A stretch of 64,000 nt of DNA from Maribacter aestuarii (GTDB taxonomy: Bacteria; Bacteroidota; Bacteroidia; Flavobacteriales; Flavobacteriaceae), in assembly GCF_027474845.2 (NCBI RefSeq), contig NZ_CP107031.2:2184501-2248500 (forward strand), written 5' to 3'. The translations under genes and the position numbers were made by a program. Position 1 is the stretch's first letter. Every line of letters begins with the position of its first letter. Of the stretch, positions 1-64,000 are shown one piece after another. The notes beneath the pieces are model-generated. The model was not told the origin of the DNA, searched no databases, and was given only the letters and a program-made list of their open reading frames with translations.

Positions 1-222
1 GGAGACACGGATGCCGTAGCCCATGCTAATACGGAAGTAACTACGTTGGATGACTTGGATTTCTCTAATTCCAACGCCAATTCCGAGGCAAGGCAGCGTT
101 TTAAAAAAATACTTCCAGGCATTATAAATGTTAGAACCGATGGCGAGAAAATCTTTTCTTTTAGACGTGTGCAAATGGGATACCAATGGGAATCCTATGA
201 ATTCAAGTATAATGATTTATAG
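1..222 (+). CDS. 3' end of an unidentified protein gene (partial)
   Basis: The reading frame is open from the first base of the window to a TAG at 220-222 and gives the last 73 residues of a protein whose start lies outside. The piece is polar and charged, with a stretch rich in Asn and Asp followed by an Arg/Lys-rich segment, and ends in WESYEFKYNDL. No family could be recognised from this tail. The gene converges on the minus-strand operon that ends at 240, leaving only 17 bases between the two stop codons and no visible terminator. That it is real rests on the uninterrupted frame and protein-like composition. Confidence 0.55.
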   Translation, partial: GDTDAVAHANTEVTTLDDLDFSNSNANSEARQRFKKILPGIINVRTDGEKIFSFRRVQMGYQWESYEFKYNDL

Positions 223-239
223 GGTAGTTCGGCCATTAT

Positions 240-1964
240 TTATTTTACTGTAAACGATTCTGTTATTGAGATTGGAACTCCTAAATTGGAAACCCCTTCC
301 AAAATAATCTCAAATTCTCCAGATACATCCGAGGTATAAAAGTTAATACTGAAACTACTTGCATTTGGCCGTATTTCTGGGAGCCACAATAATTGGCTTC
401 TGAAATCCGGAAGTCTTTTTTTAGTATCTCTCATAGCTTCGGCATAATCTTCCTTATAATAATTCTTCTTTATCCTAGGCTGGTCAAATGAAATGACCTG
501 TGTGTTAGTATCTAAATAGGCTTCGAATGAATTTCCTTCAAAGGTGGAGATATCTATGATTCCCTGAAAAACATGTGACCCATATAAATATTGATCCCGA
601 CCAACTTTAATTGTCTTAATGGATTTTGATGGAAGTGATAGTAATTTTTCATGATCGTGAATATAGGCCCCATCTAAAAAAACCAAAGGCCTATCGCCTG
701 AATCTTGTAGTGGATAAAAATACCTTACCTTAAATTCGAGTTTTCCTTCACTATTTTCATCAATCCACACGTGGTCCAATATTTCAATAATCGTTTCCTT
801 TAAAGTGGAAAATCTCGTGTAGTCGTCCAAGTCATAAGTTGCAACTTGACCATCATAAAAGGGTTTAATGGGCTCTGGTTGTAAGATCGAATCGGGTCGG
901 TTGCCAAAATAGGCGTTCTCTATCTGGTTATGGATACTCCGTTCCAATATATAATCTTTCATCTCTTCACTAAGTCTAAAATTATAGAAGTCAATTTCAC
1001 CGTAATCCACAATGCGATTAGTGTCCAATTGAACTTTTTGAGTTTCTTCTGTGGCGTCTAAAGTTCTCAGCAGCATTGTTTCTCTAGTAGCGGTATGCTC
1101 TAATTGTGTTTTAAAAGCTCCCGTGGTGTCCGTAGTGGCAATTTTAAATACACTGTTGTCTCCGGGTAATGAGATCATGAGTTTTTGACCGCTTTTGGAA
1201 GCATTGGGTTCCATTTCAACTATTCCCGAGATAAATGGCCCTTTAGTCTCTGGCAAATGGTCATAGGAAACAGGATTTGTACGCTGTTGGACGGGTGTGA
1301 TTGCATATTCCATGCCCTCATTATCAATAGTTTTTATTTCCGCCTTTTTTCTAACAGAAAGAGAATAGGTACCATTGAGCTTGCTGCCCGACTTCGATAC
1401 TATACTAAGTTCTACTTCTTCCCGATTTTCAAATAGACTTTTTCCAATTCGGATGTCAAAAGGGGCCGTGCTAATTTGACTCAATCCTCTTTTCTTATTA
1501 GTAGGGTTGGATTGGGTACTATCTTTCAAAAATACTTTTTGGTCTCCCATGTAAGGATTTATAATGGTAAGGTCTTTCTTGTAGAAGGTAGTAGGCCCAA
1601 AACTACGCATCCAGTTCGTGTAGCCAATAAGCTTGTAATTTCCTGAAGGAATATCGGCAGGTAGAAAGAACTCGCTGGAAGCGGTTCCATCTGTGAGTCT
1701 AAGTTTATGTTGGAAAACAGTGGTTTTATTTTGGTCTATTAAATCCACATATCCAATGGTGCTTATGTTACTTAGTTTTTTGGTTTCCGGTAAGAGACAA
1801 TAGAATTGATAGTAAAGATACTCCCCTGCAAATATGAGGTTGGTATTGGTATGGAGATACACAGATTCTTGAGGAATTTTATCTAATACTGCTTTTGTTG
1901 CTTGGGAAACAAGACTGTTCGTCGAACAGGATAACACTACAAAATAGATTATTACTTTTTTCAT
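240..1964 (-). CDS. Secreted MG2-like protein with a barrel-less TonB plug-like segment
   Basis: About 574 residues with an N-terminal signal peptide (MKKVIIYFVVLSC, cleavage likely after SLVSQ). The first 130 residues after the signal resemble the macroglobulin-type MG2 folds of Bacteroidota surface proteins: a dimension of extended strands with the phrase LPSGNYKLIGYTNW-like (seen as IPSGNYKLIGYTNW). Near residues 425-490 is a segment resembling a TonB receptor plug (PLVFLDG, then IKTIKVGRD, then FQGIIDIST), but no beta-barrel follows. It is the last gene of an operon with a TonB receptor and two DUF4249 lipoproteins, so it probably works with them at the outer membrane. I chose the start at 1964 rather than 1985 because it begins the signal peptide and follows an A-rich leader. 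The exact role is unknown. Confidence 0.72.
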   Translation of the reverse strand: MKKVIIYFVVLSCSTNSLVSQATKAVLDKIPQESVYLHTNTNLIFAGEYLYYQFYCLLPETKKLSNISTIGYVDLIDQNKTTVFQHKLRLTDGTASSEFFLPADIPSGNYKLIGYTNWMRSFGPTTFYKKDLTIINPYMGDQKVFLKDSTQSNPTNKKRGLSQISTAPFDIRIGKSLFENREEVELSIVSKSGSKLNGTYSLSVRKKAEIKTIDNEGMEYAITPVQQRTNPVSYDHLPETKGPFISGIVEMEPNASKSGQKLMISLPGDNSVFKIATTDTTGAFKTQLEHTATRETMLLRTLDATEETQKVQLDTNRIVDYGEIDFYNFRLSEEMKDYILERSIHNQIENAYFGNRPDSILQPEPIKPFYDGQVATYDLDDYTRFSTLKETIIEILDHVWIDENSEGKLEFKVRYFYPLQDSGDRPLVFLDGAYIHDHEKLLSLPSKSIKTIKVGRDQYLYGSHVFQGIIDISTFEGNSFEAYLDTNTQVISFDQPRIKKNYYKEDYAEAMRDTKKRLPDFRSQLLWLPEIRPNASSFSINFYTSDVSGEFEIILEGVSNLGVPISITESFTVK

Positions 1965-1972
1965 TTCAATTT

Positions 1973-3193
1973 TTATTCCGTCCAAAAACTTGGGACTGTT
2001 CTACTGCCAAATTTGGTGCAATCCCCACATCCTGCGGGGGTCATTAGGTACGGACCGTATTGACCAAAATTTAAGGGGTTTCTTTCTGTGTCATATTCAT
2101 CATAAAAATCAACAAAACCGAAATATACAGCGTCATATAGGGGAAATGTTTGGCCGCTTAAGCCAATCAAAGGAGGTGATAAAAATTGACAATTTATGAT
2201 ATAGTCTGGTAAAGCTTCCCCTGGGAACAAGTCCTCATAATCAAAAAACAAACGTTTTTCGGTTACCGAGGCAACCTCGAAGAAACCTATGATTTTTTCA
2301 GAACTGTCTTGTTGTGAGCTTATGTTCCCGTCCAAAAAGCCCGTCTGTATTTGGGAAAATAGACTTTCTGAACCTGATAATGTTGCCAAGGTTTTATAGT
2401 AGGAAAAGGCCTCTCTGCTCTGTACATATTGTTTAACTAATATGCTGTAACGATGGGAGATGATATAGTTCTCCCTATTTATAAACCTTACGGCAAATCT
2501 GCTCACTCTATCCTCTCCTAGATTGGTCGTTGTGGTCTGAATTATCCTTCTGGAATTATCGGTAGCGTAACAAACCTGGCCTACACTATCTGATGCCCTA
2601 AACCCTACTGAAGTACTTGGTAATGGCGAAAATACAAAGGCCTCAAAACCAGAATAGAATGGAGCTATGATTTTGTAAGTTTCTTCATATTCATATCGAT
2701 AATAAAGACTATTATTACTGGCATCATAACTATCCACATAAATAAAGACACCCTCTTCCAAATCGTCCTTGAACTCACGCACAGCGTAGATTTCGTCAAT
2801 AGTGGAGCTGGCCCTTATACTAACAGTTTCCGATTGGTAAGATTTACCATAGGATGTTCTTACGGAAAGTTGATATGACCTTCCGTTTTGTGCTGCAAAG
2901 GCCATTCTTGAGCTGTATGTACCATTTCCATTGTCATCAAAGCCGAAAACCCTTCCCGTCTCGTCTGTGATTTCAACTAAGGCCCCTCGTTCACCCTTAG
3001 CTGCAACGGTATCCAAGGGAAAGGAGCGGGAAATATGAACACTTTGAATTTTGTCCTCATCCGTAATAGTCGCCTCTATAACCAAAGCACTCTCAAAGAC
3101 AGGATCTTCGAATTGAAAGGGTTCTGTACAGCCAAATAACACTGATAAAAATACCAGTACAAATGTTTTATATGTTAGTTTTAGAAGCTTCAA
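1973..3193 (-). CDS. DUF4249 family lipoprotein (second copy)
   Basis: A 406-residue lipoprotein: a short hydrophobic signal ends in a lipobox with the acceptor Cys in LFGC, followed by TEPF. The rest matches the DUF4249 pattern of Bacteroidota, with an Ig-like N-terminal part (LVIEATITDEDKIQSVHISR) and a conserved C-terminal CGDC motif. It is closely similar in layout to the gene just upstream, including the shared phrases GVFIYVD, YRYEYEETYK and SQIQTGF, so the pair arose by tandem duplication. DUF4249 genes are typically found beside TonB-dependent receptors, as here. The function is not established; a surface or periplasmic accessory role to the receptor is inferred. Confidence 0.85.
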   Translation of the reverse strand: MKLLKLTYKTFVLVFLSVLFGCTEPFQFEDPVFESALVIEATITDEDKIQSVHISRSFPLDTVAAKGERGALVEITDETGRVFGFDDNGNGTYSSRMAFAAQNGRSYQLSVRTSYGKSYQSETVSIRASSTIDEIYAVREFKDDLEEGVFIYVDSYDASNNSLYYRYEYEETYKIIAPFYSGFEAFVFSPLPSTSVGFRASDSVGQVCYATDNSRRIIQTTTTNLGEDRVSRFAVRFINRENYIISHRYSILVKQYVQSREAFSYYKTLATLSGSESLFSQIQTGFLDGNISSQQDSSEKIIGFFEVASVTEKRLFFDYEDLFPGEALPDYIINCQFLSPPLIGLSGQTFPLYDAVYFGFVDFYDEYDTERNPLNFGQYGPYLMTPAGCGDCTKFGSRTVPSFWTE

Positions 3194-3214
3194 TCGCTTA
3201 TTCCAAATTTATTT

Positions 3215-4417
3215 TTATTCTGTCCAGAAATCCGGTATTACGTTGCTTCCCAATACCGTACAGTCCCCGCATACTCTTGGCACCATAATATAAGGTCCTG
3301 GTTCCGAATATTGAGGATCCGGTGGGTCGTTATAATCGTAAAATTCTAAAATTTCAAATTCAATTGCTGATCTCAATCCCCTCAACGGTGCTTGAAATTC
3401 ACAAAGGAACGGGAAATTAGGTCTACGTTCTCCTGGGAAAATATCCCCATAGTCAAAGAATATACGCTGCTCGTCCACACTGGCAACTTCAAAATAACCC
3501 AAAACGGGTTCCAAAACATCTACATCGCTAGTTATGTTGCCTTCAAAAAAACCTGTTTGGATTTGGGAAAAGACGTTTTCCACACTAGACAATTTTGCTA
3601 GGGTTTCGTAGTAGGTATAGGCCTGCGGAGATTGCACGTACTGTCGCACTAAAATAGTGTAGTGGTAGGCCAAGATATAATTGCTCTGCGCAACGAAACG
3701 CACAGGGAATTTCTCCAAGCTATTACCCGTAAGCCCTGCCGTGTTCCCTTGAATAATACGTTTGGACTTCACACTTGGATAACAAACCTGCTCTTCTTGC
3801 ATTTTTGGGCGCACATCAGTGGGGACTGCACCCGAAATAGTAGGGTCAAAATTAACAAGATAGGCCTCCTCAGGAACCCAATAAGGAGCAAATACCTTAT
3901 AGGTTTCTTCATACTCGTACTTATAGTAAAACGGGCCATTGGCCGGTTCGTCATTATCCACATATATAAAAACCCCCTGTTCCAGACTGTCCCTTATACC
4001 CTTTTCGGCATACAGGCGGTCTATTCGTGCTGCTGGTGGCGCCTGTGTCCTTTGGGAGCTATAGGACCAACCATCACTAGTCTCTACCTTTAGTTCATAT
4101 ACCCTACCAGGTACGACGGCGAAATTGGCGTCGGACAAGTAGGTTCCGGATTCACTCTCGTTGAACCGGAATTCATTTCCCAAATCATCACTTACAAGCA
4201 CTTGGGCCTGCGCTTCACCGTTAATGGCGTTTGAGTCCAAAGGGACTGTTCTGGATAGTCGTACAACCTGTTGTTTGTTCTCATTGGTAATCCGAGCATC
4301 TACTACCAGGATGCCCTCTGTTTTGGTTTTCGGGATATCGAACGGCTCGGTACAGCATACTACTGTCAATACAGACAGAACTATGACATACTTAAGTTTT
4401 ATATGTAAATCCTGCAT
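3215..4417 (-). CDS. DUF4249 family lipoprotein (first copy)
   Basis: About 400 residues with a signal peptide and a lipobox ending VVCC-TEPF. DUF4249 features are the early strand segment ILVVDARITNENKQQVVRLSR, the middle YEETYK segment and a C-terminal CGDC motif. The ATG at 4417 shares one base with the TGA of the TonB receptor gene (TGATG), which indicates translational coupling; a TTG three bases earlier is a less likely start. The downstream paralogue begins 21 bases after its stop. Together with the receptor the two proteins form a conserved Bacteroidota unit of unknown substrate. Confidence 0.85.
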   Translation of the reverse strand: MQDLHIKLKYVIVLSVLTVVCCTEPFDIPKTKTEGILVVDARITNENKQQVVRLSRTVPLDSNAINGEAQAQVLVSDDLGNEFRFNESESGTYLSDANFAVVPGRVYELKVETSDGWSYSSQRTQAPPAARIDRLYAEKGIRDSLEQGVFIYVDNDEPANGPFYYKYEYEETYKVFAPYWVPEEAYLVNFDPTISGAVPTDVRPKMQEEQVCYPSVKSKRIIQGNTAGLTGNSLEKFPVRFVAQSNYILAYHYTILVRQYVQSPQAYTYYETLAKLSSVENVFSQIQTGFFEGNITSDVDVLEPVLGYFEVASVDEQRIFFDYGDIFPGERRPNFPFLCEFQAPLRGLRSAIEFEILEFYDYNDPPDPQYSEPGPYIMVPRVCGDCTVLGSNVIPDFWTE

Positions 4418-7212
4418 CAAAATTTAAAATTATAGGTGATAGTAGGGACAGGTATGGTAAAAATAGAGCTTTGCAATGCCTTCAGTTCCCCGTTTTCGGT
4501 CACAAAAAAAACGGAATACGGGTTGTTCCTACCCAGCACATTGTAGATGGATATGTTCCAAAAACTATGGGCGAATTTTTTGATTTTATGGTTACCCTCT
4601 ATATTAAACCCTAGGTCCAAACGGTAATAATCGGGTATCCGAAATTCGTTTCTGTTGCTATAATACACATACTCGCCATTATTAAAATTATATCTTCCCA
4701 AAGGGAAGGTTACGGGCCTACCGGTTTGGTATACAAAATTGGCAGACAGGCTAAAGCGTTTGGTAAACTTATAATTGAGTACCGCACTAAAATCATGGGG
4801 CTTGTCATAGTTCGTAGGGAAATATTCGCCCCCGTTAACGCGTTCCTCGGCAAATTCGCTATCCAATTGTAAAAATGATCTTGAATAGGTATAGGATACC
4901 CAACCGTTCAAAATACCATTGTTCTTTCTGGCAAGGACCTCTACACCATAAGACTTGCCATTGCCTTGTAATGTTTCTGTTTCTATGGTCTGGTTCAGTA
5001 GTAGTTCCGATCCCACTTTAAAGTCGAGCATATTTTCGGCGGTTTTATAATAACCTTCAATGCTGAGCTCGTAAGTATTGCCGTCTAGATTTTTAAACAG
5101 GCCTACACTATATTGGTTTCCAAGTTGTGGCGCAATATTATTGTCCGATAGCTTCCAAGTATCTACGGGAGATATGGTCGTATTATTGGACAATCGGTGA
5201 ATGTATTGGTAGGTGCGGTTATAACTGGCCTTTAAGGAGAAATCTTCCTGCAATAAATAACGGGCGGCCAAACGTATTTCCGGGCCCCCGTAAGTCGTAG
5301 CGAACTCACCACTTTCATAGGGCACGGTTTCTGTCCTTGTTTGGTCGTTTTTAGGTTCATTTTCTTCGTAGAAACGTTCTTCCCTAGGACCCAAAGCTGC
5401 AAAAAAGGAGTAACGGAAACCAATATCCAATAAAAGTTTATCGCTTACCTTGTAGCTATCGGATAGATATATCGCCGATTCCATGGCTCGTTCCTCCGCA
5501 ATATTGATTTCCTCAACTTCGGAGCTTTCCCCAATAGGTCTCAGGTAGCCGGGTTCTGTATTGTAAAATTTCGCCATGATACCGTAATCGAACTTATGTT
5601 TATCACTGAATAGATACTTTAAGCGCAACTTATATTCGGTTTCATTGATGGCGAATCCCAAATCAAAATCGTTGTTGGAGCTACCATCAAATTCTATATT
5701 GAATTTGTATTGGCTATTGGCAATCGTTAGCTCACCTGTATTCTTCTCGTTAAATTGATGCTCCCAATCAATTGAGAATAGTCGGTTGCTGTACCCGTAT
5801 AAGGAATCAGAGGTAATGCTAAAATTATCTTTGCTGTAATAACCCGTAGCCGTTACAGTATTATTATCGTTTACCTTATGAGTGTATTTTGCGATTGCAT
5901 CATAAAAAGAGGCCTGACTATTTTGAAAGGCGGGCTCGTCCAATGAGCGTAGTATCCAATTGGAATAGGTGCTTCTGCCTCCAAGAAGTAAACCGGATTT
6001 CTCTTTCACCATCGGCACTTCCAAGGCAATACTACTAGTTACAGGACCTATGGCGGCCTCTCCTGCAAACTTTTCTGTATTTGCATCTTTCGAGGTTATG
6101 TCAAAAACCGATGAAAGTCGACCCCCGTATTGGGCGGGAATACCTCCAGTGTAAATCTGTACATCCTCTGTTGTAAAGGGATTTATTGCTTGGAAAATTC
6201 CAAAAAAGTGGGATGGATTGTAGATAACCGCATTGTCCAATAATATCAAGTTCTGGTCGGTAGATCCACCACGAACATTAAAACCTGCAGCTCCCTCTCC
6301 GGCCGTTGAAATACCCGGAAGGGTAGTGGCAACCTTGAGTACATCCCGTTCGCCAAGTATTAAAGGAATATTTTTGGTCTCTTCTACAACGATTGAAGTA
6401 TTCCCCGTTAAGGCATCTTCCACATTTTTATTGGCATCTGCGGCAACTACCACCTCGTCCAGATATTCCACGCTTTCGTTCAAAATTACATCCAATTGAC
6501 CGTCATTGTAAACAATGGCACGTTTGGTAGCACTTTGTATTCCTATGGAGCTATAACGTATAAAATTTTCACCCGAGGGCACTTGAAGTTCATAATACCC
6601 ATCATTGTCTGTGGTAGTACCAGTTCTTCTATTATTCAAGGTAATGGTAAGGTTTTGTAGTGGTTCATTGGTTTTACCATCTCTGACATAACCATTTATC
6701 TTAAACGATTCTTCCGAATTACCGGAGGTTTCCTTGCCGATACGTATGGTTTGTACGCTATTTGCCCCATTTCTATTACTTCGCTGGGGCTCATCAAAAA
6801 AAACCGGTCTGTATTCTTTTTTGAATTCTGATGAAATAATGGTGTCACGTTGTTTGGCTCCAAAGAACGTATTGGGCAATTCATCATATACGAGATTGTT
6901 GTTCGTAAGAATGATCTGTTCCTTTGAATAACGATAATAATTGATAGTTGTCTCAGCAAAAATATCATCCAGTACTTCGTTGAGAGCCTTATTGGAGACA
7001 TTCAAATTAATTTTCTTATCCTTAAGCCACCTCTCATCGTAAAAAAAGGTTATCCCTGTTTCATTTTCCAATTGGTTAATTGCCTCTTGCAACGTAACAT
7101 TTTGAAGATTTATGGAAATCAGCTTATTTTCCTGCCCTTTCTGTGCAACGGCCATTGGGATAAGCCCTAGGAAGAAAAAAAGAATCAGTAATGGCTTTTT
7201 AAATCTTTTCAT
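4417..7212 (-). CDS. TonB-dependent outer-membrane receptor with STN domain
   Basis: A 931-residue outer-membrane transporter. In order: a signal peptide ending in AVAQ, an STN (secretin/TonB short N-terminal) domain at about residues 30-105, a CarboxypepD_reg-like beta-sandwich at about 170-255 (INGYVRDGKTNEPLQNLTI), a plug with the phrases LPGISTAGEGAAGFNVRGG and NLILLDNAVIYNPSHFFG, and a barrel ending in an aromatic terminus (TITYNFKF). STN domains usually signal to a FecR anti-sigma factor, but no fecR or sigma gene lies in this operon. The start overlaps the upstream gene by 14 bases. It probably imports a ligand presented by the DUF4249 lipoproteins encoded next; the ligand cannot be read from the sequence. 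Confidence 0.9.
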   Translation of the reverse strand: MKRFKKPLLILFFFLGLIPMAVAQKGQENKLISINLQNVTLQEAINQLENETGITFFYDERWLKDKKINLNVSNKALNEVLDDIFAETTINYYRYSKEQIILTNNNLVYDELPNTFFGAKQRDTIISSEFKKEYRPVFFDEPQRSNRNGANSVQTIRIGKETSGNSEESFKINGYVRDGKTNEPLQNLTITLNNRRTGTTTDNDGYYELQVPSGENFIRYSSIGIQSATKRAIVYNDGQLDVILNESVEYLDEVVVAADANKNVEDALTGNTSIVVEETKNIPLILGERDVLKVATTLPGISTAGEGAAGFNVRGGSTDQNLILLDNAVIYNPSHFFGIFQAINPFTTEDVQIYTGGIPAQYGGRLSSVFDITSKDANTEKFAGEAAIGPVTSSIALEVPMVKEKSGLLLGGRSTYSNWILRSLDEPAFQNSQASFYDAIAKYTHKVNDNNTVTATGYYSKDNFSITSDSLYGYSNRLFSIDWEHQFNEKNTGELTIANSQYKFNIEFDGSSNNDFDLGFAINETEYKLRLKYLFSDKHKFDYGIMAKFYNTEPGYLRPIGESSEVEEINIAEERAMESAIYLSDSYKVSDKLLLDIGFRYSFFAALGPREERFYEENEPKNDQTRTETVPYESGEFATTYGGPEIRLAARYLLQEDFSLKASYNRTYQYIHRLSNNTTISPVDTWKLSDNNIAPQLGNQYSVGLFKNLDGNTYELSIEGYYKTAENMLDFKVGSELLLNQTIETETLQGNGKSYGVEVLARKNNGILNGWVSYTYSRSFLQLDSEFAEERVNGGEYFPTNYDKPHDFSAVLNYKFTKRFSLSANFVYQTGRPVTFPLGRYNFNNGEYVYYSNRNEFRIPDYYRLDLGFNIEGNHKIKKFAHSFWNISIYNVLGRNNPYSVFFVTENGELKALQSSIFTIPVPTITYNFKF

Positions 7213-7918
7213 TTTCCATTAATTTTTGAAGCTCTCCAAAAATTAGTATGAAGTTGCCATCCGGATTAATTTTGATTAATTTTTTATTGTATAGTCGGTT
7301 GATTTCTTTTTTGAACTGTGGAAAAACTTTTGCTAAATCGCCTTTTTTCTCCAGCGGGTAAAACCTGTCTTCGTAGTTGAAGTAATAGCTATTGTCTTCC
7401 TCGAACTCAAAATAAACCTGTGTTTGGAAAATTCTCCTGAATTTCTTCTTTCGGTGTTTCTTTAGAAGTCTCAAATCGTCAGAGGTCCATAAAATCTCAT
7501 GAAATCCCTTTGTTATATCAGACCCTGAATTCCCAATATTAATAAATTTCTTACCGCCTAAAATAAATTCGCTTATTCGCTCCTTATATAATTTTAGAAT
7601 TGGAAATTTGTATTTGTAGCCAATATCCAAAAGAACTTCATCGGCCTCCAAATCATATTTTAAATGGATATTGCCATAAAAATGGTCGTTGTACATCAGG
7701 CTTCCTTTTTGGAACTCACTGCTTATAAAAAATTTATGTCGCTCATTGGCGGTCCGGTATAGTTCTACATATCTCGTACCATTGAACAGCCCCGTGTTTT
7801 CATAACCAATTATATTGTCCACAGTAATAATGGTCTGTGCTTCTAATTCGGATTGAGCAACCATGTTATGATTAAAATAAAAAATGCAGAGGGTAAGAAT
7901 AAATAGAATTCTGAGCAA
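7199..7918 (-). CDS. Secreted hypothetical protein leading the TonB receptor operon
   Basis: 239 residues with an N-terminal hydrophobic signal (MLRILFILTLCIFYF), cleavage probably after MVAQ. The mature protein is rich in aromatic and charged residues and has no Cys cluster or catalytic motif that I recognise. It is the first gene of the operon and its last codons overlap the receptor start by 14 bases, so the two are translationally coupled. Position and export signal suggest a periplasmic or outer-membrane accessory of the receptor; this is inference from context only. Confidence 0.75.
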   Translation of the reverse strand: MLRILFILTLCIFYFNHNMVAQSELEAQTIITVDNIIGYENTGLFNGTRYVELYRTANERHKFFISSEFQKGSLMYNDHFYGNIHLKYDLEADEVLLDIGYKYKFPILKLYKERISEFILGGKKFINIGNSGSDITKGFHEILWTSDDLRLLKKHRKKKFRRIFQTQVYFEFEEDNSYYFNYEDRFYPLEKKGDLAKVFPQFKKEINRLYNKKLIKINPDGNFILIFGELQKLMENEKI

Positions 7919-7944
7919 AGTATGGCGTATTGAATTAGCTACGT

Positions 7945-7974
7945 TTAAGATAGGAATATTCTAAACTAAAACAA
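7945..7974 (-). promoter_or_regulatory. Candidate promoter for the TonB receptor/DUF4249 operon
   Basis: On the minus strand a TTG (7972-7974) lies 19 bases before TATCTTAA (7945-7952), a partial match to the Bacteroidota -33/-7 pattern TTG-N19-20-TAnnTTTG. Transcription would begin about 20 bases before the first gene. Confidence 0.35.
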
Positions 7975-8175
7975 CTGTTAGCCCCTTTTTGGTACGTAAT
8001 TTTGGGAGTCTCGTAATGGTACTCAGATTTTAATGAATTTTTAATGAAATCTCTTTGCTTAAATTCAGGGATTCAAATTGTGTAATTTTGGTTTTTTTGT
8101 AGGCTTTACGGCAATTTCCTGCTTCCACGTTATTTAATATTGGCCAGTACTTGTTTTGAATAAAAACTTGCCACG

Positions 8176-9447
8176 TCAATCGATCATCTCAAACCCACAA
8201 TACGAGACCAAAACCTCCGGTATTTTAATGCCGCTTGGCGTTTGGCAGTTTTCAAGTATACCTGCTAAAACGCGGGGGAGCGCTAAAGCACTTCCGTTTA
8301 GTGTATGGGCTAATTGACTTTTCCCGTTCTCGTCCTTATAACGTAATTTCAATCGGTTGGCCTGATACGTTTCAAAGTTGGAAACCGAGCTGATTTCTAA
8401 CCAGCGATCCTGCGCAGTAGAAAATACCTCAAAATCATAGGTTAAGGCGGCGGTAAAGCCCAAATCCCCTCCGCACAAACGCAAAATACGATACGGTAAG
8501 TTGAGTTCGCGCAATATGGTTTTCACATGTTCTACCATTCCGTCCAATGCATAATATGAATTGGAAGGGTGTTCTACCCGCACAATCTCTACCTTATCAA
8601 ATTGATGTAACCTATTCAGTCCTCTAACATGAGCCCCGTAACTTCCAGCTTCCCTTCTAAAGCATGGCGTATATCCCGTATAGCAAATAGGGAAATCGGT
8701 TTCGTTGAGTATTACATCCCTAAAAATATTGGTCACCGGAACCTCAGCTGTGGGTATCAAGTAAAGGTCGTCTGCCGTTATATGGTACATCTGCCCTTCT
8801 TTATCCGGTAATTGGCCGGTACCATAGCCCGATAATTCATTAACTAGATGTGGAACCTGTATTTCGGTATAACCTGCTTCCGTATTCTTATCCAAAAAAT
8901 AGGCGATCAATGCGCGTTGCAGCCTTGCACCTTTACCTTTGTAAACAGGAAACCCGGCACCGGCAATTTTCACGCCCAGCTCAAAATCAATGATATCGTA
9001 TTTCTTGGCCAACTCCCAGTGTGGAAGCGCCTCCTTCTCTAGCGTTGGGATGTTTCCTTCCCTAAAAACTTCCTCATTATCCTCTTCGGTATTCCCGGCA
9101 GGAACTGATTCATGAGGAACATTGGGTATGGTATAAAGCAAGGTTTGAAGCGCTTCGGCAGCATTGTTTAAATCTTCAGCTAATTGTTTGGACTCTTCCT
9201 TTAGGGACGCCGTTTTTTCTTTTAATCTATTGGCTTCCTGTGCTTTGCCAGATTTGTACAATATGCCAATTTCCTTGGAAAGACTGTTGGACTCGGCAAG
9301 GACGGAGTCCAAATGTGTTTGTGTTGTACGTCTCTTTTCATCCAATACGAGTACGTCTTCAAGTAAAGCACTTCCATCGATATTTCGCTTTTTAAGCGCA
9401 GAAATTATTTGGTCTTTATGTTCTCGTATAGCCTGTAATTGGAGCAT
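8176..9447 (-). CDS. serS: Serine--tRNA ligase
   Basis: A 423-residue class II aminoacyl-tRNA synthetase that charges tRNA-Ser with serine. The N-terminal 110 residues form the charged antiparallel coiled-coil arm that grips the long variable arm of tRNA-Ser. The catalytic part carries the usual SerRS signatures: TAEVPVTN, the motif 2 region with FRREAGSYG and GLNRLHQFDKVE, SSVSNFETYQANRLKLRY, and motif 3 NGSALALPRVLAGILEN. The length is normal for the family. It is transcribed alone, with a good -7 box about 20 bases ahead of the start, and the HTTM-protein gene ends upstream on the same strand. Confidence 0.97.
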   Translation of the reverse strand: MLQLQAIREHKDQIISALKKRNIDGSALLEDVLVLDEKRRTTQTHLDSVLAESNSLSKEIGILYKSGKAQEANRLKEKTASLKEESKQLAEDLNNAAEALQTLLYTIPNVPHESVPAGNTEEDNEEVFREGNIPTLEKEALPHWELAKKYDIIDFELGVKIAGAGFPVYKGKGARLQRALIAYFLDKNTEAGYTEIQVPHLVNELSGYGTGQLPDKEGQMYHITADDLYLIPTAEVPVTNIFRDVILNETDFPICYTGYTPCFRREAGSYGAHVRGLNRLHQFDKVEIVRVEHPSNSYYALDGMVEHVKTILRELNLPYRILRLCGGDLGFTAALTYDFEVFSTAQDRWLEISSVSNFETYQANRLKLRYKDENGKSQLAHTLNGSALALPRVLAGILENCQTPSGIKIPEVLVSYCGFEMID

Positions 9448-9467
9448 TGTTTAGATGTTTAAGAGTG

Positions 9468-9475
9468 CAAATTTA
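9468..9475 (-). promoter_or_regulatory. -7 promoter box of serS
   Basis: The minus strand reads TAAATTTG, a perfect match to the Bacteroidota -7 box TAnnTTTG, 20 bases before the serS ATG. A -33 TTG is not clear at the expected distance. Confidence 0.45.
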
Positions 9476-9533
9476 AACTAATCTTCTGATTTAAACGGAC
9501 GTCTATTGTAGGTATAATGATCAAACGGGCGCG

Positions 9534-10862
9534 TTATGGTTGGTTAGATAATTGTGAGGGTAAAATCCAATCATGATGTTGGTAGGGTAGCCAAGGGGTG
9601 TTCGCTAAATCTGTTTCGGAATCAATGAAAGGGGCGTAAGGTCTTCCGTTTATACTTATTCTTGAATTAACCAGATAAACGGATACTTTGTTGCCCTCCT
9701 TTTCAAACTGTTTCCTTAAATAGCCCGCAAATTGCCATGCAAAATCTGGATAAGAAAATACTTTTCGCACTTGGGGTTTAGTCAAATAATCTTCTGGTTT
9801 GATGAACATAGTTTTTCCTTCCGTATGGTTTACTACTTTGAACTGCCCCCGACCAACACGGCTACGAAGCATCATGCGCCAGCTCATGCGGTGTCCCTCT
9901 TCTGTCCACAATACATCATCCTTAATAAAATGATGCCTAATGGGTAAGGTCAACTGAAGTAGAAAATAACAGCAAAAAGCAACTAAGAACCAATGTCTGT
10001 AGCCAGGTATTTCAATTCTATTGGAGACAAAGGGCTGCTTTGCTTTAAAGAATAATTTCCGAATGGTACGGGTTTCAAAAAAGAAAACTGAAAAGGCCAG
10101 AGAGAGGTACGGGAATATACCTATCTGAAAAACTATGGAGTTGAACAAGTGAAAGAAAATAGAAGCAATGAAAGCAATTTTTCGAGTAGGCTTCCATAAA
10201 AGTGCGGGAATAATAAGCAAATCGAACAGAATACCTGCCGTTCCTATAATTTTATGCGCCCAAGGTTGTTGCAATACATCTCCGATGAGGTAGTAATCCG
10301 CCTTGGGCAGCATCAATATTTTAATCATACCAAAATCCAACCAATCACCATAAAGTTTAGCGATGGAAGCATAAACGTAGACGATGAATAATTGTAGCAT
10401 TATTATCCATTTAACATAAGCTAACATGGAATCTTTTTTCAGGGAAGGATTTTGCTTGGCATCTAGGGAGCTATTCGCATTCGCAGGAAATAAGCACATG
10501 AGAAAGGAAACTAGAATCAAAAGGTAATAGTGATTGTTGTAGGCTGTTTTTTGCATTAGGTATACCATTGCCCAAAGAAGGGTAAAGCCGATACAGCTTA
10601 TCCTATAACGATACCCTAGCGCAATGCAAATACCCAATAGTCCCATTACGGAGAAGTACAGGTACATACCATAACCGGGCAACGGACTTAACCATTCAAA
10701 ATCTATAAACGGAAAGGTGTATTCCGGTGCTACCAAATTTCTTCTCACCCATCCTGTTGCAATAGCCCCAAAACATTCCAATGCGATTAGGATACCAAAA
10801 AAAATACGGAAAATGATAAGCGAACTGTTGTCTATTCTTTTAAAAAAGAATGCGTTCAACAT
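9534..10862 (-). CDS. HTTM / vitamin K-dependent gamma-carboxylase-like membrane protein
   Basis: A 442-residue multi-pass membrane protein of the HTTM group, with several transmembrane segments in the first 290 residues and then a soluble C-terminal part. As in animal gamma-glutamyl carboxylases, a membrane segment ends in a Lys followed by DW (IAKLYGDW, Lys about 169), and the start of the soluble part keeps a Trp-rich block (LWTEEGHRMSWRMM). In the animal enzyme the corresponding Lys acts as the catalytic base; that alignment is from memory. The substrate in bacteria is not established. Its ATG lies one base after the ribF stop, so it is translated from the ribF message. Confidence 0.8.
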   Translation of the reverse strand: MLNAFFFKRIDNSSLIIFRIFFGILIALECFGAIATGWVRRNLVAPEYTFPFIDFEWLSPLPGYGMYLYFSVMGLLGICIALGYRYRISCIGFTLLWAMVYLMQKTAYNNHYYLLILVSFLMCLFPANANSSLDAKQNPSLKKDSMLAYVKWIIMLQLFIVYVYASIAKLYGDWLDFGMIKILMLPKADYYLIGDVLQQPWAHKIIGTAGILFDLLIIPALLWKPTRKIAFIASIFFHLFNSIVFQIGIFPYLSLAFSVFFFETRTIRKLFFKAKQPFVSNRIEIPGYRHWFLVAFCCYFLLQLTLPIRHHFIKDDVLWTEEGHRMSWRMMLRSRVGRGQFKVVNHTEGKTMFIKPEDYLTKPQVRKVFSYPDFAWQFAGYLRKQFEKEGNKVSVYLVNSRISINGRPYAPFIDSETDLANTPWLPYQHHDWILPSQLSNQP

Positions 10863-10863
10863 C

Positions 10864-11789
10864 TTACTGAGAAATTATTTTAATGGACTTCTGTTTGTCT
10901 TTTGATAACTGTGCTTTTAAGGCATCGAGCGACTTAAATTTTTGTTCATCCCGGAGGCGGTGAAGTAAAAGTACTTGAATCTCTTTCTCGTACAGATCCC
11001 CTTCAAAATCAAAAAAATTAATCTCTATAGTCTTTTCCCTTCCATTTACCGTAGGGTTGAACCCAATGTTCATCATGCCGTAGACAGTCTTATCCGCTAT
11101 CATGCTCTTAACGATGTAGACCCCGTTTTTAGGCACAAGCTTGTACGATTCGGAGATGTGTACATTTGCGGTGGGAAAGTTTAGCTGTCGTCCTATTCCC
11201 TTGCCCCTCTTAACAGTCCCCGTAAGCATATAAGGGTATCCTAGGTACGCGTTTGCAGTTTCCACATCCCCTTCCTCCAGTGCCTTTCTTATTTTTGTGG
11301 AACTTACGGATACATCATCTATTTCCTGTGCGGGTATTTCTTCTACCGAGAAATCCAAGGTGTTGCCAAAGGCGATTAAATCATTGATGTTGGCATTCCG
11401 GTTTCTACCAAACCTATGATCGTAACCAATAATGATTTTTTTGATTTTAGTTTGTTTACCAGTATATCCCTAACATATTCCGTAGCCGACAGCCTTGAAA
11501 ATTCCTTGGTAAAAGGATGCACCACTAGAATGTCTAGTCCCATTTCTTCTAAAATGGAAATTTTTTCATCTAGGGTATTCAGTAATTTAATATCGGCATC
11601 TTTTTGCAGTACCATTCTCGGGTGCGGGAAAAATGTAAGCACGGCAGAACGGAGGTCTGATGATTTGGCATGGTTTATGACCTTTTCGAGTATTTTACGG
11701 TGACCGATGTGAACGCCATCAAAAGTGCCAATGGTAATGGCAATGGGCTTTTGTTCATTATATTTTGAAATGCTATGGACTGTAATCAC
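10864..11789 (-). CDS. ribF: Riboflavin kinase / FAD synthetase, interrupted by a one-base frameshift
   Basis: RibF makes FMN and FAD from riboflavin. The N-terminal adenylyltransferase part is read from 11789 (IGTFDGVHIGHRKIL, then TFFPHPRMVL) and the C-terminal flavokinase part (GTVKRGKGIGRQLNFPTANV) continues in another frame to 10864. The frame changes at a run of seven A on the coding strand (T7 at 11436-11442). One extra A would join the halves through KSKKIIIGYDHRFGRN and give 308 residues, the usual family length. RibF is normally essential and single-copy, so a sequencing slip, slippage during expression, or a second copy elsewhere is more likely than true loss. It shares a message with the HTTM gene. 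Confidence 0.9.
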
Positions 11790-11812
11790 CGACGATAGAA
11801 AATAAAAAGACT

Positions 11813-11820
11813 TATATTTG
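11813..11820 (+). promoter_or_regulatory. -7 promoter box of the metallopeptidase gene
   Basis: TATATTTG matches the Bacteroidota -7 box exactly and lies 21 bases before the ATG at 11842. Only 52 bases separate this gene from the divergent ribF. Confidence 0.45.
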
Positions 11821-11841
11821 ATTCAGAGATAAAAGCCCCTA

Positions 11842-14800
11842 ATGGTTACAAAATTACGCCTAGTTTTCTCAATTACCATATTATTTCTGTCCTTTTACGC
11901 AACTGCGCAAGACGCTTATTGGGGAGATCAGGATTTGAAAGGCACTTTTAGAAACGATGTTTTAGAGCGTTTTAACCTGAAAGAAGGGCACGCCTTTACC
12001 TTGAACGAGCGTGTTTTTCGTGAGGAACTTAACAAGCAATCTATCCTTGGAAAATCGCGTAGTATCGTTCGTTTCCCAAACGAAGAGGGGTTCCTTGTGG
12101 CTTATGAGGTGGAAGAGGTCCAAATATTCTCTGAACAACTAGCTAAAAAATATCCGAATATAAAATCCTACAAGGGTAGGGGAGTCAAAAATAGAGAGGA
12201 GAGGATTCGATTTAGTGTATCCCATAAGGGAATTCAAAGTATGATTACCGCCCCTGAGAAAAGGGGCGCTTTATTCATGCAGAAAGTAGAAGGAGAATCC
12301 TATATTCTTTACAAGGGAGATGACCATACGCTAAAGGAAACGGGCTTTATCTGTAGGACAACTTCAAAGATCATGGAGTGGGAACCATCGCTTACCGCCA
12401 AACTTGTAGATGATCAAACCTTACGAAAATTCAGGCTTGCCGTAGCGGCTTCTGGAGAGTATACTGACTACCATGGCGGTACAAAGAGTGATGCTCTGGC
12501 TGCTATCAATGCTACGTTGACGAGGGTAAATGGGGTCTTTGAGAGGGATTTAGGGGTTACATTGGAACTCATTGCCAATACGGATGAGGTAATTTATTTA
12601 GACCCGGAAACGGACCCATTTTCGGGAAGCCTAAGCTCACAGGCACAGAATACATTTACGAGTGTGATAGGAGAGGAAAATTATGATGTGGGCCATCTCT
12701 TTAACCAACGGGAAAATACGTTGGATGGAAATTCAGGGTTTATCGGAGCGGTTTGTAGGGACAATAGAAAAGGTAGTGGGTACACTACCTTTAGTACGCC
12801 GGAGGGAGACGCTTTTGATATCGATCTCGTAGCTCACGAGATAGGACATCAATTTGGGGCCAATCATAGTTTTTCCCATCTCTCGGAAGGAACCCAAGTA
12901 CAAGTAGAGCCTGCAAGTGGAACAACGATTATGGGCTATGCAGGGATTACCGGGGTAAATAATGTGTTGGCAAATAGCGATGACTATTTTCATTATGTAA
13001 GTATTGTTCAGATCCGTGATTACTTGCAAACGGTTTCCTGCGGAGAAACCATTTCCTTGACGAATACGCCACCAACCTTGACCCCCGTTCCGGACTATAT
13101 TATCCCAAAGGGAACTGCCTTTGCCCTTACCGGTAATGCCTCTGATTTAGACGTGGGAGATGTGCTAACCTATGCCTGGGAACAAATAGATAATGGGGTA
13201 GTGACACAAGCTACATTTGGACCTACCAATCCCTCTGGAGCTTTGTTCAGGTCTTTGCCACCTACAATTGCTCCTACAAGATATTTTCCTAAACTAGAAC
13301 GGGTTTTATCGGGTAATTTGACCCAGACGACGCCGAGTATAGGTGAGGCTTGGGAAACGGTACCCACGGCAGAAAGGGATCTGAACTTTTCGTTAACGGT
13401 TCGGGACAACGCACTGGAGGGAGGCCAATTGGTTTCAGATGAGGTTTTGGTCTCCGTAATTAATGGTGCGGGCCCATTTGAGGTTACATCGTTAAGCACG
13501 ACGACCACGCTTCAAGCGGGACAGGTACAGAACATAATATGGGATGTAGCCAACACGAATTTATCACCTATTTCAGCATCGACCGTGGATATATTATTAT
13601 CTACCGATGGAGGATTGACCTTTCCTATTGTAATCAATGAAAATGTTCCTAACGATGGTAGCCAACCCGTTGTTATTCCAGGGATTTCAACTTCGGCTGC
13701 CCGTATTATGGTTAAGGCCTCGGATAATATTTTCTTTGCAGTTAACGACGCAAATTTTACCATCACAGATGCTGAAATTGTCCTGAACTTTTCCGAGCTG
13801 GAGTACGAGGTTTGTAAACCGGAAGATTTAGAGATTACATTTACCTACGAGACCTATTTGGGTTTTGCTGAAGAGAGCACCTTTAGTATACTATCACTTC
13901 CACCGGGACTCAATGCCGTCTTCACCCCGAACACCGCAACGGATAATGGAACGGAGATTGAACTCTCCATTTCAGGAATTGCTACTTTGGCTGTTGGGCA
14001 GTATCCATTACAGGTACGTGCCAATTCCGCCACCGCATTCAAAGAGGTAGAATTAATGCTCAACGTGTATGACACTAATTTCAGCCCAGTTGTGCTTACT
14101 ACACCGGTAGACGGATTTCAGGACGCTTCTAAAGATTTGTTATTGGAATGGGAGGACAATTTTCAAAATACGGCCTATGATGTTGAAATTGCCTCGGATG
14201 CTTCCTTTAATACTATCATTGAATCTGTTACCGTTCTAGATAATTCGTATCCACCTTCCAACCTTGAAAACGATACGGAATATTTTTGGCGTGTAAAGCC
14301 TAAAAATAATTGTGGAGAGGGTGTTTTTAGTTCACCCAACAGTTTTAGGACCATACAGTTCAACTGTAGCACCAAAAATGCTTTTGGTCTTCCTTTGGCG
14401 ATTTCATCCAGTGGAACTCCAACTATAACCTCTAAAATTTCCTTTTTTGAGGATTTGCCTTTGGCGGATATTAATGTCATATTGGATGTTGAGCATAGTT
14501 TTTTAGCGGACCTTGTCATTAGCCTTACTTCGCCCGCCGGCACCACGGTGGTTCTTACTTCTAATTCATGTGGCGATGCCCGAGATATCGACGCTATTTT
14601 TGATGATGACGCAAATGCTTTTACTTGTTCAGGAACTCCGGCAATTAATGGGATGGTGAAACCATTGGGCTCTTTAAGCTCTTTCAATGGAGAGTCTATA
14701 TTGGGAGAATGGATTTTGGAAATACAGGATAACGCCGCTTCCGATGGAGGTCAGTTGAACCGGTTTTCGCTTGAAGTATGCGTCGAAGGGGACTTTAGGC

Positions 14801-15618
14801 CAGATGCTGACGGGGATGGTGTTTTTGATGACGGGGACGATCTTTGTCTAGATACCCCGATAGGTCTTGAGGTTGATGCTTCCGGATGTCCTATTTACAG
14901 ATTCCCGAATGAGAATTTTAGTATAAGTCTGGAGAGTGAAACGTGCCGTGGAAATAATGATGGTCAAATTCAGATTACACCTAAAACATTTCTAGATTAT
15001 GAGGTCACCATATCCGGGGTAGGAGTGAACGTAATCCAAAGTTTCACGGATAATTACATCCTTTCTGAACTTAGTGCTGGAACCTATGCGGTCTGTATCA
15101 ACGGAACGGATGGTATAATCGAATATGAAGAATACTGTTTTGAGGTTGTAATATCCGAACCACAACTATTGGGCGTTAATTTAAGGACTTCTTTAGATGG
15201 TACTCAACTGACGGTGAATTTGGAGGGCTCAAATTTCTATAACATCGAGCTTAACGGGGAATTGTTGCAAACAGCAGAATCCGAGCTTACCCTGGATTTG
15301 ATGAACGGAGTGAACTTCCTTAAGGTATCCACCAACTTATCTTGTCAAGGAACATTTGAAGAACAATTTATACTGGCAAAAGAACCCATAGTGTTCCCTA
15401 ATCCTGTATCCGATTTTGCGGAAGTATTTTTGGGAAGCTTACAAGAAAAGGTGACTATCCGGATTTTCAGTACTGATGGCAGATTGGTAAGGAGCGAAAC
15501 AAAAACAGTTACTGGCAGCCGAATACAACTGGATTTGACCCAACTGCGCACAGGTATCTATTACTTGCAGGTTGAAGGCCCCGGTACTAAAGCAACGGTA
15601 AAAATCATAAAGGAATGA
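11842..15618 (+). CDS. Secreted zinc metallopeptidase (reprolysin-like) with T9SS sorting domain
   Basis: A 1258-residue modular exoenzyme. In order: signal peptide (cleavage after ATAQ), a propeptide-like region to about residue 190, a metzincin protease domain with the zinc site HEIGHQFGANH at residues 332-342 and the downstream Met-turn phrase TTIMGYAG, Ig/PKD-like repeats, a fibronectin-like domain (TPVDGFQDASKDLLLEW), a proprotein-convertase P-like domain at about 835-985, a calcium-type DADGDGVFDDGDD stretch, and a C-terminal type A T9SS sorting domain starting at PNPVSD. It should be secreted through the Por machinery and either freed or surface-anchored. The following lipoprotein gene overlaps it by four bases. 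Confidence 0.93.
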   Translation: MVTKLRLVFSITILFLSFYATAQDAYWGDQDLKGTFRNDVLERFNLKEGHAFTLNERVFREELNKQSILGKSRSIVRFPNEEGFLVAYEVEEVQIFSEQLAKKYPNIKSYKGRGVKNREERIRFSVSHKGIQSMITAPEKRGALFMQKVEGESYILYKGDDHTLKETGFICRTTSKIMEWEPSLTAKLVDDQTLRKFRLAVAASGEYTDYHGGTKSDALAAINATLTRVNGVFERDLGVTLELIANTDEVIYLDPETDPFSGSLSSQAQNTFTSVIGEENYDVGHLFNQRENTLDGNSGFIGAVCRDNRKGSGYTTFSTPEGDAFDIDLVAHEIGHQFGANHSFSHLSEGTQVQVEPASGTTIMGYAGITGVNNVLANSDDYFHYVSIVQIRDYLQTVSCGETISLTNTPPTLTPVPDYIIPKGTAFALTGNASDLDVGDVLTYAWEQIDNGVVTQATFGPTNPSGALFRSLPPTIAPTRYFPKLERVLSGNLTQTTPSIGEAWETVPTAERDLNFSLTVRDNALEGGQLVSDEVLVSVINGAGPFEVTSLSTTTTLQAGQVQNIIWDVANTNLSPISASTVDILLSTDGGLTFPIVINENVPNDGSQPVVIPGISTSAARIMVKASDNIFFAVNDANFTITDAEIVLNFSELEYEVCKPEDLEITFTYETYLGFAEESTFSILSLPPGLNAVFTPNTATDNGTEIELSISGIATLAVGQYPLQVRANSATAFKEVELMLNVYDTNFSPVVLTTPVDGFQDASKDLLLEWEDNFQNTAYDVEIASDASFNTIIESVTVLDNSYPPSNLENDTEYFWRVKPKNNCGEGVFSSPNSFRTIQFNCSTKNAFGLPLAISSSGTPTITSKISFFEDLPLADINVILDVEHSFLADLVISLTSPAGTTVVLTSNSCGDARDIDAIFDDDANAFTCSGTPAINGMVKPLGSLSSFNGESILGEWILEIQDNAASDGGQLNRFSLEVCVEGDFRPDADGDGVFDDGDDLCLDTPIGLEVDASGCPIYRFPNENFSISLESETCRGNNDGQIQITPKTFLDYEVTISGVGVNVIQSFTDNYILSELSAGTYAVCINGTDGIIEYEEYCFEVVISEPQLLGVNLRTSLDGTQLTVNLEGSNFYNIELNGELLQTAESELTLDLMNGVNFLKVSTNLSCQGTFEEQFILAKEPIVFPNPVSDFAEVFLGSLQEKVTIRIFSTDGRLVRSETKTVTGSRIQLDLTQLRTGIYYLQVEGPGTKATVKIIKE

Positions 15619-16301
15619 TACGATATATTTTCACGGCCCTGTGTATTGTGATGATGCTATCGGGTTGTAAAAAGAAAAGGGCTCCGGCTCCTCCTGAAGC
15701 GGTTCAATTGGTTTTTCCTGAAAGAAACTCCGAATGTACCACGGGACAGAGTTTAGGCCCAACTACAAGTCAAGTGGAATTCAGGTGGCAATTGGCGGAT
15801 AATACGGATTCGTATGAGTTGCGTGTCACTAATACGAGTACTGGAACAACGCAAACTATTACTACGATTAGCAATACGGCCAGATTGCCCATAGCAAAAG
15901 GGGAACAATTTTCCTGGTTGGTACGTTCCAAGAATACAGAAGTGGCACAAACCGTCTCCAGTGAAGTCTGGAGCTTTTACAATGCAGGCTCAAGGACGAC
16001 TTTCGTACCTTTTCCAGCAGAAATCGTTTCTCCTAGGATGTCCGATAATGTATTTAAGGATATTAATAATGAAGTGGTACTCTCTTGGACCGGATCAGAT
16101 TTAGACGATGATATCACCAGCTATGAAATTTATTTTTCTGTAGAGACTACGCCGATAAATTTAGTGGGCACGGTATCAAGCGGCTCAAATTCTTTAAAAG
16201 TTAGCGTGGCTTCGAATACGGTATATTATTGGAATGTCGTGACGAAAGATTCAGAAGGAAATACCTCGGAGTCGGGAATTTACAGTTTCAAGGTACTGTA
16301 A
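15615..16301 (+). CDS. Fibronectin-like domain lipoprotein
   Basis: 228 residues with a signal peptide and lipobox MMLSGC, then a Lys/Arg-rich linker and two beta-sandwich repeats of fibronectin type III style. Each repeat has the VEFRW..ADNTDSYEL or VVLSWTGSDLDDDITSYEI opening, and the second ends near TVYYWNVVTKDSEGN. The ATG overlaps the metallopeptidase stop as ATGA, so the two are co-translated. A cell-surface or periplasmic partner of the protease is a reasonable guess from this coupling. No catalytic motif is visible. Confidence 0.85.
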   Translation: MIRYIFTALCIVMMLSGCKKKRAPAPPEAVQLVFPERNSECTTGQSLGPTTSQVEFRWQLADNTDSYELRVTNTSTGTTQTITTISNTARLPIAKGEQFSWLVRSKNTEVAQTVSSEVWSFYNAGSRTTFVPFPAEIVSPRMSDNVFKDINNEVVLSWTGSDLDDDITSYEIYFSVETTPINLVGTVSSGSNSLKVSVASNTVYYWNVVTKDSEGNTSESGIYSFKVL

Positions 16302-16321
16302 TCTTTATCAGTTTCACTGAA

Positions 16322-16951
16322 TTACGTTCCGTTGAATTGGTTCATGGTACGAGCCACTCCGGCAAGCACAAAGGATTTAATTATTTCAATGGATTTTTTA
16401 AGGCGTTCATCCATAAGGGCCAGTTCCTCATCGTTCCATTTTCCCAACACATATTCCACCTGTCTACCCTTTCCAAAATCTGAACCCACACCAAAACGAA
16501 ATCTGTTATAATTTGTGGTTTGTAGGTATTCCTGTGTATCCTTAAGGCCGTTGTGTCCTCCATCGCTTCCCTTGGTCTTAATACGGATGGTACCATATGG
16601 CAAGTTGATGTCGTCTGTAATGACCAGTAAGTTTCCTAAGGGTATTTTTTCCTTGTCCAGCCAATATTTTATAGCCTTACCGCTTCTGTTCATGTAGGTG
16701 GACGGCTTTAAACAAAGCACACTCCTACCTTTTATTTTAAGTGTGGCAATGTCACCCAGCTTTGCGGTTTCAAATGTAAGATCCTCTTCAAGGACCAAGG
16801 CATCCAAAATTTTAAACCCTATGTTATGACGGGTTTCTGAATATTCAGCACCAATATTTCCAAGACCTACAATTAAGAATTTTTTCATGGGTTCTTCTGT
16901 GTCTAATATAGCTTTATCCGACTTAAAGAGAGATTTCAATAATTGTAGCAT
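16322..16951 (-). CDS. pth: Peptidyl-tRNA hydrolase
   Basis: Releases peptidyl groups from tRNAs that drop off the ribosome. Family marks are the N-terminal FLIVGLGNIGAEY, the catalytic His in TRHNIGF (about residue 42 from the chosen start), KPSTYMNRSG, and the SDGGHNGLKD and RFRFGVGS blocks. I chose 16951 (MLQLLKSLF) because the eight residues before it are not protein-like for this family, although another ATG at MKKFLIVG is possible. The roughly 21-residue leader before the core is common in Flavobacteriaceae as I recall. It follows rplY and prs on the same strand, with a hairpin terminator between rplY and pth. Confidence 0.93.
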   Translation of the reverse strand: MLQLLKSLFKSDKAILDTEEPMKKFLIVGLGNIGAEYSETRHNIGFKILDALVLEEDLTFETAKLGDIATLKIKGRSVLCLKPSTYMNRSGKAIKYWLDKEKIPLGNLLVITDDINLPYGTIRIKTKGSDGGHNGLKDTQEYLQTTNYNRFRFGVGSDFGKGRQVEYVLGKWNDEELALMDERLKKSIEIIKSFVLAGVARTMNQFNGT

Positions 16952-16982
16952 GCGGGTGGGTCTAGCAAAACTCAAAAATACA

Positions 16983-17014
16983 AAAGCATCCCGAAATTGC
17001 TATCGGGATGCTTT
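16983..17014 (-). terminator. Intrinsic terminator after rplY
   Basis: A 12-base stem (AAAGCATCCCGA with TCGGGATGCTTT) around an 8-base loop. On the minus strand it is followed by further T residues. It lies between rplY and pth, so pth may be mostly transcribed separately or by read-through. Confidence 0.75.
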
Positions 17015-17037
17015 GCTATTAAAATCGCTGGAAATTA

Positions 17038-17703
17038 TTATTCCTTGCTTTCACCACCATCGGTAGCTTCTGGAGTTTCAGCTCCCTCAGCTGCAGTTTC
17101 AGCACCTTCCGCTGCTCCTTCTTCACCTTCTAATTCCTCATCCTCGTCAACAACTATGGCCGCACGCTGTGTTTTCACCTGAACTACTACCATTGTCTCT
17201 GGATGTAAGATTGTGAAATCATCGCTCAACAAAGATTCAATGGTGATATTATCCCCTATTTTCAGTTTCGAAATATCAACGTCAAAGAAATCCGGCAATT
17301 TGTCCGGTAGGGCTTTAATGGCCAATTTTCTTTTTCTGAACAATAAACGTCCACCATTTCTAACCCCCGGTGCGTTACCTTGAAGGCGAACGGGAATGTT
17401 CATAGTAACTTCCTTATCGTCGAAGAGTTGGTAAAAATCGATATGCAAAATTTTATCCGTTACCGGATGAAACTGTATATCCTGCATTATCGCCCTTACT
17501 TTTCCTTCACCTAAGTCAACCTTTACGGTATGTGCGGCGGCGGTATACACTAAATCCCTGAACGCTAGTTCATCTGCTGAAAAGTGTAATGGTTTATCCC
17601 CTCCGTATACCACGCAAGGAACCTTTCTAGCATTACGTAGGGCCTTCGTTGCCTTTTTGCCCACGCTTTCTCTTTCTGATCCTTTAATTGTAATTGACTT
17701 CAT
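17038..17703 (-). CDS. rplY: 50S ribosomal protein L25 (Ctc/TL5 type) with acidic tail
   Basis: A 221-residue L25 of the two-domain Ctc/TL5 kind that binds 5S rRNA. The N-terminal L25 domain (about residues 1-95) has the phrases [23 protein letters not shown] and [16 protein letters not shown]. The C-terminal TL5 beta domain (about 96-185) includes [20 protein letters not shown] sequence. After residue 185 the protein ends in a run of Glu, Ala and Gly ([16 protein letters not shown]) that is absent from shorter homologues. It lies in the conserved order prs-rplY-pth. Confidence 0.95.
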
Positions 17704-17748
17704 TTTATATATTAAAAATTAATAATTCTGAATAATTTTTTCCTCCAG

Positions 17749-18690
17749 TTACATCAAGAATTTGGAAGAAATAGAGTTGTTGTTATGTACCTTGTGCATT
17801 ACATCTGCAAACAAATTGGCACAGCTCAAGACTCTTACTTTATCACTTTTTATTTCAATAGGAATAGAATCCGTAATGATCAATTCCTTCAATTGCGATT
17901 TCTCAATTTTCTCATAGGCATTTCCAGATAACAAACCATGTGTGGTAATTGCCCTGACGCTTATCGCCCCCCTCTCCATCATAACATCCGCGGCTTTGGT
18001 CAAAGTCCCGGCCGTGTCTACCATGTCATCTACCAGAACCACATTTTTTCCCTGTACATCTCCAATCAGTTCCATATGGGATATTACATTGGCCTTGGCC
18101 CTTTGCTTGTAACAAACCACTACATCGCTCTCCAATGCCTTCGAGTAGGCATAGGCCCTTTTAGAACCTCCCATATCTGGAGACGCAATAGTCAAGTTTT
18201 CCAGTTCTAAGTTCTTCAGGTAAGGTAGGAACAGGGTGGAAGCAAATAAATGATCAACAGGTTTTTCAAAAAATCCTTGTATTTGATCCGCATGCAGGTC
18301 CATCGTAATAATACGTGTTGCCCCAGCGGCTTCCAACATTTTAGCAACGAGTTTTGCCGCTATCGGGACTCGAGGTTTATCCTTTCTATCTTGCCTAGCC
18401 CAACCAAAATAGGGCATAACTGCCGTTATATGTCTAGCGGATGCTCTTTTGGCCGCATCTATCATTAAAAGCATCTCCATCAGGTTTTCAGGTCCGGGAT
18501 GGGTAGAACCTATAATAAAAATCCTAGTGCCCCTTATGGACTCCTCAAAAGAAGGTTGAAACTCCCCGTCACTGTACCTTGAAAAAAGAACCTTTCCTAA
18601 TTCCATACCATAAGCATCGGCAATTTTTTTACCCAAAGTCATACTTTGTGTGCATGCAAAAATTTTAGGCTCGGGAACTTGGTACGGCAT
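17749..18690 (-). CDS. prs: Ribose-phosphate pyrophosphokinase
   Basis: Makes PRPP from ribose 5-phosphate and ATP, feeding purine, pyrimidine, NAD, His and Trp synthesis. The 313-residue length is normal. Visible motifs are the catalytic loop YFGWARQDRKDKPR (residues 94-107), the metal/PRPP site DLHADQIQGFF (131-141) and the PRPP-binding loop VVLVDDMVDTAGTL (217-230). It is the first gene before rplY, 45 bases apart. A perfect -7 box sits about 65 bases upstream. Confidence 0.97.
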   Translation of the reverse strand: MPYQVPEPKIFACTQSMTLGKKIADAYGMELGKVLFSRYSDGEFQPSFEESIRGTRIFIIGSTHPGPENLMEMLLMIDAAKRASARHITAVMPYFGWARQDRKDKPRVPIAAKLVAKMLEAAGATRIITMDLHADQIQGFFEKPVDHLFASTLFLPYLKNLELENLTIASPDMGGSKRAYAYSKALESDVVVCYKQRAKANVISHMELIGDVQGKNVVLVDDMVDTAGTLTKAADVMMERGAISVRAITTHGLLSGNAYEKIEKSQLKELIITDSIPIEIKSDKVRVLSCANLFADVMHKVHNNNSISSKFLM

Positions 18691-18755
18691 AATTAAGAAT
18701 GTTGTGTCCTTGGCTGCTTTTAGAGACTTGGAAGTCCCTGTTTTCTAAGGAGGTG

Positions 18756-18763
18756 CAAATTTA
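18756..18763 (-). promoter_or_regulatory. -7 promoter box of prs-rplY
   Basis: The minus strand reads TAAATTTG, an exact TAnnTTTG match, giving a 5' leader of about 60 bases before prs. Confidence 0.45.
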
Positions 18764-18828
18764 GAAATTAATTTTAGTTGCTAAAGGATAAATGTTTCTT
18801 TTTTTGATGACAAAAGGAAAATATTTTT

Positions 18829-18836
18829 TAGTTTTG
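18829..18836 (+). promoter_or_regulatory. -7 promoter box of tRNA-Leu
   Basis: TAGTTTTG fits TAnnTTTG exactly and lies 17 bases before the mature tRNA 5' end. A TTG lies 22 bases upstream of it. Confidence 0.5.
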
Positions 18837-18853
18837 CTGTCCTGTTTTAGTAT

Positions 18854-18933
18854 GCTCGAGTGGCGGAACTGGTAGACGCGCTGGATTCAAAATCCAGTTC
18901 TTCGGAGTGTGGGTTCGATTCCCACCTCGAGTA
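18854..18933 (+). tRNA. tRNA-Leu (anticodon CAA)
   Basis: An 80-base class II tRNA. The acceptor arms GCTCGAG and CTCGAGT pair with one G-U at the end, followed by discriminator A. The D arm contains GGCGGAACTGGTAGACGCG, the anticodon stem CTGGA/TCCAG holds loop TTCAAAA with anticodon CAA at 18888-18890, an 11-base variable arm follows, and the T arm is GTGGG-TTCGATT-CCCAC. CCA is not encoded. Confidence 0.96.
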
Positions 18934-18942
18934 CTTAGAGGG

Positions 18943-18972
18943 AAAGCCGAGATTTGTGTCTCGGCTTTTTTA
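18943..18972 (+). terminator. Intrinsic terminator of tRNA-Leu
   Basis: A perfect 10-base stem (AAAGCCGAGA with TCTCGGCTTT) and 6-base loop, followed by a T-rich tail, 9 bases after the tRNA. Confidence 0.85.
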
Positions 18973-19003
18973 TTTTAACTAAATAAGAAGAAATTTTGAA
19001 GTG

Positions 19004-20041
19004 TTAGCCGTAATAAAAAGATTTGTACCAACCAACGAATTTAGAAAGTCCTTTTTTTAGATCTGTTTTAGGCTTATATCCCGTTACCTTATTCAATTTA
19101 GTAGTGTCCGCAAAGGTTACCTTAACATCGCCATCCTGCATGGGCATGAAATTTTTGGTTGCTTTTTTTCCTATTTCTTTTTCCAAACCCTGGATGAAAT
19201 CCATTAAATCTATGGGTTTTGAATTGCCTATATTGTAAATATTTGCATTTAAACTCGATTTTGGGACGGAATTAAAGGTGAGTTGTAAAATTCCTTCAAC
19301 GGTATCGTCGACATAGGTGAAATCTCGCTGCATATGACCATCGTTGAACACGTTTATTGGAATACCCCTAGTAATGGCATCGGCAAAAAGCATGGGGGCC
19401 ATATCCGGTCTGCCCCAAGGACCGTAAACGGTAAAAAAACGAAGACCAGTCGTGCGTATTCCGTAGATATGACTGTACGCATGGGCCATTAATTCATTAC
19501 TCTTCTTTGTTGCGGCATATAGGCTAACGGGCATATCCGCCTTCTCGTTTTCCGAAAAAGGAATTTTGCTGTTATCCCCGTAGACGGAAGAGCTAGAAGC
19601 ATAGATTAGATGGCTTAGTTTTACCAACCGAGAACATTCCAAAATATTTAAAAAACCAACCACGTTGGATTGGATGTACGCACGTGGATTTTCTATGGAA
19701 TGACGAACGCCCGCTTGTGCCGCCAAGTTTATAACGCACTCGAACTCTTCTGCTACAAATAATTTTTCCAACGGAATTAAATCGATTATATCCAGTCTCA
19801 GGAATCTGTAATTTTTGTGTTTTGAACTGTTGATATAATTCAGGGTGTCCTTTGAAAACGCTATTTGTGTATCTCCACTATTTGGTACGATACCCGATTC
19901 GGCCAAGCGTGCATATTTTAGGCCTACATCATAATAACTGTTGATGTTATCGATGCCTATTACGTCTTCTCCTTTTTTAATTAAAGCTTCCACTAGATGA
20001 AACCCTATAAATCCGGCTGCGCCCGTTACCAGTACTTTCAT
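19004..20041 (-). CDS. NAD-dependent nucleotide-sugar epimerase (UDP-glucuronate 4-epimerase type)
   Basis: A 345-residue extended SDR enzyme. The NAD site is VTGAAGFIGFH near the N-terminus, the catalytic triad includes SSSSVYG and SLYAATKKSNE (Tyr-x3-Lys), and the sugar-binding part has GLRFFTVYGPWGRPDMA and MQRDFTYVDD. These phrases are typical of UDP-glucuronate 4-epimerases, which make UDP-galacturonate for capsule, O-antigen or exopolysaccharide. It stands alone between tRNA-Leu and an empty region, with no polysaccharide genes beside it. UDP-glucose or GlcNAc 4-epimerase activity cannot be excluded from sequence alone. Confidence 0.88.
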   Translation of the reverse strand: MKVLVTGAAGFIGFHLVEALIKKGEDVIGIDNINSYYDVGLKYARLAESGIVPNSGDTQIAFSKDTLNYINSSKHKNYRFLRLDIIDLIPLEKLFVAEEFECVINLAAQAGVRHSIENPRAYIQSNVVGFLNILECSRLVKLSHLIYASSSSVYGDNSKIPFSENEKADMPVSLYAATKKSNELMAHAYSHIYGIRTTGLRFFTVYGPWGRPDMAPMLFADAITRGIPINVFNDGHMQRDFTYVDDTVEGILQLTFNSVPKSSLNANIYNIGNSKPIDLMDFIQGLEKEIGKKATKNFMPMQDGDVKVTFADTTKLNKVTGYKPKTDLKKGLSKFVGWYKSFYYG

Positions 20042-20410
20042 TTTATCCAGCTTTTAGAAACTGTTCAAGAGTTCGTATAATCCTACCTTTTTAGCTAATA
20101 TGGCAATTTCAGTCTTTCTGATGGGTTTTAGAAACCTACTATATTTGTGATTCTCTATTTGCCTGATTGGTTTAATTTGATTCAAATTTACCGATATCTT
20201 TTATAATTCATTTTATGCCCTTGATTTCAATTCCAAAAAGGTAATCATTTTAAGGTTTTGTGTATTGCAAGGAAAAGTTACGGCATCTAAGCAAACTGAT
20301 ATTAATTTCTTCCTTTTTATCGAAGACATTCATTGTAGGCTAACCCCAATCATTCCACATTTTAGAAAAATAGTGCACAAAATGTTTATAAAATTTTACG
20401 TTTTTAGAAT
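20042..20410. other. Intergenic stretch, nothing recognised
   Basis: Some 370 A/T-rich bases between the epimerase start and the small gene at 20411. I see no ORF with protein-like composition, no tRNA and no strong hairpin. It should hold the promoter of the epimerase gene, but no clear TAnnTTTG box with a spaced TTG stood out. Confidence 0.4.
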
Positions 20411-20704
20411 ATGAAGGGGTTGTACGTTATAAGTTTCTTATTAAATTTATGCTGTACCATACTACCAAATATGACCGAGAATATAAAGGGAATGTTCAAA
20501 CAAATGAACGATTTCACCAGAGAGGACGCTTTGAGCTGTCTCATGTTAGAGTTTGATATAAAAAGCCCAAAGTTAATTAAGAACAATTGGATCATAGGAG
20601 GTAGGATACCAGAGGCCAACCAAGCAAGAACTGTAGAAATATTTCAGAATCTTTTAAGGCAGCAGGAAGAAAGAATACGGAATATTAAAGTCTTTACCTC
20701 TTAA
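20411..20704 (+). CDS. Small hypothetical protein
   Basis: 97 residues with a hydrophobic N-terminus (MKGLYVISFLLNLCC) that could be a signal, and a mixed charged remainder ending in a coiled-coil-like LLRQQEERIRNIK. No family recognised. The last 11 bases overlap the end of the convergent gene. The composition is more protein-like than the opposite-strand ORF at 20404-20619. It may be a real small secreted protein or a remnant; I favour a real but uncharacterised gene. Confidence 0.42.
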   Translation: MKGLYVISFLLNLCCTILPNMTENIKGMFKQMNDFTREDALSCLMLEFDIKSPKLIKNNWIIGGRIPEANQARTVEIFQNLLRQQEERIRNIKVFTS

Positions 20705-21572
20705 CACTAATCATTACAGCTTCACAGCTCTCCAAATCGGAATTAAGGATAATATTTTCAGATTTTGAACCATCGGTGATTTCAACGGAAACAGTATTTG
20801 GGGGAGAATCCCCAAGATTATGGGCATAAAGGAATAAATCGTTAGACTTACTCGGGGTCAATTTTATTTTGAATTCTTTTTTCCAATACGTGAGATAATA
20901 TTCAGAAACTACTGCTTCGCCATTTAAATAGATGGATACGATATCCCCGTCCTGTCTACCATGATCCCATATCTTAACAAGAATATCTTCGCTATCGAAC
21001 TCCAGTTCTTTCGTGTAGGATATTTTTCTGCCTTCAAACATCTTGATGTCCTTATTCTTGGACACCATAGGTTGGGGCTTACTTATATCTTTTACCTCTT
21101 TTTTCTTCTTTCGAGTTTTATTCCTTTCATTTTTTTTAGTCAATGTGGAAGTACTGGCGAGCAATCGTTCTTTTTTACGCTCATCGGAAGCTTTGTTGAT
21201 AATAGAGAAAAACGGAGTAATAAATTTCGCAACCTGGTATTTGTCGTCGGGAAACAATTCTATCCCTACAACTTGATACTGGTCTCCAGATCCTATATTT
21301 TTTGCTAGTTCAATGTTCTCAGCCTTTCCATTGTTGTCAAATGAGCCAAGTTCTTGAACCACCATCTCATTACGTACTAAAAAAAAGCGTATGGATTTTT
21401 CAGCACCTATATTATCCGTATCCCATTCTAAATGGACTGTCTCTGGGATGGCCCATTTCGTAGTTTGGTCTGGATAACCAATAGTGATGCCAGATTTACC
21501 CGATTGTGAATAACACAAGGTTAAGCTGAAAAAAGAAACAAAGGCAAGTATTAAATAGCGTATTAAAAACAT
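20694..21572 (-). CDS. Secreted protein with C-terminal DHGxxDGD beta domain
   Basis: About 292 residues. The start at 21572 (MFLIRYLILAF) opens a signal peptide with cleavage after CYSQ; the upstream ATG at 21602 adds ten residues before it. Residues 30-125 form an Ig-like beta segment, about 130-165 is a Lys-rich linker, and about 190-290 resemble a beta-sandwich seen in other Bacteroidota secreted proteins: IWDHGRQDGDIVSIYLNGE followed by LFLYAHNLGDSPPNTVSVEI. A ligand-binding or cell-surface role is possible but not shown. The gene is monocistronic and converges with the small gene at 20411. Confidence 0.75.
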   Translation of the reverse strand: MFLIRYLILAFVSFFSLTLCYSQSGKSGITIGYPDQTTKWAIPETVHLEWDTDNIGAEKSIRFFLVRNEMVVQELGSFDNNGKAENIELAKNIGSGDQYQVVGIELFPDDKYQVAKFITPFFSIINKASDERKKERLLASTSTLTKKNERNKTRKKKKEVKDISKPQPMVSKNKDIKMFEGRKISYTKELEFDSEDILVKIWDHGRQDGDIVSIYLNGEAVVSEYYLTYWKKEFKIKLTPSKSNDLFLYAHNLGDSPPNTVSVEITDGSKSENIILNSDLESCEAVMISVKR

Positions 21573-21672
21573 ATATGGATAAAGATAAATGCCACCGAGC
21601 AACTATCCTAATGGCTACATAATTTCACTATAAATTGTTTGGTATGGCACTAACGTATTTTGCCTGTAAATG

Positions 21673-21702
21673 TTGGAGACAAGTATATATTTTTTAGTTT
21701 TA
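21673..21702 (+). promoter_or_regulatory. Promoter of the ADP-ribosylglycohydrolase gene
   Basis: TTG (21673-21675), 19 bases, then TAGTTTTA (21695-21702), a near-complete match to the Bacteroidota promoter, placing the transcription start about 15 bases before the ATG at 21722. Confidence 0.5.
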
Positions 21703-21721
21703 TAGACAAGGCGCTTTATAA

Positions 21722-23116
21722 ATGAAATATTTCATCCAAATTACTGGAACACTGATCTTTATATATTCCCTCTTTTCTTGTGGAGAAGGTTCAAAGACGG
21801 CAATAGAAACTAATCAAGATGTCATAAAGGATTCATTGTTGACCTATAAGGAGTATAGTCCTAAGGATGGGGATTTGATTATTTCCAGAAAAGAATACAA
21901 AGAAAAACTTTATGGTTTTTGGTTGGCCCAATGCATTGCCAATTGGACGGGCCTGGTTACGGAAATGGATAAAATAGGGATTCCCACAAAAGAAGGTAAA
22001 GGAGCAGGTTTCTACACGCGCGAGGATTGGGGAAAACCCGATGAACCTAATTTATGGGGTTCCAACAATTACTCTAAAACCATTGATTTTTTATTTGCCG
22101 ATAAGGATAGTATATGGGGGGCGGACGACGATACGGACATTGAATATATTTATCAAAACCTTTTGTATGAAAACGAGACAAGCATCTTAAATGGAGACCA
22201 AATAAAGGAAGGTTGGCTGAAGCATATTAGATTGGAAGAGGAGAATTTTTTATGGGTATCGAACCAGACTGCCTTGGATTTAATGCAGGATGGGATGATT
22301 CCGCCAGCTACTAGTTTGCCAAAGAACAATCCGCATTATGAAATGATTGATGCTCAGTTAACGACTGAGATTTTTGGATTTTTTGCTCCTACTAGACCAG
22401 ATTTGGCTTTAAGGATGGCGCATTTGCCCATACAAACTGTAGCTCGCGAAAATGCGGAATGGATTTCTGAATTCAATGTGATTATGTACGCTTTGGCTCC
22501 ATTGGCGGATACGGATAAGCCAATAAAGGATAATATACTGTGGATGGCATCTTTAGCGCGAAAAAGGCTTCCGGAAACTTCTTATGCAGCTAAAATGTTC
22601 GATTTTGTTAAGATGAAATACAATTCTGGTGCAACTTGGGAGGAAGCTCGCGATGCGCTTCACGTTAAATATCAAATTCGCCAAGAAGATGGTTATGAAT
22701 GGGCGACTAAGGATGAAGTGTGTAATGGCTGTTTTGCCGCTGGTATTAATTTTGGGGCTAGTATAGTAAGCTTGTTTTACGGGGAAGGAGATTTAAAGGA
22801 AACGATAAAAATCGGAACTTTGTGTGGATGGGATTCGGATAATCCAACGGCTACTTGGGGCGGATTATTAGGCTTTATGATCGGGAAAAAAGGTGTAGAA
22901 AAGGCTTTTTATAGAGATTTTGCAAATAAATTTAATATACACAGAACACGAAAGGGCTTTCCAAACAATGGGATAGATACTTTTGATAATATGGCAAAAC
23001 AAGGGATTTATGTCATAGATAGGGTAGTTCAAGATGAAATGGGCGGTGGTATAGATTTCCAGAAGAATATTTGGTATGTTCCTCAAAAGCCATTGAACAT
23101 AGTTTCTGGAAGTTAA
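21722..23116 (+). CDS. ADP-ribosylglycohydrolase family lipoprotein
   Basis: 464 residues with a signal peptide and lipobox LFSCGEG, so the enzyme is exported and membrane-anchored, unlike the usual cytoplasmic members. The ARH fold is marked by an early YKEKLYGFWLAQCIANWTG segment, the metal site GADDDTDIE (Asp 135-139), and a late metal motif GWDSDNPTATWGGLLG. These acidic motifs hold the two magnesium ions that cleave ADP-ribose or other N-glycosidic bonds. An exported member may instead act on nucleosides or glycans outside the cytoplasm; that is inference. It is monocistronic. Confidence 0.85.
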   Translation: MKYFIQITGTLIFIYSLFSCGEGSKTAIETNQDVIKDSLLTYKEYSPKDGDLIISRKEYKEKLYGFWLAQCIANWTGLVTEMDKIGIPTKEGKGAGFYTREDWGKPDEPNLWGSNNYSKTIDFLFADKDSIWGADDDTDIEYIYQNLLYENETSILNGDQIKEGWLKHIRLEEENFLWVSNQTALDLMQDGMIPPATSLPKNNPHYEMIDAQLTTEIFGFFAPTRPDLALRMAHLPIQTVARENAEWISEFNVIMYALAPLADTDKPIKDNILWMASLARKRLPETSYAAKMFDFVKMKYNSGATWEEARDALHVKYQIRQEDGYEWATKDEVCNGCFAAGINFGASIVSLFYGEGDLKETIKIGTLCGWDSDNPTATWGGLLGFMIGKKGVEKAFYRDFANKFNIHRTRKGFPNNGIDTFDNMAKQGIYVIDRVVQDEMGGGIDFQKNIWYVPQKPLNIVSGS

Positions 23117-23304
23117 CTCCCCCTATCGTACAGAAAAAATCCAACCGTATAATTTTGGTCTTCATTAGAGAGTAGCTTTAAAAGTATAAAATTGCCTATT
23201 TCATCTATTTTTTATCCCATTTCATCCATTTTTTTGATTCAAACCTATATGTAGTACGGCTTTTGTACTCTTGGATATATGTATAACGATTAAATGATGA
23301 GATT

Positions 23305-23475
23305 ATGAAAACAGCACTACTTATTAAAGAGATTTATCTGGAAGGTTTTAGAAACCTTGGAAATTATATTCTAAAGAATTATTTGAAAGTTTTTGCCTGG
23401 TTCTGTTTTGGACTGATTGCCATAGGGCTATATGCCTTGCTTTTTAGAATGTATACCGGTTTTGCTTTTGATTAG
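23305..23475 (+). CDS. 56-residue single-span membrane protein (small paralogue A)
   Basis: ATG at 23305 to TAG at 23473-23475. The N-terminal half is charged and conserved (MKTALLIKEIYLEGF, GNYILKNYLKVF), followed by one transmembrane helix of about 18 residues and a short TGFAFD tail. It aligns without gaps to the minus-strand gene at 28601-28777, with 32 of 56 residues identical by my count, which proves both are real coding sequences. A strong terminator follows. Function unknown. The pair brackets the dinB-dnaE2 genes. Confidence 0.82.
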   Translation: MKTALLIKEIYLEGFRNLGNYILKNYLKVFAWFCFGLIAIGLYALLFRMYTGFAFD

Positions 23476-23490
23476 CATAATCTAATTAAG

Positions 23491-23523
23491 AAAAGCCCTT
23501 GACTATAGGTTAAGGGCTTTTTT
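23491..23523 (+). terminator. Intrinsic terminator after small paralogue A
   Basis: AAAAGCCCTT and AAGGGCTTTT form a 10-base stem extended by GAC/GTT, followed by TTTTTG. It lies 15 bases past the stop codon. Confidence 0.8.
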
Positions 23524-23580
23524 GTTGGAAGGATTTTGTCGGATTCTTTTTGCTATTTTAGTGAGCTTTGATGCTTTTAG

Positions 23581-23830
23581 ATGAAAACGACCACCATTAT
23601 ACTCATTTCCATAGCGCTTTACATGTTGTTGTTAATTATGCTAGGGTTATATGCCAATAAAAGAAAGACTTCTCACTCACTTAAAGACTTTTATTTGGCT
23701 GGTGGAAATCTAGGTCCGTTTTGAAATGAATCTGATTTTGGGACTACCACTATGGTTGGTCAGTTGCATTTTGGTTGTTTTTCTAATAGCGTGTTTTACC
23801 ATATTTATTATTAATAGATATTGGAAATAA
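23581..23830 (+). pseudogene. Relic of a sodium:solute symporter locus
   Basis: From ATG 23581 a 47-residue frame matches the beginning of an SSS-family symporter (a first membrane span followed by KDFYLAGGNLGPF) and then stops at 23722-23724. At once a second frame (23726-23830) gives a 34-residue hydrophobic piece (LGLPLWLVSCIL) that looks like the end of a YhdT/DUF997- or DUF3311-type small membrane protein. Such proteins often accompany SSS transporters. The rest of the symporter, about 450 residues, is missing. The simplest reading is a large internal deletion leaving two ends. Confidence 0.62.
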
Positions 23831-23853
23831 TCCAAATATTAGGAAATAATCCA
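23822..23853 (+). promoter_or_regulatory. Tandem operator-like boxes upstream of dinB
   Basis: Two near-identical 13-base boxes, TGGAAATAATCCA (23822-23834) and AGGAAATAATCCA (23841-23853), 19 bases apart centre to centre. Each has TGGA/TCCA half-sites around AATAA. They end 33 bases before the dinB ATG, where a repressor of a damage-inducible operon would bind. A weak -7-like TATTTTAA follows at 23869. Regulation by a LexA-like factor is inferred; no regulator gene is adjacent. Confidence 0.5.
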
Positions 23854-23886
23854 TAAATTAGCTGTCCTTATTTTAATAGGATAGCA

Positions 23887-25101
23887 ATGCAAAAGACCGT
23901 ACTACATCTTGATCTCGATACTTTTTTCGTATCTGTAGAGCGTCGACTCGATAGTCGCTTAGAAAACAAGCCCATACTTGTTGGCGGACTTAGTGACCGC
24001 GGGGTCGTGGCAGCCTGCAGCTATGAGACCCGTGGGTATGGTATCCACTCAGGTATGCCTATGAAAATGGCAAAGGAATTATGTCCCGAAGCTATTCTCA
24101 TTAAAGGCAACGCGGGTACTTATAGCTATCATTCCGATTTGGTTACAGAGATTATAAAAGAGCACGTGCCACTTTTTGAAAAATCAAGTATCGATGAATT
24201 CTATGCAGATTTAACCGGTATGGATCGCTTTTTTGGTTCCTACAAATATGCTTCTGAAATACGACAAAAAATCATAAAAGAGACCGGGCTCCCTATTTCC
24301 TTTGGTCTTTCTATAAACAAAGTGGTTTCGAAAGTGGCTACAGGCCAGGCTAAACCTAATAACCAATTAAAAATCGACTACGGACTTGAAAAAACTTTTT
24401 TGGCTCCACTTTCCATCAAAAAAATACCCATGGTGGGCGATAAGACCTATCAGATTCTTCGGAATTTAGGTCTTAGGAAAGTACGGACCGTTCAAGAAAT
24501 GCCTATGGACGTTATGCAACGCGTACTCGGCAAAAACGGAAAAGTAATCTGGAAACGCGCCAATGGAATCGATCATACACCTGTGCTTCCATTTTGTGAA
24601 CGAAAATCCATTTCTACCGAACGTACTTTTGATAAGGATACCATTGATGTAGTAAAGCTGCGTGGTATTTTAATCGCCATGACCGAGAATTTGGCCTATC
24701 AATTACGACGGGGCGAAAAATTAACGGCCTGTATCACCGTGAAAATTAGATATTCCGATTTTAACACCTATTCCAAGCAATTGCGTATTCCCTATACCAG
24801 TGCCGATCATATTTTGATTCCAAAGATTTTAGATTTATTCAGAATATTGTACAACCGCAGATTATTGGTTCGGTTGATAGGAATTCGATTCAGTCATTTG
24901 GTCAGTGGAAATTATCAAATCAACCTATTCGAAGATACTGAGGAGGCTTTGAGTCTTTATCAGGCTATGGACCATATTCGAAACCGTTATGGGGATAAAA
25001 GTGTGGTGCGCGCCTCAGCCATGGGCAAGAATACGATAGGTAGAATGCACAACCCGTTCAACGGTCAGCCGCCCATAGTGCTGGCGCATAGAAAACAGTA
25101 A
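23887..25101 (+). CDS. dinB: DNA polymerase IV (Y-family translesion polymerase)
   Basis: A 404-residue Y-family polymerase that copies past damaged bases with low fidelity. Catalytic acids are visible in HLDLDTFF (Asp 9, near the N-terminus) and SSIDEFYAD (Asp 103, Glu 104). Also present are the finger segment YETRGYGIHSGMP, the helix-hairpin-helix region IPMVGDKTYQILRNLG and a little-finger domain to about residue 350. The tail lacks an obvious beta-clamp peptide. It precedes dnaE2 by about 80 bases on the same strand, an arrangement like the mutagenesis cassettes of other phyla but without imuA. Expected to be damage-induced. Confidence 0.95.
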   Translation: MQKTVLHLDLDTFFVSVERRLDSRLENKPILVGGLSDRGVVAACSYETRGYGIHSGMPMKMAKELCPEAILIKGNAGTYSYHSDLVTEIIKEHVPLFEKSSIDEFYADLTGMDRFFGSYKYASEIRQKIIKETGLPISFGLSINKVVSKVATGQAKPNNQLKIDYGLEKTFLAPLSIKKIPMVGDKTYQILRNLGLRKVRTVQEMPMDVMQRVLGKNGKVIWKRANGIDHTPVLPFCERKSISTERTFDKDTIDVVKLRGILIAMTENLAYQLRRGEKLTACITVKIRYSDFNTYSKQLRIPYTSADHILIPKILDLFRILYNRRLLVRLIGIRFSHLVSGNYQINLFEDTEEALSLYQAMDHIRNRYGDKSVVRASAMGKNTIGRMHNPFNGQPPIVLAHRKQ

Positions 25102-25182
25102 AAAATGGGTTGGCCGTCGTCAGTTGACAGTTCATGGTTCTAATGTTCGACCGACAACCAACAACAAGAAATCATTAACCGT
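25102..25182 (+). repeat. Short intergenic repeat-like spacer between dinB and dnaE2
   Basis: The spacer contains CGTCAGTTGACAGTT and CCGACAACCAACAACAA, the GTTGACAGTT/ACAACCAACAAC style of filler that I recall from flavobacterial intergenic sequence. No gene is seen. It leaves dnaE2 with a TTG start rather than ATG. Confidence 0.3.
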
Positions 25183-28182
25183 TTGTATTTAAACTGCCAT
25201 ACATATTACAGTCTTCGCTTCGGAACCTTTTCTGAAGAAGAACTCTTGCAGTTAGCCCAAAAGAACCATGTAACACAATTGGTGCTAACTGATATCAATA
25301 ATACATCGGCAGGACTAAATTTTGTAAGATTGGCTCCTGAATATAACGTAAAGCCTATTTTAGGTATCGATTTTCGAAACGGTGTAGATCAGTGTTACAT
25401 TGGTATTGCAAAGAACAACGACGGCTATTTGGAGTTGAATAATTTTCTTTCGGAACATCTTCACGAGGAAAAGGAATTTCCTTCTACCGCTCCACATTTT
25501 ACCAACACCTATACCATATATCCCTTTGAAAAAATACTGGAGAACGATCAATACAGGTTTGCAGCGCATGAATTTGTTGGGATATCCATCGCTAATCTTC
25601 GGAAACTTCCCTTTTCAAAAGTATTGAAATTGAAAGAAAAGCTGGTCGTGCAGCAACCGGTCACCTTTAGGAACAAAACTGATTTTAATGCCCATAGGTT
25701 ATTACGTGCCATTGACAATAATATACTGTTAAGTAAATTAGAGAGGACCGAAGAGGCCAATGAAGACGAAAAAATGATTCCTGTTGAGAATCTGGTCGCC
25801 GCTTTTTCAGAATACCCGTTTATTCTAGAAAATACGGAGCAGTTGTTGAACTCCTGTTCCATTAATTTTGACTTTTCAAAAAATAGGGAACCACAAAACC
25901 TAAAAACATATTTAGGGAGCCGGGAAGAGGATGAGGTGCTACTGGAAAAATTATGTCAGGAGGGATTGTCCTATCGTTATCCAGATGGGGGCGAACACAT
26001 AGAAGAAAGGCTATATAAAGAATTGGGATTGATAAAGGAACAAGGTTTCGTCTCTTACTTTTTAATCAATTGGGATATTGTTTCCGAGGCTAGCAGAAGA
26101 GGTTTTTTTTATGTAGGTAGGGGTAGTGGTGCCAATAGTATTGTGGCCTATTTACTTCGTATTACTGATGTGGACCCCATAGATTTGGACCTTTATTTTG
26201 AGCGCTTTATGAATTTATATCGTGCTAATCCACCGGATTTTGATATTGATTTTTCACATCGGGACAGGCCTGCCATGACCCAATATATTTTTAAACGCTT
26301 TGAGCATGTTGCCCTTCTGGGAAGCTATGTAACGTTTAAAGACCGAGGTGTAATTCGTGAATTGGGCAAAGTATTTGGGCTTCCCAAAAGTGAAATTGAT
26401 TTACTTTCCGAGGGTAGGTATGATAGGTTAACACTGGATGGAATTTCTAGATTGGTAGTCAAATATGGCCAGTTAATTAAAGGAATGCCCAATTATCTGA
26501 GTATACACGCCGGAGGCATTTTAATCTGCGATAAACCCTTACATTGGTTTTCGGCTACGAGCCTACCTCCTAAAGGCTTTCCCACTACACAATATGATAT
26601 GGTCATCGCAGAAGATGTGGGGCTTTATAAGTTTGATATTCTAGGACAGCGGGGGTTGTCAAAAATTAAGGAATCGTTGGAAATCATCGCTTATAACCGA
26701 ACCGATGAGACCGATAGTTTTGATATTCATGATATTAAAAAATTTATTAAGGATCCAGTGATTAACAACCTCATTAAAACGGCACAGTGCATGGGTTGTT
26801 TTTATGTAGAATCGCCTGCCATGCGGATGCTGCTTAAAAAGTTGGAAGTCGATAATTACTTGGGTTTAGTGGCGGCAAGTTCCATCATTCGTCCCGGAGT
26901 AGCAAAAAGTGGCATGATGCGGGAATATATTCTTCGTCATCGTAATCCAGGTAGAACCGAAGAAAAGGCCCATCCCGTAATGTTGAAAATCATGCCCGAG
27001 ACCTACGGCGTAATGGTATATCAGGAAGATGTTATAAAGGTGGCCAATATTTTCGCCGGACTTGATTTGGGCGAGGCCGATGTCTTACGCCGTGGTATGA
27101 GCGGAAAATTTCGTTCGCGTGAAGAATTTCAAAAAGTAAAAGAAAAGTTCATTGCTAATTGCCGAAAAAGGGGAGAGGATGACAAAATTATTTTTGAAGT
27201 GTGGGAGCAGATTGCAAGCTTTGCCGGTTACGCTTTTGCAAAAGGGCATTCGGCCAGCTACGCGGTGGAAAGCTATCAAACACTTTTTTTACGCGCCTAT
27301 TATCCGTTGGAGTATATGGTGGCCGTACTCAATAACGGAGGGGGATTCTACAGTTCCGAGTTTTATGTACACGAAGCCAGAATGTTGGGTGCAACTATTC
27401 AGTCACCCTGTATTAATAGAAGTTCAAACAAAAATGTAATCTATGGAACGGCTATTTTTCTTGGATTTGGATATCTCCGTGAATTGGAAGACCGTGTAGC
27501 GGAACGTATTTTAAAAGAGCGGTCACAGAACGGAAATTTCATATCCTTAGAAGACTTTTTAGACCGTGTTCTTATAACCGTAGATCAAATAAGTATCTTG
27601 ATTAGAATCGATGCCTTTAGGTTTACGGGAGTCAATAAACATGAATTGCTTTGGAAGGCACATCTTTTCCTCAATAAAAATATAAAAATAGACCACCCAA
27701 AACTGTTCAAGGCCGAACACCAAGATTTTAAGATTCCGCAATTGCATACCTCGGATCTAGAAATGGCCTTTACACAGTTGGAGCTCTTGGGTTTTTGCTT
27801 GTGCAGCCCTTTTGAATTGTTGGAGGAGCCGCCAAAAAATACGAACGGGAGTAAAGATTTGGAGCGTTACTTGAACCATCGTATCGATATTTACGGGTAC
27901 TTGGTTACCGTGAAAAATACCAGAACCCATAATGGGAAAAACATGCATTTTGCAACAATGATAGACCAGCAGGGAAAAGTTTTTGACACGGTACTTTTTC
28001 CACCGGTCGCCGCCAAATACAGTTTTAGAGGTAGGGGTATTTACAGATTTTACGGAAAGGTCGTTAGTGAATTCGGTTTTTTAAGTATCGAGGTCATTAA
28101 AATGCGGAAACAGGATTATATTCAAGATCCCAGATATTCGGATATGAAGACCAGTACTAAGGTGTTCAACAAAATTAAGTGA
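25183..28182 (+). CDS. dnaE2: DNA polymerase III alpha subunit, DnaE2/error-prone type
   Basis: A 999-residue C-family polymerase. The N-terminal PHP domain opens with YLNCHTYYSLRFG, where the usual His-x-His is reduced to Cys-His. The active site is PPDFDIDFSH (Asp 352, 354, 356), preceded by GRGSGANSIVAYLL and a FERFMNLYRANP block. An OB-fold (about residues 890-980) ends the protein; the tau-binding tail of replicative DnaE is not apparent. The TTG at 25183 is the only start giving the family N-terminus (M-Y-L-N-C-H); an in-frame stop lies upstream at 25141. It partners with dinB for damage-induced mutagenesis. The replicative dnaE is at 43-48 kb. Confidence 0.92.
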   Translation: MYLNCHTYYSLRFGTFSEEELLQLAQKNHVTQLVLTDINNTSAGLNFVRLAPEYNVKPILGIDFRNGVDQCYIGIAKNNDGYLELNNFLSEHLHEEKEFPSTAPHFTNTYTIYPFEKILENDQYRFAAHEFVGISIANLRKLPFSKVLKLKEKLVVQQPVTFRNKTDFNAHRLLRAIDNNILLSKLERTEEANEDEKMIPVENLVAAFSEYPFILENTEQLLNSCSINFDFSKNREPQNLKTYLGSREEDEVLLEKLCQEGLSYRYPDGGEHIEERLYKELGLIKEQGFVSYFLINWDIVSEASRRGFFYVGRGSGANSIVAYLLRITDVDPIDLDLYFERFMNLYRANPPDFDIDFSHRDRPAMTQYIFKRFEHVALLGSYVTFKDRGVIRELGKVFGLPKSEIDLLSEGRYDRLTLDGISRLVVKYGQLIKGMPNYLSIHAGGILICDKPLHWFSATSLPPKGFPTTQYDMVIAEDVGLYKFDILGQRGLSKIKESLEIIAYNRTDETDSFDIHDIKKFIKDPVINNLIKTAQCMGCFYVESPAMRMLLKKLEVDNYLGLVAASSIIRPGVAKSGMMREYILRHRNPGRTEEKAHPVMLKIMPETYGVMVYQEDVIKVANIFAGLDLGEADVLRRGMSGKFRSREEFQKVKEKFIANCRKRGEDDKIIFEVWEQIASFAGYAFAKGHSASYAVESYQTLFLRAYYPLEYMVAVLNNGGGFYSSEFYVHEARMLGATIQSPCINRSSNKNVIYGTAIFLGFGYLRELEDRVAERILKERSQNGNFISLEDFLDRVLITVDQISILIRIDAFRFTGVNKHELLWKAHLFLNKNIKIDHPKLFKAEHQDFKIPQLHTSDLEMAFTQLELLGFCLCSPFELLEEPPKNTNGSKDLERYLNHRIDIYGYLVTVKNTRTHNGKNMHFATMIDQQGKVFDTVLFPPVAAKYSFRGRGIYRFYGKVVSEFGFLSIEVIKMRKQDYIQDPRYSDMKTSTKVFNKIK

Positions 28183-28210
28183 AATCAAACAAAGCAAAAG
28201 TTTCTAGCAC

Positions 28211-28348
28211 TTAGAAATAATTAAGTACATGGCCCAAAATCCAATAGAGCAGGATAAATACGAAGATACTGCCTATACATCCGCATTTGCCACCACCTAT
28301 TTTTCTGGCCCCGTACCAGGCACCGAGAATTTGAATCAGTTTTTTCAT
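28211..28348 (-). CDS. 45-residue Gly/Cys-rich membrane protein
   Basis: ATG at 28346-28348, TAA at 28211-28213. The protein starts MKKLIQILGAWYGARKIGGGK, continues CGCIGS, and ends in one transmembrane helix (IFVFILLYWILGHVL). The Gly-rich and Cys-Gly-Cys motif before the helix and the Lys-rich N-terminus look designed rather than random. It lies 28 bases beyond the convergent dnaE2 stop. Function unknown; the motif could bind metal, but this is a guess. Confidence 0.66.
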   Translation of the reverse strand: MKKLIQILGAWYGARKIGGGKCGCIGSIFVFILLYWILGHVLNYF

Positions 28349-28471
28349 GATATGAAATATAAGATTTTATGGTGCGAATATCTAACCGAAGCTTAGCAAA
28401 TATTGATTGAATTTATCACTTATGCCAAGTACACAATCCTTGCTCTGAATAGAACATACAGCAATATTGAC

Positions 28472-28597
28472 TTAAAAACCGACAACGGTCCCCGTCCAAG
28501 AAGCCGATGTCATTTTTGTAATCAATAAAAGAACAACAGCAACGAATAAACAGCAAGTAATAGCAAGCACTTTCTCATAGTTTAGTTTTTTATACAT
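28472..28597 (-). CDS. 41-residue single-span membrane protein
   Basis: ATG at 28595-28597, TAA at 28472-28474. MYKKLNYEKVLAITCCLF is followed by VAVVLLLIT and the tail KMTSASWTGTVVGF: one hydrophobic helix, probably anchored at the N-terminus. Its ATG lies three bases beyond the stop of the upstream gene, so the two form a tight operon. No homology could be recognised by eye. Confidence 0.5.
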   Translation of the reverse strand: MYKKLNYEKVLAITCCLFVAVVLLLITKMTSASWTGTVVGF

Positions 28598-28600
28598 GGT

Positions 28601-28777
28601 TTAAATATTTGAAAAAACAAATCCAGTGGATACCCTATATACAAAGGCATATAATACCACCGCGTACATAGCGAGTGCGAACCACAAAAAGGCTTTAAAA
28701 TAATTCTTGACGATATAATTGCCTAAATCTTTGAATCCTTGAACATAAATTTCCTTTATCAGTATAACTGTTTTCAT
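28601..28777 (-). CDS. 58-residue single-span membrane protein (small paralogue B)
   Basis: ATG at 28775-28777, TAA at 28601-28603. It opens MKTVILIKEIYVQGF, continues GNYIVKNYFKAFLWF into one transmembrane helix, and ends RVSTGFVFSNI. It is about 57 percent identical (32 of 56) to paralogue A at 23305-23475. The shared pattern is MKT-x2-LIKEIY-x2-GF-x2-LGNYI-x-KNY-x-K-x-F-x-WF. The conserved cytoplasmic part suggests a partner protein. It leads a tiny operon with the 41-residue gene and has a 12-base palindrome 19 bases upstream. Confidence 0.82.
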   Translation of the reverse strand: MKTVILIKEIYVQGFKDLGNYIVKNYFKAFLWFALAMYAVVLYAFVYRVSTGFVFSNI

Positions 28778-29081
28778 AAATAGGGGTTTTTGTATTCTTG
28801 GCCAAGATTGCCATAACGCCCCAAATCTTTGGAATTATTCGAAAAACGTGTAGAAAATGTCGATAGCGGGTCGCTAAATGACGAGTTACCCATATTTTGG
28901 GTATTTCATCGAGCTTCGGCAATTTTTGGTAATTCGTTTAGTTGCTCGATTTTGGGTTCAAATGTAGTTTAAGGATACCCATAAGATGTGCCGATTATGT
29001 GATATGAGAATCAAAGGAAGAAAAGAAAATGATTTTATAATTGTCCCGATACTCAAAGACTTCGGGTTCTATAGGTAGCAA
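28778..29081. other. Intergenic region with a perfect palindrome
   Basis: No protein-like frame. TCTTGGCCAAGA at 28796-28807 is a perfect 12-base palindrome, 19 bases upstream of the paralogue B ATG, and could be an operator. The 76-residue frame at 28695-28922 merely runs across it. Confidence 0.4.
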
Positions 29082-29273
29082 TTATCGTCTTGGAGCATCC
29101 AGTTCCGCAATGCTGTTCTTTAGTTCTTGCAAAGGGTGATACATCATATCACTTACCTCGTTTTGAATTTCGGTCGAGTATTGAAAGTAAACTATCGCAC
29201 CTACTACTATGACTAACAATAGTATTAAATCCGATAACGTTTTTGCGTCTATTTGCTTTGTGATGTTTTTCAT
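29082..29273 (-). CDS. 63-residue single-span membrane protein
   Basis: MKNITKQIDAKTLSDLILLLV starts a charged N-terminus and runs into one transmembrane helix at about residues 15-33 (LILLLVIVVGAIVYFQYS). An acidic, coiled-coil-like tail rich in Glu, Leu and Asp ends in APRR. This topology and the good amphipathic tail support a real gene. It is the fourth tiny membrane protein gene in this 1.1 kb stretch. Function unknown. Confidence 0.6.
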   Translation of the reverse strand: MKNITKQIDAKTLSDLILLLVIVVGAIVYFQYSTEIQNEVSDMMYHPLQELKNSIAELDAPRR

Positions 29274-29480
29274 AACTGGTTGGTTCTTAAGCGAAAGATA
29301 AATAAATTAGAATTAGTTAACAAATAATTAAGAAAAATGATTCGCTAAATCGGGAGTTTTAGAGCTTGTAAAATAACACTTGAATTCACAAAGGGACTTT
29401 TAGCTATTGACGAAGGTCTGGAAGGTCTCCAAACTCGTGTAGAATCACCTCATCAAAAACTTTATATTGCCGTATACAAA
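29274..29480. other. Intergenic region with a possible gene remnant
   Basis: No intact gene. On the minus strand a short frame reading FDEVILHEFGDLPDLRQ and then a stop (about 29402-29455) looks like the end of a lost protein. Too short to assign. Confidence 0.25.
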
Positions 29481-29510
29481 AAAAGCTCCCAAATTTCTTT
29501 GAGAGCTTTT
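29481..29510 (-). terminator. Hairpin adjoining the tRNA-Asp 3'-end fragment
   Basis: AAAAGCTCCCAAA and TTTGAGAGCTTTT pair with one mismatch around a TTTC loop. The placement directly next to the tRNA fragment copies that at the intact tRNA-Asp (41804-41835), although the stem sequences differ. Confidence 0.5.
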
Positions 29511-29530
29511 GCGGTCTGGACGGGACTCTA
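29507..29530 (-). repeat. tRNA-Asp 3'-end fragment (possible att site)
   Basis: On the + strand GCGGTCTGGACGGGACTC (29511-29528), extended by four T at its left, is identical to 41832-41853, the T-arm and acceptor 3' end of the intact tRNA-Asp. The orientation is the same. After 29528 the match breaks off. The full tRNA body is absent. This geometry fits an attachment-site remnant at the far end of an element inserted at the tRNA 3' end; a decayed second tRNA-Asp is the alternative. Confidence 0.6.
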
Positions 29531-29721
29531 ACTTTTATCCAAAACTCCCCATATCAATGGCCTACCACAGGGACAATTTTGAGGCTCACCGTATTGCTCA
29601 CTTTTTAACATGAATTTAACGTTGGGCTAATGTTTCTAACTGTTACTCTAGGATTTTTACGACTCATAAAAAGTTGGTTTCTTGAACTCTGGAAAAACTT
29701 GGTTTGAGTGCTTTTCAATGG

Positions 29722-30237
29722 TTAAAAAAAGTAATAGCCCGCAGATACCTGGAAAACAGCATTCTTGGCATCGATATTTTCTATGGCATCAGTAAGTCCT
29801 AAATTATAGCGCAGCTGTACAAAAAACTTTGAAAACTCAACACTTGCACCCAGTGCAGCACTGATGTCAAAACTGTCAAGATCGTCAAGGTCAGAGCTGC
29901 CATTAGCGGTTAGGCCAAACTGAGGGCCAGCCTCCAAGCTTAGGATTTTTGCAAACTTGAATTTGGCCAAGATTGGAATGTTCAAATAATCGATATCGGT
30001 ATCTTCAATACCCTGGGCCGAATAAACAATTTCGGGCTGAATGGCAAAACCTCCGAGGCCAATTTGGGCCACTGCTCCTACATGATAGCCAGTACGGCCA
30101 TCGAAGCTATCAAAAACAGCATCGCCATTGAGCGTTGCAAAGTTGACACCTCCCTTTAAACCAAATTTAAAATCCTGAGCTTGCGAAGGACATACAAAAC
30201 CAATAACAATCACAATAAACATAAATAACTTCATCAT
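29722..30237 (-). CDS. Outer-membrane beta-barrel protein (porT/OMP_b-brl_2 type)
   Basis: 171 residues with a signal peptide (cleavage after PSQA) and alternating-residue strands typical of small eight-stranded barrels: FKFGLKGGVNFATLNG, a conserved GYHVGAVAQIGLGGFAIQPEIVYSAQG, and a terminal aromatic strand VFQVSAGYYFF. Such small barrels are common in Bacteroidota; the role here is not evident. It lies just inside the left tRNA-Asp repeat and reads toward it. Confidence 0.82.
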   Translation of the reverse strand: MMKLFMFIVIVIGFVCPSQAQDFKFGLKGGVNFATLNGDAVFDSFDGRTGYHVGAVAQIGLGGFAIQPEIVYSAQGIEDTDIDYLNIPILAKFKFAKILSLEAGPQFGLTANGSSDLDDLDSFDISAALGASVEFSKFFVQLRYNLGLTDAIENIDAKNAVFQVSAGYYFF

Positions 30238-30580
30238 CAGGGTTTTATAGTTAAAAGCATTTCAAATTTATAGCTAGAATTTACAAAAAGTTTTTAAATT
30301 CAAAATATCTAATTACTGGTGATCAGCATATTTTTGTCATAAAAAGATTCCCGATTCTGTTAAGGTTTAATGTTTTTATTCAAACCGATCATTTTTCTTG
30401 CCAATCAATCATTCAATGAATCTTAAGAATATGTTTACAAGTTTAATGGTGTTCTAGTTCTAGAATTGGCTCGATTTTTAGGCCTGTATAGATTATTGAA
30501 TCACCAACTATAAATTTGTTGTCCTGATTCTGAGCTAAAATGTCCTATAAACTTAGTATCGTAACCTTTAATTTTGGTAC
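30238..30580. other. Divergent intergenic region
   Basis: About 340 A/T-rich bases between the barrel gene and the GlxA-type regulator. TAATTTTG (30569-30576) fits a -7 box but lies only four bases from the predicted start, so the true start of the regulator could be slightly downstream. Nothing else stands out. Confidence 0.3.
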
Positions 30581-31525
30581 ATGTCAAAGAGTACCAACAT
30601 ACATCGCATTATAGTTTTTCTATGTCCTCCCAAAGTCCATCTATTGGATATAAGTGGTTCCGCCCACGTATTTTATGAAGCTATGGAAATGGGAGCTCCT
30701 ATCGACATACTCTTTGCAGGTATCAATTCGGATACGGATGCCATAAGTAGCGCAGGCCTAAGCTTTTCAAAGTTGGTGCCGTTTACGGAAGTATCCCTCA
30801 CCCCGAATGATTTTGTCATCATTCCGGGAAGCGAGGATATTTTTGAAATTATTGCTGAAAATAAGCATTTATTGGATTGGTTAAGCAACTTGAACCTCGA
30901 AGGAGTCAACCTATGCTCTATTTGTATAGGCTCATTTTGGTTGGCAGAGGCGGGTATATTGAACAACAGAAAGAGTACCACACATTGGAAATATTTTGAT
31001 GAATTCACGGAAAAGTATCCACAAGTAACCTTGCAAAAAGACAAGCTGTTTGTTATCGAAGAAAATCTATATTCAAGTGCCGGTGTATCTTCCGGAATGG
31101 ACCTTTCACTACATATATTGGAACAGTTATTCGGGTTTGACTTATCCTTAAAGGTATCCAAGGAAATTGTTTATTTTTTTCGCAGAGCAGGTGGAGATCC
31201 CCAACTAAGTACCTATCTCATGTACAGGAACCATATCGATACCCGGGTTCATGATGCACAGGATTTCATCATGAAAAACATCAATACTTTTTTTAACATT
31301 GATGATGTTGCAGATTTGGTTCACATGAGCAAAAGAAACCTTTCGAGACGGTTCAAAAACTCGACAGGATTAACTATAGGCGAATACATAGGGCTTATAA
31401 GGGTGGAAAGGGCCTCAAACCTCTTGGAAAAACGTATGAAGATGGAACAAATTACCGGAGAGTGTGGATTAAGGAGTACCAACCAATTGAGAACGCTGTT
31501 AAGAAAACACCATATCATTAATTAA
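30581..31525 (+). CDS. GlxA-family transcriptional regulator (DJ-1/PfpI plus AraC DNA-binding)
   Basis: 314 residues. The N-terminal half is a class I glutamine-amidotransferase-like (DJ-1/PfpI) domain with a nucleophile-elbow Cys in CSICIGSFWLAEAG and the STTHW block. From about residue 215 an AraC-type double helix-turn-helix follows: VADLVHMSKRNLSRRFKNSTG, then EYIGLIRVERASNLLE and a shortened second helix-turn-helix. These regulators often control a neighbouring enzyme and may sense a small molecule through the first domain. The lipoprotein hydrolase gene starts 47 bases on, so autoregulation or activation of that gene is likely. Confidence 0.9.
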   Translation: MSKSTNIHRIIVFLCPPKVHLLDISGSAHVFYEAMEMGAPIDILFAGINSDTDAISSAGLSFSKLVPFTEVSLTPNDFVIIPGSEDIFEIIAENKHLLDWLSNLNLEGVNLCSICIGSFWLAEAGILNNRKSTTHWKYFDEFTEKYPQVTLQKDKLFVIEENLYSSAGVSSGMDLSLHILEQLFGFDLSLKVSKEIVYFFRRAGGDPQLSTYLMYRNHIDTRVHDAQDFIMKNINTFFNIDDVADLVHMSKRNLSRRFKNSTGLTIGEYIGLIRVERASNLLEKRMKMEQITGECGLRSTNQLRTLLRKHHIIN

Positions 31526-31571
31526 CAACATATTGTTGAGACTGATTGGTAATTGAATTATTAATCAATTT

Positions 31572-32666
31572 ATGAAACGAAATTTTTTAACCTTACTCAT
31601 CATAATATTACACTTTTCCTGTCAAAGCGGAAAGGGGGAATATGTTTGCAGACCTTGTGCATTGTCCTGCGATGAACTTGTTTTTGAAGAACCTGGGAAA
31701 TGCCCCCATTGCAAAATGAACCTTCTAAAGAGGAGCGATGTGGTTTCAAAAGAGGAACCGGTTTTGAACGAAATAATCATTGGAAACGGTTCGGGTGAAA
31801 TCTTGGTGGAAGGCGGATTTCAAAAAGAAAGAACCATAAAGGTCCATTATTACAGACCGGAGAATTTCACACCTGAAACTAAAGTAGTCTACGTAGTCCC
31901 CGGTGCCGGTAGAAACGGAGACGATTACAGGGACGCCTGGATCGCAAAAGCTGATGAATACAACCTACTTGTGCTATCACCTGAATATTCCGAAAAGAAC
32001 TATCCTGGATTCTGGAGCTACAACTTGGCAGGAATGGTCACGGATATACAAATGAACAAGGAACGGACGGAGGCAATCAATTTTAAAACAAGTGAAAAAC
32101 CCAAAGAATGGATCTATGACGATTTCGACCGAATCTTTAATTTGGTGAAAGATGTCCTTGACTTAAGCAATAACAGTTATGACATGTTCGGGCATTCTGC
32201 AGGAGGACAAGTACTGCATCGTCTAGCTATTTTTAAACCTTACAGCAAAGCCGATAGAATTTTGGCATCCAACTCCGGGTGGTATACCATTCCTGTGGAT
32301 AACCAGGAATTTCCTTATGGTCTCAAAGGCAGTAGAATAACATCCAAAGACATAGATTTTAGCTCGAATCTTATTCTTTTTCTGGGTGAAAAGGATGATG
32401 CGAACGAGACCAGGGGAGATTTAAGACATTCCCCGGATATCGATATACAAGGGTTATATCGACTTCAAAGGGGAAAATATTTTTACAGCAGGGCAAAAGC
32501 GATAGCAACCGAACTAGAAACCGATTTCAATTGGAAGTTGGAAATAGTTCCCGGAGTTGGCCACGATTATCAGGCAATGGGCAACGCGGCAGCTGACTAT
32601 TTGTATTCAAAGAAAAAGGACGAGAAACTAAATAGTGTTGGTTTTACGAATTTTAACACGAAATAG
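31572..32666 (+). CDS. Lipoprotein alpha/beta hydrolase with N-terminal metal-binding Cys motif
   Basis: 364 residues. A lipobox (LHFSCQSG) is followed by a compact heavy-metal-binding-like segment with Cys at CRPCALSCDE and CPHCKMNL (about residues 27-50), resembling the HMBD motif normally placed before copper pumps. Residues 75-350 form a polyhydroxybutyrate-depolymerase/esterase-like alpha/beta hydrolase: VVPGAGRNGDDYRDAW, the nucleophile GHSAGG (Ser 209), a late Asp in EKDDANE and His in GVGHDYQ. The combination of the two parts on one lipoprotein is unusual. It is probably an operon with the GlxA regulator. The substrate is unknown. Confidence 0.82.
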   Translation: MKRNFLTLLIIILHFSCQSGKGEYVCRPCALSCDELVFEEPGKCPHCKMNLLKRSDVVSKEEPVLNEIIIGNGSGEILVEGGFQKERTIKVHYYRPENFTPETKVVYVVPGAGRNGDDYRDAWIAKADEYNLLVLSPEYSEKNYPGFWSYNLAGMVTDIQMNKERTEAINFKTSEKPKEWIYDDFDRIFNLVKDVLDLSNNSYDMFGHSAGGQVLHRLAIFKPYSKADRILASNSGWYTIPVDNQEFPYGLKGSRITSKDIDFSSNLILFLGEKDDANETRGDLRHSPDIDIQGLYRLQRGKYFYSRAKAIATELETDFNWKLEIVPGVGHDYQAMGNAAADYLYSKKKDEKLNSVGFTNFNTK

Positions 32667-32937
32667 GAGTATTATAGTTTGGCCCGTTGTGTCAATAATT
32701 TCCATCCAAAATTACATTGTTTGTATTGTCATGTAATAATGGGACTTGTATCTGATTTTTACCAAGGATTGATTTATCAGTGCTAAAAACCTTCCATAAT
32801 TAATACGATGATTCTATTTGAAAGTCGACTATTATCAAAAAAATAAAGAAATCATTTTCGTTAGAACATTTTTTAGAACCATTTGGTTCGCCTTGTTCAA
32901 AACCAACTTCTATTTTAACACAAGAAAGGAATGAGGA

Positions 32938-33393
32938 TTACCTAGTAAAAAATCGTTTACTCACAACATTTCCTTTCCGGTCGTAAAATGTCCACCAGCC
33001 CACCTTGTTTTTCAAGTGAACATATTTACCTTCTCCTTTAACACTTCCATCTTCGTAGAATAGTTTTGCCGGACCTTCAGTTTTGTTATTTACATAGGTG
33101 CCTTGCGATTCTTTACTACCATCTGGATTGTAATTAATCCAAATACCATTTCCGATACCGTCTTTAAATTGCTGAACAGATTCTAATTCGCCATTATCAT
33201 ATCGAGCAAACAACCAACCAGTATAGGGCTCATTACTTGCATTTTCAAAATACTGTTGACCATAATGAGTTCCATACTTTACGCTGGCATCATTCATGGA
33301 AACCATTTCTGATTCGGGAGGTAATGTAATGTTATCATTTTGCGCATACCCTGCAAAATGAGCTAAGCATACTAAGAATACAATTTTTTTCAT
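32938..33393 (-). CDS. MORN/YwqK-type repeat secreted protein
   Basis: About 151 residues. Start 33393 opens the signal peptide (MKKIVFLVCLAHFAGYAQ); the twelve residues upstream in the same frame are unlikely. The mature part has repeated MORN-variant units: FARYDNGELESVQQFKDG, NYNPDGSKESQGTYVN, FYEDGSVKGEGKYV and TFYDRKGNVVSK. The repeats match the family often annotated as YwqK antitoxin, though in Bacteroidota such secreted members are not proven antitoxins. No toxin gene is beside it. Function unknown. Confidence 0.78.
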   Translation of the reverse strand: MKKIVFLVCLAHFAGYAQNDNITLPPESEMVSMNDASVKYGTHYGQQYFENASNEPYTGWLFARYDNGELESVQQFKDGIGNGIWINYNPDGSKESQGTYVNNKTEGPAKLFYEDGSVKGEGKYVHLKNKVGWWTFYDRKGNVVSKRFFTR

Positions 33394-34053
33394 AAAGCTA
33401 TTTTTTCTAAGTAAAATAAAAGTTTGCATATCTAGTAAAGTTTCAGATATCTTTTCATTTCCTTGTCTACTATTAAAATAAAAGAGGTCTCAGTCTCTTG
33501 AAATGTTACGTGAAACTTCGGATTTTTATGCGTTATCAACTGGCCTCAAATCTTTAGTGTTGACCATTAAAGATTACTTCTTTCACTTCGAAACATATGC
33601 CATAAATGTAACCTATTGAAATTTAACTCATTATGTTTATTTAAGGTATAGCTGAAATTCGGTATTGTCCAAATATTGGACGGTTGATGTGAAAATTATA
33701 GACATAAAAAATCGTTTAGCTAAAGCTTTTTAAACAGAAAATCATAATTATATCGCAATTGAATTAGGTCGATTCAGCAGTAAAAGTTTGAAATTATTGA
33801 AAAATAGTTCTCAAATGTTTATAGAAGAGTATGGCAAAACTACTTGTAAAATTGTAGGAAAAATGTCAAAATCAAGGGGGAGATAATTTGGACATATTTT
33901 TCTAGGAGAAGTCTTTTAAATAGTTCCTTTTATAAGACTATTAAATTCTTTGTGAAGACGAATTAATTTAGCACTTTATCATCGAAATTTAGTTTATGGA
34001 TTTGAAAATTAAGTTTGAAAGTTTAATTATTGGTAGTATTCAACACCTTAAGG
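33394..34053. other. Long intergenic stretch, probably decayed sequence
   Basis: About 660 bases with no intact gene. GTCCAA-ATA-TTGGAC (33667-33681) is a 15-base inverted repeat. On the + strand near 33740-33884 a short frame without a start reads IAIELGRFSSKSLKLLKN and on, like the tail of a lost gene. I see nothing else. Confidence 0.35.
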
Positions 34054-35240
34054 TTAGATAGGTTTCAATGGCACAAAATGATTGGCTCCAATAACAAAAT
34101 GCATGTTATCCTTTGGATATAAACCAAAGAAATAGGCCTCAGAAACCCCATTATAGTAGTTTAATATTATCGTATGCGCATTGATTTCATACGTTCCTGC
34201 AAATGCGCTTTTTGTGAAAATAGGTTTCCATGCGGTATTACCACCTTTCACTGTTTTCCAAGCAAAGCGGCCTTGATTATCAAAATAAACGGTACTAGCA
34301 TTGATTACTTTTGACCCTCCAAACGCATCAATGGTATTAAATTTACCTTGCAATCTAAAACCCTTCTTAGCTGACCTTAGTTGGTGCCATTTTTTCCAAT
34401 TCACTACTTTTTTACTCTTGCTGCGAGTAACGAAAATGATACCATCTTTTTTTCGCCATCTGTCCCAACTATTTGGTTTTCTTTTTTTGATGTTACTATA
34501 TCAAAAATCTCTAAGGGTTCAGTTGGGTTGGTATACACATCTCCATTTTCATATAAAATACTGACCTTATTCGTCACATAAGCCCCATTTAATCCATAAG
34601 AAGTTACGGTTCTTAAGATAACATCGTGAATCTTATTATTGTTTTTTGAAATAGAGGGCTGCTCTTTATTCGATTTTGAAGCTACGGCAATTACTTTAGT
34701 TTGGTCTTGAACTTTACTACTATTATAGTTTTCCAGTATTTTTTTTGCCAAGTTTTGAGCAACCCCTGTTTTTAAGTTTTTAGATTGTGCCAGCTGTGCC
34801 AACCACATCGCTTTTAGAATCATTGGGTCGTATTTTAACTGTAGCTCTGTATTGCTCAAAGACACATGCTCTTTTTCTAAACTAATGCTATTGAATCGTA
34901 TTTTTAAATCTTCGTTACTATATGTTTTAGTATCCCTTATTTCTTCGCAAGTAGCGCTGAAAAAAGTGATTACCGTAGTAGGGTTATACGGCATGTAGTC
35001 TTTCGCTGTTGCTACTTTTTCATATTCTTCAAAATACGCATTGGATTTAAATACCAAGTTAAACAGAAATTGATTGTACTTTGGTGTTAAAGGTTTTAGC
35101 TCTTCCCAAACATTCTGCCTTATACTTTTTCTTAAACCAAGATCTGGGGTATAAGAGTCTTGAGCAGAAACAGTTTTGCTTACTACAACCATATTTGAAC
35201 ATAAAATAAAACCCCAAAATAAACGATGTATCATAATCAT
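34054..35240 (-). pseudogene. Secreted hypothetical protein split by a one-base frameshift
   Basis: Two frames overlap at 34404: 35240-34404 (278 residues, signal peptide ending in TVSAQ) and 34404-34054 (116 residues). The junction holds seven A on the coding strand (T7 at 34447-34453). One more A would carry the first frame into KDGIIFVTRSKSKKVVNWKK, the sequence preceding the second frame, making one protein of about 395 residues. Its first part is helical with many Lys and Asn. The end is a beta-rich module (TYEINAHTIILNYY, then HFVIGANHFVPLKP). No family recognised. It may be a broken gene or a sequencing slip. Confidence 0.7.
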
Positions 35241-35380
35241 AGCCTGATTTTGAATTATTGTCTTTATCTAACTATTTTAAAAATTGAATAGGAACAAAAA
35301 ACACCTAAAAAGTTCTGTTGTTTCTAAGTAATAAAGATAACGAATCACAAATATAACAATCTATTTATCAGTTAATTAGT

Positions 35381-36219
35381 TTATTTTTTTACCAATTCTA
35401 CCCTTCGATTTAATTTTTTGCTTTCGTCGGTGGTGTTGGTAGCTATAGGAGCTAAAGTACCTACACCCTCATCAAAAAGCCTATTTTCTTATACTTGTAT
35501 TTTGTTTGTAATACATCTTTTATTGCTATGGCCCTTTCTAATGATAATTGACTGTTCAATTGGTAAGAACCATCAGAATCGGTATGACCTACTACCCAAA
35601 AGTTTTGGTTGGGTTATTTTGCAAGAATTCTGCTATTTGAATCAATGCAGGTTTTGATTCTGCCCTTTATAATCGCTTTTCCGGTATCAAAATAAATACC
35701 ATAAATCGCAATTTTCCCTTCCAATGCTATAGCGTTCTTTATAAGTTCAGCATCAATAACAATGTCCTGACGCATATTTGCCTTATCTATAACGATCAAT
35801 TTATGGGATTTACCCATGATAGCTGTTTTGACCTGAATCCAAATTTCTTTACCATCACTGGTTTTAAAACTATAAAAACCATGTTCGTCGTTATATCTTT
35901 CAAATAAGATACTTCCGCCTTCTTTTTCAATGGCATAAGCGTAATTTCTTAAAATCTGAAGTCTAGTCGGAAACTCATAATCTTTATTTTTCCATTTATC
36001 TTGGCGGTATTCTATGATGAATTTTCGACCTTCTTTATTTTGTTTCTTACCATTATAGTGGAATTCATGCGAATCAAATTCTACTTCACTATAGGTTCTT
36101 ATGAAATATTCAGGAAGTCTATCTAGAAACCTGTAATCTTTACTGTTCTCAATATCTTTTTGTGCAGTAACGTTTGATAGTGCAACTAGTGCTAATACTA
36201 GAATATAATATTTTTTCAT
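35381..36219 (-). pseudogene. OmpA-family protein gene with three frameshifts
   Basis: From 36219 (MKKYYILVLALVALSNVTAQ) an intact frame runs to GKIAIYGIYFDTGKAIIK, the start of an OmpA peptidoglycan-binding domain. It then breaks near 35660. The rest of the domain is spread over the other frames: ESKPALIQIAEFLQN, NQNFWVVGHTDSDGSYQLNSQLS, and finally ENRLFDEGVGTLAPIATNT with KKLNRRVELVKK and a TAA at 35381. One surplus G (35659 area), one missing C (35605 area) and one missing G (35490 area) account for the breaks. The intact form would anchor the outer membrane to peptidoglycan. Confidence 0.75.
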
Positions 36220-36241
36220 GGTTAATTCATTACATAATTCA

Positions 36242-36313
36242 TCATGTGCTTTTAAAGAAATCCCATATCTCGGTTGCCATTCCGATATCGCCATTTTGTC
36301 TGCTAATAATCAC
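36242..36313 (-). pseudogene. C-terminal remnant of an esterase-like alpha/beta hydrolase
   Basis: A 23-residue frame ends NGDIGMATEIWDFFKST and a stop, matching the closing helix of polyhydroxybutyrate-depolymerase/esterase-like proteins (typically IWxFF near the end). No upstream part of the enzyme is left. It sits just ahead of the OmpA-like pseudogene, as if deletion had joined two partial genes. Confidence 0.4.
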
Positions 36314-36428
36314 CTTAAACAAGTTGTGACATACCGCTGAGCAATTCTAAGCTCGGGTTGCGCGCCATCGACAGCCTTTACAAAAAGCTACTACATATTA
36401 TTTGTACCTTTGAAATATAAATACTTTT

Positions 36429-37241
36429 TTACCGTACAAAAGTAATATTGCTAGAAGCGGTTGCCTGGCCAGATGAATTGATACATGTAACCGAAGCAAG
36501 ATACGTATTCCCTGAAACCAGACCTTGAGCAGGTACCGTTTCACCCACTCCCTCGCCATAAACAATGGAATTGGTTGTAGAAATTCCGCTCCACATAAGG
36601 CATTCTTCTAGGTCTAAATCTTGTTCTAAACATGCAGCATCTATAACCACCACGCTATACGCTAAACCAGCACCGCTACCGGTGTTCCAATTTAATGTAA
36701 TCGGATCTGTATCGGCAACAGCGATAACATCAAGTGTTTCGTTATTCCCGGTCTTTTGGAGGAACCAAGTGCCGTTTGGGGCTACGAAATAACTAAAATC
36801 AGCATCACAAACGATTTCTACCTTTCCATCGTCATTGGTATAACTGCCTTGATAGATTCCATTGCCCACTAACTGCCCAAGGTAGTTTCCGCCAACATTT
36901 TCACCATCTACATTACCCAACCATGTGCCATCCAGATTACCGTTGGCAGCAGTGCCTATTACTCTTCCAATATCGACCCCAGTTGCACATCCACTATAAG
37001 AAAAAAACAATTCTCCTTCAAAATTCCCAGATACTGGTACTTGCAAATAAATAAAGCCTGGTAAAGGATCTTCAGGATTTGTAAGGGCATCCTCTTGATA
37101 ATAACCGAACCAAAAATCGGTCAATAAATTTGCATTGGGTAATGGTGTTGGTGTTTTTCCTTCGTTGTCTTCACAAGAAATCATAAAAGTGGTTAGCACA
37201 ATAACAAACAATGTGGCGAAAATTGATTTTCTTTTCATCAT
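36429..37241 (-). CDS. Hypothetical lipoprotein with Ig/fibronectin-like ending
   Basis: About 270 residues. Start 37241 (MMKRKSIFATLFVIV) gives a lipoprotein signal with lipobox MISCEDN; the 18 residues before it in the same frame are not signal-like. The middle part is Gly-rich with repeats of the kind NLDGTWLGNVDGENVGGNYLG and GNGIYQGSYTNDDGK, seen in bacterial lipoproteins that form beta-barrel-like folds. The last 90 residues resemble a fibronectin-type domain (TLNWNTGSGAGLAYSVVVID). Function unknown. It lies among decayed genes but its own frame is intact. Confidence 0.7.
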   Translation of the reverse strand: MMKRKSIFATLFVIVLTTFMISCEDNEGKTPTPLPNANLLTDFWFGYYQEDALTNPEDPLPGFIYLQVPVSGNFEGELFFSYSGCATGVDIGRVIGTAANGNLDGTWLGNVDGENVGGNYLGQLVGNGIYQGSYTNDDGKVEIVCDADFSYFVAPNGTWFLQKTGNNETLDVIAVADTDPITLNWNTGSGAGLAYSVVVIDAACLEQDLDLEECLMWSGISTTNSIVYGEGVGETVPAQGLVSGNTYLASVTCINSSGQATASSNITFVR

Positions 37242-37398
37242 AAATGAGGTTAAAGTTTTGCAATAGTCGTTTGCCTGAAAAACAAGACCGCACAAACTAC
37301 CATTAAGTTAGAGTAATAGCATTTGTTTTTGGGAAAGGAATTAGAATTCGATACGTATTAATTAGAATACGTAAGGTGACCTGTATTTGGTAACTCGG

Positions 37399-37659
37399 TT
37401 ATCGATTCAAAAAATCGCATAATACTTTTCTTTTTCGTTTAGAAACGGGGAGTGAAATAGCATTGATGAGCTCAAGCGTATCGTTTTTTCTATTAAAGGA
37501 AAGAATATACGCCAGGTTTACAATATAGCTTTGGTGCACCCTAAAGAAATTTTGTTCTTTTAACTTCTCATCAAATGATTTTAAGGTTTTGGATACCAAA
37601 ATTTTTCGACCGTCCCTTAGATTGAAGTTGGAATAATTGTTACATAAAGCATTGTAAGA
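37399..37659 (-). pseudogene. LytTR DNA-binding domain remnant
   Basis: The open frame below an in-frame stop at 37660 reads NYSNFNLRDGRKILVSKTLKS, then FFRVHQSYIVNLAYI and a basic C-terminus (SKRKRKVLCDFLNR). This is the C-terminal two-thirds of a LytTR domain, normally fused to a response-regulator receiver. The receiver and the start of the domain are absent, and no ATG precedes the preserved part. It is best read as a truncated response regulator. Confidence 0.65.
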
Positions 37660-37739
37660 TTACAAAAATTAGCCATAGAACTATTTTGAAACGTGACAAC
37701 CGTCATGTTTACTGGAAAACCCGGGTCATATTTTTGTAA

Positions 37740-37859
37740 ATCACCAAACAATGGTATAACGGAAAGATAATTCTTAATCATATAACAAAAGACCGTAATA
37801 CGGATGAACTAAAAGAAGCCTTCAATTCCATCGTTGCGAAATACAAAATGAATCTTTAA
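37740..37859 (+). other. Short open frame ahead of pckA, possibly a gene tail
   Basis: From a stop at 37737 the frame gives TKQWYNGKIILNHITKDR and a Lys/Glu-rich helix ending IVAKYKMNL at 37859, 15 bases before the pckA start. There is no ATG early in it. It may be the tail of a lost gene or merely pckA leader sequence. Confidence 0.25.
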
Positions 37860-37874
37860 CTAAAATTAATAAGT

Positions 37875-39500
37875 ATGGAAAACATATCGGAAAATATTGA
37901 TTTGGAAAAATATGGATTAAAAAATGCGAACGCCAATTACAATTTGGATGCCGAAATGCTTCAAAAAATTACGGTTGAATGTGGAATGGGAACTGAAACC
38001 GAAAACGGTACGCTTTGCGTAAATACGGGAAAATTTACCGGTAGATCACCCCAAGACCGATTTTTGGTCAAAGATGATTATACCAAGGACAAAGTCTGGT
38101 GGGGAAGGGTTAATAAACCCCTAAGTTCTGAAAATTTTGACCTTCTCCACACCGAAATTACAAACTACTTATCGGGAAAGGAGATTTATGTTAGGGATGC
38201 TTACGTATGTGCAGCTCCTAAATACCGCATGAATGTACGCACTATTACCGAGTACCCTTGGTCGAATTATTTTATCAAAAATATGTTTCTTCGGTTGAAC
38301 GAAGAGGAACTTGAAAATTTTGAGGAGGAATGGTTGGTACTATGCACACCGGGATATGTTGCAAAAAATCCGCAAGATTTTGGAATTCGAAGTGGTAATT
38401 TTTCCATTTTAAATTTCACAAAGAAAATAGCTTTAGTGGGAGGTTCGGCCTATACTGGAGAAATGAAAAAGGGTATTTTCTCAGCCTTGAACCTTATTCT
38501 TCCCACAGAAAAAAATGTGTTGCCCATGCACTGTTCAGCAAATGTTGGAGAGAAAGGGGATACTGCAATCTTTTTCGGGCTTTCTGGTACGGGAAAAACC
38601 ACACTTTCTGCTGACCCAGAACGAAAACTCATCGGCGATGACGAACATGGCTGGACTGCCGATAATACGATCTTTAATTTTGAAGGAGGCTGTTACGCAA
38701 AGGTCATTGATCTCACCGAGGATAAAGAACCGGATATTTTTAGGGCGATTAGACCAGGAGCTCTTTTGGAAAATATCGTCTTTAAAAAAGGTACTAATGA
38801 AATAGATTATACAGATAGCAGTATTACGCAGAATACCCGTGTAAGTTATCCGATTGAACACATTGATAACATTCAGGTGCCCTCCTACGCAAAGAATCCT
38901 ACAAACATTTTTTTCCTTACCTGTGATGCTTTTGGCGTTTTACCTCCGGTATCAAAACTGACCCCTGGACAGGCGGCTTATCATTTCATTTCAGGTTACA
39001 CGGCTAAAGTAGCGGGTACTGAGGCCGGTATTACCGAACCGGTACCATCGTTTTCGGCCTGTTTTGGAGAACCTTTTATGCCCTTACACCCCACTGTGTA
39101 TGCAGAGATGTTAAGTAAAAAGATGACCGAGGCCGGAGTAAACGTATGGCTAATCAATACAGGGTGGAGCGGTGGCCCCTACGGCGTAGGTTCACGGATT
39201 AAATTGAAACATACACGGAAAATGATTTCTTCTATACTAAAAGGTGAACTCGAAAAAGTAGACTATGAGCAACATCCAATTTTTGGTCTGTATATGCCTA
39301 AATACTGCCAAGGCGTTCCTACGGAAATACTTGATCCCATGAACACCTGGTTGCAAAAGGGGGCTTATGTCAGCAAATCGATTCAACTGGCACATTCCTT
39401 TCATCTGAATTTTGATAAATTTATCAACCAAGCATCGGAAGATATCGTGAATGGTGGACCGTTGATCGATACACATCACGTATTAAATGAACATTTTTAA
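37875..39500 (+). CDS. pckA: Phosphoenolpyruvate carboxykinase (ATP)
   Basis: A 541-residue ATP-type PEPCK, which converts oxaloacetate and ATP to PEP, CO2 and ADP in gluconeogenesis, or the reverse in fermentative carbon fixation. Signatures: [40 protein letters not shown] and the kinase-1a P-loop [14 protein letters not shown] (about residues 236-249), followed by LIGDDEHGW, and late [21 protein letters not shown]. The next gene, a solitary SdhA-type flavoprotein, starts 11 bases later, so they form an operon. It lies inside the block bounded by tRNA-Asp sequences, which is odd for such a core enzyme. Confidence 0.97.
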
Positions 39501-39511
39501 AATCAATTTAC

Positions 39512-41515
39512 ATGACAGTGTTGGATGCCAAAATACCAAAAGGACCCTTATCGGATAAATGGACAACTTATAAAAGTAAGATGAACTTGATAAGTCCCGC
39601 CAATAAACGTTCTTTGGATATTATTGTGGTGGGTACTGGACTGGCAGGAGGGTCGGCCGCTGCTACATTAGCGGAATTGGGTTACAATGTCAAATCCTTC
39701 TGCTTTCAGGATTCCGCGCGGCGTGCCCATTCGGTTGCCGCCCAAGGCGGTGTCAATGCGGCCAAAAATTATCAAGGTGACGGGGACTCGGTCTATCGCC
39801 TATTTTATGATACCATAAAAGGTGGAGACTATCGCTCCAGAGAGGCGAATGTATATCGCCTTGCAGAAGTGTCCTCAAGTATTATTGATCAGTGCGTAGC
39901 CCAAGGCGTTCCTTTTGCCCGTGAATATGGGGGACTTCTAGATAATCGTTCTTTTGGTGGGGTACAGGTATCCCGTACATTCTACGCCAAAGGACAAACG
40001 GGTCAGCAACTATTGTTAGGGGTATATTCGGCAATGAATCGGCAAATTGGTAAGGGCAAGATTAAGATGTACACTCGGCACGAAATGATGGACGTGGTTA
40101 TTATAGATGGGAAGGCCCGTGGCATCGTCACTAGAAATTTGGTAACTGGGGCAATAGATAGTCATTCGTCACACGCCGTTGTTATTGCTTCTGGCGGCTA
40201 TGGCAATCTGTTTTATCTTTCTACCTATGCCATGGGATGTAATGCATCGGCTGCTTGGAAAGCCCATAAGCGTGGCGCCTTTTTGGCGAACCCCTGCTTT
40301 AATCAAATTCATCCTACCGCCATTCCTGTGGGTGGGCCTAACCAATCGAAATTAACATTGATGTCGGAATCTTTGCGAAACGATGGCCGTATATGGGTGC
40401 CAAAAAGTCTAGAGGATGCAAAAGAAATTCGTGAAGGTCGAAAAAAAGCAGAGGATATACCTGATGCGGATAGGGACTATTACCTGGAACGGCAATATCC
40501 TGCATTTGGCAATCTTGTACCTAGAGATGTCGCTTCCCGGGCGGCCAAGGAACGCTGTGATTCAGGTTATGGGGTAAATGTGACCGGCCAAGCCGTCTTT
40601 TTAGATTTTGCTTTCGCCATTCAACGGTTTGGTAGGGAAGAGGTGCTTAAAAAAGGACTGGACGAAAATAATAACACCCTAATTTTAGAATTAGGTAAAG
40701 AAGTACTTAAGACAAAGTATGGTAATTTATTTCAAATGTATAAAAAAATCACCGACCTGGACCCTTATGAAGTGCCTATGATGATATATCCTACCACGCA
40801 CTATACCATGGGGGGTCTTTGGGTGGACTATAATTTAATGACCACGGTTTCTGGTCTTTATGCCATCGGGGAGGCCAATTTTTCTGACCATGGGGCTAAT
40901 CGACTTGGTGCATCGGCGCTGATGCAGGGTCTCGCAGATGGTTACTTCATACTGCCTTACACTATTGGGCACTACCTCTCCAACGATATAGGTACAGGAA
41001 CCATTCCGATTACTTCGGATGAATTCATAGCCGCAGAGGGTAATGTGACAGCACGTATAGACAGACTGCTCAGCATTAAGGGTTCCAAGTCTGTTGATTA
41101 CTTTCATAAAAAGCTTGGGGTCATTATGTGGCAACATTGTGGCATAAACAGATATAGGAAAGGCTTGGAGACTGCAATGCTGGAAATAGCCGCTGTACGA
41201 GATGAATTTTGGCAACAAGTAATCGTTCCGGGCACTGCCAATGAACTTAATACGGAATTGGCTAAGGCCTGCCGATTAGCGGATTTTCTGGAATTGGGCG
41301 AACTATATGCAAAGGACGCGCTTAACCGAGAGGAATCTTGTGGCGCGCATTACAGACTGGAATTCAAGACTGACGACGGAGAGGCACTTCGCGATGATAT
41401 CAACTACAATTATGTAGCAGCTTGGGAGTTTGTGGGCAAACCCGGCGAGGCGAAACTACATAAGGAAAAATTACTTTTTAAGGATATCCAAGTAAAACAA
41501 CGAAGTTATAAATAG
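39512..41515 (+). CDS. Succinate dehydrogenase / fumarate reductase flavoprotein subunit, without sdhB or sdhC
   Basis: A 667-residue SdhA/FrdA protein of the long Bacteroidota type. FAD site [20 protein letters not shown] (residues 39-58), His for covalent FAD in [18 protein letters not shown] (His 73), substrate blocks [18 protein letters not shown] and [18 protein letters not shown], and a C-terminal helical part ending [11 protein letters not shown]. All look intact. A normal enzyme needs an iron-sulfur subunit and a membrane anchor, usually encoded as sdhCAB; none lies here. It is therefore a second copy, an isozyme subunit sharing the other subunits, or a soluble fumarate reductase-like enzyme. 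It is co-transcribed with pckA. Confidence 0.92.
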
Positions 41516-41803
41516 GAAAAAATATTACGAAAATTACCCTAAAACTGTGACGACAAAAAAATTATTAATCCTTAAAACGCCTAATTAAATGGACGAATTT
41601 CCAACAAGCTAAACGTTTATCAAACAGAAGTCCTATTCATGGTCTCTTTTAATGACACCTAAAATTTCACAAGATTTTAGAGTATATGAAGCGAGCGAAA
41701 CAAAGTTTCGTGCCGGAAGCCTACCATTCACCTCTTAAATTGCACATCTGAACAAGTTCAAAGGTCTTTTTCGATGCAAGTGCGTTAGTTACCTTTTCGA
41801 ACA
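41516..41803. other. Intergenic region before tRNA-Asp
   Basis: About 290 bases after the sdhA-like gene. I see no protein-like frame and no integrase remnant. The opposite-strand tRNA-Asp terminator lies at its right edge. Confidence 0.4.
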
Positions 41804-41835
41804 AAAAAGCCTTCAACGAAAGTTGAAGGCTTTTT
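41804..41835 (-). terminator. Intrinsic terminator of tRNA-Asp
   Basis: A perfect 14-base stem (AAAAAGCCTTCAAC with GTTGAAGGCTTTTT) and a GAAA tetraloop on the + strand. On the minus strand it directly follows the tRNA 3' end and ends in T residues. Confidence 0.85.
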
Positions 41836-41836
41836 G

Positions 41837-41910
41837 CGGTCTGGACGGGACTCGAACCCGCGACCCCCTGCGTGACAGGCAGGTATTCTAACCAACTGAA
41901 CTACCAGACC
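41837..41910 (-). tRNA. tRNA-Asp (anticodon GTC)
   Basis: A 74-base tRNA. On the minus strand the acceptor GGTCTGG pairs with CCAGACC, discriminator G. The D arm holds TAGTTCAGTTGGTTAGAAT, the anticodon stem CCTGC/GCAGG carries loop CTGTCAC with GTC, and the T arm is GCGGG-TTCGAGT-CCCGT with one G-U pair. CCA is not encoded. Its 3' end is repeated at 29507-29528. Confidence 0.96.
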
Positions 41911-41984
41911 GTGGCGTTTAGCGTGTGCAAATATACATTGCTTATTCAATTGCACAAACAATTTTATTTAAAAATAAGTTCTAG

Positions 41985-42914
41985 CTATAAAAATTTGTGA
42001 CGTTCTACCAGAAAGGTATTTAAAATGGTAGAAAAATCGGCCTTTATGTCAACAGCTACATATTTGATTCTATATTGGGAGCATTTGAGTTTTATAGTGG
42101 AAAGATAATTAGTCAATTCCTGCTCATAGGCCTCTTTGATGTTATCGGCATATAGGTCTAGGTACTCACCGGTTTCAACATCCAAGAACCTTTTTGGGGT
42201 ATTCTCAAAATTGAAGTGTAGTTCTTTCTCCTTATCTAGTAAATGAAAGAGTACAACTTCATGCTTATTGTATTTTAAATGGCGTAGGGCCTCAAAAAGT
42301 TCGGCGTCCGATTTTTCTGTTTGGAACATATCCGTAAACAAAAAAATAAGACTACGGCGTTTTATCTTTTCCGCAATTTGGTGTAAGTAGGTATAGGTGG
42401 CCGTTTCTTTTGGGGGTTGCTCGGCCATACTAATTTCGCTTAGTTCGGCCAAAAGCATTTGAAAATGTCTTTCACTTCCTTTTTCTGGGGAGTAATAATT
42501 GTACTTATCTGAATAAATACTAAGGCCCACGGCATCTCGCTGTTTCTTTAGCACGTTCATTAAGGCAGCTATTGCGAGAACTGAAAATCCAATTTTGTTA
42601 AGGTTTCCAAGTCCCTGTTCTTTTACCTGTGGATAATACATGGATGCCGAATTATCCAAGATCATATGGCATCTTAAGTTAGTTTCTTCTTCGTAGCGTT
42701 TGGTATAGAGTTTATCGGTCTTGGCAAAAAGCTTCCAATCTATATGTTTGGTGCTTTCGCCATTATTGTAAATTTTATGTTCCGCGAATTCGGCAGAAAA
42801 GCCGTGAAACGGACTCTTGTGGATACCACTGATGAAACCTTCCACGACTTGATCCGCCAGAAGTTCCAGATTTTGGAAAAGCGAGGCCTTGTTTAATTCG
42901 GATTGTAGGTTCAT
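41985..42914 (-). CDS. DUF58 domain protein
   Basis: About 309 residues. The DUF58 signature is GFISGIHKSPFHGFSAEFAEHKIYN and ESTKHIDWKLFAKTDKLYTKRYEEETN, followed by a von Willebrand-like fold beginning MILDNSASMYYP (a MIDAS-type DxSxS). DUF58 genes usually sit with a MoxR AAA ATPase and BatA/BatB proteins; those are not in the adjacent genes here. The start at 42914 is chosen because the longer frame (42947) would run through the trxA terminator hairpin at 42933-42962. It is likely cytoplasmic and involved in envelope stress functions, by analogy only. Confidence 0.85.
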   Translation of the reverse strand: MNLQSELNKASLFQNLELLADQVVEGFISGIHKSPFHGFSAEFAEHKIYNNGESTKHIDWKLFAKTDKLYTKRYEEETNLRCHMILDNSASMYYPQVKEQGLGNLNKIGFSVLAIAALMNVLKKQRDAVGLSIYSDKYNYYSPEKGSERHFQMLLAELSEISMAEQPPKETATYTYLHQIAEKIKRRSLIFLFTDMFQTEKSDAELFEALRHLKYNKHEVVLFHLLDKEKELHFNFENTPKRFLDVETGEYLDLYADNIKEAYEQELTNYLSTIKLKCSQYRIKYVAVDIKADFSTILNTFLVERHKFL

Positions 42915-42932
42915 TTGTCTAAGATATGACAA

Positions 42933-42962
42933 AAAAAGGCCTGACAACTGTCAGGCCTTTTT
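42933..42962 (-). terminator. Intrinsic terminator of trxA
   Basis: A perfect 13-base stem (AAAAAGGCCTGAC with GTCAGGCCTTTTT) and loop AACT, 22 bases beyond the trxA stop, with T residues at the end of the minus-strand transcript. It separates trxA from the DUF58 gene. Confidence 0.85.
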
Positions 42963-42984
42963 AATAAAATCTTAAATCTTTTAT

Positions 42985-43302
42985 TTATAATGCGGCATCA
43001 ATTGCATCTGTATAGACTTTCTTTGGGGATACCCCAACTTGTCTGCTTACAATTTCACCACCTTTGAAAACCAATACCGTTGGAATGTTACGGACACCAT
43101 ATTTAGCCGCAAATTCCTGATTTGCATCTACATCGACCTTTCCCACAACCGCCTTTCCTTCATAATCCTTACTAACCTCGTCGATTATTGGGCCTACCAT
43201 TCTACAAGGACCGCACCACGCCGCCCAGAAGTCTACTACTACAGGTTTATCACTTTTTAATACTACCTCATCAAAAGTAGCGTCTGTTATTTCTAATGCC
43301 AT
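42985..43302 (-). CDS. trxA: Thioredoxin
   Basis: A 105-residue classical cytosolic thioredoxin that reduces protein disulfides. The active site WAAWCGPCRM holds Cys 30 and Cys 33, the cis-Pro is in RNIPTVLVF, and the family phrase VVDFWAAWC is kept. Length and fold landmarks are normal; there is no signal peptide. It is monocistronic, with a -7 box upstream and a terminator after it. Confidence 0.97.
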   Translation of the reverse strand: MALEITDATFDEVVLKSDKPVVVDFWAAWCGPCRMVGPIIDEVSKDYEGKAVVGKVDVDANQEFAAKYGVRNIPTVLVFKGGEIVSRQVGVSPKKVYTDAIDAAL

Positions 43303-43325
43303 TTCTTTTACTTTTATCGGTTACG

Positions 43326-43333
43326 CAAAGTTA
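43326..43333 (-). promoter_or_regulatory. -7 promoter box of trxA
   Basis: The minus strand reads TAACTTTG, an exact TAnnTTTG match, 24 bases before the trxA ATG. The upstream TTG is slightly close. Confidence 0.45.
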
Positions 43334-43438
43334 GTCAAATAATTTGCTCAATCCTTACCACTATAAAAGACGTTTTGACTATATCAGTATCAATCTTGTC
43401 TATTCAAACGTTTTTTGAGCTAATGGTCAAATTCTAAG

Positions 43439-46400
43439 TTAATTCAATTTATAGTGTACCTGGTTCTCCTCCAATTGCTTTAAAAGCTCGCAGGAGATTT
43501 GAACTTTTTGTTTTCTGCTGGATAAGTTCACTTTAATTTGTTCTTCCATTTCATACACTACAAAGTTTAAAGGATGATTTCCCTTATGGGATACAAGCGT
43601 ATCCTTTAATTGATGAATGCCCTCCTTTTTTAGTTCGTCGATATTGAGTTTAATGGTCAGTTTTTTAGCATAACTGTCCATGACTTCCTGAAGTAGCATA
43701 AAACTGTTATATTGAATTCGAGGCTCACCTTTCTTACCGGTTTCACGGTTGATCCAACCTTCCTTAACATATACTTTCAGATAGACAAAAGAGTTTATCA
43801 TTAAAAAATGACGGAATTTTAAGTACTCTTCTCCAAAAATTCGAAACTCGAAGGAATCCGTATAATCTTCCATGCAGAAGACTGCCCATCCTTTCCCGTT
43901 CTTGGAAACTCGATGCTGCACGTCCGTAATTACCCCTGCGAACGAAAGCTCTCGATTTATATAGTTTTCTAATTCGTTTGCACTGGAGACGCCCGCATTG
44001 CAAAAAGCATTGATTTCCGTTTTAAAATCGTCCAGTGGATGTCCAGAAATATATATTCCAACCACTTCTTTTTCTCTACGCAACTTTTCCATTGTTCCCC
44101 ATTCATCGCAGGGTGGTACTACGGGCTCCGGTATTTCAGCTTCGCTCATCCCACCGAACATATCCATTTGCGAGGAATTTTTGTTGTCTTGATATTTTGC
44201 GGCGGATTTAATCACTTTTTCAAGAAAAGTGATACCATCTCCTTCGTCGTGAAAATATTGTGCGCGATGTGTTGTCCCAAAAGAATCAAAACCTCCCGCT
44301 ACGGCCAGATTTTCGAATGCTTTTTTATTGGCGGACCTTAGATCAATTCTTTTAGCCAAATCAAAAACCGACTTATAGTGGCCGTCTTTTTTTCGGTTTT
44401 CCACTATGGTCTCCACAGCGGAGCGGCCAACTCCTTTTATGGCCCCCATACCAAAACGCACGGCTCCTTCTTTGTTTACGGCAAACTTGTAATAAGATTC
44501 ATTAACATCCGGACCTAATACCTCTAATCCCATACGCTTGCACTCCTCCATAAAAAAGGTCACTTGCTTTATGTCGTTCATATTATTGCTTAAAACCGCG
44601 GCCATGTATTCGGCAGGGTAGTGCGCCTTTAGGTAGGCCGTTTGGTAGGCAATGTACGCATAGCAAGTAGAGTGACTTTTGTTAAACGCATATGCGGCAA
44701 ACGCTTCCCAGTCCTTCCAGATTTTTTCCAGTGTTTCTACTGGGTGACCATTTGCCGCCCCACCTTCCAAAAATTGGGGTTTCATTTTTTGGAGTACGGA
44801 AAATATTTTCTTACCCATCGCTTTTCGGAGAACGTCAGCATCACCTTTGGAGAAGCCGGCCAGTTTTTGGGAAAGCAACATCACTTGCTCTTGGTAAACG
44901 GTGATACCATAGGTCTCCTTAAGGTACTCCTCCATGTCGGGCAGGTCGTACTTAATTTCTGCCATTCCATTCTTTCGTTGGATAAAATCCGGAATGTATT
45001 CCATGGGTCCTGGACGGTAGAGTGCGTTCATGGCAATTAAGTCATCAAAAACCGAAGGCTTCAAATCCTTCATATGTTTCTGCATCCCGGGCGATTCATA
45101 CTGAAATATACCTACCGTATCGCCACGCTGGAAAAGTTCATAGGTCTTTTCATCGTCCAACGGAAAATCATCGGGCACCAATTCAATACCGTGCTTGGCC
45201 TTTACAATTTTGACCGTATCCTTAATCAAGGTCAAGGTTTTTAATCCCAAGAAATCCATCTTCAATAAGCCGGCACTCTCCACAACGGAGTTATCAAACT
45301 GGGTAACATACAAATCGGAATCCTTGGCCGTGGCTACAGGAACAAAATCTGTGATATCACTAGGGGTGATGATGACCCCACAGGCATGGATTCCGGTATT
45401 CCTAACCGAGCCCTCTAAGGTCCGGGCCATTTTGAGCGTCTGACCTTCTAAATCATCACCGTCATGGATATTGAGTAATTGGTTTACTTTTTCGTAATCA
45501 TCCGCACGGAATTTTTTTCTTAGATCGGCATCGGACTGTCCAAAAATCTTTCCTAGTTTGGACATGGTAGGAATCAGCTTCGCTATACGATCAGCATCTC
45601 CCAAGGGCAAATCGAGTACACGGGCAGTATCACGAATAGATGATTTTGCGGCCATGGTACCGTACGTAATAATCTGGGCAACCTGATTAGCCCCGTATTT
45701 CTTGATGACATAGTCCATAACTCTTCCACGGCCTTCATCATCAAAATCGATATCAATATCCGGCATGGAAACCCTATCCGGATTTAGAAATCGCTCAAAA
45801 AGTAGGTCGTACTTAAGAGGGTCTATGTTCGTAATCTTAAGGCAGTAGGCTACAACAGAACCTGCCGCCGATCCACGTCCCGGACCTACGCTTACATCCA
45901 TATTCCTAGCCTCACGTATGAAATCCTCAACAATCAAAAAGTATCCCGGGTAACCGGAATTCTCAATCGTTTTGAGCTCAAAATCTATTCGTTCCTCAAT
46001 CTCTGGAGTAATTTCTGCATACCTTTTTTTTGCACCTTCATAGGTGATATGTCTTAGATATGCATTTTCGCCTCTCTTACCACCGTCTGCCTCATCTTCT
46101 GGAACTTTGAAAGCTTCCGGAATATCAAACTTGGGTAACAGTACATCTCGCGCTAGTTCAAAAGGTTCTATTTTATCTACAATTTCGGAAATGTTCAGAA
46201 TGGCTTCGGGCAAGTCCTTGAACAAGGTCTTCATTTCGTCTTGCGACTTAAAATAATATTCCTGATTGGGTAAACCGTACCTATAGCCACGTCCTCTGCC
46301 AATTGGCGTAGCCTGCTTTTCCCCATCCTTTACGCAGAGCAAAATATCATGTGCATCCGCATCCTCCTTGGCACAATAGTAAGTGTTGTTCGTAGCGACC

Positions 46401-47824
46401 AATTTAACCTTATGTTTTTCGGAAAAATTAATCAATACCTGATTCACACGATCTTCATCTTCCTGCCCATGGCGCATGATTTCCATATACAGATCATCAC
46501 CGAATTCTTCTTTCCACCAAAGCAATGCTTCCTCGGCCTGGTTCTCCCCAACGTTCAAAACCTTGCCGGGAATCTCCCCGTATAGATTTCCGGTGAGCAC
46601 TATGATATCATCCTTATACCGTTGTATTATTTTTTTATCGATTCGAGGCACATAATAGAAGCCATCCGTATAGGCAATGGATGACATCTTTGCCAAATTA
46701 TGATATCCTTTTTTGTTCTTTGCCAACAGTACAACTTGATATCCGTAGTCCTTAACATTCTTATTGGAATGGTCTTCGCAAACAAAAAATTCACAACCGA
46801 TGATAGGCTTTATTTCTTGAGCTACTGGTTCTTCCCCTTTTTCAATTGCAGCTTCATTCTTTTCCTTAATGCTATTATTTTGAGCCTTTACCGCCTTTAC
46901 AAAATGGAATGCACCCATCATGTTGGCGTGATCGGTTATGGCCACGGCCGGCATATTATTGGCTGCCGCTGATTTAACTAAATCTGTTACGGCAATGGTG
47001 GACTGCAATACGGAGAACTGACTATGGTTATGCAAATGCACATAGGTGGCTTCCTCTAAAGTCTTTACATTTTCCTTGATTTCTGCCTGTGACACCCCAC
47101 CAGTATCCTTTTCCCAAAGCGCATCGGCGATTTTTTTTGATGCTTTTTTAAGGTTGATGTGTTTAAGGCCTATGAGTTGAATCTCTTTAGGGTTTGCCTC
47201 GGAAAAATTTTCGAAATAATCCGGTTCAACATCCAGTTGTTCCGTGGTGTATTGTTTTTTACGAACCAATTCTAAAAAACAGCGGGTAGTGGCCTCTACA
47301 TCCGCTGTTGCGTTATGGGCTTCTCCAAACGGCTCCCCAAATAAATATTGGTGTAATTCTGTCAGCGTAGGAAGTTTAAATTTACCTCCACGCCCTCCAG
47401 GAATTTGGCATAACTGTGCCGTATGCTCGGTACAAGTATCCAAAACGGGGAGTTCCTGTAAGGGGTTTTCGATACCCAACCTATGGAACTCCGCTCCCAT
47501 AATGTTCAAATCAAAACCAACATTCTGGCCGACGATGAATTTGGTTTTAGACATTGCCTCGTTGAACTTCTCTAGAACTTCATGCAACGCAACTCCTTTT
47601 TGCTCGGCCAGAGCGGTGGAGATGCCATGAATTTGTTCTGCATCATAGGGAATATTAAAACCGTCCGGACGTACCAAATAATCTTGATGTTCCACTAGGT
47701 TTCCCATGGCATCGTGCAATTGCCACGCAATTTGTATACAGCGCGGCCAGTTATCCGTATCGGTTATGGGAGCGTTCCAGTTTTTAGGAAGTCCGGTAGT
47801 TTCGGTATCAAAGATGAGGTACAT
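43439..47824 (-). CDS. dnaE: Replicative DNA polymerase III alpha subunit with fused exonuclease domain
   Basis: About 1461 residues. The first 200 form a DnaQ-like 3'-5' proofreading exonuclease: IFDTETTGLP at the N-terminus, QNVGFDLNIMG, and HNATADVEATTR. A PHP domain follows (HLHNHSQFSVLQ), then the C-family polymerase core with GRGSAAGSVVAYCLKITN and active site SMPDIDIDFDD (Asp 689, 691, 693). A helix-hairpin-helix and an OB-fold ending (ITDVQHRVSKNGKGWAVF) come last. Fusing the exonuclease to DnaE is typical of Bacteroidota. The start 47824 (MYLIFDTETTG) is chosen because the 24 residues before it in the longer frame do not look like protein. It is distinct from dnaE2 at 25-28 kb. Confidence 0.96.
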   Translation of the reverse strand: MYLIFDTETTGLPKNWNAPITDTDNWPRCIQIAWQLHDAMGNLVEHQDYLVRPDGFNIPYDAEQIHGISTALAEQKGVALHEVLEKFNEAMSKTKFIVGQNVGFDLNIMGAEFHRLGIENPLQELPVLDTCTEHTAQLCQIPGGRGGKFKLPTLTELHQYLFGEPFGEAHNATADVEATTRCFLELVRKKQYTTEQLDVEPDYFENFSEANPKEIQLIGLKHINLKKASKKIADALWEKDTGGVSQAEIKENVKTLEEATYVHLHNHSQFSVLQSTIAVTDLVKSAAANNMPAVAITDHANMMGAFHFVKAVKAQNNSIKEKNEAAIEKGEEPVAQEIKPIIGCEFFVCEDHSNKNVKDYGYQVVLLAKNKKGYHNLAKMSSIAYTDGFYYVPRIDKKIIQRYKDDIIVLTGNLYGEIPGKVLNVGENQAEEALLWWKEEFGDDLYMEIMRHGQEDEDRVNQVLINFSEKHKVKLVATNNTYYCAKEDADAHDILLCVKDGEKQATPIGRGRGYRYGLPNQEYYFKSQDEMKTLFKDLPEAILNISEIVDKIEPFELARDVLLPKFDIPEAFKVPEDEADGGKRGENAYLRHITYEGAKKRYAEITPEIEERIDFELKTIENSGYPGYFLIVEDFIREARNMDVSVGPGRGSAAGSVVAYCLKITNIDPLKYDLLFERFLNPDRVSMPDIDIDFDDEGRGRVMDYVIKKYGANQVAQIITYGTMAAKSSIRDTARVLDLPLGDADRIAKLIPTMSKLGKIFGQSDADLRKKFRADDYEKVNQLLNIHDGDDLEGQTLKMARTLEGSVRNTGIHACGVIITPSDITDFVPVATAKDSDLYVTQFDNSVVESAGLLKMDFLGLKTLTLIKDTVKIVKAKHGIELVPDDFPLDDEKTYELFQRGDTVGIFQYESPGMQKHMKDLKPSVFDDLIAMNALYRPGPMEYIPDFIQRKNGMAEIKYDLPDMEEYLKETYGITVYQEQVMLLSQKLAGFSKGDADVLRKAMGKKIFSVLQKMKPQFLEGGAANGHPVETLEKIWKDWEAFAAYAFNKSHSTCYAYIAYQTAYLKAHYPAEYMAAVLSNNMNDIKQVTFFMEECKRMGLEVLGPDVNESYYKFAVNKEGAVRFGMGAIKGVGRSAVETIVENRKKDGHYKSVFDLAKRIDLRSANKKAFENLAVAGGFDSFGTTHRAQYFHDEGDGITFLEKVIKSAAKYQDNKNSSQMDMFGGMSEAEIPEPVVPPCDEWGTMEKLRREKEVVGIYISGHPLDDFKTEINAFCNAGVSSANELENYINRELSFAGVITDVQHRVSKNGKGWAVFCMEDYTDSFEFRIFGEEYLKFRHFLMINSFVYLKVYVKEGWINRETGKKGEPRIQYNSFMLLQEVMDSYAKKLTIKLNIDELKKEGIHQLKDTLVSHKGNHPLNFVVYEMEEQIKVNLSSRKQKVQISCELLKQLEENQVHYKLN

Positions 47825-47995
47825 AAAAGTTATAAGTTGCGAGGGATGGGCCTCGGATTGTTTATTCGACAGATTTAAACATATAAAAATACTCAAAAGC
47901 TGTTGTCTGGAAAAGATGAGTTGTCATGAGTTATCAACCTGCTTTTATAATATTTTGAAATCTTTTTAAATTCTTACCTTTCCTTATACAGAATA

Positions 47996-49429
47996 ATGGA
48001 AAAAATGAGGACTACAAAATATTCTCTTATATCAATAAAATTTTTAATCCTGCTCCTCTTAGGGCTATTTCCGTCGTTAAAAGCTCAAGAAAATCAAAGA
48101 AAGTCACCCAATTTCATAATTATTTTTGCCGATGATTTAGGCTATGGTGACCTGGGGGTTTTTGGTAATCCATCCATAAATACTCCTCATTTGGACAGAA
48201 TGGCTTTTGAGGGCCAAAAATGGACCAACTTTTATGCTGCGGCAAGTGTGTGTACGCCTAGTAGAGCTGCGCTTTTAACAGGTAGGTTGCCGGTGAGGAG
48301 CGGCATGGCAAGTAATGAGACCCGAGTGCTTTTCCCCAACTCAAAAAATGGTCTGCCCAGTTATGAAATAACACTTGCCGAACAATTAAAAAAAGCAGGG
48401 TATACGACTGCGGCAATTGGTAAATGGCACTTGGGACACAAAGAAGAGTTTTTACCTACCAACAACGGTTTTGACTCCTACTTTGGTATACCCTATTCCA
48501 ATGACATGGATAGAGTTGATAATACTATGGATTATTGGGAATTTTGGAGGCAACCGGATGACTCCATCAAAACTGAATACTTTAATGTTCCATTACTAAG
48601 GGATACTAAAATCATTGAACGCCCTGCAAATCAAAATACTATTACCAAGAGATATTCTGAAGAGGCGGTAAATTTTGTCAACAACATAAATGAGGACCCC
48701 TTCTTTTTATATTTAGCCCATAACTTACCACATATACCGCTTTTTGCCTCCAAAGACTTCTTAGGAAAAAGCAAACGTGGTCTTTATGGTGATGTTGTAG
48801 AGGAAATAGACAACGGCGTTGGTAGAATAATTACGGCCCTCAGAGAACAAGGACTTGAAGAAAATACGATTATAGTTTTTACTTCTGACAATGGGCCATG
48901 GTTGCCCTTTGAAAATAATGGAGGAAGTGCTGGACCATTACGGGCTGGAAAAGGTACCACTTGGGAAGGCGGTGTGCGTGAGCCAACCATATTTTGGGGT
49001 CCTGGTCTTATTCAAAAGGGCGTGGTTCAGGATTTAGGTAGTACTATGGATATTTTTTCGACATTCAGCCAACTGGCGGGAGTGGCCGTTCCGAGTGACC
49101 GTATTATAGATGGCATTGATTTGAGCGAGACACTATTAAATGGAATGCCCAGTACCAGAAAAAGTGTACTTTATTATAGAGGTACAAATCTTTTTGCAGC
49201 ACGTCTTGGAGATTTTAAAGCCCATTTTATTACCCAAGGAGCATATGGAGCGTTTGGTGAACGAGAAGTTCACGAGCCTCCCCTTTTATTCAATCTTGCC
49301 TTTGATGCCGGAGAGCATTTTAATATAGCCGATAAACATCCAGCTATTATTTCAGAAATCAGAGAGCTCGTGAAGGAACATCAAAAAAATCTCGTGAAAG
49401 GAAAAGATCAACTCGTTGATAGGGAATAA
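47996..49429 (+). CDS. S1-family sulfatase, secreted
   Basis: 477 residues with a signal peptide (cleavage after LKAQ). The first metal-binding site is FADDLGYGDLG and the formylglycine motif is CTPSRAALLTGR (Cys 86, classical C-x-P-S-R). Further family marks are GKWHLGH, SNDMDRVDNT, a late SDNGPWLPFENNGGSAGPLR-like block, and KGTTWEGGVREP. The Cys must be converted to formylglycine by a maturase, not found here. It hydrolyses sulfate esters, probably on algal polysaccharides. It is similar in length and order of motifs to the sulfatase at 51568. An ATG nine bases downstream is an alternative start. Confidence 0.93.
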   Translation: MEKMRTTKYSLISIKFLILLLLGLFPSLKAQENQRKSPNFIIIFADDLGYGDLGVFGNPSINTPHLDRMAFEGQKWTNFYAAASVCTPSRAALLTGRLPVRSGMASNETRVLFPNSKNGLPSYEITLAEQLKKAGYTTAAIGKWHLGHKEEFLPTNNGFDSYFGIPYSNDMDRVDNTMDYWEFWRQPDDSIKTEYFNVPLLRDTKIIERPANQNTITKRYSEEAVNFVNNINEDPFFLYLAHNLPHIPLFASKDFLGKSKRGLYGDVVEEIDNGVGRIITALREQGLEENTIIVFTSDNGPWLPFENNGGSAGPLRAGKGTTWEGGVREPTIFWGPGLIQKGVVQDLGSTMDIFSTFSQLAGVAVPSDRIIDGIDLSETLLNGMPSTRKSVLYYRGTNLFAARLGDFKAHFITQGAYGAFGEREVHEPPLLFNLAFDAGEHFNIADKHPAIISEIRELVKEHQKNLVKGKDQLVDRE

Positions 49430-49436
49430 CCATAAA

Positions 49437-49461
49437 AAAACGGAGGTAAATCCTCCGTTTT
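49437..49461. terminator. Bidirectional intrinsic terminator
   Basis: AAAACGGAGG and CCTCCGTTTT form a perfect 10-base stem around TAAAT, with A before and T after. It lies between the convergent sulfatase and DUF2383 genes and can serve both. Confidence 0.85.
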
Positions 49462-49490
49462 CTATTTGATTTGGTAATTGTGTTAGCTTA

Positions 49491-49946
49491 TTAGGATACC
49501 GCTTCTTCGTACCTTTTAGCAGCATTCAGTGCTTTTTTAATCGCATCTCTTTGCTTTACCAATAAACTCTCGGTAGATGGCGCGAGTATCATATCCTCAT
49601 CACTTAATATCTCATTATATTCGTCTAGACTTGCCTTCTCGCCGCGTTCAACTTCTTCCAATATTCTTTCGGTATCATCACTAGATATTGAGGATGTTAA
49701 ATTCATCCATGTTCTATGAATGTCTCCCTTCAGACTTCCACCTTTTTCTGGTAATTCTCCAAATTTGGTTATTTCATCCTTCAATTCATGTCCAAAATTG
49801 TATCGTTGCTGAATTTTATCGCCTAAGAATTTTTTTATGGATGGATTGTCTATCTTTTCTTGTGCCAACTTATATCCTTTCTCGGCGTCATATGTACGTG
49901 TTAATAAATCGTTTAATTTGTTTGAAATTTTTTCTGAATACTTCAT
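49491..49946 (-). CDS. DUF2383 (PA2169-type) four-helix-bundle protein
   Basis: 151 residues, almost wholly helical and charged with no signal peptide. The helix pattern and phrases DAEKGYKLAQEKI, YNFGHELKDEITKFGE, DIHRTWMNLTSS and VERGEKASLDEYNE fit the ferritin-like DUF2383 family, often induced by stress. No metal ligands of true ferritins are complete by eye. The gene is monocistronic and converges with the sulfatase. Confidence 0.8.
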   Translation of the reverse strand: MKYSEKISNKLNDLLTRTYDAEKGYKLAQEKIDNPSIKKFLGDKIQQRYNFGHELKDEITKFGELPEKGGSLKGDIHRTWMNLTSSISSDDTERILEEVERGEKASLDEYNEILSDEDMILAPSTESLLVKQRDAIKKALNAAKRYEEAVS

Positions 49947-50125
49947 TTATCTCTTATCATTTTAAATTCGTATGTGCTATTGACTCTCAATAACAACACT
50001 ATATAAGATAACAGAATATCTCGGAAACACAAGTATTTACGGGGGTTTAGCATAGATTTAACGGTTTATGGAAGTATACGTTAAGGCAATTAACAAATGA
50101 AATTAAGAATCCAGTTTAAAATGCG

Positions 50126-50156
50126 TTGCACTATCAGATTTATTGATTTATATTTG
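50126..50156 (+). promoter_or_regulatory. Promoter of rpsP-rimM
   Basis: TTG (50126-50128), 20 bases, then TATATTTG (50149-50156), an exact Bacteroidota consensus. The leader of about 60 bases contains a small hairpin AGGGT-CGGGC-ACCCT that could take part in regulation. Confidence 0.6.
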
Positions 50157-50222
50157 CACCCGCTTTAAGTAAAGCAAAATGAATTAATAATCAGGGTCGG
50201 GCACCCTACAAATTAATGTGAT

Positions 50223-50936
50223 ATGCCAGTTAAAATTAGATTACAAAGACACGGGAAGAAAGGAAAGCCATTCTATTGGGTAGTAGCAGCGGATGCACGC
50301 GCAAAAAGAGATGGTAAATTTTTGGAGAAATTAGGAATCTACAACCCTAATACCAATCCAGCAACTATTGAATTAAATATTGATAATTCTGTACAATGGT
50401 TGCAAAATGGGGCACAACCTACTGATACGGCCAGAGCCATTTTATCATATAAAGGGGTGTTGTTAAAACACCATTTATTGGGTGGACTTCGAAAAGGAGC
50501 GCTAACCGAAGAGCAAGTGGAAGAGAAATTCAATGCTTGGCTAGCCGAGAAAGAAGCATCTGTAGCTGCTAAAGTTGGCGGACTAGACAAGGAAAAAGCT
50601 GAGGCTAGGGCCAAAGCTCTGGAGGCAGAGAAAGAAGTAAATGCAAAACGTGAGGCGGAAGCCGCTGCCGCTGCGTTACCTGAAACTCCCGAAGGCGTAA
50701 GTGCCGAGGAAGAAGTAGAGGCTTTAGAAGAAGCCCCTACTCCTGAAGCAATCGTGGAAACACCAGAAACTCCGCAACCGGACTTAGATAATGCTGATAC
50801 AACACCTGTAGCTCCAATAGTTGAGGAAGAGGTTATTGAGGCCAATGAAGAAATGAAGGAAGCACCTTCTGTTGAAGAAGTGATGGAGAAGAGCGATGAA
50901 GAAGTGAAGCCTGCTAAGACCGGGGAGGAAGAATAA
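50223..50936 (+). CDS. rpsP: 30S ribosomal protein S16 with long acidic tail
   Basis: The first 80 residues are a normal S16 ([34 protein letters not shown], and the [20 protein letters not shown] region). The rest, to residue 237, is an extension not needed for S16: first a Lys/Glu/Ala helix ([20 protein letters not shown]), then a Pro/Glu-rich acidic part ending in [13 protein letters not shown]16 in other bacteria has about 80-90 residues; flavobacterial ones are longer, and this one is long even so. It heads an operon with rimM and has a strong promoter. Confidence 0.96.
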
Positions 50937-50954
50937 TTAAGAAAATCTGAAACG

Positions 50955-51482
50955 ATGCGAAAGGAAGATTGTTTCTACCTAGGTAAAATCGTTTCAAAAT
51001 ATAGTTTCAAGGGAGAAGTTCTTGTTAAATTAGATACGGACGATCCTGAAGTTTACGAAAATATGGAATCAGTATTTGTTTCTTTAGGAAACAACCTGGT
51101 TCCATTTTTTATTGATAGATGTCGGTTGCACAAATCCAATTTACTGCGTATTGACTTTGAAGAAGTGAAAACCGAATCGGACGCAGACCGCATAATGGGT
51201 TCATCACTATATCTACCGCTAAATATGTTGCCAACACTTTCCGGTAACAAATTCTATTTTCATGAGGTTATCGGTTTTACTGTAATGGATGAGGTGCATG
51301 GAGATATTGGAATTATTCAAAGCGTAAACGATAGTACGGCACAAGCCCTTTTTGAAGTCTTAAAAGGAGACAAGCAATTGCTTATCCCTATTAATGATGA
51401 AATAATAAGAAAAGTTGACCGCGAAACAAAGATTGTTCACGTCGCTACTCCTCCAGGACTGGTTGAGCTCTATTTGGAATAA
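50955..51482 (+). CDS. rimM: 16S rRNA-processing protein RimM
   Basis: A 175-residue RimM, which assists maturation of the 30S head. The N-terminal RimM domain has YLGKIVSKYSFKGEVLVKLDT and a PRC-barrel-like C-terminal half has FHEVIGFTVMDEVHGDIG and LLIPINDEIIRKVDRETK. Normal length. It starts 18 bases after the S16 gene, its usual partner. The usual next genes trmD and rplS are not present; a sulfatase gene follows instead. Confidence 0.95.
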   Translation: MRKEDCFYLGKIVSKYSFKGEVLVKLDTDDPEVYENMESVFVSLGNNLVPFFIDRCRLHKSNLLRIDFEEVKTESDADRIMGSSLYLPLNMLPTLSGNKFYFHEVIGFTVMDEVHGDIGIIQSVNDSTAQALFEVLKGDKQLLIPINDEIIRKVDRETKIVHVATPPGLVELYLE

Positions 51483-51567
51483 CAGAGACATTCCATATAA
51501 TTCAGCAAATCTCAACAATATTCTATTTTTTGCAATATATTTAGTTTAAGAACTGAATTTTTAAATT

Positions 51568-53001
51568 TTGAACAGGATTTTAGTATTACTGGGGTTTATC
51601 CTATTAATTGGATGTACAGATTCAAAAAAACAAAAAGATGGTGAAGAAGAGCAAAGACCGCCTAATATCGTACTAATCTTTACGGATGATCAAGGTTATG
51701 CGGACGTTGGTGTTTATGGAGCCGACGATATTGCTACACCGAACTTGGACCGTATGGCTGAGGAAGGAACAATGTTTACCAACTATTATGCGGCCCAAGC
51801 CGTTTGTTCGGCATCAAGGGCTGGAATTTTAACGGGATGCTACCCTAATCGAATTGGTATCCATAATGCCCTTGGACCAGGGAATAAGAACGGTATTAAC
51901 GATTCTGAACTAACCCTAGCAGAAATGCTAAAGCAGCATGGTTATAAAACGGGCATATTTGGTAAATGGCATTTGGGTCACCATGAGAAATTTCTTCCCA
52001 CGCGTCATGGTTTTGATGAATGGTTCGGAATTCCCTATTCCAACGATATGTGGCCATATCACCCACAACAGGGAACTATTTTTAATTTTCCCGATTTACC
52101 CTTGTACGAAAATGAAACTGTGATTGATACTTTGATAGAGCAGTCTCAATTGACTACCCAGATTACAGAGCTTAGTGTGGATTTCATCAACCGGAACAAG
52201 GAAAAACCTTTTTTCTTGTACGTGCCCCATCCACAGCCCCACGTGCCGTTATTTGTTTCTGATAAATTTAAGGGCAAATCCGAAAGAGGTCTTTATGGCG
52301 ATGTGATTTTGGAAATTGATTGGTCTGTCGGGGAGATAATAAAAGCTTTAAAGTCCAACGGGTTGGAAGAAAATACGATAGTGATTTTCACCTCAGATAA
52401 TGGTCCTTGGTTGTCTTACGGAAACCATGCAGGCAGTGCATTCCCACTGCGTGAAGGAAAGGGAACGGCATGGGAGGGAGGGCAAAGAGAACCGTTTTTA
52501 GTTAAATATCCAGGTGTTGTCCCCTCAGGCAAAGTGAGTGATACGCCACTTATGGCTATTGATATTCTACCCACAATCGCCGATGCAACGGGTTCAAAAC
52601 TTTCTGATAATAAGATTGATGGGAAAAGCGCTTGGAAGTTGTTTAAAGGGGAAACAGCGGAAAGTCCACAAGAGGCTTATTTCTTTTATTACAGGGTAAA
52701 CGAACTTTTTGGGGTTCGTTATGGCAACTGGAAATTATACTTTCCGCACACCTATAGAACTATGGAAGGGCAAGAGCCTGGTAAAGATGGTCTACCTGGG
52801 GATTACAAAATGGTTGAAATGGACGAGATTGAGCTTTATGATGTAGTCAATGACAAAAGTGAAACAAACAATGTGGCCGCAGAAAACCCAGAGGTGGTTG
52901 AGAAAATACAGTTATTGGCAAACGACATCCGGTTTCGTTTAGGGGATTCCCTATTGGAGTTAGAGGGGACCGAAAACAGGGAACCGGGAATGGTGGATTG
53001 A
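51568..53001 (+). CDS. S1-family sulfatase lipoprotein
   Basis: 477 residues with a lipobox (LIGCTDS) and TTG start at 51568, there being no ATG in frame upstream that precedes the signal. Metal site FTDDQGYADVG, formylglycine motif CSASRAGILTG (Cys 80, the C-x-A-S-R variant), GKWHLGHHEKF, and a late SDNGPWLSYGNHAGSAFPLR block with KGTAWEGGQREPF. It is related to the sulfatase at 47996 but differs at the modification motif and in being a lipoprotein, so it should be held on the membrane. It probably acts on another sulfated glycan. Confidence 0.92.
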   Translation: MNRILVLLGFILLIGCTDSKKQKDGEEEQRPPNIVLIFTDDQGYADVGVYGADDIATPNLDRMAEEGTMFTNYYAAQAVCSASRAGILTGCYPNRIGIHNALGPGNKNGINDSELTLAEMLKQHGYKTGIFGKWHLGHHEKFLPTRHGFDEWFGIPYSNDMWPYHPQQGTIFNFPDLPLYENETVIDTLIEQSQLTTQITELSVDFINRNKEKPFFLYVPHPQPHVPLFVSDKFKGKSERGLYGDVILEIDWSVGEIIKALKSNGLEENTIVIFTSDNGPWLSYGNHAGSAFPLREGKGTAWEGGQREPFLVKYPGVVPSGKVSDTPLMAIDILPTIADATGSKLSDNKIDGKSAWKLFKGETAESPQEAYFFYYRVNELFGVRYGNWKLYFPHTYRTMEGQEPGKDGLPGDYKMVEMDEIELYDVVNDKSETNNVAAENPEVVEKIQLLANDIRFRLGDSLLELEGTENREPGMVD

Positions 53002-53017
53002 CTATTGCGATACCAAA

Positions 53018-53033
53018 GGAAAATTAGTTTTCC
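53018..53033. terminator. Possible weak terminator
   Basis: GGAAAA and TTTTCC pair around TTAG between the convergent sulfatase and FG-GAP genes. The stem is short and A/T-rich, so this is a weak call. Confidence 0.3.
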
Positions 53034-53044
53034 AACCTTTTATT

Positions 53045-56000
53045 CTAGAATATTGGAGATTTTCCCTTGTCCTTGTAAAACGTAAAACGTTGTAAAACAT
53101 CATCGTTATTTCCAATCAAAATATTTCGTTGATCTCCCGTTGAAACCTCAATAATTTTTTTTGCGTCTTTTGCAGCATAAAATCCTATAGTTGCGCCACG
53201 GCGGACATCAAACGTACCCTTGCCATCACCTAACAAAAGAAGTCCTGTACTTGCGTCATTTCTGGGGGTTTCTATTTCCGAAACAAATAGATTTCCAACG
53301 GCAAGTACGTCCAAAAATCCATCATCGTTAAAATCCCTAACGAGCAAATCATTGATATTGGATAATTGAGCCAGATTGGGAAGGTCGGTAATTTTAAAAT
53401 TCCCATCTCCCAAATTCTCCATGTAAACCGAGGCAAAGGTGTCGGTTACGTAATGCAGTGAATTTTTTAATTCCTCTTCCCCGTAAACCTCCTTTAATTC
53501 CAAAGAAGCAAACACGTCGTATTTTCCAATTTTATCCTTGAGCGCTGGAATTTGTTGGGATGAACATGAAAAACCCCTTAATGGAAAGTGTTTGTCATTG
53601 TTGTAATATCCAAGAACAATATCTCCATCGCCGTTACCATCAAAATCATTAAAATAAATATCAAACGGTTTTTCAGGACTGGTTTTGTATTTGTAATTGA
53701 GTCCAAGGTTTCCCACTATAAAATCCATATCTCCGTCTTCATCAAAATCACCTTGTTCAATACTAAACCACCAACCAGCGGTTTCTTTCAGAGTCGTTGG
53801 TTCTATTTTGGCCAGTATGCCATCTTTGTTTTCGAAAATGGTAATCGGCATCCATTCGCCAACCACTATTAAATCCAAATCATCATCCCCGTCATAATCT
53901 GACCATACCGCATCTGTAATCATTCCAATATCGGTCAGCTCTGGAGATAGTTCTTTGGTGCCATTTTTCAATGCTCCATTCTCGTTAATCAGTAACATGC
54001 TTGAGGTAGGAACGGGATATTTATGCGGGGTGTGTCTTCCCCCTACAAATAGATCTATATCCCCGTCTTTATCGTAATCAGATGCTTTGACCACCGAACC
54101 ACTTATTCTATTTGCGTTCAGAATTGCCCCCTTGTTAAAACCTCCACGACTATCATTCAAGTAAAGTCTATCTGTATAATGAAAGTCATTTTGTTTATAG
54201 GCATTACCGCCACTTACAACGTAAAGGTCCTGAAACCCATCATTATTAATGTCTACAAAGACCGCATCCACATCCTCATAAGGTGCTTCTTTGTCCCAAA
54301 AAGAAGTATTGCTCTTGGCAAAATCCCCATTCTTATCTTGAACTAATAGCGTAGGGGACTGACCAGCTGCACCTCCAACATAGAAATCGTCTAAACCATC
54401 ATTATTAATATCTCCTGTCGATAAAGCTGGACCAAATTGGGACAGCTTGTGGGGCAAAAGTATTTGTTCTTCAAAATCGTCAAAGTTGTTTTCCTGATGT
54501 AAAAATGTCCCGGAAAAAGTTGATGTTTGATCCACAAAGAGATGATTTTCTGTGTTTCCAAAATCGTAATTATTTTTCTGGTTGGATGCATCCATTGCGA
54601 TTTTTAGAACTTGATTGGCATCAATATCTTGCTTAGCTGTTCTGTTTCCGTTTGGCCATTGAATCACTAAGCTATCAACTTCTGTAAGGTCTTTTAATCC
54701 GAAGTGTACAATCGATTCACTTGTGGAGTAAATACCTCTGACATTCGTGGTTTCTTGAGTCTGTACACCATTTTCAGTATATACATTGATTCTTGTTCCA
54801 AATAGAGGTCTGTTTTGATTATCCGTCAACTCAATTCTTAAGAAGTTTGTATTTGGAAGTACTTCTGAATTATTCCTGTAAATAAAAGCTTCCCTGTTTA
54901 TGTTGTTTACGACCAAGTCCAGATCACCATCGTTGTCCAGATCTGCATAAGCCGAACCGTTCGAAAATGACTCCTCATCAAGTCCCCATTCATCGGCTAT
55001 CTTATTGAAGTTTAAATCCCCTTCATTTTTATACGCATAATTTTTTAAGGGCTGGGAGGGCACCATATTCACTGCTTTTTCTAAATCTACAATGTCCCAG
55101 ATACTGCTGATGTTTCCCCCATCAGGATTGTTCTGTAGATAATTTGCCCTAGTGGTATTAATATAATCAGCGACCTTTTTGTCGGCATCGGTATTTCTAA
55201 TGTCCCTCAGCAGACCGTTGGTCACATACGTATCCTTATGTCCGTCATTGTCAAAATCTGCAATTAGGTTGGACCAGCTCCAGTCGGTAGCCGCCATATC
55301 GGCAAATTGCGCGATGTTACTAAAAGTGCCATTTCCATTGTTGAGCTGCAATGTGTTGTACATGTATTGATAGCCTCCACCATCTTCCACTACTTTCCAA
55401 AATGAGCTAATGTCCATTCCACTCATATTAGATTTTAGACGGAAGTTGTCTTCTGCAACCATGTCCAGTACGAATATGTCCAAATTTTCATCGTTATTGA
55501 TATCGGCAACATCCACGCCCATGCTATAATACGAGGTCTGTTTTAAGGCATTTTTCTCCATACTGGAAAATGTACCATCTTGATTATTGATGAAAAGAAA
55601 ATCAGGGGCGTAGAAATCATTGGCTACGTAAAGATCGGTCCATCCATCATTATTAAAATCGCTGGCGGACGCCGCATTGGGAAACCCTGTTCGTTGTATT
55701 CCGGATTTTTCTGTGACGTCCTCAAAATAACCTCCTTTGTTTTTATAAAGCTTTAATTTGTATTCAGGAAGCAGAAGGTTGTCCGTATCAAAATATTGTG
55801 ACAAACTACCAGGATTGGGGGGCTGGGTGAGTAAAAACAAATCTAGCAAACCATCCCTGTCGTAATCCAAAAAAGTGGCATGTCGGGTCCGCTGCGTGTT
55901 AGCTACTTTATATTTTTTTGCTTCCTCTTTAAAAGTACCATCACCATTATTGACATATAGCAAATTTCTGCGCCAATCCGGGTTCTCATCATATAGTTCC

Positions 56001-56407
56001 CTGCTTACATAAATGTCCATGTGACCATCATTATTTATGTCTGCAACAGTAACGCCGGTAGACCAACCTTCAAAATCCTCTATTCCCGATTGTGTCGTAG
56101 CATCTTTAAAATTTAGATTTCCTTGGTTCAGGTATAATTTATCAGGAACCATGTTTCCAGCAAAAAAGAGGTCTTGCAAACCGTCATTATTAAAATCCCC
56201 GACTCCTACGCCCGCACCTCCATAGAAATTGGCATATAGAAAAATGTTTTTTTCCTTGTCATCCTTTATGTTGTTGTTAAAATCAACACCAGTCTCCTCT
56301 GGTGAAAGCAAAGTGAAGAGCTTCTTATTTTCAGCGGTGGTTTCCGAGGTAGGAGTACAACCGGAAAGAAGAATAGCAAAATAAATATAGCAATACCTTA
56401 TTTTCAT
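53045..56407 (-). CDS. Large FG-GAP/ASPIC-UnbV (CRTAC1-like) lipoprotein
   Basis: 1120 residues with lipobox LLSGCTPTS. The body is many FG-GAP/VCBS repeats, each with a calcium-binding DFNNDGLQDLFFAG or DINNDENLDIFVLD type loop, forming one or two beta-propellers. In the middle (about residues 520-600) is an ASPIC/UnbV domain with VDSLVIQWPNGNRTAKQD. Such proteins are often found with SusC/SusD pairs in Bacteroidota and probably bind or process ligands at the surface; no catalytic site is known. It lies downstream of susD but is separated by a terminator. Confidence 0.9.
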   Translation of the reverse strand: MKIRYCYIYFAILLSGCTPTSETTAENKKLFTLLSPEETGVDFNNNIKDDKEKNIFLYANFYGGAGVGVGDFNNDGLQDLFFAGNMVPDKLYLNQGNLNFKDATTQSGIEDFEGWSTGVTVADINNDGHMDIYVSRELYDENPDWRRNLLYVNNGDGTFKEEAKKYKVANTQRTRHATFLDYDRDGLLDLFLLTQPPNPGSLSQYFDTDNLLLPEYKLKLYKNKGGYFEDVTEKSGIQRTGFPNAASASDFNNDGWTDLYVANDFYAPDFLFINNQDGTFSSMEKNALKQTSYYSMGVDVADINNDENLDIFVLDMVAEDNFRLKSNMSGMDISSFWKVVEDGGGYQYMYNTLQLNNGNGTFSNIAQFADMAATDWSWSNLIADFDNDGHKDTYVTNGLLRDIRNTDADKKVADYINTTRANYLQNNPDGGNISSIWDIVDLEKAVNMVPSQPLKNYAYKNEGDLNFNKIADEWGLDEESFSNGSAYADLDNDGDLDLVVNNINREAFIYRNNSEVLPNTNFLRIELTDNQNRPLFGTRINVYTENGVQTQETTNVRGIYSTSESIVHFGLKDLTEVDSLVIQWPNGNRTAKQDIDANQVLKIAMDASNQKNNYDFGNTENHLFVDQTSTFSGTFLHQENNFDDFEEQILLPHKLSQFGPALSTGDINNDGLDDFYVGGAAGQSPTLLVQDKNGDFAKSNTSFWDKEAPYEDVDAVFVDINNDGFQDLYVVSGGNAYKQNDFHYTDRLYLNDSRGGFNKGAILNANRISGSVVKASDYDKDGDIDLFVGGRHTPHKYPVPTSSMLLINENGALKNGTKELSPELTDIGMITDAVWSDYDGDDDLDLIVVGEWMPITIFENKDGILAKIEPTTLKETAGWWFSIEQGDFDEDGDMDFIVGNLGLNYKYKTSPEKPFDIYFNDFDGNGDGDIVLGYYNNDKHFPLRGFSCSSQQIPALKDKIGKYDVFASLELKEVYGEEELKNSLHYVTDTFASVYMENLGDGNFKITDLPNLAQLSNINDLLVRDFNDDGFLDVLAVGNLFVSEIETPRNDASTGLLLLGDGKGTFDVRRGATIGFYAAKDAKKIIEVSTGDQRNILIGNNDDVLQRFTFYKDKGKSPIF

Positions 56408-56430
56408 AATTACAAGATACTATTTTGTAC

Positions 56431-56458
56431 AAAAAAAGGAGAGTTTCCCCTCCTTTTT
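56431..56458 (-). terminator. Intrinsic terminator after susD-like gene
   Basis: AAAAAGGAG and CTCCTTTTT pair around an 8-base loop, with A before and T after. It separates the SusC/SusD pair from the FG-GAP lipoprotein gene and may allow partial read-through. Confidence 0.7.
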
Positions 56459-56514
56459 CAACTCAATATAAAACTAACTCAAACTTTACAATTCGGTATA
56501 AAGTTTTTTAAATA

Positions 56515-57993
56515 CTATTGTACGTCCCACCAAACTCTAGTGGTCAAAATATCCGGACCTTGAGCGGCTATAGCTGCCTGATAATTATCAGGATTAACAC
56601 TTGCCTCATTTTCAGAATAGGTAAGTCTTCTAGGAATTGTTCCTCCTGTCTCATTGCCAGGAAAATTCACTGGCACCAATACCGGAAATCCGGTCCTTCT
56701 CCAGTTTGCAAATGTTTCGTATTCATTTAAGAACGTTGCAGCCCAATATTGTGTATTAATTTGTTCCAAGGCGTTTCCTGCGTCAAAGGGTTTGGCCGCT
56801 AAGTAGTTCGCAATAGCGGAATCGTCTATCGCCGCTGCGTCACTATAAAGGGATAATTGCTTCATGGCTGCCGTAACACCATTATTATAATGTGTCTCGG
56901 CATCTCCAGCAAGTCCCCAACGAACGTTGGCCTCCGCCAACATCAACTCTACTTCTGCATAGGTTTGGAAAATCATAGGCGCATCAAATCCAGCTAGAAT
57001 TGCCCTATTAGGTTCTGCATAATTATCCGTGTTTTCCTCACCCGTCATTTCCAATAACATGGCACTATTTAAACCGTTAGGAAAACCAATTAAATCCTCA
57101 GGAGCTGTACTTCCATCACCTCTCCTTGCTGCCAATATTGGAAGCCTAGGGTCATTACCGTCCTGTAAGAAATCGATAAAGGTTTTAGACATTCTTGGAT
57201 TTCCGTCTGCATCAAAAACTTCAGAGATTCCATTCCTATTATTGTTATCGTGTCTTAAGTAAAAGATATCATCGTTTGATGTCATTACGCCACCGGCAAT
57301 AGCTTTGGTGGCCCAAGCCTGTGCAGCAGCAGGATCAACTTTTATTAAACGGAGCCCTAAACGGAGCATCAAAGAATTTGCCAATCGTTTCCATTTAGCC
57401 TGATCGCCTCCATAGATGACATCGGCCGCACCAAAACCGGAGGTACCGCTACCTAAGGCAGCTGCAGATTCTTCCAATTCATTAAGCATGTCCGGGTAGA
57501 TTTCGCTCTGCGCATCGTACTTAGGAAGAAAAATTCCTTCTATTACGGCTTTACCCGCCTCGCTATAGGGTACATCACCATAAAGGTCGGTTAGTCTTGA
57601 AAAGGCAAAAACCCTAAGAATTCTAGCTATAGCCTTCATCTCATCAGGTGCTTCTTCTTCATTCAATTGTAGTAATAAATCTTCTACAGTTTTTATGGCT
57701 CCGGTATAATAACGGTCCATTAAAGAGGATGCATATCCTCTGTTCCAAGTATATTTATCCCCATCCCAATATCCGGCCGTCGTAGCAATATGTTGCATCA
57801 TGGTAGACTGGTATATCATACCTGCTCTCCAATTGTCATAACGCTCGCTTGAAACAAATTTTATTACCGCAGTTAATTTATTGGCAGCCGCAATCTGAGG
57901 CGGTTTTGTTGGGTTTACGTTAAGTTCATCAAACCCGTCATCACAAGCGCCAATAACTAGCGCCATCATAAATAAACAAATTAATTTTTTCAT
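56515..57993 (-). CDS. SusD/RagB-type outer-membrane lipoprotein
   Basis: 492 residues with lipobox VIGACDDG. The family N-terminus FDELNVNPTKPPQIAAANK is typical of SusD-like_2 proteins, followed by TPR-like helices and the phrase RTGFPVLVPVNFPGNETGGTIPRRL near the C-terminus. It caps the SusC porin and binds the substrate glycan or peptide. Its gene starts nine bases after the susC-like gene, the canonical arrangement. The substrate is not deducible, though the glycosidase neighbour points to carbohydrate. Confidence 0.95.
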   Translation of the reverse strand: MKKLICLFMMALVIGACDDGFDELNVNPTKPPQIAAANKLTAVIKFVSSERYDNWRAGMIYQSTMMQHIATTAGYWDGDKYTWNRGYASSLMDRYYTGAIKTVEDLLLQLNEEEAPDEMKAIARILRVFAFSRLTDLYGDVPYSEAGKAVIEGIFLPKYDAQSEIYPDMLNELEESAAALGSGTSGFGAADVIYGGDQAKWKRLANSLMLRLGLRLIKVDPAAAQAWATKAIAGGVMTSNDDIFYLRHDNNNRNGISEVFDADGNPRMSKTFIDFLQDGNDPRLPILAARRGDGSTAPEDLIGFPNGLNSAMLLEMTGEENTDNYAEPNRAILAGFDAPMIFQTYAEVELMLAEANVRWGLAGDAETHYNNGVTAAMKQLSLYSDAAAIDDSAIANYLAAKPFDAGNALEQINTQYWAATFLNEYETFANWRRTGFPVLVPVNFPGNETGGTIPRRLTYSENEASVNPDNYQAAIAAQGPDILTTRVWWDVQ

Positions 57994-58002
57994 ACTTTTT
58001 TT

Positions 58003-61000
58003 TTAAAACTTTAAGTTTACAGTTATACCATAGTTTCTTGAGGACGGAACACCAAAATATTCCAGACCTTGAGAATTTCCTACTGCGTAATTACTTTCTG
58101 GATCTATATTGTCTATACTCCTAGAAATATAAAATAAGTTAGACGCAATTAAAGAAACGTTTACACTGGTTAGGAAAACATTTTCCAACGCCTTTTGTGG
58201 CAATGTATACCCAATACTTAATTGTCTGAAGTTAATATAATCTGAATCTTCTACAAATTCTTCGGCAATGTCATTTATCTCTCCCCAATAAGTCTGTAAA
58301 TTTTCTGGAGCAACGGTTGTTGTAAATGCTTGATCCGTCGCATTGTCTATACCAGAAACGGTTAAACCAGATTCCCTACCTTCAAGAGTGTTCTTATGCA
58401 GGCCAAATCCGTACAGCAAGGTATTTGTTCCCGAAAATATTTGTCCGCCAAACTTACCATCAATCAAGAAATTAAGGTTAAAGTTTTTGTAGGTAAATGA
58501 ATTTGTGAAACCAAGCGTTAAAGGCGGAACTCCTTCCCCAAGAATTTTTCGCTCTCCTTCTACCGCCCTTGGAACACCATCGGCATCAATGTCATATTTG
58601 ATTACCCCATTAGCATCCCTTTCATAGGAAACACCTACGATAGTACCGTATCTTTCGCCTACTATATGGGTAATCCTTACATTTCGGGTTCTTGGTTCAT
58701 CCAGGTTCACATCGGAACCAACATCATCCGTTGCTATTACCAAACCTTCATTGTAAGCACCGTTCAAAGATACATTCCAATTAAAATCCGAAGTTCTAAT
58801 TGGTGAGCCGCTGATTAAAAACTCAACCCCCTTATTGGAAATCTTACCAAGATTTGCACTGGCCCCATTGAATCCTGAGGTTTGTGAAGTTGCGACATTT
58901 ACGATATCATTGGTTGTCTCATTGCTATAATAAGCCATGTCAAGGGATAGTCTATTGCCGAACATACGCAAGTCAAGTCCGATCTCATATTCACTCTTGC
59001 TAAATGCCACCAAATCTGCATTTGGAACACTTCCATTACTAATATTTCCTGTTGGTTGTCCCTGTAGTGGATTACCGAAAATTTGATAGGTCAATCCTAA
59101 TGTATACGGATCTTGAGCCCCACCGGCAACTTCTGAATATCCACCTCTAAGCTTTAAAAAGTCTATGATTTTTGGCATAGCGAAAGCATCCGACAATATT
59201 AAACTAGCATTCACCGATGGATAAAAATCATCGTTAGGTGTCGTTTTACCAGGAAACGACAAGGTAGAGAACCAGTCATTTCTTCCGGTAAATGTAATAT
59301 AAGCCCAACGATCATAGGAAAGTTCTAATGAGCCATAAACGGACCCAATTTTTCTTTCTGAATACTGACGGCTTCTAGACTGAGTTACCGTATTTCCTAT
59401 ATCTTCAAGTCCAGGAACGATAAAATCGTTACCTCCCAAGAAAAGATTTTCGCTTCTTAAATGATTTGAGTTTGCTCCAACCAATGCGGAAATTGCGAAC
59501 TTGTCCGTAATATCTCTTTCAGCGGCCAAAATGATATCAGCATCCACCTGATTGGTCCTTCTCTCAGACTCGGTAAGGCCACCTCTTGGTTTAAAACCAG
59601 TTCCAAATGGTTCCACCTCGGTTCTTCTGATAACATCGTTATCGATACCCATTCTACCAGTTAAGGATAACCAATCATTGAAATCATAACGTAAAGAAGT
59701 CGAAGCTATGATTCTGTTCCTTTTATCTTCACGCCTAAAATTAAAGGCAGCAAAATATGGATTTGTCGTAAATGTGTTGTTCGTAAACTGGCGTTCGAAA
59801 CCATTTTCATCCGTAGCCGGTAATTGATCAACTACATTTAAGTTTCCAGGGAGAAGACCTACAGTGAAATTGGCATTCCCAGGACTATCCGATAATCTTG
59901 GTCTATTCTGTACTTTCTCTATTATGTATTTGGCATTTACACTATTGGTAAGCTTTTTACCAAGTACTGCCGTTGTGTTCAAAGAGAACGATTTTCTGTT
60001 CAACCCTGCATTTGGTAATACATCTTCGTTTGTAAGATCGGATACCGACATCCTGTAAGAAAGATTTTCCTTTGCATCTGTAAAAGCAATGGTGTTGATG
60101 AATGTTGTGCCCGTTCTGTAGAACCTATCTACATTATTACCGGTATAAGAATAAGGTCTTGATACGCCATCCCATTGTGGTACAGGACTGCCATCAAATC
60201 TTGGACCCCATGAATTGAAACCAGCCTCTAAGGCCGCATCGGTGTTGGCAGGTTTTGCGCCCAAAAGTCCTTGTCCGTATTCAGTTTGATAATCTTGTAA
60301 TGAAGTGTTCACCCTGTCAAAAGTTACCTGGCTACTATATTCAACACCAAAACCTTCTTGGTTTTTACCGGATTTTGTGGTAACGATAATAACCCCACCT
60401 GCAGCACGAGAACCGTACAACGCAGAAGCCGCACCACCTTTTAGCACGGAAATGGACTCAATATCGTCAGGATTTAAGCTTGAAATACCGTCACCACCAT
60501 CGGAACCTCCCCATAAACTTGCAGCGCCATTGTTTCCATTATTAATTGGTATTCCATCAACTACGTACAATGGTTGGTTTTCGCCGGATAGGGAACTAGA
60601 GCCCCTAATTATTACCCTACTGGAGCCTGCTGCGCCTGTAGCGTTTTGAGAGATGTTCACACCCGCAATTTTACCTTGAAGGGAATTAATAGCGTTTGGA
60701 GTTTTAATAGTCGCAATTTCTTCAGCATCCACCTCCGTTAAAGAGTACCCAAGTGCCTTAGTTTCCTTTTTAATACCAAGTGCGGTAACTACAACTTCAT
60801 CTAATTCGCTAGCATCCTCCGCCAATGAAGTGTTTATTGTACGTTGACCGTTTACGGAGACCTCTTTGGTTTCATACCCTAAGGATGAAAACACTAGGAC
60901 CGCATTGTTTCCAACACTAATGGTGTAGTTTCCGTCAAAATCCGTGGAAGTTCCATTAGATGTTCCTTTCTCCACAACATTGACCCCGGGAAGAGGTGCA

Positions 61001-61107
61001 CCAGAATCGTCTGTCACCGTGCCCGATATCGTGTTGTCCTGTGCAATTACGCCCTGAAAAAAGAGCAATGACACCAGAGTCAAAAAACTTAAGATTTTTT
61101 TGTTCAT
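58003..61107 (-). CDS. SusC/RagA-type TonB-linked outer-membrane transporter
   Basis: 1034 residues. Signal peptide ending in VIAQ, a CarboxypepD_reg-like domain (about 24-105) with ISGTVTDDSGAPLPGVNVVEKG, the TonB box-like ELDEVVVTALG, a plug (about 115-235) with LQGKIAGVNISQN and YVVDGIPINNGN, and a long beta-barrel ending NYGITVNLKF. It pairs with the following SusD-like protein to import oligosaccharides or peptides. A candidate promoter lies about 60 bases upstream. It lacks an STN domain, unlike the receptor at 4.4-7.2 kb. Confidence 0.95.
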   Translation of the reverse strand: MNKKILSFLTLVSLLFFQGVIAQDNTISGTVTDDSGAPLPGVNVVEKGTSNGTSTDFDGNYTISVGNNAVLVFSSLGYETKEVSVNGQRTINTSLAEDASELDEVVVTALGIKKETKALGYSLTEVDAEEIATIKTPNAINSLQGKIAGVNISQNATGAAGSSRVIIRGSSSLSGENQPLYVVDGIPINNGNNGAASLWGGSDGGDGISSLNPDDIESISVLKGGAASALYGSRAAGGVIIVTTKSGKNQEGFGVEYSSQVTFDRVNTSLQDYQTEYGQGLLGAKPANTDAALEAGFNSWGPRFDGSPVPQWDGVSRPYSYTGNNVDRFYRTGTTFINTIAFTDAKENLSYRMSVSDLTNEDVLPNAGLNRKSFSLNTTAVLGKKLTNSVNAKYIIEKVQNRPRLSDSPGNANFTVGLLPGNLNVVDQLPATDENGFERQFTNNTFTTNPYFAAFNFRREDKRNRIIASTSLRYDFNDWLSLTGRMGIDNDVIRRTEVEPFGTGFKPRGGLTESERRTNQVDADIILAAERDITDKFAISALVGANSNHLRSENLFLGGNDFIVPGLEDIGNTVTQSRSRQYSERKIGSVYGSLELSYDRWAYITFTGRNDWFSTLSFPGKTTPNDDFYPSVNASLILSDAFAMPKIIDFLKLRGGYSEVAGGAQDPYTLGLTYQIFGNPLQGQPTGNISNGSVPNADLVAFSKSEYEIGLDLRMFGNRLSLDMAYYSNETTNDIVNVATSQTSGFNGASANLGKISNKGVEFLISGSPIRTSDFNWNVSLNGAYNEGLVIATDDVGSDVNLDEPRTRNVRITHIVGERYGTIVGVSYERDANGVIKYDIDADGVPRAVEGERKILGEGVPPLTLGFTNSFTYKNFNLNFLIDGKFGGQIFSGTNTLLYGFGLHKNTLEGRESGLTVSGIDNATDQAFTTTVAPENLQTYWGEINDIAEEFVEDSDYINFRQLSIGYTLPQKALENVFLTSVNVSLIASNLFYISRSIDNIDPESNYAVGNSQGLEYFGVPSSRNYGITVNLKF

Positions 61108-61441
61108 AAAGTTGAGTTTAGTTAGGTATTCAAAATAGTTACATTAAAAGTGACGAGTTGTTAACTAAAAGTATAAAATATTCGACTAATAGCAATTGTG
61201 AAAAGCTAAAGAACGTTAGAACGAAAACGTTATAGTACTATTCTGTCGATATTCAGCATATTTCGGAATATGAACAGATTTTATTTAAAGTATGAATTAA
61301 GGCCTTTCAAAGAATTCTTATCCATAAAAATTAGAACATTGATTTATGCTTTAAACTGTTTGGAATCATAAAGGATTAAAATGGCACCTCTTCCCATAAC
61401 TATGGTATGCGCCAAGAATTTTAGTCATCTATTTTATTTCG
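61108..61441. other. Intergenic region upstream of the susC-like gene
   Basis: About 330 bases. Besides the promoter at 61166-61195 I see no gene or strong hairpin. It divides the glycosidase pair from the SusC/SusD pair, so they may be separate transcripts. Confidence 0.4.
61166..61195 (-). promoter_or_regulatory. Promoter of the susC/susD-like pair
   Basis: On the minus strand TTG (61193-61195), 19 bases, then TACTTTTA (61166-61173), a near match to the Bacteroidota promoter, with a leader of about 50 bases before the ATG at 61107. Confidence 0.45.
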
Positions 61442-62578
61442 CTAACCTTTTTTTGAATTTTTTATAACCTCCCACTGTTCATCTGTAATGGCAGGCCCGT
61501 CAAAGAATGAAACGCCCATTGCTCCATTGGTTTTTGCCTGATGAATAGCCTCTTTTAATTCTTCAGCACTCATACCCGGCACATAGATTCCGGTATGTAA
61601 TTCGGTATCTTTTTCTTTTAAATCTTCCACGCCCTGTTTGGTGGCGTAACCGATCCAATCTATTTCCTCATTATAAAACACATTGTAAATCATTGGTAAA
61701 ACCACATCAACGTTCCACTTGTCCCAACGTTGGCGTACCATATGATCGGCCATTTCTGGATAGGGAAATACCGCTGCCGTAAGTAACTTATTGTTGGCAT
61801 GAGCAATTTCATAAGCATCATCCACAATGGCTTTTACACGGTTCAACCTAAAATTTTTCCACTCCATGTCTATCGCAGGATTATTGAAATCTTTTGGATT
61901 TTTATGATGTATTTTCTCAAATTCTGATACACATACTTCGCAGTAACAAAAATCATATCTGGGCAGTTCTTCATCCTGAATCAAATTATATTTGGGAAGT
62001 AGGCCTATGGGCAGAAATATATCCGAATAGCGGATGTAATCTAAATGGAAACTACTTACTCCTTCCACTTTAACAAGGCCTTCGATGAGTCTTAGAATGT
62101 GTTCCCTAGATTCTTTCCTCGTAGGGCATAACCATTTATAATAGCCTACGTAAGGTGGTTCGTCATAGCAAGATTTCCCATCCCTACTTACGGCGTACCA
62201 TTCTGGGTGTTGCTCCGCAATTTTATCGCCAGGTCTATTTAATGTGAACATCCAAGCGTGTACCTCCAAATTAAATTTTTGGGCAATGGGAACTAATCTA
62301 GCCAGATTTTCAGGGTTGCCATAGGTATTAATTAAAAGCGCCTCAATATCATTATCGGCATATTTTTTAAATTCTTCTTCGAAAGAATCATCTGGCCTAT
62401 CATTATTTGCAGTTATCCATGTCCATAATTTGAAAGGTTTTTCCAAAACTTGTTCAGCTTCCTCCGTGGTGAAACCAGAAGTTTTGTTTTTATCCCCGTT
62501 TTGAGAATTACAGGAGAGCAACAAAAGTGCGATGGTTAAGGCTAAGGGTTTTATTAAATCAGATTTAATCATTATCAT
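61442..62578 (-). CDS. GHL10-type putative glycoside hydrolase lipoprotein
   Basis: About 378 residues. From 62578 (MIMIKSDLIKPLALTIALLLL) a signal with lipobox LLSCNSQ. The TIM-barrel body has phrases of the DUF187/GHL10 family: LWTWITANNDRPDDSFEEEF, AWMFTLNRPGD, the core strand VSSFHLDYIRYSD, VVLPMIYNVFYNEE, and GAMGVSFFDGPAI near the end. The group is predicted to cleave glycans; its catalysis is not proven. The start overlaps the stop of the upstream CBM9-like gene, so both are co-translated. A longer frame upstream (62662) runs inside that neighbour. Confidence 0.86.
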   Translation of the reverse strand: MIMIKSDLIKPLALTIALLLLSCNSQNGDKNKTSGFTTEEAEQVLEKPFKLWTWITANNDRPDDSFEEEFKKYADNDIEALLINTYGNPENLARLVPIAQKFNLEVHAWMFTLNRPGDKIAEQHPEWYAVSRDGKSCYDEPPYVGYYKWLCPTRKESREHILRLIEGLVKVEGVSSFHLDYIRYSDIFLPIGLLPKYNLIQDEELPRYDFCYCEVCVSEFEKIHHKNPKDFNNPAIDMEWKNFRLNRVKAIVDDAYEIAHANNKLLTAAVFPYPEMADHMVRQRWDKWNVDVVLPMIYNVFYNEEIDWIGYATKQGVEDLKEKDTELHTGIYVPGMSAEELKEAIHQAKTNGAMGVSFFDGPAITDEQWEVIKNSKKG

Positions 62579-63653
62579 AGGTTTCAAATTTTCCGTCATC
62601 GTGTATAACCAATTTTTTATTTGTAAAAGGGCTTCTTGTCCAAAGGGTACTTCCAAATTCATTTTTTTCTAAAACCGTAGTAATGGCTTTTCCCAATATA
62701 ATTTTAGGTTCACTTTGTAACCGTCCCTTATGCTCATTCCAAACTATTTTCCCTATGTTCTTATCCTTGATATCCCGGTAAAGTTCATATAAATACCACT
62801 TTATATGCTCGTCTTGAGGAATTTCAAAAGCGGATTCTTGCCCCACGGCATCCGTAGAAAAATAAACATAGCCCCAATGTTCAGGTTCATGCATATTGAT
62901 GACACCTTGTGGAGACCATACCCAATTATGCTCATGTAGGTATGTTCCTGCACTATCTTTTTTTCTGGAATAACGCCCATTTTTAATATAGAAATCCCAA
63001 TTTACACGGGAAAAATTCATTCTCCAGAATTCGTTCTTTGGTATATGCACCGTTCCTCCGGGCTCGGTTACAAAAGACCAAGGAATGGCCATTTCAACCA
63101 TCCAACCCTGATCAATATCCGACGGATTATTTAGTGTTCCATTTATTTTCACCTCAGATTTTAATCGCTTGAAGTCCCATGCACCCAAAATCTTACCATT
63201 GTTTCTATACGGCTTTGATAGGAACAAATCCCAAATAGTATTAAGAGCGTTCACTTCCAGTTCATAATAATTATGGGTATCCCCATCCGGGTCTATAAAA
63301 ACCTCAAAATCATTATTGTAAAATATGATGGTATCCTTTTGTTTAAGCGTTGCCCAGACATGTGGTTCTTTTATATCCGCTATAATATATAAATGGGTTT
63401 GGTCCCATACCATTTTAAACCGAGTTTGGTAGGCGGCTTCATTATCTCCCTCGATATCCCTAAAAATTTCGCTCCATTTTGCTTTCTGCCAAGCTTCCTC
63501 ATGCATATTTCCATCAATAGTTAGGGTCTCGGATATATTTTGGGCAATATAACTTTTGGGCAGGTATTGGGCTAATAGTGAGATACAACCTGTATGGATT
63601 AAAAAAAGTACTACCGACAATATTTTTTGAGTTTTTAAGGATGTCCTTTTCAT
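62565..63653 (-). CDS. Carbohydrate-binding (CBM9-like) secreted protein
   Basis: 362 residues with a signal peptide (SLLAQ). The domain at about 40-240 resembles the CBM9-like/DOMON sugar-binding fold: LTIDGNMHEEAWQKAKW, FKMVWDQTHLYIIADI, FYNNDFEVFIDPDGDTHNYYE and WMVEMAIPWSF. The tail repeats a short WTRSPFTNKK segment. It comes first in the pair with the GHL10-type enzyme, overlapping its start, and probably delivers or anchors substrate. Whether it is enzymatic is unknown. Confidence 0.87.
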   Translation of the reverse strand: MKRTSLKTQKILSVVLFLIHTGCISLLAQYLPKSYIAQNISETLTIDGNMHEEAWQKAKWSEIFRDIEGDNEAAYQTRFKMVWDQTHLYIIADIKEPHVWATLKQKDTIIFYNNDFEVFIDPDGDTHNYYELEVNALNTIWDLFLSKPYRNNGKILGAWDFKRLKSEVKINGTLNNPSDIDQGWMVEMAIPWSFVTEPGGTVHIPKNEFWRMNFSRVNWDFYIKNGRYSRKKDSAGTYLHEHNWVWSPQGVINMHEPEHWGYVYFSTDAVGQESAFEIPQDEHIKWYLYELYRDIKDKNIGKIVWNEHKGRLQSEPKIILGKAITTVLEKNEFGSTLWTRSPFTNKKLVIHDDGKFETYDND

Positions 63654-64000
63654 ACGTTTTAAGCTCTATTGCTGTTTTACAAAGAATGGTAATTGATTTC
63701 GTGGAATTTTCACTTGAATACTTATAGCTTTAATAAAATGTGATATTCTACTTTTTAAAACTATTACTCTTTTTAAAATCCCATTCGTTACTTTAGAATC
63801 TTTTCTGTGGTTTTTAGTTACATTAGTCCAGTAATTGTGTCTTTTCTTATTTTGGTTATAAGATAGCGCAAGTAGAATTTTCACATTTTATTCTGATTTC
63901 AGAATATATTTAGACCAATAACGAACAAGTAAGGCTAAACGTCAATACAAGCTATATATCCTCTTTAATTTATGCAAACGACAGGTAGAATAAGGGATTT
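63654..64000. other. Upstream region of the CBM9-like gene
   Basis: About 350 A/T-rich bases to the edge of the window. A 72-residue frame (63666-63884, minus) has many Lys/Asn codons and no family feature, so I do not count it as a gene. A promoter for the cluster should lie here, but none was clear. Confidence 0.4.

Follow-up and report, generated by a model that had tools for sequence, protein, structure and literature searches.

The two short open reading frames that flank the translesion synthesis genes dinB and dnaE2 in the Maribacter aestuarii window (the whole stretch of DNA analysed here, 64,000 nucleotides long) are real genes, and both are members of a known family, DUF6747 (Pfam PF20532). 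The family is under purifying selection, and its members occupy recurring genomic addresses. One of the two window genes (copy 1) lies upstream of dinB-dnaE2, as such genes do in other genera; DUF6747 is there a neighbour of the SOS cassette and, judged by the operator, not a member of it.

Two DUF6747 genes around dinB and dnaE2

The features of the region, in window positions, are as follows:

23195..23234, plus strand: direct repeat CCTATTTCATCTATTTTTT / CCCATTTCATCCATTTTTT 5' of copy 1, 21 bp apart, 17 of 19 positions identical
23252..23266, plus strand: putative promoter-like element TAGTACGGCTTTTGT of copy 1, recognised from its conserved columns in an alignment of 25 upstream regions
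23305..23475, plus strand: DUF6747 copy 1, a 56-aa protein with a single predicted membrane helix (PF20532, E 1.2e-25); similar genes stand 5' of dinB in other genera
23493..23527, plus strand: intrinsic-terminator-like hairpin and T-run, 3' of copy 1
23581..23724, plus strand: 47-aa fragment in the interval from copy 1 to dinB, similar to sodium/solute symporters at their N-terminus and possibly a remnant (weak TIGR02121 match, 20.9 bits, far below the cut-off)
23823..23852, plus strand: two GGAAATAATCC sites, the LexA-type operator of dinB (GGA-N5-TCC; motif published in PMC8565304)
23887..25101, plus strand: dinB, DNA polymerase IV (Pfam IMS/IMS_C)
25183..28182, plus strand: dnaE2-like DNA polymerase III alpha subunit gene (Pfam DNA_pol3_alpha and finger domain)
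28211..28348, minus strand: conserved small hydrophobic ORF of 45 aa just 3' of dnaE2, not DUF6747
28601..28777, minus strand: DUF6747 copy 2, 58 aa, convergent with dnaE2 (PF20532, E 1.4e-25)

Copies 1 and 2 lie on opposite strands, both oriented toward dinB and dnaE2, and align without gaps at 57% identity (32 of 56 residues identical, 43 of 56 similar; BLASTP E 8e-25), and the pattern MKT-x2-LIKEIY-x2-GF-x2-LGNYI-x-KNY matches each of them exactly; the frames, the level of identity, the shared pattern and the inward orientation claimed in an earlier note on this DNA are thereby confirmed. Both match the Pfam family over its full length (positions 1–55 of 55), at 90.1 bits for copy 1 and 90.0 bits for copy 2 with a cut-off of 27, and agree with it in length and conserved residues; no difference was found, and Pfam gives no function. 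An NCBIfam search returned no match for either copy. The host genome holds four DUF6747 copies above the Pfam cut-off, two in the window and two elsewhere, and with the Pfam match, these two further copies and the purifying selection, the view of the frames as real, conserved small membrane genes holds. The suggestion of a new family does not, as they are already catalogued under PF20532 and the protein database contains 989 relatives at E ≤ 0.001, many of the best 120 being named 'DUF6747 family protein'. Novelty is therefore low, the family being already known, and our literature search found no paper naming DUF6747 and no title on the repeat motif or the family; nor did the parts of the literature searched mention the address at dinB, the exclusion from LexA control or the common repeat described below.

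DUF6747 occurs in 57 of 299 genomes of the host's bacterial family, with 1–6 copies each, and 242 are without a match; in a sample of the phylum it was found in 5 of 296 genomes, all in the host's family, and in none of 14 control genomes at E ≤ 0.001. Within the genomes sampled it is restricted to one bacterial family, and in the host's own genus it is present in 36 of 36 genomes, mostly with two matches each. Nine usable pairs among 21 copy-1-type sequences gave a median dN/dS of 0.09 (0.10 when copy 1 is compared with locus L168), so that the conservation and negative selection for which the earlier note proposed a test are both found. That the frames are short might suggest chance or decaying ORFs, a reading to which we assign a negligible probability: the Pfam match, the occurrence across genomes, the recurring dinB address and the low dN/dS all speak against it, and conservation and selection already refute it.

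Among 225 distinct sequences, residues M1 (whose invariance is partly by construction), Y11, F15, Y43, A44, R48 and G52 are invariant; K28, F33, T51, F53 and F55 are conserved at 92–98% (T51, F53 and F55 at 94–98%), and K or R occupies position 8 in 99%. Mean column entropy is 0.87 bits for residues 43–55 versus 1.52 bits for residues 2–28 in the same set. The most conserved part is thus the C-terminal tail and not the N-terminal half, which had been described as a conserved cytoplasmic half; the partner binding proposed with it stays plausible, with the conserved face placed in the tail. DUF6747 is probably a single-span membrane protein of about 56 residues, with a basic, partly amphipathic N-terminal stretch that would be cytoplasmic and a short, nearly invariant end, Y-A-x-x-x-R-x-x-T-G-F-x-F, that would be extracytoplasmic: the positive charges ahead of the hydrophobic stretch suggest an N-in topology, while R48, beyond the membrane helix, speaks against applying the positive-inside rule in its simple form. 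An AlphaFold2 model gives a single helix over residues 2–51 (mean pLDDT 86, pTM 0.49), and a PDB sequence search yielded no credible relative (one match, E 0.35).

The 45-aa ORF has matches in 34 of 100 relatives and in 29 of 36 same-genus genomes, the host's included; in two genomes, G075 and G286, it lies about 3.4–3.6 kb beyond dinB on the opposite strand. No DUF6747 gene is among the matches listed near it in the 28 of 28 other same-genus genomes having that gene (coordinates compared by eye; draft contigs could conceal some copies). A 41-aa ORF 3' of copy 2 (28472–28597) was rejected as not conserved, with matches in 2 of 100 genomes, one being the host's and the other having stops. The Rfam scan of the window region gave a single sub-threshold match, at the copy-1 terminator, which we take as chance.

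The dinB address and the LexA-type operator

A scan of named genomes aimed at copy-1-like genes gave 79 loci (from the best 80 of 235 stretches, partly in the same genomes as our unnamed set). The fetched stretch contains dinB in 41 of the 79, always downstream of DUF6747 and on the same strand, a proportion that is not a family-wide rate because of the aim of the scan. The nearest DUF6747 gene is 84 to about 6,800 nt from dinB in these 41 loci, and within 1.2 kb in 30; some Eudoraea-type genomes have three tandem copies at this address. Among the 57 DUF6747 genomes, at least 15 of the 52 having a dinB match show it (coordinates compared by eye). The link to dinB proposed earlier is real at one recurring address. 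Copies unrelated to dinB or dnaE2 were among the outcomes that the earlier note named as refuting its reading, and copies unrelated to dinB are the majority, with 129 of 149 surveyed genes lying elsewhere and 20 at dinB.

The motif GGA-N5-TCC is bound by the SOS regulator of S. agarivorans in mobility shifts and has been assigned to the Flavobacteriaceae (PMC8565304). Between DUF6747 and dinB is situated TGGAAATAATCC...GGAAATAATCC, and a GGA-N5-TCC operator stands in this interval in all 30 short-gap loci (gap up to 1.2 kb), at most about 210 nt from dinB; in 29 of them there are two sites at a distance of 19 bp. The operator in its 10–11-bp form is found in 37 of 41 dinB upstream regions (150 nt) and in 0 of 119 and 1 of 149 DUF6747 upstream regions (300 nt; two partly overlapping sets), and in the window it lies 3' of copy 1 only. 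In terms of the non-canonical LexA regulon of the Bacteroidetes (PMC8565304), its motif stands 5' of the adjoining dinB-dnaE2, and the DUF6747 upstream regions are without it; the operator that defines this regulon does not mark DUF6747 promoters. Because it precedes dinB and is nearly absent at DUF6747, an SOS role is not supported, and with so many genes at other addresses neither is the idea of a damage protein.

In the window and in 11 of the 30 short-gap loci, DUF6747 has a terminator-like hairpin behind it; a simple scan detected none in the other 19, where read-through from DUF6747 into dinB is therefore possible. For the window, we rejected a DUF6747-dinB operon on account of the hairpin and the LexA-type operator in between. 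Searched in the host genome with up to three mismatches, the tandem operator has two sites and no control match, one at dinB and one (L266, G000:C1:2532117-2532146) ahead of what is presumably an SOS-associated peptidase gene. Genes of this kind are in the published Bacteroidetes LexA regulon (PMC8565304). Horizontal transfer of the dinB locus (dinB is 86% identical to that of the same-genus genome G075 and 91% to that of G189) is not supported, since other genes vary to a similar extent.

Genomic addresses and upstream repeats

The 120 regions fetched around DUF6747 copies, with three from the host genome, comprise 149 DUF6747 genes (from 153 matches, four over-long duplicate rows being dropped) in 48 of the 57 positive genomes, those left out being G077, G150, G218, G223, G235, G256, G270, G286 and G288. 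Representative neighbour genes were named by Pfam; gpmI, map, pgk and the address-E neighbours are putative assignments of our own. Address A (41 genes, 40 of 48 genomes) lies among VanY/M48, ankyrin, gpmI and map genes, and its copies are mostly of a distinct 'MGT..HFK..ENCKPE' type that forms a supported clade. Address B (52 genes, 36 of 48 genomes, often as a tandem pair) follows an OmpA-PD40 gene and faces, in convergent orientation, a DUF4837 gene that adjoins an SLT-LysM transglycosylase gene. Address D, defined by dinB within the fetched stretch, holds 20 genes in 15 of 48 genomes, window copy 2 included (locus L111 was assigned to it by hand), and address E holds 9 genes in 8 of 48 genomes, among housekeeping genes; the remaining 27 of 149 are scattered.

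Two loci, L100 and L116, have DUF6747 genes between two response-regulator gene families, with three in a row in L100; in L116 one family is represented by a LytTR regulator and the other by a single-domain receiver. Because a LytTR-type neighbour family adjoins DUF6747 in both, the regulator may be of LytTR type; we rejected LytTR control as established, since this is no more than a lead from neighbouring genes.

The 19-bp direct repeat upstream of copy 1 (21-bp spacing, 17 of 19 identical) is the sole zero-mismatch match to TTTCATC-N14-TTTCATC in the genome; with up to one mismatch there are 18 matches versus 9 for the reversed pattern, and one near G000:C1:928093 was discarded for want of a fitting gene start. 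In the alignment of 25 upstream regions, the position of the first box is conserved in the 24 others and the second box is degenerate, and a TTAGCA-N3-CNTTTGT-like element is conserved. A flavobacterial TAnnTTTG box is given in PMC9723704, the available text of which does not contain 'direct repeat'. Tested as near-identical 9-mers 21 bp apart within 150 nt, such repeats are present in 21% of 52 address-B upstreams and 19% of 83 named-locus upstreams versus 7% of 545 controls, which themselves show a small bump at 21 bp, and in 11% of 56 upstreams from D, E and other addresses, the majority of which fail the test. Address A was dismissed in this respect (5% of 41, not above the control 7% over 150 nt), and its 21-bp pairs at greater distance from the start seem to belong to the end of the coding sequence of the gene before. 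Two 8-mers mark the upstream classes: CTTATAGC in 27 of 41 address-A upstreams versus 0.3 expected, and TCACAACA in 14 of 52 address-B upstreams (350 nt) versus 0.4 expected. At address-A loci (for example L011), a conserved stretch like GATTTAACCCTTATAGCTTTGATT is seen shortly 5' of the start codon of the A-class gene.

Among address-B genes, the C-class copies have TTCACAAC as their repeat box, TCACAACA being the 8-mer that marks it. Across 21 genomes (the host and 20 chosen for carrying C-class copies), TTCACAAC-N13-TTCACAAC with up to two mismatches has 331 matches versus 139 for the reversed pattern (table sums). Thirty fetched loci precede DUF6747 (4), a 35-aa microprotein (5), a 124-aa protein (5), an LRR protein (2) and, in the remaining 14, other or no clear genes; the second box is 82–98 bp from the start codon in 16 of the 30, and up to 111 bp at further sites. 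Of the three host-genome matches with 0–1 mismatch, one stands 5' of the LRR protein, one 5' of the 35-aa microprotein and one 5' of an sRNA-like unit. Seven have two mismatches, two of them inside long open frames, and this set includes the 124-aa gene, an ECF sigma gene, a 71-aa gene, a beta-barrel-like gene (below the Pfam cut-off) and, 68 bp 5' of its start, the OmpA-PD40-family gene adjoining address B; with three mismatches the host genome is at control level (58 versus 59). None of the four host DUF6747 copies has the TTCACAAC version, so the window copies are not established as members of this gene set, with which copy 1 has the spacing and TTTCA in common and nothing else. The microprotein (for example MNSQMNHIAPEEKVQVYRNDFFSGIVLLTKKLFML) lies behind the repeat in L317 (the host genome, G000:C1:1864136 region), L278, L282, L287, L293 and L295; that of L317 has no Pfam match.

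In 11 loci, 17 TTCACAAC sites have no protein gene behind them, and common blocks follow instead that mostly end in a hairpin and T-run. These loci (L267, L274, L280, L284, L285, L290, L296, L299, L305, L312 and L318, the last in the host genome near G000:C1:1901547) carry a candidate sRNA family of about 150–200 nt, which begins with a block resembling GTAATTAAGTGATAGTGTTGACCCCAAATC, continues with one resembling ACCAAATTTTAC...CCTACTTAAC and closes with a terminator-like hairpin, with units in tandem about 280–390 bp apart in several genomes. Because the sites were picked by their 5' pattern, only the conservation further downstream is independent. Rfam gave no match in the 8 of 11 candidate loci scanned, and over 15 loci only two tRNAs, both in L010.

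What the family may do

We hypothesize, with a probability of roughly 0.45, that DUF6747 acts in the membrane as a single-span adaptor, under its own control and ending in an invariant tail. The copies would be separate transcription units with their own promoters, and the paralogs would supply an almost identical product from promoters of different classes. Different signals could in this way deliver one membrane protein to one shared partner, a membrane protein on which a small regulatory adaptor might dock through its helix and tail. Copy 1, without a LexA-type operator of its own, carries a 21-bp direct repeat of the kind that activators bind side by side; AraC-type proteins could use this spacing as well. 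The adaptor fits best because the product is nearly constant, the upstream classes are several and unlike, the genes are small and separate, and the tail is invariant. It is weakened by the failure of most D, E and other upstreams in the repeat test, the degenerate second box in copy-1 orthologs, the possible transcription into dinB at 19 of 30 short-gap loci, and the fact that a long helix is expected from any single-span protein. MgrB is likewise a protein of about 50 residues with one span and a small stand-alone gene, DUF6747 differing in its many paralogs per genome; AcrZ is a further small regulatory membrane protein of about 50 residues, with one span and a stand-alone gene.

The main rival, possible though doubtful, is that DUF6747 serves a fixed envelope machine as a small subunit or as its stabiliser, for peptidoglycan remodelling or for type IX secretion and gliding. 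Of the two commonest addresses, one has VanY, M48 and CHU_C-signal genes in its vicinity and the other OmpA-PD40, SLT-LysM and M23 genes (PorP/SprF in 6 loci), and the two-mismatch TTCACAAC repeat stands at the OmpA-PD40-family gene; yet DUF6747 is often convergent with these neighbours and looks separately transcribed, 242 of 299 family genomes do without it, and the D, E and scattered addresses lack the mark of envelope genes. We consider quite improbable an SOS-linked protein, that is, a membrane division inhibitor or checkpoint peptide co-induced with dinB-dnaE2, for which the same-strand address 5' of dinB, the gaps down to 84 nt and the 19 short-gap loci without a detected terminator could be cited. 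SidA is a small single-span division inhibitor of the DNA-damage response, and SidA, DidA and YneA resemble DUF6747 in size, single span and context, DidA being described as SOS-independent; DUF6747 differs in that it has no LexA-type operator and most surveyed copies are away from dinB. The operator comes after DUF6747 and not before it, the sole other tandem operator of the host genome is at the peptidase-like gene, and in G018 a DUF6747 gene adjoins an ADP-ribosylglycohydrolase gene with dinB about 33 kb off. Still less probable is a hydrophobic peptide like the type I toxins Hok and TisB: DUF6747 is tiny, single-span and multicopy, sometimes with two or three in tandem between longer genes, but its C-terminal tail is strongly constrained at low dN/dS and its addresses recur across genera.

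Extending the adaptor hypothesis, we offer as an unlikely proposal that the paralogs are membrane effectors of an undescribed 21-bp direct-repeat promoter network of Maribacter-type Flavobacteriaceae, which would also drive the 35-aa microprotein, the 124-aa protein, LRR and OmpA-type surface proteins and the tandem sRNA family; through its promoter versions, several regulators could act on a single membrane partner common to the paralogs, and the copy 5' of dinB would tie the network to translesion synthesis by read-through.

The analysis removes a false lead, that of a new SOS membrane protein, and puts in its place a testable frame: an uncharacterised family of which a genome carries 1–6 paralogs, whose tail hardly varies, whose addresses recur and whose upstream motifs differ by class. 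Some of these paralogs have the TTCACAAC repeat in common with a microprotein, with surface genes and with a candidate sRNA family, which provides handles on the regulator and on the function.
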